Below are positions 1-21,229 of a DNA stretch of 21,229 nucleotides, piece by piece. The DNA lies in the IMG/VR virus record IMGVR_UViG_3300023216_000245, positions 1-21,229 of that record; one strand, written 5' to 3'. Position numbers and translations under genes: made by a program. The DNA is from a virus. A model generated the notes under the pieces. That model did not search any database, had not been told where the DNA came from, and worked only from the letters and a program-made list of their open reading frames with translations. Numbering within the stretch: the stretch's first letter is position 1; the number at the start of each line of letters is the position of its first letter.

Positions 1-316
1 GACTAACCTCATTTCATTTTGTGCTAAAGTATCTTCACCAAATAATAAATATGATTATAAAACGGGTCAAAAACTTATTAAATCTTCTTTGATATCTCCA
101 TACCTCTGAGAATACTCTTGGAAAGAGAATGATCTATGTCTTAGAATCTGGCGTGAGATGTCTCTGGTGGCCTCAATCTCCATACATACAGACACCGTCT
201 CAAGCGGACTCCAGTGCTGATGTTTAATAAGATATTTAATAAGTTTTTGACCCGTTTTATAATCATATTTATTATTTGGTGAAGATACTTTAGCACAAAA
301 TGAAATGAGGTTAGTC
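1..316. repeat. 83-bp perfect inverted repeat (fold-back) at the window's left end
   Basis: Bases 1-83 are the exact reverse complement of bases 234-316, with 150 bases between the arms; identity stops abruptly at base 84/233. The right arm is ordinary thyX coding sequence, while the left arm is the same codons backwards and has no coding sense of its own. A perfect repeat that ends at the sequence terminus and breaks a conserved enzyme is typical of a chimeric fold-back from amplification or of an assembly end artefact. A genuine inverted duplication cannot be excluded from the sequence alone. Confidence 0.93.
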
Positions 317-381
317 ACTTCATCTTTATCAAATTCGTCAACTTTGATTGGTCGTAAATAATTAATAAGTTTTGTTTTCAT
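67..381 (-). CDS. thyX: Flavin-dependent thymidylate synthase ThyX, N-terminal part only
   Basis: ThyX makes dTMP from dUMP using methylenetetrahydrofolate and FAD, supplying thymidylate for phage replication. The ThyX signature is present near residues 82-95 as RHRSFSFQEYSQRY, in which the RHR and serine contact FAD and dUMP. The FQEYSQRY form is one I associate with marine phage ThyX. Only bases 84-381 (about 99 codons) are genuine; the last residues and the stop at 67 come from the fold-back repeat, so the gene is cut to under half of the usual 200-250 residues. The ATG at 381 overlaps the upstream stop (ATGA), and a GGAAGGA ribosome site lies just before it. Confidence 0.9.
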   Translation of the reverse strand: MKTKLINYLRPIKVDEFDKDEVTNLISFCAKVSSPNNKYDYKTGQKLIKYLIKHQHWSPLETVSVCMEIEATRDISRQILRHRSFSFQEYSQRYGDIKEDLISF

Positions 382-605
382 TTTTTCCTTCCTTCAAACC
401 ATTTATCAATGGATTTCTTTCCAATATAAATTAATGCTATTAATATTAATACTATAAAAGCATCGCCATACCAAGGTAGATCTGTATTAAGACTAACCCC
501 ACCAATGTTCAGGCCGGCATCTGCGGGAACACCTGTTTGCTCTACTGTTACTGAAGAAACATTTCCATCTGTGTTATCGATTGTTATAGTTTTACTTTGT
601 GTCAT
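378..605 (-). CDS. Small single-pass membrane protein, 75 aa, unknown function
   Basis: I do not recognise a family. The first ~50 residues are polar and rich in Thr, Val and Asp. A hydrophobic segment (AFIVLILIALIYIG) follows near residues 51-64, and then a basic tail (KKSIDKWFEGRKK). This suggests an N-out/C-in membrane protein without a cleavable signal peptide. The open frame extends upstream to 698, but that part is a His-rich shadow of the 207-aa gene. The ATG at 605 has GGAG 6 nt upstream and overlaps the previous gene by 14 bases. Its stop overlaps the thyX start (ATGA), so translation is probably coupled. Confidence 0.75.
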   Translation of the reverse strand: MTQSKTITIDNTDGNVSSVTVEQTGVPADAGLNIGGVSLNTDLPWYGDAFIVLILIALIYIGKKSIDKWFEGRKK

Positions 606-1215
606 TATTTTCTCCAATCTCTTTCCATATTGGTGGTGCAGAAGACTTCGCAGTGGATGATGAAAATAATGGTCTAGGTGGTGGGTGGTCGTCTCCATCT
701 TCTATCCTAATATTGTCTATTGAATCAATCTTATCATAATGATCACCGTCATTACCATTTTGACCAATAATATCTATTCTTGGGATCGCGCTATCAAACA
801 AATCATTTTGTGTTTCTTTTAGTTTTTCCTCCTCCTTCACCTCTGTTTTACCTGTTGAACTAGCAATTTCATCTTCGGCGTCTTGAGCCCAATCTTTATC
901 TACCCATTCAACGAAGTCGGGTATCTCATCAGATAGTCTGTCTATGAATGTTTGGTCGTCCTCCTGTCTCATTTCGTTCTCCTCTCTCATTTCATCTAGC
1001 ATCTTCTCATATGATTCAAACAATCTAGTGAATTTTCTATCATATAATTTTTGCATACCTAACAGGATGCTACATAGTTCGTCAGCGTCCATTTTATTTC
1101 CTGATTGGGCCCGATACGTTCTTCCACTGAACTCTTCCCATATAATTTTAATATCATCTACTACTTTCCAGCACTCCATTATTCTTTCTTCTACTTCCAA
1201 TCTTGTATCACTCAT
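592..1215 (-). CDS. Conserved T4-like hypothetical protein, 207 aa, acidic
   Basis: The N-terminal ~90 residues look globular and helical (EERIMECWKVVDDIKIIWEE, then LCSILLGMQKLYDRKF). They recall a conserved hypothetical protein of marine T4-like phages, though I cannot name its function. From about residue 75 the chain is strongly acidic and low in complexity, ending in a Pro/Ser-rich segment (DDHPPPRPLFSSS), so the C-terminal half is probably disordered. The start overlaps the gp41 helicase stop as ATGA and a GAGGGG sequence lies upstream, so it is probably co-translated with the helicase. A role beside the helicase would be guesswork. Confidence 0.75.
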   Translation of the reverse strand: MSDTRLEVEERIMECWKVVDDIKIIWEEFSGRTYRAQSGNKMDADELCSILLGMQKLYDRKFTRLFESYEKMLDEMREENEMRQEDDQTFIDRLSDEIPDFVEWVDKDWAQDAEDEIASSTGKTEVKEEEKLKETQNDLFDSAIPRIDIIGQNGNDGDHYDKIDSIDNIRIEDGDDHPPPRPLFSSSTAKSSAPPIWKEIGENNDTK

Positions 1216-2561
1216 ACCATAAACCCCTCAAAGTCTTCCTTTGGTTTTTGAACTTGGTCTGTGTCAATTATAGTTTGTGCTGAATCTTCTAGGTCATATA
1301 ACCTCATTTTAGCACGGTCAATACCAAGAACAAACCTTCGTGTAGATCCTGTCGGATCGTTGTATCTGTTCTTGAGTTGTTTAATCATAATCTGATTCAT
1401 CGATTCAAGTTCTTCTGTTGATATAATAGCAAACATTAAGTCTGCCGTTGCTGGTAGTCCAAATGATTCAGACGTGTCTGTAAGACCAACATCTGAATTA
1501 TCATAACCACCCCTTGTTGTTTGTGTTGCGGTCAGCACTGGAAAGTTATTCTCCACTGCCATACCACGAAGTTCTTCTGCGATTGCCTTAACGTATGTGT
1601 ACGTGTCACCTGTCATTTTCATTCGAGATGATGAACAAATATTAAGATAATCCACACAAACTAAATCTGGAATGAAATCCCTTTTTAATTTCAACTCTGA
1701 TAATAATGCTTTGAAGTGTCCAACGTTTGCTGCGCCTGTGGGGTATTCTTTAATGATTAACTTTCCAACACCTTTATTAGCAATCTTATGGACTTTCTTA
1801 TCAAACATATCCTTCGATAAATTTCCTAATTGATCAATTGGTACATTCATGAGGTTCGCGTCAATACGTTCAGCCACTCTTTCTTCACTCATCTCTAGAG
1901 TTATATAGAGTACATTCTTATGTTGGGATATCGCGGATGCTGCTACGTGACACATGAATAGTGATTTACCAACACCAGTACCCGCAAGACAAACATTCAA
2001 TGACTTGTTTACAAGACCACCCTTCGTAATTTTGTTAAACATTTCTAGGTCAAATGGTAGATGTTCTTCCTTTCTGTGGTAGAATTCATAACGACCATCT
2101 GAGTCATCAATGTAGTCGTGTCCTACATTAGTATCGAAGTTTACTGATAGTGCATCAAATAGTAATTCTGGGAGGGCATTCTTAGTAAGTGTTTCGTGTT
2201 TCCCATCAATGATATTGATAGAGTCCATGATAGCAAGAAAGATTGACCTGTCCTGACACCACTTTTCTGTCTTTTGAATTAACCAATCTTTATTGACGTT
2301 CTCTATAATATCCCCCAACTCATTGATAATAGAGAAAGTTTCTGCCATAACCTCTGTAGGAATGTTGGACTTCTGCTTCATATCAATGGAAAGTGCTTCG
2401 GAGTTTGGGACTTTTCCATACTTATTGACAAACTCAACGATACCATTAAATACATGCTTGTGTGCCCCTTCAAAATACTTTTGACGTAGGTGGGGGATCG
2501 TCGTCCTCATATAAGAATCGTCTTGTATGAGATTGCGTAATATAATTGTTTCTAAATTCAT
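1212..2561 (-). CDS. 41: Replicative DNA helicase, DnaB-like, T4 gp41 family
   Basis: This is the hexameric helicase that unwinds DNA 5'-3' on the lagging strand and works with the primase. At 449 residues it is close to T4 gp41 in length. The N-terminal helical domain (about 1-160) is followed by a RecA-like core. Walker A is AGTGVGKS at residues 193-200, the catalytic-glutamate strand is VLYITLEMS near 217-225, Walker B is LVCVDYLN at 300-307, and the motif near TATQTTRGGYDNSD is the DNA-binding/sensor region of DnaB helicases. It lies directly downstream of uvsX, as in T4. Its ATG sits 7 nt after a -10 box, and no ribosome site separates them. Confidence 0.95.
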   Translation of the reverse strand: MNLETIILRNLIQDDSYMRTTIPHLRQKYFEGAHKHVFNGIVEFVNKYGKVPNSEALSIDMKQKSNIPTEVMAETFSIINELGDIIENVNKDWLIQKTEKWCQDRSIFLAIMDSINIIDGKHETLTKNALPELLFDALSVNFDTNVGHDYIDDSDGRYEFYHRKEEHLPFDLEMFNKITKGGLVNKSLNVCLAGTGVGKSLFMCHVAASAISQHKNVLYITLEMSEERVAERIDANLMNVPIDQLGNLSKDMFDKKVHKIANKGVGKLIIKEYPTGAANVGHFKALLSELKLKRDFIPDLVCVDYLNICSSSRMKMTGDTYTYVKAIAEELRGMAVENNFPVLTATQTTRGGYDNSDVGLTDTSESFGLPATADLMFAIISTEELESMNQIMIKQLKNRYNDPTGSTRRFVLGIDRAKMRLYDLEDSAQTIIDTDQVQKPKEDFEGFMV

Positions 2562-2568
2562 ACTATAT

Positions 2569-2597
2569 ATTATACTTTAATTCAATGTAAAAGTAAA
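2569..2597 (-). promoter_or_regulatory. Sigma70-type promoter of the gp41 helicase, predicted leaderless
   Basis: Read on the minus strand: TTTACT (2592-2597), a 17-nt spacer, TATAAT (2569-2574), then ATATAGT and the ATG. The promoter fills the 38-base gap between the uvsX stop and the gp41 start. With 7 nt between the -10 box and the ATG, transcription should start at or next to the A of the start codon. Confidence 0.75.
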
Positions 2598-2599
2598 GG

Positions 2600-3628
2600 T
2601 TATTTAATCATATCTGCATGACCTACCTCAAACTTTCTCTTAATATATTCTTTAAAATCTGTCTCATTAAAAATGGAATCCCACCATTGTTTTTCAAAGG
2701 TGGTTGCGAGTCGTACTTTTTTATCCTCTATTTCTCCAGTCTTGTTGTCCACTTTAGAATACCAACCGTTAGAAGGTTTCATAGCATATCCACCTTCAAG
2801 GGCAACTTCGAGTAATCCAGAGTAAGGGGCAATACCACCTTCCCATGTTACCGAGATAGGAATTCTACTCTTCTCTTTAACAAACCTTGATTTCTCTACG
2901 TTAATAATGAAGTTATATCCTAGAATTTCCGTGCCTTTCTTCTCTTGTTGTCGTCCAATAATCCAGATGTTGTCAGAAGAATAGTAAATACCCGTACCAC
3001 CTGACACAATTGCCTTCGGGAATAATCCAATCTCTTGATAAGTGTGGTTAACAGCAAGAAGTGGAATGTCCCTGAGGGTTAGATATGGTGTGATCATTCT
3101 AAACAAACCTTTAAGTGCCTTCGCCCTTGTCATATCAGCAACGGACTTCTCATTCAATGCATCTTCAAGTTCTTTCTTGGATGCTAGATTACCAATAGAG
3201 TCGATCATAATGATAACCTTATCATCCCTCTCAATATTCTCTAGTTGATTCACAAGGTCGAACTTCAACTCTTCTACGTTAGTGATTGGTGTATGAAGTA
3301 CCCTTGAAGTATCAATACCAAACGACTTAAAATATTGTTGCGGTGAACCAAACTCTGAATCATAGAATAACAATACAGCATCCTCGTACTTATCGAGGTA
3401 TGCGGCTGCCATCAGCAGTCCAAACGAAGTCTTAAAATGCTTAGATGGCCCTGCGAGAACTGTTAAACCAGAACTCAATCCACCATCTGGATCCCCAGAC
3501 AATGCAACGTTAATCATAGGAACTGGTGTTGTAACCATTTCCTTATTTGAGAATAGTTTAGATTTAGAAAGGATTGCCGTCTCCTTAATTCTACTATTCT
3601 TCTTCAATTTATCCATTATTGGTGCCAT
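2600..3628 (-). CDS. uvsX: UvsX recombinase (RecA/Rad51 family)
   Basis: UvsX coats single-stranded DNA and drives strand exchange for recombination-dependent replication and repair. Nearly the whole chain resembles T4 UvsX: Walker A AGPSKHFKTS at about 59-68, the catalytic-glutamate segment FYDSEFGSP near 88-96, Walker B VIIMIDSIGNLASKKE from about 138, the loop-rich region VNHTYQEIG...GGTGIYYSSD, and the C-terminal EYIKRKFEVGHADMIK. At 342 residues it is about 50 shorter than T4 UvsX and lacks the acidic C-terminal tail of that protein. GGAG lies 11 nt before the ATG at 3628, and the gene follows the phosphoribosyltransferase stop by 2 bases. Confidence 0.96.
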   Translation of the reverse strand: MAPIMDKLKKNSRIKETAILSKSKLFSNKEMVTTPVPMINVALSGDPDGGLSSGLTVLAGPSKHFKTSFGLLMAAAYLDKYEDAVLLFYDSEFGSPQQYFKSFGIDTSRVLHTPITNVEELKFDLVNQLENIERDDKVIIMIDSIGNLASKKELEDALNEKSVADMTRAKALKGLFRMITPYLTLRDIPLLAVNHTYQEIGLFPKAIVSGGTGIYYSSDNIWIIGRQQEKKGTEILGYNFIINVEKSRFVKEKSRIPISVTWEGGIAPYSGLLEVALEGGYAMKPSNGWYSKVDNKTGEIEDKKVRLATTFEKQWWDSIFNETDFKEYIKRKFEVGHADMIK

Positions 3629-3630
3629 GC

Positions 3631-4149
3631 TTATTTTTTCTCCATATTATTGGATATTTCTTCAATATCCATTGTTTCATATTTCTCGAACGGTTGATGT
3701 ATCCATGGACTTGTGCTAAGAAAGTCTGTGTAATAGTTTGGTGTGAATGTTGATATTCCTTTAACCCATATTGTAGCAGTACGCAGATCTTCAATAAAAA
3801 ATCCCTCATAATGTTTTAACCACTTTACACACTTTTCTAATGTTGTACCTGTATCTGCTAAGTCGTCTACCAACAAAACTTTATTTCCTAAGTTAGGAGT
3901 TGTCTTTGCTAGTGAGTTCCCAAAAACAATTTGTCCTTGTTGATTTTTCCTTTCCGAACCATGATATGATTCAACCGACATTACAGCAAATGGTACATCA
4001 AAAATACGAGAAAGTATATCACCTATTCGTAGTCCACCTTTTGCGATACAAACTATTTGATTAAACTCATAACCGTCATTATAAATTTGTATTGCTAACT
4101 CTTCTATCTTTTTATTATATTGATCCCATGTAACATGTAAATCTGACAT
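3631..4149 (-). CDS. Purine (xanthine/hypoxanthine-guanine type) phosphoribosyltransferase
   Basis: The predicted reaction joins PRPP to a free purine base to give the nucleotide (salvage). The PRPP-binding loop is unmistakable: VLLVDDLADTGTT at about 91-103. An N-terminal CIAKGGLRIG (34-43) and a C-terminal segment with tyrosine and tryptophan before 'IHQPFEKYE' resemble bacterial xanthine-guanine phosphoribosyltransferases (Gpt). At 172 aa the length fits. Base specificity cannot be read from the sequence. AGGAG, overlapping the primase stop, lies 9 nt before the ATG. It sits between primase and uvsX, and with GMP reductase elsewhere in the window it suggests the phage reshapes host purine pools. 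Confidence 0.88.
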   Translation of the reverse strand: MSDLHVTWDQYNKKIEELAIQIYNDGYEFNQIVCIAKGGLRIGDILSRIFDVPFAVMSVESYHGSERKNQQGQIVFGNSLAKTTPNLGNKVLLVDDLADTGTTLEKCVKWLKHYEGFFIEDLRTATIWVKGISTFTPNYYTDFLSTSPWIHQPFEKYETMDIEEISNNMEKK

Positions 4150-4161
4150 TATATTATACTC

Positions 4162-5086
4162 CTAAAAATTATTTCCGTAAATGTATTCAATTGCGCCCGA
4201 GGCCTCTTTCTCTAATGGTCTGTTGTTATACCATCCACCAGTGTCTGTGTCTATCTGTCTACACAACTCCGATACCTCTGCACTTGTTATTGGATATTTT
4301 TTTCTTAATAGCACTACCTGCGATTGCTACCATAATTGCGTACATCTTCGAGTACCAACCTGTCTCTGTTATCATCGAATATTCCTTAACCATCTTCTTA
4401 GAGACGAAAGGGCAATCTTTATAGGTGTGCCATGTAATGTTTGTGTTGGTCATCTTATTCTTTCTGTGAGCAATCATTTGTTTCCTAATACCTTTTGGTA
4501 GATTATCTAGGAATGTATTCCCCGTCTTATCCACATACTCATGGAGCATCATCATTCCAACAGGGTCTATCAACTCACCTTCATTAGTAAAGATAAAGTT
4601 ATATGCATCCTTATATGTTCCTGGAACATAATACATTCTACTCAAATCTTTTGTTTGCGCGTCGCCTATATCATTCAATTCTTTATTAAGGGCAAACCAA
4701 AAGTGTTTAACTTTGTCTTTTACGACAGGATCTGTTAACGGAAACACCAATCTAAACTTAGGATGTTCCTTTGTGGAAGAGGCCGTTGAATAACATATGT
4801 AATGATACTTTCCATATTTCTTCTGTAAGTCTTCCTTGACATTATCCGTTATGTAATCATCAATATCAATTGCTGCCCATCCCGCCCACTTAACTACATT
4901 AGCATTTGCCCTCGTGGTGTCCTTAAGAAAACTAGCGGGCGACATCAAAGATGCATCACCCTTACTTTCGTATTCCATCTCAAACATCTTATATAAGAAC
5001 GACTCAAACTTCCTTACAGAATTCACATTAATCTGTTTATCGGTTTTATTATCATACAGGTTGTCAAAAATAGTAATACTTATCAT
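4162..5086 (-). CDS. Archaeo-eukaryotic-type (RepB/PriCT-like) primase, frameshifted at an A7 run
   Basis: Probably synthesises primers at the fork. Motif I is WAAIDIDDY at about 70-78 (metal-binding Asp). Motif II is YSTASSTKEHPKFRLVFPLT at 99-118 (the S..H/R pattern of archaeo-eukaryotic primases). The segment DLSRMYYVPGT at 147-157 fits motif III. As written, the frame ends at 4259 with a nonsense-looking tail after AIKKK. Skipping one A in the run at 4297-4303 continues as YPITSAEVSELCRQID...RPLEKEASGAIEYIYGN to a stop at 4162-4164, which is a typical primase C-terminal (PriCT) helical domain and gives 307 aa. A T4 gp61-type zinc/TOPRIM primase is not seen in this window. It may also be a replication protein of unknown partner. 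Confidence 0.8.
4297..4303 (-). other. Frameshift site in the primase gene (A7 homopolymer)
   Basis: Seven consecutive A (T on the plus strand) separate two reading frames that are both clearly primase-like. Removing one A restores a single 307-codon frame. A sequencing or assembly indel is the simplest explanation. A -1 slip here reaches a stop after a few codons, so only a +1 (or -2) change restores the frame. Confidence 0.85.
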
Positions 5087-5093
5087 ACTATGT

Positions 5094-5122
5094 ATTATAC
5101 TCCATCATGATGTAAATGTCAA
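5094..5122 (-). promoter_or_regulatory. Consensus sigma70-type promoter of the primase gene, predicted leaderless
   Basis: On the minus strand: TTGACA (5117-5122), 17 nt, TATAAT (5094-5099), then ACATAGT and the ATG at 5086. Both hexamers match the sigma70 consensus exactly. The -35 box begins one base after the DNA polymerase stop codon. A GGAG lies 13 nt before the ATG, which would be upstream of the predicted transcript start and so not usable as a ribosome site. Confidence 0.85.
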
Positions 5123-5123
5123 G

Positions 5124-7601
5124 TTAAAAGAAGTCCTCCAACGAAACTGTTTTCTCGGGTTTCCAACCAACAGCGTCAAGGATTGGTGTGATGACCGACA
5201 AGAATGTTTTCTCGAATTGTTTGTCATAATCGACATAGCTATCTAAGCCAAGTTCCTTTGGGAGATAATCAATGAATGATATAACATTCTCTTGGATAGG
5301 GTTTGGTTTGGTCAAATACGTGAACTTGATTTTATCTCCAGACTCAATTCTTGTCACCTTCTTAGGATTGACATAATAGTTGTGGAGGATTGCACCGCGA
5401 ACATGTATGGGTGTACCCTTCTCGTAGATAGATTCATCTTTGGTTGTCCACTTATCTATGTTATTCACTCCCCTTGGGAATGATACATCTTCTGGATTAG
5501 CATTAGTAAAATAATCCTTGAACAATGCAATCTCTTTCTGGACATCTTCCTCTTCTTTAGAGATAATTGTTTTGAACATCTCTTTGAGGGCGTCACGGCA
5601 TATAGCAGGTGTCGAAGACTTGACTGCTTCAATGCCCATAATCTTTAATTTTGGTTTGTGGTATTGCACACCCTCGTTATTGTGTACATTAAGGATGTAT
5701 CGTTTCTTGGCAGTCCATATACCCCTATCGGCAATGGCTTCTCTTACCATGACCATCTTATTTGTTCGTCCACCGAGACGAGAATACAAATCTTGATAAC
5801 ACCTTTCAAGGACTCCTTCTAATTGGTCACCACATACCTTATCAAGAAATTTAACGGGGTTCTTCGGTTTCACCCTATCAACAAGATCTCCTAACCGAAC
5901 ATATACTGAGTCAGTATCAATAGCAATGACATAGTCCTTGTTGGTTTCCATAAGGTTATTTAAGTATTTGTTAATCGCTACTTCCGCCCACTTAATAGTT
6001 GCTTGACCTGTAAGAGTGATTGCCTCCGCAATTTGTCTGTCGTAATATCTAAACCACCTATTGCCCATCGCACCATACAATGAGTTAAGGAGTAATTTAA
6101 TAGACATCTGGTTATTCTTAGCAATATTAATCCTTCGTTCAACTTTGTACCTCTCTTGTTTGTTTTCTTTTGGAACACCCTCAAGTTCTTGTTGCGCCTT
6201 TAACATATCCTTTTTGAATTTCACACGGCTGTTATACATTCCCTCAACGATCCTTGGGAATACTCCGTGCTTTTCGGTCTTATATTGTGTTCCATTTACA
6301 GCGAGGGCAATCCCCTTCTTACGGTTTCTTACTTTACCACCCATAACAGATTCAACATTAATTCCAGGAACGACACCATTAACGATAGTTTCTGGACTCA
6401 TATTGTACTGCATAATGATTGACGGATATAGTGAGTTAAGGTCAAAGGAACAAACCCAATTATGTTTACCAATGTGTGGTTCTTTCACATACCCTCCTGG
6501 ATATGTTCCCGCAAGGTTGTTGTGTTTTGGTGGGATGACAATGTTTTGCATCGCCAAGTCTCGGTAGATAATCGTGTCCCAGATAGACACCGTACCCATA
6601 ACATCTGCGTAGTTCGCACCAGAGTTGTACGCCATTGTCAATGCAAGGGAGATAAGATCTAACTTATCATCAAGTCTGTCTACAATGTCCACGTCCTTAA
6701 TGTTATAGTCAATAAACTTCTGGTAGTTCTTTTCGTATAACTCGTTTAGATTAGAGTATTCATCAAAGGATAACTTGGAATCCCCAAGGACTACGTTTGC
6801 AATGTTGTCTAGTTTGTACGAATCCTGCATGGAATAATCATGAGCATACTTTTTAAAGAGGTCAAGGTAATCTAGAATGGTAATTCCACCTAACTTGTAT
6901 TGTATCTTTGGTTTATAGAACCCAGTCTGTTTTGGTGTATCATCTTTAATATCTCCCCACGGAGATAACTTTTTCATAATGTCCTTACTACAAATTTTCT
7001 CAATTCTATTAACAAGGTATGGTATGTCAAATTCTTTTACGTTCCATCCAGTGATGATGTCAACACCCTTCATGTGAAGGACATATCTAATGAGTAATTC
7101 CCTTTCGTCATTGCACTTGGTGTACTTCACATTTGGTTGAGTGACGTTGTACTCACCGCATCCAAATACATGGAATGTATCATCAATGTTGCTTTTGCAG
7201 GTGATTGCAGTAACTTCTTGGTCTGCCACTTCAGGATACGGGAATCCGTTTTCAAACTTAACCTCAATATCAATGGTTGTCACGTTAATGACTTCACGAT
7301 CCCATTTGATGTCTCCAGGATACAGGTCGTTCATATATTGAATGGCAAAGTTGGTCTGTCCGTATATATCAAACCCAGACACATCATCATGTCTTTTAAT
7401 AAATGACGTACCCTCTGCCATATCCCCAAACACAATTGGTTCTACGTTGGTTCCATCGATGGATTTCCAATCAGTTTGTTTATTTGATTTTACATAGAGT
7501 GTGGGTTGGTATGGAACAAGGCGGTGCACCTTTTTCCCATCCTCATACCCAATGTATCTGATGTTCTTACCGAATCGGTAAACATTAGTATAGAATTTCA
7601 T
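5124..7601 (-). CDS. 43: Family B DNA polymerase with 3'-5' exonuclease, T4 gp43 family
   Basis: This is the replicative polymerase. Exonuclease motifs: TIDIEVKF (D111, E113), GWNVKEFDIPYL (D192) and YNIKDVDIVD (Y299, D303). Polymerase motifs: A, SFDLNSLYPSI (D387); B, KLLLNSLYGAMGN (502-514); C, IDTDSVYV (D562, D564). KKRYILNV further on fits the family KKRY motif. At 825 aa it is slightly shorter than T4 gp43 and lies in a single frame, unlike some phages with a split gene 43. The extreme C-terminus, SLEDFF, resembles the clamp-binding tail of T4/RB69 polymerase. The ATG follows a -10 box by 7 nt. Confidence 0.97.
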   Translation of the reverse strand: MKFYTNVYRFGKNIRYIGYEDGKKVHRLVPYQPTLYVKSNKQTDWKSIDGTNVEPIVFGDMAEGTSFIKRHDDVSGFDIYGQTNFAIQYMNDLYPGDIKWDREVINVTTIDIEVKFENGFPYPEVADQEVTAITCKSNIDDTFHVFGCGEYNVTQPNVKYTKCNDERELLIRYVLHMKGVDIITGWNVKEFDIPYLVNRIEKICSKDIMKKLSPWGDIKDDTPKQTGFYKPKIQYKLGGITILDYLDLFKKYAHDYSMQDSYKLDNIANVVLGDSKLSFDEYSNLNELYEKNYQKFIDYNIKDVDIVDRLDDKLDLISLALTMAYNSGANYADVMGTVSIWDTIIYRDLAMQNIVIPPKHNNLAGTYPGGYVKEPHIGKHNWVCSFDLNSLYPSIIMQYNMSPETIVNGVVPGINVESVMGGKVRNRKKGIALAVNGTQYKTEKHGVFPRIVEGMYNSRVKFKKDMLKAQQELEGVPKENKQERYKVERRINIAKNNQMSIKLLLNSLYGAMGNRWFRYYDRQIAEAITLTGQATIKWAEVAINKYLNNLMETNKDYVIAIDTDSVYVRLGDLVDRVKPKNPVKFLDKVCGDQLEGVLERCYQDLYSRLGGRTNKMVMVREAIADRGIWTAKKRYILNVHNNEGVQYHKPKLKIMGIEAVKSSTPAICRDALKEMFKTIISKEEEDVQKEIALFKDYFTNANPEDVSFPRGVNNIDKWTTKDESIYEKGTPIHVRGAILHNYYVNPKKVTRIESGDKIKFTYLTKPNPIQENVISFIDYLPKELGLDSYVDYDKQFEKTFLSVITPILDAVGWKPEKTVSLEDFF

Positions 7602-7608
7602 AGTATCT

Positions 7609-7637
7609 ATTATACCTTAATAGGTATAAAAAGTCAA
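7609..7637 (-). promoter_or_regulatory. Sigma70-type promoter of DNA polymerase, predicted leaderless
   Basis: On the minus strand: TTGACT (7632-7637), 17 nt, TATAAT (7609-7614), then AGATACT and the ATG. The -35 box directly follows the stop codon of an 18-codon micro-ORF. Geometry is identical to the primase, gp41 and DUF3310 promoters. Confidence 0.82.
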
Positions 7638-7694
7638 TTATAACTTACCAGATACTAGTTTGATTAGTTTCACTTCACTCATATACTTATCCAT
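7638..7694 (-). CDS. 18-aa micro-ORF, possible remnant of a phage 'KLVSGE' protein
   Basis: The peptide is MDKYMSEVKLIKLVSGKL. Its KLIKLVSG segment recalls the N-terminus of small phage proteins that begin with a 'KLV(S/T)GEE' pattern, but this one stops immediately after. It may be a decayed or truncated gene left in the gap upstream of the polymerase promoter, or chance. The stop abuts the -35 box. Translation is not supported by a clear ribosome site. Confidence 0.3.
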   Translation of the reverse strand: MDKYMSEVKLIKLVSGKL

Positions 7695-7706
7695 AATTGG
7701 GAGCCC

Positions 7707-7769
7707 TTAATAATTTAACATAAATAGTATTATTACTATAATTGGAATAGAAATAGCTAATATTATCAT
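7707..7769 (-). CDS. 20-aa hydrophobic micro-ORF (putative membrane micropeptide)
   Basis: It encodes 20 residues, nearly all Ile, Leu, Val or Phe (MIILAISIPIIVIILF and a short polar end), enough for one membrane helix. GAGG lies 9 nt before the ATG. It lies in the ~200-base gap between Hsp20 and the polymerase promoter. AT-rich DNA can produce such peptides by chance, so the call is weak, but three other small membrane genes occur in this window. Confidence 0.35.
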   Translation of the reverse strand: MIILAISIPIIVIILFMLNY

Positions 7770-7802
7770 TCATTAAATCCTCATTAGACTCCCTTATACA
7801 CA

Positions 7803-8252
7803 TTAGCCAAGCAATAGTTGCTTGGCACTCTTACTCAATTCACCTAGATTAATAATCCTTGGTTTATCCTCTTCTGGGATTTGGTTTTCCAATCCAACAA
7901 GAAGTAGACCATCGACAACGTCTGCACCAATCACATGAATAGTGTCGGCGATAGTAAAACGTTTGGTAAATGTACGAGCAGAGATTCCTCGATGTAGATA
8001 TTCATCCTCATCTATAGAATTCTGTTCGCCTTTGATTGTTAGTTCACCTTTTTCGAGGGTAAGAGAGATATCATTCTTACTGAATCCCGCGACGGCAATT
8101 TCAATAAGGAAATGTGTATCATCCTTCTTAATTACGTTGTATGGTGGATATCCTTGTGACTTTGGTGTAACAGTATTAAACTGTTCCAATGTGTTAAAGA
8201 TATTATCGAATCCAAGGAAAGTGTCCCTTGGAAAGTTGTACGCTATTGACAT
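7803..8252 (-). CDS. Small heat-shock protein, Hsp20/IbpA family
   Basis: An ATP-independent chaperone that holds unfolding proteins. After a short N-terminal arm (residues 1-35, with FPRDTFLGFDNIF like the start of IbpA), the alpha-crystallin domain runs from about 36 to 125. It includes FLIEIAVAGFSKNDISLTLE, GELTIKGE, the YLHRGISARTFTKRF strand, and DGLLLVGL. A short tail follows (KPRIINLGE). At 149 aa the length is normal. AGGAGG lies 5 nt before the ATG, the strongest ribosome site in the window. Hsp20 genes are known in T4-like cyanophages, where virion assembly is the suggested role. A CTAAATA sequence (about 8264-8270) resembles T4-type late promoters, but weakly. Confidence 0.93.
   Translation of the reverse strand: MSIAYNFPRDTFLGFDNIFNTLEQFNTVTPKSQGYPPYNVIKKDDTHFLIEIAVAGFSKNDISLTLEKGELTIKGEQNSIDEDEYLHRGISARTFTKRFTIADTIHVIGADVVDGLLLVGLENQIPEEDKPRIINLGELSKSAKQLLLG
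7806..7826 (-). other. 9-bp hairpin formed by the last seven codons of Hsp20
   Basis: GCCAAGCAA and its perfect complement TTGCTTGGC flank a 3-base loop, ending right before the stop codon. No T-run follows on either strand, so it does not look like a standard intrinsic terminator. It may protect the mRNA 3' end or slow ribosomes. Confidence 0.5.
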
Positions 8253-8282
8253 AATGTCCTCCTATTTAGATAGCAAGGTTGT

Positions 8283-8296
8283 GGGGAAAATTCCCC
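8283..8296. repeat. Short inverted repeat upstream of Hsp20
   Basis: GGGGAA and TTCCCC are separated by two bases, in the 73-base gap between regA and Hsp20. It follows the regA terminator hairpin on the transcript and precedes the Hsp20 ribosome site by about 20 bases. It could be an operator or part of the mRNA structure; nothing else supports a role. Confidence 0.35.
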
Positions 8297-8301
8297 TATT
8301 A

Positions 8302-8322
8302 AGAAACCCCGAAGGCGTTTCT
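8302..8322 (-). terminator. C(UUCG)G hairpin after regA
   Basis: On the transcript, AGAAAC and GUUUCU pair, with CC/GG closing a UUCG loop and a single bulged G. The structure starts 3 bases after the regA stop codon. The CUUCGG tetraloop is extra-stable and is known from T4 intergenic hairpins. There is no clean downstream U-run, so it may mark an mRNA 3' end or partial terminator between regA and Hsp20. Confidence 0.65.
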
Positions 8323-8325
8323 AAT

Positions 8326-8739
8326 TCATTTAACTCCGATATTGTATTTAGGACAAAGTTCCCAATTAACTTTATCTTTGTGTGATATAATTTTAATTTG
8401 GTTAAGTGGTGCGGTGTCCCCAATAGGACTTATTGTTTCTAACAATCCCCAGTCGCTGAGCAATTGTACAATAGTGTTTCTTCTACCTAAGTCATTCTCT
8501 GTTAAATTAGACGGTTTACCATCCAACAAAAACAACTCTTTAAAATGTGTTATGAAATATCTGCCTTGTTTATGTAATATGTGACAAGACTGAAATAGTT
8601 TTGAATCTCTTTTAGATGCGACACCCATTCGTGTCAGTGTTTCTTTGACTTTTAAAAAGTCATCTGGTTCTGCCAATGTAATTTCTAACATAAGTTCAGG
8701 ACTCCAGTCAACCAAATCATCATTATTGTAATCCACCAT
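8326..8739 (-). CDS. regA: RegA translational repressor
   Basis: RegA binds initiation regions of early phage mRNAs and represses their translation. The match to T4 RegA is strong: FLKVKETLTRMGVA, then SCHILHKQGRYFITHFKELF, then LLSDWGLLE, and a C-terminal PKYNIG. Two starts are possible. The ATG at 8739 (137 aa, AAAGGA 11 nt upstream) adds an acidic 16-residue extension (MVDYNNDDLVDWSPEL). The ATG at 8691 begins MLEITL like T4 RegA (MIEITL), gives 121 aa, and has GGAG 10 nt upstream. I list the longer one, which overlaps gp62 by 17 bases; the shorter one fits the family length better. Confidence 0.93.
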   Translation of the reverse strand: MVDYNNDDLVDWSPELMLEITLAEPDDFLKVKETLTRMGVASKRDSKLFQSCHILHKQGRYFITHFKELFLLDGKPSNLTENDLGRRNTIVQLLSDWGLLETISPIGDTAPLNQIKIISHKDKVNWELCPKYNIGVK

Positions 8740-9091
8740 GATTAATACTTTCCTTTATAATTTTTAAGTTTGCTTTACTTAAAAGTGGAAGTACATCTCT
8801 TGCCTTTTCGTTAGAGTATCCATAATATTTCTTAACGGCATCTATATCTACAGACTCGTTCTTCTTATTCCACTTTGAGAAACGTTTTCGTTTCCTAATA
8901 ATATTTATAAGAAAGTCGAATTGTAGTCGATTTTCTGTATGGTGATACTTGTTCATCTCGTTTGCGTATAATACTGTGTCTGGAAAGTAAGACAGCCCAC
9001 GATTAATTATGAAGGCATTATAATCCTTCTCGTCCTCCATGATATCTTGTTTGGTATCATTGATTGCCTTGAGGTAATCAAATGGATTCAT
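8723..9091 (-). CDS. 62: Clamp-loader small subunit, T4 gp62 family
   Basis: With gp44 it forms the complex that opens and loads the gp45 clamp. The 122-aa protein begins MNPFDYLKAINDTKQDIM and carries RGLSYFPDTVLYANEMNKYHH, LQFDFLINIIRKRKRFSKW and KKYYGYSNEKARDVLPLL. These match gp62 of marine T4-like phages as I know it, including the 'LS.FP' and 'RK.R..KW' features also seen in T4 gp62. It is shorter than T4 gp62 (187 aa). The frame is open back to 9157, but that part is a Cys-rich shadow of the 41-aa gene. The chosen ATG overlaps the stop of that gene (ATGA). Confidence 0.88.
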   Translation of the reverse strand: MNPFDYLKAINDTKQDIMEDEKDYNAFIINRGLSYFPDTVLYANEMNKYHHTENRLQFDFLINIIRKRKRFSKWNKKNESVDIDAVKKYYGYSNEKARDVLPLLSKANLKIIKESINHGGLQ

Positions 9092-9213
9092 AATAAATAT
9101 AAATAAAATGCAACAAGGACTGCTAACACATATAGTGCAATCACAACACTCATACAAGCAATTTTAAATTTTCTTGTTGGTTTCTTGTAGTTTTTAATTT
9201 TTTTAAATATCAT
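9088..9213 (-). CDS. Small membrane protein, 41 aa, unknown function
   Basis: The first 18 residues are strongly basic (MIFKKIKNYKKPTRKFK). One hydrophobic helix follows (ACMSVVIALYVLAVLVAFYL), predicting an N-in membrane protein. GGAAG lies 3-4 nt before the ATG, a tight but possible site. Its stop overlaps the gp62 start (ATGA), so it is probably translated within the clamp-loader mRNA. No family is recognised. Confidence 0.7.
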   Translation of the reverse strand: MIFKKIKNYKKPTRKFKIACMSVVIALYVLAVLVAFYLYLL

Positions 9214-9229
9214 AATCTTCCAAATAATA

Positions 9230-9346
9230 CTATTCAAATATAGTTATTAAATAAGAATCTACAAAAAAAACAACTAAACATATAATTACTATTGATATTA
9301 ATACCTTACCTGCAATTTTAAGAACTGCATCATCTAACCATTCCAT
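9230..9346 (-). CDS. Small membrane protein, 38 aa, unknown function
   Basis: The protein starts with an amphipathic, acidic segment (MEWLDDAVLKIAGK), then a hydrophobic helix (VLISIVIICLVVFFV) and a short tail. GGAG lies 7 nt before the ATG and overlaps the stop codon of the preceding 75-aa gene, so the start is well supported. No family is recognised. It is the second of three small genes placed between gp44 and gp62. Confidence 0.72.
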   Translation of the reverse strand: MEWLDDAVLKIAGKVLISIVIICLVVFFVDSYLITIFE

Positions 9347-9356
9347 AATATAACTC

Positions 9357-9390
9357 CTACTTAAATTTAACTTGGGACATAATTTCAGTG
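9357..9390. repeat. Direct repeat copy A (3' end of the 75-aa gene)
   Basis: Identical to 9592-9625 at 33 of 34 bases; the single difference (base 9368 versus 9603) changes Gln to Lys. The two copies are 235 bases apart, exactly one small gene plus its ribosome site. Both copies end at a stop codon that overlaps the ribosome site of the next gene. Confidence 0.95.
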
Positions 9391-9584
9391 TACTGGGGTA
9401 AATCTGAATACTTTAATATTTTATGTCCATAGAACATACTGCCTCCTTCGTACCACTGTTCTACGTTACATAAAGCTATATATCCACCCTGTGTTTTCTT
9501 GTATATATAGTAAAATGAGCTTAGATGGTCGGGGTTTATTCTTACCCACTCTTGTGTAATTATTTCTACGTTTTTATTACCCAT
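9357..9584 (-). CDS. 75-aa unknown protein sharing its C-terminal codons with gp44
   Basis: The chain begins MGNKNVEIITQEWVRINPDH and contains SSFYYIYKKTQGGYIALCNV and YEGGSMFYGHKILKYSDLPQ. It looks like a small beta-rich fold, with no family recognised. Its last ten residues, TEIMSQVKFK, match the last ten of gp44 (TEIMSQVQFK), encoded by a 34-base direct repeat. The open frame extends upstream to 9641 inside gp44, but AGAGGT before the ATG at 9584 supports this start. It directly follows gp44. Confidence 0.75.
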   Translation of the reverse strand: MGNKNVEIITQEWVRINPDHLSSFYYIYKKTQGGYIALCNVEQWYEGGSMFYGHKILKYSDLPQYTEIMSQVKFK

Positions 9585-9591
9585 TTTACCT

Positions 9592-9625
9592 CTACTTAAA
9601 TTGAACTTGGGACATAATTTCAGTG
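9592..9625. repeat. Direct repeat copy B (3' end of gp44)
   Basis: Partner of 9357-9390. As the C-terminal codons of a conserved gene, this is probably the original and the other the duplicate. Confidence 0.95.
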
Positions 9626-10524
9626 AGACATGCCACGACATTTATCTCGTGGTCAGCCATAAAAGAATCTTTATATGAATATTCTGCCAAAATCAGTATC
9701 AATTGTGGGATATATGATGGTTTTACATGTTCTAACATACTATCGTAAATCATCCTGAACAACTTTGTTGCTTCTACATCAATATTGTTGGTCACCCACT
9801 TTCTCATCGACTTAAAGTTTTTATCTTTAAGGTCGTTCATCAACTCTTTAATAGATGTCTCTGAAAGGGTGACAAGTATGCCAGAATCAATTGTACCACT
9901 CATTCCATATCGTTGACATTCATTAAGAACTCTTCGCCAATCTGGAATGTATTTCATAATGAGTTCTGCAAGGACTGCATCCTCATATTTAATTTGTTCG
10001 GCGGACAGGATAGTCTGAAGTCTACCCATGAACTGATCCGCCATTTCTGCTTTATTACCTGTATTAAATTCATATATTGAACACCGTGAATGGAGCGGTT
10101 CAATAATACGATTCTTGAAATTGCAGGTAAGGATAAACCTACAATTATTTGAAAACTCTTCTATAAAGCCTCGAAGAGCAGGTTGGGTGGACTGAGGGTT
10201 CAGATAGTCTGCTTCATCAAGGATGACGACTTTTATTCCACCGTGTAAAGAAACTGTTGAGGCGAACTGTTTTATTTTGCCTCGGAGTGTGTCAATGTTT
10301 CCGTCTTCGGATCCATTGACGATAATATGGTCTAGATCTAGTTCATTACATAATGCTCTCGCCACCGTTGTTTTACCAATACCTGCAGTACCAGTAAACA
10401 TCATATTGGGCAGTTCCCCACCCTTTATGATTTCATTAAATGTTTTCTTTAACGGTTTTGGGAGGATGCATTCGTCAATGGTTCTTGGACGGTACTTCTC
10501 CACATATAAAAACTCTTCTCTCAT
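9592..10524 (-). CDS. 44: Clamp-loader large subunit (AAA+ ATPase), T4 gp44 family
   Basis: ATPase of the clamp loader, hydrolysing ATP to place gp45 on DNA. The N-terminus FLYVEKYRPRTIDECILP is the typical clamp-loader box. Walker A is GTAGIGKTT at 45-53, Walker B is VVILDEAD at 99-106, and the SRC motif is HSRCS at 145-149. Sensor 2 and the C-terminal collar domain follow. At 310 aa the length is close to T4 gp44. GAGG lies 7 nt before the ATG at 10524. In T4, gene 62 follows directly; here three small genes separate them. Confidence 0.96.
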   Translation of the reverse strand: MREEFLYVEKYRPRTIDECILPKPLKKTFNEIIKGGELPNMMFTGTAGIGKTTVARALCNELDLDHIIVNGSEDGNIDTLRGKIKQFASTVSLHGGIKVVILDEADYLNPQSTQPALRGFIEEFSNNCRFILTCNFKNRIIEPLHSRCSIYEFNTGNKAEMADQFMGRLQTILSAEQIKYEDAVLAELIMKYIPDWRRVLNECQRYGMSGTIDSGILVTLSETSIKELMNDLKDKNFKSMRKWVTNNIDVEATKLFRMIYDSMLEHVKPSYIPQLILILAEYSYKDSFMADHEINVVACLTEIMSQVQFK

Positions 10525-10556
10525 TCACTTTCCTCATGATATAATAATATAACTTC

Positions 10557-10781
10557 TTACTCTTCGGACACTTCTTCTTCCTCTACAGGAGGTTCTTCAC
10601 CCAAACCTTTCTCGGCAACAGTTGCTTGTAAGAACGCGGCGAGTCTATTACGGACTGCACCAACATCTGCAAGTTCAGAACCTTCGAATGCTCCACGTTT
10701 AGTTACAATATCAATAATCTTAATACATCCTTCAATGTCGCCTAATGCTAATTGTGGTGCTTTTACTTCTTCTTCACTCAT
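10557..10781 (-). CDS. Small acidic conserved protein, 74 aa
   Basis: The central part (PQLALGDIEGCIKIIDIVTKRGAFEGSELADVGAVRNRLAAFL) has a regular helical pattern. It recalls a small protein found in many marine T4-like phages with an 'IID...RGAF.G.EL..VG' pattern, whose function I do not know. The C-terminal tail is almost all Glu, Pro and Val. GGAG within the last codons of gp45 lies 8 nt before the ATG, so it is co-translated with the clamp. The link to the clamp-loader operon is positional only. Confidence 0.75.
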   Translation of the reverse strand: MSEEEVKAPQLALGDIEGCIKIIDIVTKRGAFEGSELADVGAVRNRLAAFLQATVAEKGLGEEPPVEEEEVSEE

Positions 10782-10784
10782 TTG

Positions 10785-11462
10785 TTATTCTCCAAATTTA
10801 GAGGTTTTTAAAAGTGCCATCCAATATGTAATGGTTGGCGTTACAATAGACGAAATAAGTTTAGATGAAACCTCAAACTTATACTCATCCGAAACAATGA
10901 ACTTGAAATTTGATATATTAAATATAAATTCAAAAGTCTCAGAAGTATTTATACTCAAATTATCAAGTTCTAATGTAAATTCGTTTGAAGAAGGATTCTT
11001 GGTATCAGTAACAATACCTACCAATTTATCTCCGTTCTTTGTAACCACAAAGTCATTAACGTTTAATGTCGCGGATGCTTTGCGAATCGTATTTAGCTGT
11101 ATATCAGATAATGTAAATGATACTTCGCACTCTGGCATAATAATATCTTTATCTGATGTGACAAGGTTGTTAATGTCCGCGAAATTGTATTTTAACGATT
11201 GACCTTTATCGACAATCCTAACGAACTTCTGATTGTCGTCAAAATCAAGTTCTGGATCTTTAAACATAGACAACGCCCCAAGGAACTCTGTTAAGTCATA
11301 GATACCAAACTTATATGGGAAAACATCTTTTATAGTTGCCTTTGCCATTAGATTCTTAGCGGTGGTTACAGACCGAATAAACGATTCCCCACTCACTACT
11401 AGATTTGTATTAATACCTGAGAAGTTATTTAAGACTTCTTTTGTTTCACTACTCAATTTCAC
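10785..11462 (-). CDS. 45: Sliding clamp, T4 gp45 family
   Basis: The trimeric clamp tethers polymerase to DNA and in T4 also activates late transcription. The opening MKLSSETKEVLNNFSGINTN resembles T4 gp45 (MKLSKDTTALLKNFATINS). Further similarity lies in FGIYDLTEFLGALSMF and the C-terminal FNISNFKF region. At 225 aa it matches T4 (228). The start codon is GTG, with AGGAG about 6 nt upstream, and it overlaps the preceding gene by 14 bases. The clamp's partners may include the C-terminal tails noted for the polymerase and the dioxygenase. Confidence 0.93.
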   Translation of the reverse strand: MKLSSETKEVLNNFSGINTNLVVSGESFIRSVTTAKNLMAKATIKDVFPYKFGIYDLTEFLGALSMFKDPELDFDDNQKFVRIVDKGQSLKYNFADINNLVTSDKDIIMPECEVSFTLSDIQLNTIRKASATLNVNDFVVTKNGDKLVGIVTDTKNPSSNEFTLELDNLSINTSETFEFIFNISNFKFIVSDEYKFEVSSKLISSIVTPTITYWMALLKTSKFGE

Positions 11463-11730
11463 TATTATCTCCTATATCATATTCATTCAATGCAAGAATT
11501 CCGTAATGGACAACCTTCATGATGTCCTTACGATTCTCACCATCTTTTTTACCAAACCTCGAGGAATACTTGATGATATTCCCGAGACAAAAATCCAGTC
11601 CTTTACCAGATGCGGATATTAAATCCATTGATTGTGTCTTACCATTTCCTGCATAGTGCTGAGAATATGTAGAATCAATGTATTCTTTAACTTCTTTCAA
11701 CAGAATTTCTTCATTAAATTTGTAATTCAT
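11449..11730 (-). CDS. DUF3310-like protein (T7 gp1.7-like nucleotide kinase group), 93 aa
   Basis: The pattern YSQHYAG...LDFCLGNIIKYSSRFGKKDG followed by NRKDIMKVVHYGILAL fits DUF3310: a 'HY' near the N-terminus, then 'GN..KY..R.G.K.G....D..K..HY'. T7 gp1.7 in this family is reported to be a nucleotide kinase, but I cannot show that activity here. The frame is open to 11766. The ATG at 11730 lies 7 nt after a perfect -10 box, and the upstream part would overlap the promoter, so the shorter form is chosen. It leads the gp45-gp44-gp62-regA operon. Confidence 0.75.
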   Translation of the reverse strand: MNYKFNEEILLKEVKEYIDSTYSQHYAGNGKTQSMDLISASGKGLDFCLGNIIKYSSRFGKKDGENRKDIMKVVHYGILALNEYDIGDNSEIE

Positions 11731-11737
11731 ATTATAT

Positions 11738-11766
11738 ATTATACCTATGTTGCATGTAATTGTCAA
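11738..11766 (-). promoter_or_regulatory. Consensus sigma70-type promoter of the clamp operon, predicted leaderless
   Basis: On the minus strand: TTGACA (11761-11766), 17 nt, TATAAT (11738-11743), then ATATAAT and the ATG at 11730. It sits directly behind the terminator of the MoxR-like gene, making this a clean operon boundary. Confidence 0.88.
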
Positions 11767-11771
11767 GTTTA

Positions 11772-11800
11772 TATAAAATCCCCCACCGTTTAGGCGGGGG
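11772..11800 (-). terminator. Intrinsic terminator after the MoxR-like gene
   Basis: On the transcript CCCCCGCC pairs with GGUGGGGG (8 bp including one G-U pair) around a 5-base UAAAC loop, followed by AUUUUAUAU. It begins 13 bases after the MoxR-like stop codon and ends just before the next promoter. Confidence 0.85.
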
Positions 11801-11813
11801 TAAAAGGAACTAT

Positions 11814-12941
11814 TTAAATAGAATCTTCGGAGGTAGTTGAATCAGGATATTCTCCAATCACAGATTCAGGGTTGTTGATAGTAGCATCAACTTTTTCGTA
11901 GAGGTCGATAAACGCTTCCTTAGTGTCATCATCAAAACGGTTTACACAAAGAGCTATTGCCTTATCACGTTTATTAAAGATAGAAAAAGTTTGAATAATG
12001 TGACATAGACGACGAGTAGAAATCACCTCATCAATACCTTCATCATAAAACGTTTTACGAATAGCATCCGCCCAACCCACAAGGAGGTCAGAAAATTCTT
12101 CATCAATCACTTCAAACTTCTTCATATGTTTCATGAGGATTTTTTTCTCAGTAGGAATGGTAGGGAATGTTTGCTCAATGTTAATTGTGAAACGTTCAAG
12201 GAATGCTTCATCAATAATAGTAGCGGCAGAATAACGACCATCCTCAGAACCTTTACCTTTAGTGTTTGCAGTAGCAATCACGTTAAAACCTTTGGATGGA
12301 GTAACAACCTCACCAGTCTTTTTAATCAGAACTGGTTTACCTTCAAGAACACCTTGAAGACACATAATCTTATTTGTTCCACGGTCAATCTCATCAATCA
12401 ACAAAATAGCGCCCGCTTCCATTGCCTTAATAACAGCACCTTTTTGAAAAACGGTTTCACCGTTGATTAAACGAAAACCACCAATCAAATCATCCTCATC
12501 AGTCTCAGGAGAGATCTGGACACGAACACATTCACGGTTTGTTTGAGCACAAGCTTGTTCAACCATAAATGTTTTACCGTTTCCAGATAGACCAGAAATG
12601 TACGTTGGATAGAACATATTAGATTTAATAATCTTTACGATGTCACTGAAGTTTCCCCAAGCAACAAAAGTTTCGTCCTTTTGTGGGATGAATACTTCAT
12701 CATTGGTTACAGAACGAACACCGACATTTTCAATTACAGCAGTGGGAGTAGTTTTTTCAATACCAAGCGCCATACTCAAGTCATAAATTCCTCTAGAAAC
12801 TTTAGGGAAATCCTGGAGTTCACGATAAATTTCATTTTTGCTCATACCCAATTCCATACCTGCATTAAGCACATCTTTAGATTTGAATTTAGTTGTCTTA
12901 GGGGATTCATTCATTAATTTTTCAATCACTTTCTTATTCAT
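11814..12941 (-). CDS. MoxR/CobS-like AAA+ ATPase
   Basis: A 375-aa AAA+ protein. Walker A is GLSGNGKTF near residues 118-126. The region GGFRLINGETVFQKGAV is followed by Walker B AILLIDEID, and later come TANTKG (sensor 1) and ERF (arginine finger region). This matches the MoxR/CobS branch, often annotated cobS in T4-like cyanophages. MoxR ATPases usually act with a vWA-domain partner, and such a protein is encoded directly upstream, so the two probably remodel a target complex together. A true cobalt-insertion role is not supported. AAGGA lies about 10 nt before the ATG, within a leader shared with two other genes. Confidence 0.9.
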   Translation of the reverse strand: MNKKVIEKLMNESPKTTKFKSKDVLNAGMELGMSKNEIYRELQDFPKVSRGIYDLSMALGIEKTTPTAVIENVGVRSVTNDEVFIPQKDETFVAWGNFSDIVKIIKSNMFYPTYISGLSGNGKTFMVEQACAQTNRECVRVQISPETDEDDLIGGFRLINGETVFQKGAVIKAMEAGAILLIDEIDRGTNKIMCLQGVLEGKPVLIKKTGEVVTPSKGFNVIATANTKGKGSEDGRYSAATIIDEAFLERFTINIEQTFPTIPTEKKILMKHMKKFEVIDEEFSDLLVGWADAIRKTFYDEGIDEVISTRRLCHIIQTFSIFNKRDKAIALCVNRFDDDTKEAFIDLYEKVDATINNPESVIGEYPDSTTSEDSI

Positions 12942-12975
12942 AATATATATTCCTTTTCAATTAACTTACAGAGAC

Positions 12976-13004
12976 ATTATACAGTATTTTCGTTATAAAG
13001 TCAA
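12976..13004 (-). promoter_or_regulatory. Sigma70-type promoter of the MoxR-like gene, with leader
   Basis: TTGACT (12999-13004), 17 nt, TATAAT (12976-12981), then 34 nt to the ATG. The leader ends ATTGAAAAGGAATATATATT just before the ATG and carries the ribosome site. The same leader type occurs before the vWA and GNAT-like genes. Confidence 0.82.
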
Positions 13005-13046
13005 CACTTATTTGCGATTTATTCCCACGTTTATAATAGGGTTTTG

Positions 13047-15152
13047 TCACACAGCCACCGCATCAGTTATCTTATTGACTAACTGCTTCACTATCTTCTT
13101 ACCCTTATTAAACTTCCTGAATTCGTTACGAATGTCCGAAATCTTTTCAGTCTTTTTAGGGGTAAATTCTTCTTCTTGTTTGTTGTCACCAACCTTAACA
13201 ATGAAGTAATTATCATATCCTTTTTTGTTTTTAAAAGATACGACATGTTCTTTTTTCCAAGTCTTTATTAAATCTTTACGATCATCATAACTTACATCGC
13301 TTCCAAGACCATGGTGGAAATCGCGAAGTTTAGAGGCGAGGAAGAAACCAGTAATCTTAGCGCCGGTCAACTCGCGGAGACGTCCAAGACAATTTACATA
13401 TAATTCTGCACCTTCACCTTTAATGATTTTTCCTTTAAAATTTAAAGCAATCTTATAATTATCAATATAGTTTGCTCTTGGTGGAGCAGAAGAATCGTCA
13501 TCTTTAATACCAATTCGGTCAGCCCAACCATCTGTCAAGAACATAATATTTGTCTTTTGGATTCCATATTTTCTTTGGAACTTAGAAACGATATCATATG
13601 CAACAATAGAAGTTTGGACTAAAGGAGTTGTACCCATTTCATCATAAACAGTAACTTCGCCCCTTGAAACATAATAATTATAATCTTTAACATAACTATA
13701 AGATTGTGTTTTTGTCATTCCAAATAAGTCGCGAGATGCCAACCTAAACACTTTTGGTTTCATTGTTGATGATAGAACCTGAACAATCTTTATGGACTGC
13801 AATCCTTCAATCTCATTACCCTTAATGATTATATCATTATCAACTCCAAGACCTCTAGAGGTGAATGTATAAACATCAAACGGAATTGCAACTTTTTTAC
13901 AGAACATTGCAATAGTGATTGTTTGTTTAACAACATCTTCAATGATATCACACATTGAACCAGACATATCAATGAACATCACAATACCATGTGACTTTGA
14001 TTGGGCAAGTTTAGTTACCGTTAAAAATATATCTTCAGAATACTTATACTGATGTATACGGTTCATATTAAGAGAACCCTTTTTAGCAGTAGTAGCACGA
14101 GAATATTCAAACGCAGCTTTCTTTCTCTCGAAGTCTTTGGCAAGAAGGTTTGCAGTAGATTCAAGATTCTTTTTAACGGTCGTCCACTCTTCGGTAACAC
14201 CATCAGAATAAACATAGCAACTATTAGAAACATCAAGGTTTGCTCTTGCTTTCATCAATTCTTTGAATGGGGTGACAATTTTCTCAATATTTTCTTTAGA
14301 AATACCAGAAGTATATTCAGATTGTCTTTTCTTACCCCAACTATCGGTTGTGGACTCTAAGAGTTCGTTTTCATTTTTTCTGAATGCTTCGTCAGTGAAT
14401 GCTTCAGTTGGGTCACTGTCATCTTTTTCTTCACTAGATTCAGATAATTGTTCATCAGAATCTGATGATTGTCTACCACTACTAGATTCGGATAATTGTT
14501 CATCAGATTCTGGTGATTGTCTACTGCTACCGCTTTGTGTCTCAGAATTTTCACCGACATCGTCTTTCTCTGAAATTTCATCACCCTCATCATTCTGTTC
14601 TTCTTTTTTCTCTTGTAAGAACTTGTGAATCTTGCGAGAAATATCAACAACATCATCCCAAGTTTGGACAATCATTGCTTCATCAACAAAAGGTTGTTCA
14701 TCAGAATCAAATTCAATAGGAACGATTCCACGACCCTTAGAATGGATGTTTAATTTATCCATTAACGTAATGACTTCACGGTCATTTGTACCAAATAGGT
14801 TATCGTCAAACAAACGTTTGTAACCTGCTTTAAATGATTTCACGATTCCAGGATATGTCTCCTGAATCTTACGTTCAATTCTAATATCTTCAATAATGTT
14901 AAGATACACACGAGGAATACCTTCAACGTCAATCTTAGTATCATGCCACCCCTCAGCAGGAGTATATAAAGCATGACCCACTTCATGACCCACTAAAAGG
15001 TCATAAACTGCCTTACCTTTGTCTTCCCATAAAGGAAGATATAACACACGATCTATAACATCAAACGACGCAGTCTGATAGTTACCATGTTGGACAGTAA
15101 GGTTTTCTTTGGCAAGGAGTCTTGCTAAGTATTCTTGGGAGGTTAAATTCAT
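13047..15152 (-). CDS. CobT-like vWA-domain protein with HExxH metallopeptidase motif
   Basis: A 701-aa protein with three parts. The N-terminal part has GHEVGHALYTP (HExxH at 56-60) and downstream IIEDIRIERKI, the layout of a zinc peptidase-like domain. The middle (about 190-250) is Ser/Glu/Asp-rich and includes a 16-residue repeat. The C-terminal part is a von Willebrand A domain with a MIDAS motif, VMFIDMSGSM near residue 395, and a later FLTDGWAD. It resembles the CobT-like partner of MoxR/CobS ATPases. It may be a peptidase or a metal-dependent adaptor; the substrate is unknown. AAAAGG precedes the ATG in a leader shared with its partner gene. Confidence 0.88.
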   Translation of the reverse strand: MNLTSQEYLARLLAKENLTVQHGNYQTASFDVIDRVLYLPLWEDKGKAVYDLLVGHEVGHALYTPAEGWHDTKIDVEGIPRVYLNIIEDIRIERKIQETYPGIVKSFKAGYKRLFDDNLFGTNDREVITLMDKLNIHSKGRGIVPIEFDSDEQPFVDEAMIVQTWDDVVDISRKIHKFLQEKKEEQNDEGDEISEKDDVGENSETQSGSSRQSPESDEQLSESSSGRQSSDSDEQLSESSEEKDDSDPTEAFTDEAFRKNENELLESTTDSWGKKRQSEYTSGISKENIEKIVTPFKELMKARANLDVSNSCYVYSDGVTEEWTTVKKNLESTANLLAKDFERKKAAFEYSRATTAKKGSLNMNRIHQYKYSEDIFLTVTKLAQSKSHGIVMFIDMSGSMCDIIEDVVKQTITIAMFCKKVAIPFDVYTFTSRGLGVDNDIIIKGNEIEGLQSIKIVQVLSSTMKPKVFRLASRDLFGMTKTQSYSYVKDYNYYVSRGEVTVYDEMGTTPLVQTSIVAYDIVSKFQRKYGIQKTNIMFLTDGWADRIGIKDDDSSAPPRANYIDNYKIALNFKGKIIKGEGAELYVNCLGRLRELTGAKITGFFLASKLRDFHHGLGSDVSYDDRKDLIKTWKKEHVVSFKNKKGYDNYFIVKVGDNKQEEEFTPKKTEKISDIRNEFRKFNKGKKIVKQLVNKITDAVAV
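14434..14529. repeat. Two tandem 48-bp repeats in the linker of the vWA protein
   Basis: Units 14434-14481 and 14482-14529 differ at a few positions and encode a 16-residue unit around SDEQLSESS. The repeat lies in the disordered acidic linker and keeps the frame (48 = 16 codons), so unit number could vary without harm. Confidence 0.85.
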
Positions 15153-15186
15153 AATATAAGTACCTTTTCAATCATTCAATACATAT

Positions 15187-15215
15187 ATTATACCATAGTT
15201 TTGGTGAAAAGACAA
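15187..15215 (-). promoter_or_regulatory. Sigma70-type promoter of the vWA gene, with leader
   Basis: TTGTCT (15210-15215), 17 nt, TATAAT (15187-15192), then 34 nt to the ATG, the same distance as for the MoxR-like gene. The leader contains GATTGAAAAGG and ends in TATATT before the ATG. Confidence 0.8.
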
Positions 15216-15255
15216 GCGAATTTACAACTATTTTGTCAAAAAATATTAAACATAT

Positions 15256-15272
15256 GTATAGTTAGGCTATAC
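15256..15272 (-). terminator. Weak hairpin after the nuclease gene
   Basis: GTATAG and CTATAC pair around a 5-base loop about 20 bases past the nuclease stop, followed by an AU-rich stretch that includes UUUUUU further on. The stem is AU-rich and short, so it is a weak candidate for ending the modification operon. Confidence 0.35.
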
Positions 15273-15291
15273 TTACTTTCTACACTATGTA

Positions 15292-16302
15292 TTATGCAAC
15301 TAAAGTGATGTTTTTGTCACCCATATATCCTTTATTATACTCTTCTTGTGTTCGGTCTATTTGGTTATTAGCCAATGAAATATTATCATTCGGTCTCCAT
15401 ACAATAGAATCGTCAGTATTGATAAGGTCTCTTTTTAGTACAGTCATCATTGGTATAAGAGAAGCCTCCAACAAACCACCACATCCGTATCTACACCCAT
15501 TGACCAATGCTATGTATTCAGCTATATCAATTTTAGATTTAATAGACCGAACCCTTAGAGTACCTTTAAGTATAATAAAACAAGACTTGACTTCCACTTT
15601 AGACCCTTCGGGGCAATATGGATTTTTCCCAGCAATCAAGTCATAACCTATTCCATTGTACACCATAGTGCCGTTCACTAATTTACACACATACAACTCC
15701 CCTATCAAAGCACCAAAAGCTGCCCTTAAATTGGTGGAAGAATTTATCTCGTGGTCTGACATTAACCCCAATAATTGATAAGAGGTCATACTGGCCATGT
15801 CGGAGAATCTACCATCATATTCCACTACATTATCAAGGAAGAGTTTAGTATTCTCATTCTTATTTTTATTATTACTATTCACACTAAAATCTGCGTTAAT
15901 GACAAATTTACCGCCTTCACTTTTATATAGGTGGGCTTTAGCGTAAAATTCAAGTGAATCTATGACTGACACTATCACCCTTTCTCTGTGGCTGGTAGTC
16001 AATATGATTGATTCACAGTGACCTTCCTTATTACTTAAATTACTCCAAAGGGTGGTGTTACCTTTACGATAATCAGTCCACTTCACTTCCCCCCTATCAA
16101 ATACAATTGGGGAGTGGTGGTTATAAATTACATCATACCCAAAACCATTATTAACCACACCAGACATCACTTTAGCACCGACTAGTTCAGAAGCGAAACT
16201 TTTAACAGCATTGGTCACCACCATATATTCCAACATGTCGGCGGGACTGATGTATCGTAAGATACCATTCAACAAATCTGTATTTTTTATTGACACTAGC
16301 AT
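15292..16302 (-). CDS. Putative nuclease with two PD-(D/E)XK-like domains
   Basis: No close family is recognised, but the two halves of this 336-aa protein resemble each other and each carries a PD-(D/E)XK-type signature. The first has GFGYDVI (D57) then GEVKW (E72, K74). The second has LIGEL (E202), GIGYDLI (D221) then VEVKS (E237, K239). The segments before them also align (ASELVGAKV versus FGALIGELYV). An Asn/Lys-rich linker (about 141-155) separates the halves. CAGGAG, made of the last codons of the kinase gene, lies before the ATG. Placed at the end of the putative base-modification operon, it could cut host DNA lacking the modification; that role is inferred. Confidence 0.65.
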   Translation of the reverse strand: MLVSIKNTDLLNGILRYISPADMLEYMVVTNAVKSFASELVGAKVMSGVVNNGFGYDVIYNHHSPIVFDRGEVKWTDYRKGNTTLWSNLSNKEGHCESIILTTSHRERVIVSVIDSLEFYAKAHLYKSEGGKFVINADFSVNSNNKNKNENTKLFLDNVVEYDGRFSDMASMTSYQLLGLMSDHEINSSTNLRAAFGALIGELYVCKLVNGTMVYNGIGYDLIAGKNPYCPEGSKVEVKSCFIILKGTLRVRSIKSKIDIAEYIALVNGCRYGCGGLLEASLIPMMTVLKRDLINTDDSIVWRPNDNISLANNQIDRTQEEYNKGYMGDKNITLVA

Positions 16303-16306
16303 AATA

Positions 16307-16849
16307 TCACTCCTGTTTCATTATATAATTAACTACTTTCATTGTGTCTTCAGGAGTTTCATGCTGTATTTCCACAACACAACCCTTCTCTACTCCAAAT
16401 AGAGTGTGTTTATCGCCGAATCGGTCAATGATATTATTGCATTTAGTTCGTACTGTCTGGATGAATTTCGAACTCTGGTCTGAACCACGTTCATCATAAC
16501 GTCTTTGTCGTTCCTCATCAGACACGGTGAGGTGGATAATTGTAAGGTCTTCAACGGATTCAAAGAACCCTTTGTTGTTAAGTCTGTCCCCCTCACCAAC
16601 CACAAATTCATCTGGGTTCGTAGACGCCCATTCAACTGCTTTAGGTGATACTGCCATTGATAGTCTATCGGTTCCAGAGAAAGTTTCGCCTTCCTCGTAC
16701 TTACCAAGGACTCTTATATTCCCCGATACATGGGAATCTAATAAGTCTATTGGACGTTCCTGTACCCATCCATCGTATCTAGACATAAACTCTTTCATTA
16801 CAGTAGACTTTCCACATCCTGGAAGTCCTATAAGGTATACTAATTTCAT
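16307..16849 (-). CDS. P-loop kinase, candidate 5-hydroxymethyl-dU DNA kinase
   Basis: The 180-aa protein opens with MKLVYLIGLPGCGKST (Walker A at 8-16). It continues with VVGEGDRLNN and ERQRRYDERGSDQSSKFIQTVRTK, where Arg/Lys residues could form the phosphate-handling lid. This is the AAA_33/nucleotide-kinase type. Phage 5-hmdU DNA kinases are of this P-loop class and phosphorylate the hydroxymethyl group on DNA, priming it for replacement. Here the gene overlaps (ATGA) with a gene resembling the amino acid:DNA transferases, which supports that reading. It lacks the long helical C-terminal extension known from some of these kinases. A nucleotide or polynucleotide kinase remains possible. GGAGG lies 8 nt upstream of the ATG. 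Confidence 0.65.
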   Translation of the reverse strand: MKLVYLIGLPGCGKSTVMKEFMSRYDGWVQERPIDLLDSHVSGNIRVLGKYEEGETFSGTDRLSMAVSPKAVEWASTNPDEFVVGEGDRLNNKGFFESVEDLTIIHLTVSDEERQRRYDERGSDQSSKFIQTVRTKCNNIIDRFGDKHTLFGVEKGCVVEIQHETPEDTMKVVNYIMKQE

Positions 16850-17865
16850 AAAAATGCCTCCAATCCTCGTTCAATTTTAACATCATTTGAATATAACCAT
16901 TCAAACCTATCCACATTCCCATAATCAATAAGGTCAGAGAACTTTCCTTTGTCGATACCGTTACGACCAATCAATCTATTGTCTAATGATTCTCGACGTG
17001 CTTGCCATAAAACATCCCATTCAATACCGTTCCAGTTATCCGCAGCGACCTTTTGGATTTCCTCCGATTGTCTATCCAAGTAGTAACCAAGATAACGACC
17101 ATGGTGGGATCTAAATATTTTCTTAAATGAGCACAAGGCAGTCTCCATTGTAAACCTATTTGCTTCAAAAGTCAAGTTTGGATGACGCATTTTAGTTTCT
17201 TCTAGAACTTCTGTTGCCATATCTTCAAGGTATTGGTACTCATCTTCAGATAACTTTTGATTTACTTTATCATCCCACCCCGCAACATACAACATGCCAT
17301 TCCTATGGGAACGACTTCCTGAGTAATCATTTAATAATAGGGTTGGTGGTTCATTAGGTATTTCTGCGGTGTGGTTTAGATGTTGTAGGTAGAACCATGC
17401 GGTGTACCTTCCAAACTTATAGAACTCATCCTTAATAACCTTATACAGATTATCAAAGTTCTGACATTCATTATCCCCAAGGTAAGATTCAAGTGCTTCC
17501 CTCTGGGTTCTATCACCAACAAACTCATGATATGATTTAAACATGTTAGGGAGATGCCCCTTTGACCATTTAGTATCAACTTGGTATCTCAGTCTATGGT
17601 AGTTCTCGGTGTTCCACGCATCTATCCTATCATATGTTGCCAACTCAAAGTCTGGGTATTCATTAAATAGAACCCATGCGGTTGGTAGTTGATATGTATT
17701 ACCATATAACCAACACAACCAAAGACGTTGCTCAGAGTTGTGCTCAAACCTTTTGTTTAGATAGTTTGTTAACCAGATAGAAGGATCGCAATCTTTATAT
17801 GTTAAAGACCATGAGAACCATTTAATGAATGATTCTTTCCTGTTTTCTTTTAACCTATAATCCAT
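16846..17865 (-). CDS. Putative amino acid:DNA transferase (aGPT-Pplase-like)
   Basis: A 339-aa, Trp/Tyr-rich protein. The segment WLCWLYGNTYQLPTAWVLF, followed by RLRYQVDTKWSKGHLPNMF, resembles the alpha-glutamyl/putrescinyl-thymine pyrophosphorylase group, whose characterised members transfer amino acids onto activated 5-hydroxymethyl-dU in phage DNA. A second block, KFGRYTAWFYLQHL...DYSGSRSHRNGML, fits the helical DNA-glycosylase-like fold proposed for that group. I recognise this by pattern only. It begins at the GMP reductase stop (TAATG) and its own stop overlaps the kinase start, so the three are translationally coupled. The C-terminus ends GLEAFL, similar to the polymerase tail SLEDFF. 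Confidence 0.6.
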   Translation of the reverse strand: MDYRLKENRKESFIKWFSWSLTYKDCDPSIWLTNYLNKRFEHNSEQRLWLCWLYGNTYQLPTAWVLFNEYPDFELATYDRIDAWNTENYHRLRYQVDTKWSKGHLPNMFKSYHEFVGDRTQREALESYLGDNECQNFDNLYKVIKDEFYKFGRYTAWFYLQHLNHTAEIPNEPPTLLLNDYSGSRSHRNGMLYVAGWDDKVNQKLSEDEYQYLEDMATEVLEETKMRHPNLTFEANRFTMETALCSFKKIFRSHHGRYLGYYLDRQSEEIQKVAADNWNGIEWDVLWQARRESLDNRLIGRNGIDKGKFSDLIDYGNVDRFEWLYSNDVKIERGLEAFL

Positions 17866-19043
17866 TACAGATATTTTTCATATACCCTATTATGGGTATC
17901 ATGACACATAACAAAAGTTGTACATTTGCTAAGATTTTTTAATTTCATCGCTCCTACATACGTACAAGTGCTACGCAACCCACCGAGAATATCTTGAATG
18001 GTTACTCCGACTGATCCTTTATATGGAACCAAAACTTCTCTACCTTCTGACGAACGATATTCTTTTAATCCTCCAAAATGTTTCTTATTGGCTGCTTCGC
18101 TACTCATTCCATAAAATTGTACAAACTTTTTTTCTTCAATTTTATATTTTTGGTTCTTTAAGTAATTGTAGCTTTTATAGTTTTCAAACTTATGGCCGCC
18201 CCCATATTTTAATTCATTTGTTTGATAGTATTTAGTAATAATAGTACCGCCCCCTTCGTCATGACCTGCCAACATACCACCAAGCATCACAAAATCGGCT
18301 CCGGCGGCAAATGCTTTTGCTACATCACCTGAGTAAGTACATCCTCCATCAGCAATAACAAGACCTCCCAGTCCATGCGCCGCATCTGCACATTCAATAA
18401 CTGCACTTAGTTGTGGGAAACCGACACCAGTCTGTATACGTGTTGTGCAAACACTACCTGGGCCTATACCTACTTTAACGATATCTGCACCATTTAGAAT
18501 TAATTGTTCTGTCATTTCTCCAGTAACCACGTTACCTGCAATAATTACAATATATGGATACTTGTCTCTAAACTGTTTAACAAAAGATACAAATCTTTCA
18601 CTATATCCATTAGCAACGTCAATACAAACATACTTTAAACATTGGCCAACTTTACTATATACTTCTTCAAACTTTTCACTATCATATGGACGTATACCGA
18701 TACTTATTGCAACATTTTCTGTACGGTTTGTAGTATAATGCAAGGATTGATCATCAAAATATTCAATAAGGTCGTCAGCACTATATGACTTAACTAAACA
18801 GGTAAATAACCCTGCTTTTACCAAACAGTCTGCCATTTCAAATGTTGCCACACCATCCATATTACTTGCAATAATTGGAATGCCCCAATAGTGATGGGCC
18901 ATATTATTTGGAAAATTTGGCAAATAGTTACGAAATGTGAACTTTCTACTTAAATCAACTTCTTTACGGCTACCTAATACACTACGTTTAGGCCTAATTA
19001 GTACATCCTTAAAATCTAACTTTACATCATTATCTATTCTCAT
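17865..19043 (-). CDS. guaC: GMP reductase (GuaC type)
   Basis: Catalyses NADPH-dependent conversion of GMP to IMP. The sequence follows E. coli GuaC closely: KLDFKDVLIRPKRS at the start, CIDVANGYSERFV, IVIIAGNVVTGEM, VKVGIGPGSVCTTR with the catalytic Cys at 199, FPQLSAVIECADAAHGLGG and FVMLGGMLAGHDE. GuaC lacks the CBS domains of most IMP dehydrogenases, as here. At 392 aa it is ~45 longer than E. coli GuaC, mainly through a Lys/Tyr-rich insertion at about 268-305. An IMP dehydrogenase role is less likely. It lies 12 bases after the GNAT-like gene with only a weak ribosome site. It may shift purine pools toward adenine nucleotides for an AT-rich genome. Confidence 0.92.
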   Translation of the reverse strand: MRIDNDVKLDFKDVLIRPKRSVLGSRKEVDLSRKFTFRNYLPNFPNNMAHHYWGIPIIASNMDGVATFEMADCLVKAGLFTCLVKSYSADDLIEYFDDQSLHYTTNRTENVAISIGIRPYDSEKFEEVYSKVGQCLKYVCIDVANGYSERFVSFVKQFRDKYPYIVIIAGNVVTGEMTEQLILNGADIVKVGIGPGSVCTTRIQTGVGFPQLSAVIECADAAHGLGGLVIADGGCTYSGDVAKAFAAGADFVMLGGMLAGHDEGGGTIITKYYQTNELKYGGGHKFENYKSYNYLKNQKYKIEEKKFVQFYGMSSEAANKKHFGGLKEYRSSEGREVLVPYKGSVGVTIQDILGGLRSTCTYVGAMKLKNLSKCTTFVMCHDTHNRVYEKYL

Positions 19044-19055
19044 ACCACTAATCCA

Positions 19056-19784
19056 TTATAAATACTTTCTAAGATAAAATTCCCCAACTTTGTCAATCGC
19101 TTCATCCACCTTTGGTTGTTTCTTTGGCCCAAATGAATTTTCTTCATCCCTTAATCTAACTCTATTCTTTCCAGGCGGTAGAATATAATCCAAGTTATCC
19201 TTCCAATTATCACGCAATTCAAGTTGTTCTTCGCGTGTAGGTTTGATTGGAATATCAACACGAATAGACCCTGATGGATCCGTTCCCCACCCAATGATAC
19301 CATTTTTCATATGCCATCCAATAGAAGATGGAGTGCAAGACATCTTTAACCTTGTCACCGTTCCATACAAGTTCTTCATGATCATCCAATACAAATGTCC
19401 AGCATAACCCTTTTCAATAGTAAAGATTTCATAGAGGTTTGCGTATGGTTCTCTTTCTAACGTAGTTATCATACACACCGCCAATGGATTGTCACCATAC
19501 CATAAACAGTACGGCGGATGCTTATCATATGATTTGAACCTCACCCAGAGGTTGTGGGCGGCCTTAGCAAACTTTAAATTTTCGTTATTAGATTCGGACA
19601 TATAATCAAGGACACGTTCCATCCCCTTTTCATCCAACCGACTCATATGTATATCGGGCTCGGTAGAAATTGGAAGTCCATCATCATCAAGTTGATGGTC
19701 TTCGAAATCAAGAGTTTCGAATGCAGACTTTATGTAATCGATACTTTCTTGGGTATATTTTTTCATATTAGGTTTAGGTATCAT
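19056..19784 (-). CDS. GNAT-like protein (putative N-acyltransferase), 242 aa
   Basis: The middle (about 95-170) has a GNAT-like layout: YCLWYGDNPLAVCMITTL, then NLYEIFTIEKGYAGHLYWMIMKNLY in the place of the acetyl-CoA-binding strand and helix, then a strand and SIGWHMKNGIIGWG. The Q/R-x-x-G-x-G/A loop is not clear, so the assignment is tentative. The N-terminal and C-terminal parts are charged and unassigned. The frame opens at a TTG (19802), but the ATG at 19784 follows the leader shared with two other genes, so I choose it. It heads the operon with GMP reductase, the putative DNA transferase, the kinase and the nuclease. A role acylating a modified base is speculative. Confidence 0.5.
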   Translation of the reverse strand: MIPKPNMKKYTQESIDYIKSAFETLDFEDHQLDDDGLPISTEPDIHMSRLDEKGMERVLDYMSESNNENLKFAKAAHNLWVRFKSYDKHPPYCLWYGDNPLAVCMITTLEREPYANLYEIFTIEKGYAGHLYWMIMKNLYGTVTRLKMSCTPSSIGWHMKNGIIGWGTDPSGSIRVDIPIKPTREEQLELRDNWKDNLDYILPPGKNRVRLRDEENSFGPKKQPKVDEAIDKVGEFYLRKYL

Positions 19785-19815
19785 AATATATTTCTTTTTC
19801 AATTAATAGAGGGCC

Positions 19816-19845
19816 ATTATACCCTATCTTGGGTAGTTTGGGCAA
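19816..19845 (-). promoter_or_regulatory. Sigma70-type promoter of the GNAT-like/guaC/transferase operon
   Basis: TTGCCC (19840-19845), an 18-nt spacer, TATAAT (19816-19821), then 31 nt to the ATG at 19784 with a leader ATTGAAAAAGAAATATATT. A TACCC/GGGTA inverted repeat lies between the two hexamers and could be an operator, though it may be chance. The -35 match is weaker than for the other promoters. Confidence 0.68.
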
Positions 19846-19851
19846 CTATTT

Positions 19852-20454
19852 TTAAGGTTGTGTGTCGGTTCCATCAAAGTCCATCCTTTCAATTCCTTCT
19901 ACTCCTGCCCTGCGGGCAATGTCACGAGTTGAGGTTACAATAATATTATTTCCATCTTTGGCAACCCACATAGGGCGTTTACCATTCCTGAAGAATTCCA
20001 TTCCATCTTTGGTCAATGTTATAGTAGATATAGATGCATCACCCCACTCACTTGGAGATGTATGGAACAATAACTCAGAATCGTTTTTAGTTTCACAATC
20101 AATACCATATAGATCCTTCCATTTGTCTGGGGATTCTTGGGTGATAACACCATTGTGAACTATTGATTTATCGTCATCAGCGATTGGTTGGTTGTACTTT
20201 AGATCCGACGTGGAGTACCTACAATGGCCAATGGCAAGAATGTTTCCATCCTCTATCCATTCTGATGGGTCATGTTTCTTAATGAATTCTTTTGCAGGGA
20301 TAGGTTCTTTAATTGTCACAACCTTACCCGATTTAATAAAGGAAACTCCTGTTGCATGCATTCCGCGAACCTGTGATTCATGGAATATCCTACGAATTTG
20401 ACTTAGGTCGTCGTCAGTTACATTATGTAATTTTAAACCTATCACCGCACACAT
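19852..20454 (-). CDS. Class II glutamine amidotransferase domain protein
   Basis: A 200-aa stand-alone glutaminase domain of the PurF/GlmS type, releasing ammonia from glutamine. Cys2 becomes the N-terminal nucleophile after Met removal. Typical motifs follow: RGMHATGVSF (30-39), GHCRYST (76-82), NQPI (88-91), HNGVI (100-104) and NDSELL (124-129). There is no attached synthase domain, so the acceptor must be another protein, perhaps in the modification pathway. It starts 3 bases after the dioxygenase stop. The ribosome site is weak, which suggests coupling. Phage-encoded class II amidotransferases of this size occur in marine T4-like phages. Confidence 0.88.
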   Translation of the reverse strand: MCAVIGLKLHNVTDDDLSQIRRIFHESQVRGMHATGVSFIKSGKVVTIKEPIPAKEFIKKHDPSEWIEDGNILAIGHCRYSTSDLKYNQPIADDDKSIVHNGVITQESPDKWKDLYGIDCETKNDSELLFHTSPSEWGDASISTITLTKDGMEFFRNGKRPMWVAKDGNNIIVTSTRDIARRAGVEGIERMDFDGTDTQP

Positions 20455-20457
20455 TAA

Positions 20458-21229
20458 TTAAAAGAATCCCTCTAAAGTAGATTGTTTTTCATTTGCCTTT
20501 GGATGGTATTTGTTTAGATATTCAGACTTATTATTTTTCCGCAAGAAGTTATACCATTCTTCCTCTTCCCACATGTTAGATGAGATACCATTCCACAATG
20601 GTTTCCATAACCTATGGTCTTTGTTTAGTCTGCGGGAATCAACATAATCCCTTCGAGAATCTTCGTAATCCTTTGTACCTAACAAGAGCATCTTCTCTCT
20701 AAAGTACATCACAAGGGAAATACGTTCCATGTCCTCAATTGACTTACCTTCGGGTGGTATCATCTCCGTGTTACCGTGAATACCAGCGTGGTTGTTAACC
20801 AATAGTAAGTCGCCTGGACGGATGTTAATGGCAACCCTAAACTCAGGAAGAACTAAATAACCACCTTCCCAATCTTTGTCCTTTGCAATAACTGTTAGGT
20901 TGGAGTAACCATCGTTAAGATCTCCCGCATCTCTATGACACGCAGTCCTAAAGTTTTTGTTTACCGTAATGGTTGTGAATACAGTTCGTTTGCCACCAAC
21001 CCTGAATTGTTCATCAAGTTTATCTGCTTGTTCTTTCTGATATGCAAATCTCCTTGGGAGGAGTTCTTCAAACTTCTCCGATAAACGTGTGGTGAATGGA
21101 TAACACTTCTTGTATGTATCGTAATTGAATTCGGTATAAGATGTTGCACGACCAAATGGTATTCGTGGATATCTATCAAAAAACCCTGCAATACCAGATA
21201 GAACCGCATTTGCGTAACTAGTGTCCGAT
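20458..21229 (-). CDS. TET/JBP-type 2OG-Fe(II) dioxygenase, 5' end cut by the window
   Basis: At least 256 C-terminal residues are present; the frame is open to the window edge. The pattern FTTITVNKNFRTACHRDAGD gives the Fe-binding HxD (H98, D100 of the visible part). Then GGYLVLPEFRVAINIRPGD, the distal His (NNHAGIHGN, about 147-151), and ERISLVMYFRE with the 2-oxoglutarate-binding Arg. This layout matches phage members of the TET/JBP family, which oxidise the 5-methyl group of thymine or 5-methylcytosine in DNA. The WNGISSNMWEEEEWY tail also recurs in phage homologues as I recall them. The protein ends QSTLEGFF, a perfect Q-x-x-L-x-x-F-F clamp-binding motif. Base specificity cannot be read from sequence. 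Confidence 0.82.
   Translation of the reverse strand, partial: SDTSYANAVLSGIAGFFDRYPRIPFGRATSYTEFNYDTYKKCYPFTTRLSEKFEELLPRRFAYQKEQADKLDEQFRVGGKRTVFTTITVNKNFRTACHRDAGDLNDGYSNLTVIAKDKDWEGGYLVLPEFRVAINIRPGDLLLVNNHAGIHGNTEMIPPEGKSIEDMERISLVMYFREKMLLLGTKDYEDSRRDYVDSRRLNKDHRLWKPLWNGISSNMWEEEEWYNFLRKNNKSEYLNKYHPKANEKQSTLEGFF

Follow-up and report, generated by a model that had tools for sequence, protein, structure and literature searches.

A putative tandem PD-(D/E)XK nuclease with two active sites, encoded at the apparent end of a phage base-modification operon

The modification operon and its terminal gene

The window, as the whole stretch of 21,229 bases analysed is called here, is a virus fragment (record IMGVR_UViG_3300023216_000245). 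It hosts a run of genes (Table 1) which, in the order of transcription, encode a TET/JBP dioxygenase, a glutamine amidotransferase, the protein u248, a GMP reductase, an amino acid:DNA transferase (ADDT), a kinase, the protein P0001 to which this work is devoted, phrog_459, an AAA ATPase and a gp45-type clamp. A second record, L002, is 99.8% identical to the window over 12,042 bases (L011/L002), extends it upstream, and carries the TET/JBP gene in complete form (L002:2415-3845). The clamp, and a gp46-like ATPase encoded upstream in L002, point to a T4-like phage, which probably modifies its own DNA. The modified base is not claimed to be thymine, since either T or 5-methylcytosine could be the substrate of a TET/JBP enzyme, and the record covers a fragment only. 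In the same fragment, no cognate methyltransferase was identified among the neighbouring genes searched (Pfam, PHROGs, NCBIfam).

Table 1. Positions in the window of P0001, its domains and sites, and the surrounding genes
Feature	Position	Strand	Evidence
phrog_459 ('peptidase'), 701 aa	13047..15152	(-)	
P0001, tandem PD-(D/E)XK (predicted)	15292..16302	(-)	ORF; AGGAG RBS; four-relative profile E=5.1e-19, two domains
Domain 1, residues 30-161	15820..16215	(-)	hmmsearch i-E 8.4e-11; hhalign 4.9e-7 (single comparison); AlphaFold2 of residues 1-169; PDB matches
Domain 2, residues 183-304	15391..15756	(-)	hmmsearch i-E 2.3e-6; hhalign 2.1e-6 (single comparison); BLAST to L296
Site 1, D57 to K74	16081..16134	(-)	motif; alignment
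Site 2, D221 to K239	15586..15642	(-)	motif; alignment
P-loop nucleotide kinase (Ploopntkinase3), directly upstream of P0001	16307..16849	(-)	PF18751 1.4e-15
Amino acid:DNA transferase (ADDT)	16846..17865	(-)	PF18724 1.3e-18
GMP reductase / IMPDH-like	17865..19043	(-)	PF00478 9.6e-71; NCBIfam GMP reductase above cut-off
Unknown 248-aa protein (u248), common to related modification operons	19056..19802	(-)	comparison of related operons
Glutamine amidotransferase	19852..20454	(-)	PF13522 1.5e-10
TET/JBP dioxygenase gene, 3' part	20458..21228	(-)	PF12851 2.2e-22 on the L002 copy

P0001 is the 336-aa product of an ORF on the minus strand; the plus strand across the same interval is interrupted by 18 stops. 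The start codon lies 4 bases past the stop codon of the kinase gene, which is overlapped by the AGGAG ribosome-binding site, and a gap of 139 bases with a promoter-like site follows the gene. Because of the short gap, the overlapping ribosome-binding site and the promoter-like site found beyond, P0001 looks like the last gene of the base-modification operon, to which its expression would be coupled. The location at the end of this operon, proposed in the earlier note, is thus borne out, the identity of the neighbours being supported by Pfam assignments.

The organization of related operons is variable. The GMP reductase-like gene resides in none of the ~80 related operons compared. Gene order is fluid, and the TET/JBP gene follows the kinase gene, rather than preceding the amidotransferase gene, in L026, L031, L035 and L046. 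In many relatives (L012:6248-8995, L015, L017 and others), the place taken here by u248 and the GMP reductase, after the amidotransferase gene and before that of ADDT, is occupied by three further genes (~295, 195 and 440 aa), which suggests differing final base modifications. The phrog_459 gene that follows the operon has just upstream a promoter-like site with a TG before the -10 box.

P0001 is an accessory component of this setting. In the closest relatives by ADDT (L012-L014, 69%), only ~60 bases separate the kinase gene from the same downstream pair, phrog_459 and the AAA gene, P0001 being missing. Among close relatives the gene is either present or absent at one and the same junction, a distribution that also fits a homing-type nuclease. 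No P0001 homologue was found in loci from the ~80 related modification operons, which implies that the phage life cycle does not need it, nor in 39 other whole records of relatives.

Two homologous domains in one chain

Searches of Pfam, PHROGs, NCBIfam and PADLOC with P0001 gave no match, those of PDB sequences nothing beyond two chance-level matches per half, and tblastn against plasmids and 50,697 phages either no match or fragments at E >1. Among viral and genome contigs scanned for exact 8-mers, the near-identical record alone matched P0001. The protein is known from two near-identical records only, and the putative nuclease family to which it belongs is unrecognised by current databases.

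The residues that had drawn attention to this protein, D57/E72/K74 and D221/E237/K239, are found in P0001 exactly at those positions, the gene strand being the minus one. Site 1 lies in the context GYDVI...GEVKW, site 2 in the context GYDLI...VEVKS. An extra helix Glu is likewise duplicated (E39 in domain 1, E202 in domain 2), and domain 1 additionally features a C-terminal ENTKLF stretch at residues 150-155. At the DNA level, the pattern NG-x-GYD-x...EVK occurs twice in the 21-kb window, both times inside P0001, and never in 100 shuffles, a test that is post hoc, the pattern being derived from P0001's own sites. A survey of 84,980 genomes retrieved the motif not only in PD-(D/E)XK NOV_C domains but also in RuvA and further unrelated proteins, and the motif by itself was for this reason rejected as proof of a PD-(D/E)XK enzyme. 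NOV_C proteins (PF13020) share the NG-x-GYD...EVK core with P0001, but are bacterial proteins with other architectures; membership of P0001 in NOV_C was discarded, as no Pfam match was obtained at E 10. The motif of P0001 rises above chance because each half resembles independent viral proteins over the whole domain.

These proteins were retrieved by scanning viral contigs at the DNA level with degenerate patterns for the GYD...EVK core, followed by translation. At least four single-domain viral relatives, 155-188 aa long, have been identified (L290, L129, L319 and L296); as the patterns are exact, with codon constraints, the family is certainly undersampled. At least two of the four sit in T4-like phages. 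L319 adjoins genes for a gp32-type SSB and a gp59-type helicase loader, L296 is near a dCMP deaminase gene, L290 near an exonuclease gene and a gene resembling homing endonucleases. The relatives are homologous to P0001 over each whole half, and share with it the Glu, GYD-x-I, EVK and later conserved positions. They differ in having one copy of the domain and in their surroundings, where the sequence available shows no modification operon.

In BLAST comparisons, made against small databases, the C-terminal half matched L296 at 1.3e-6 over 122 aa, the N-terminal half L290 at 4.7e-6 over 112 aa. A search among 5,717 ORFs with a profile built on the four relatives, P0001 being left out, retrieved P0001 and resolved it into the two consecutive domains listed in Table 1. 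Since the relatives had themselves been chosen by motif, shuffled controls were made to keep the motif residues: hhalign scores of the two halves against the relatives were 46.5 and 42.9, those of the shuffles (60 each) at most 25.3 and 27.3. The hhalign E-values refer to single comparisons, and judgement was based on these controls instead. In the six-row alignment, E43, G52, GYD-x-I, EVK, K91, I98, I111 and N148 (L290 numbering) are kept in all six rows; among 24 aligned sequences Y56, D57, I59, E72, V73 and K74 are invariant, and E39 nearly so. Conservation of the catalytic sites in homologues, on which the original assignment was staked, is apparent in both sets.

The two halves are 21% identical, about as distant from each other as each is from the single-domain relatives, and their direct comparison is only suggestive (7 of 1000 shuffles reach the observed score). 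Judged from the sequences, either the domain was duplicated long ago or two paralogues were fused. A further viral family (alignment A5, including L196, L140, L145, L206 and L225), made of proteins of ~150-190 aa with the signature NSITKG...GE...YDLI...EVKTK, is profile-linked both to the P0001 family and to DenB; the members tested have no Pfam or PHROG assignment.

AlphaFold2 modelling was limited to the N-terminal half, because all rows of the full-protein alignment with relatives landed there; a model from the single full-length sequence (pLDDT 31) was discarded. Residues 1-169, modelled with 24 aligned sequences, reached a pLDDT of 83.1 and a pTM of 0.80, part of this confidence coming from F2 family rows that deepen the alignment and are motif-selected and distant. 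The similarity of the F2 family extends outside the motif, which supports its use. In the model D57 lies at the start of the strand 58-61, E72 and K74 within the next one (68-76), and E39 in the preceding helix (26-45). The best PDB matches are NhoI (Z 10.3), I-Ssp6803I (9.9), Eco15I (9.1), Hjc (7.1) and PvuII (6.7); as Z <8 is common in the fold-search tool, such values were weighed only within a consistent list. These proteins, represented for NhoI and Eco15I by the N-terminal domain, are separate single-domain chains, unlike P0001, and are 8-16% identical to it over the aligned part. A phage 'DNA endonuclease IV' ranks 24 among viral fold matches. The PDB matches are dominated by the PD-(D/E)XK fold, and domain 1 is accordingly predicted to have the PD-(D/E)XK core, in keeping with the expectation that the N-terminal half be restriction-endonuclease-like. 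The assignment of domain 2 rests on homology. The proposal that one chain unites two PD-(D/E)XK domains, the site of each being intact, has thus gained support from profile, hhalign and BLAST comparisons, and from the model of the N-terminal half; both the fold and the duplication of this predicted tandem, two-active-site protein are well supported.

A remote link to T4 endonuclease IV

The DenB family (phrog_1360) is the top PHROG for both L129 (E 0.019) and L290 (E 0.054). Alignment of 13 DenB proteins reveals an invariant Asp and an EVK, placed after a helix with a conserved Glu. The family profile scores against them 43.5 when built from four sequences and 50.8 when built from six (E 2.9e-6 to 1.8e-7), while the highest score was 23.9 for reversed DenB, 19.4 for 60 column-shuffled controls and 18.8 for unrelated families. 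These values support a sequence link between the P0001 family and T4 endonuclease IV (DenB) that is remote but real. A possible bridge between DenB and F2 is the viral protein L308:9134-9688 (+), matched by both profiles (7e-7 and 2e-6, respectively).

A PD_D/ExK motif has been reported independently for DenB (PMC12405507). During host DNA breakdown the enzyme cleaves dC DNA that is unmodified, and spares the modified phage DNA (PMC6071114, PMC8056088); carriage of DenB has been suggested as a marker of phages whose DNA has non-canonical bases (PMC8056088). The resemblance to P0001 involves a remote profile similarity over the N-terminal helices, the Asp strand and the EVK strand, and residence in a phage with modified DNA. 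In contrast to P0001, DenB is a single-domain protein which has one site and works unaided, its substrate being dC DNA in single strands (PMC6071114, PMC12405507). In T4 the gene lies between rIIB and ndd, that of P0001 between the kinase gene and phrog_459. P0001 itself did not match the DenB model phrog_1360, and on the grounds of profile and gene context it was not filed as DenB, the comparison being kept in the sense of 'works like' only. The parallel drawn in the earlier note with the T4 strategy, in which nucleases cut unmodified host DNA, holds therefore in part: the position at the operon end and the link to DenB above controls speak for it, the lack of a DenB profile match for P0001 and the different context against it.

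Possible roles of P0001

P0001 may be a single-chain PD-(D/E)XK endonuclease with two active sites, formed by duplication or fusion of a domain of ~150 residues that some T4-like marine phages carry singly. Both sites would bind Mg2+ and hydrolyse DNA, and the two domains, as a built-in dimer, would introduce double-strand cuts or paired nicks. Single-chain restriction enzymes with two catalytic sites in one polypeptide do exist, as BsrI and Mva1269I (PMC4081073), P0001 sharing this trait as far as can be told from its sequence. Yet, those are sequence-specific bacterial enzymes with two different sites, described as fusions of ancestral heterodimers (PMC4081073), whereas both halves of P0001 come from one family. 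As T4 DenB does, P0001 may attack unmodified host DNA early in infection, the phage's own hypermodified bases protecting its DNA. Such protection is chemically plausible, because hypermodified thymine derived from 5hmdU protects phage DNA from restriction enzymes (PMC6449724). Of the functional readings, this attack on unmodified host DNA is the favoured one, credited with about an even chance; it counts against it that DenB targets single-stranded dC (PMC6071114, PMC12405507), and that T may be the base modified in this phage. The fuller scheme, in which a single-chain dimer of a DenB-like nuclease would make double-strand breaks in any DNA without the phage's hypermodified base, modification and destruction being paired in one operon, is put forward tentatively, and is on the whole doubtful.

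The main rival to host DNA attack is homing. According to this hypothesis P0001 is a free-standing mobile nuclease whose gene spreads as the enzyme cuts the empty junction of related phages, the two domains reading the halves of a long asymmetric site. It ranks first among the rivals because P0001 is present or absent at one junction, the kinase gene and phrog_459 adjoining without it in L012-L014. The best fold matches include a homing enzyme of PD-(D/E)XK type, I-Ssp6803I, and the single-domain relatives reside in unrelated contexts, one of them sharing its contig with a gene that resembles homing endonucleases. Yet, the 4-base gap and the overlapping ribosome-binding site are those of an integrated operon member, P0001 has no similarity to known homing families in Pfam, PHROGs and NCBIfam, and patchy presence is also normal in host-takeover genes; homing is a serious contender, and is held to be unlikely. 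The same anatomy and operon position, and the accessory distribution, would also suit an enzyme directed against competing DNA (superinfecting phages, plasmids, prophages) rather than the host chromosome, the modified phage DNA being spared, and the restriction enzymes NhoI, Eco15I and PvuII are among the best fold matches. Such a role seems quite improbable, as neither a methyltransferase nor an immunity partner was found beyond the modification operon, and PADLOC gave no match.

Very little weight is given to the notion that P0001 is a structure-specific recombination or repair nuclease akin to Holliday-junction resolvases, the tandem replacing the usual dimer. The occurrence of Hjc among the fold matches and of replication genes nearby (the gp45 clamp and, in L002, the gp46-like ATPase) would fit, but close relatives have these replication genes and lack P0001, and in T4-like phages the resolvase job is usually done by gp49. 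Least probable of all, and hardly to be expected, is that P0001 binds DNA as a regulator or as a dead enzyme, and owes the motif to descent only: nuclease activity in this family is so far predicted, but neither half has lost any catalytic position despite 21% overall identity.

Discrimination between self and host DNA depends in T4 on the modification of cytosine and on nucleases with a single site. The phage lineage described here, a different one, pairs an operon for TET/JBP, kinase and amino acid transferase with a putative two-site nuclease, and the P0001 family connects T4 DenB, remotely in sequence, with other PD-(D/E)XK proteins. If P0001 spares modified DNA, the pairing of modification and destruction would have arisen with other base chemistries as well, the enzyme would aid in identifying the modified base, and may represent a monomeric, modification-sensitive nuclease reagent.
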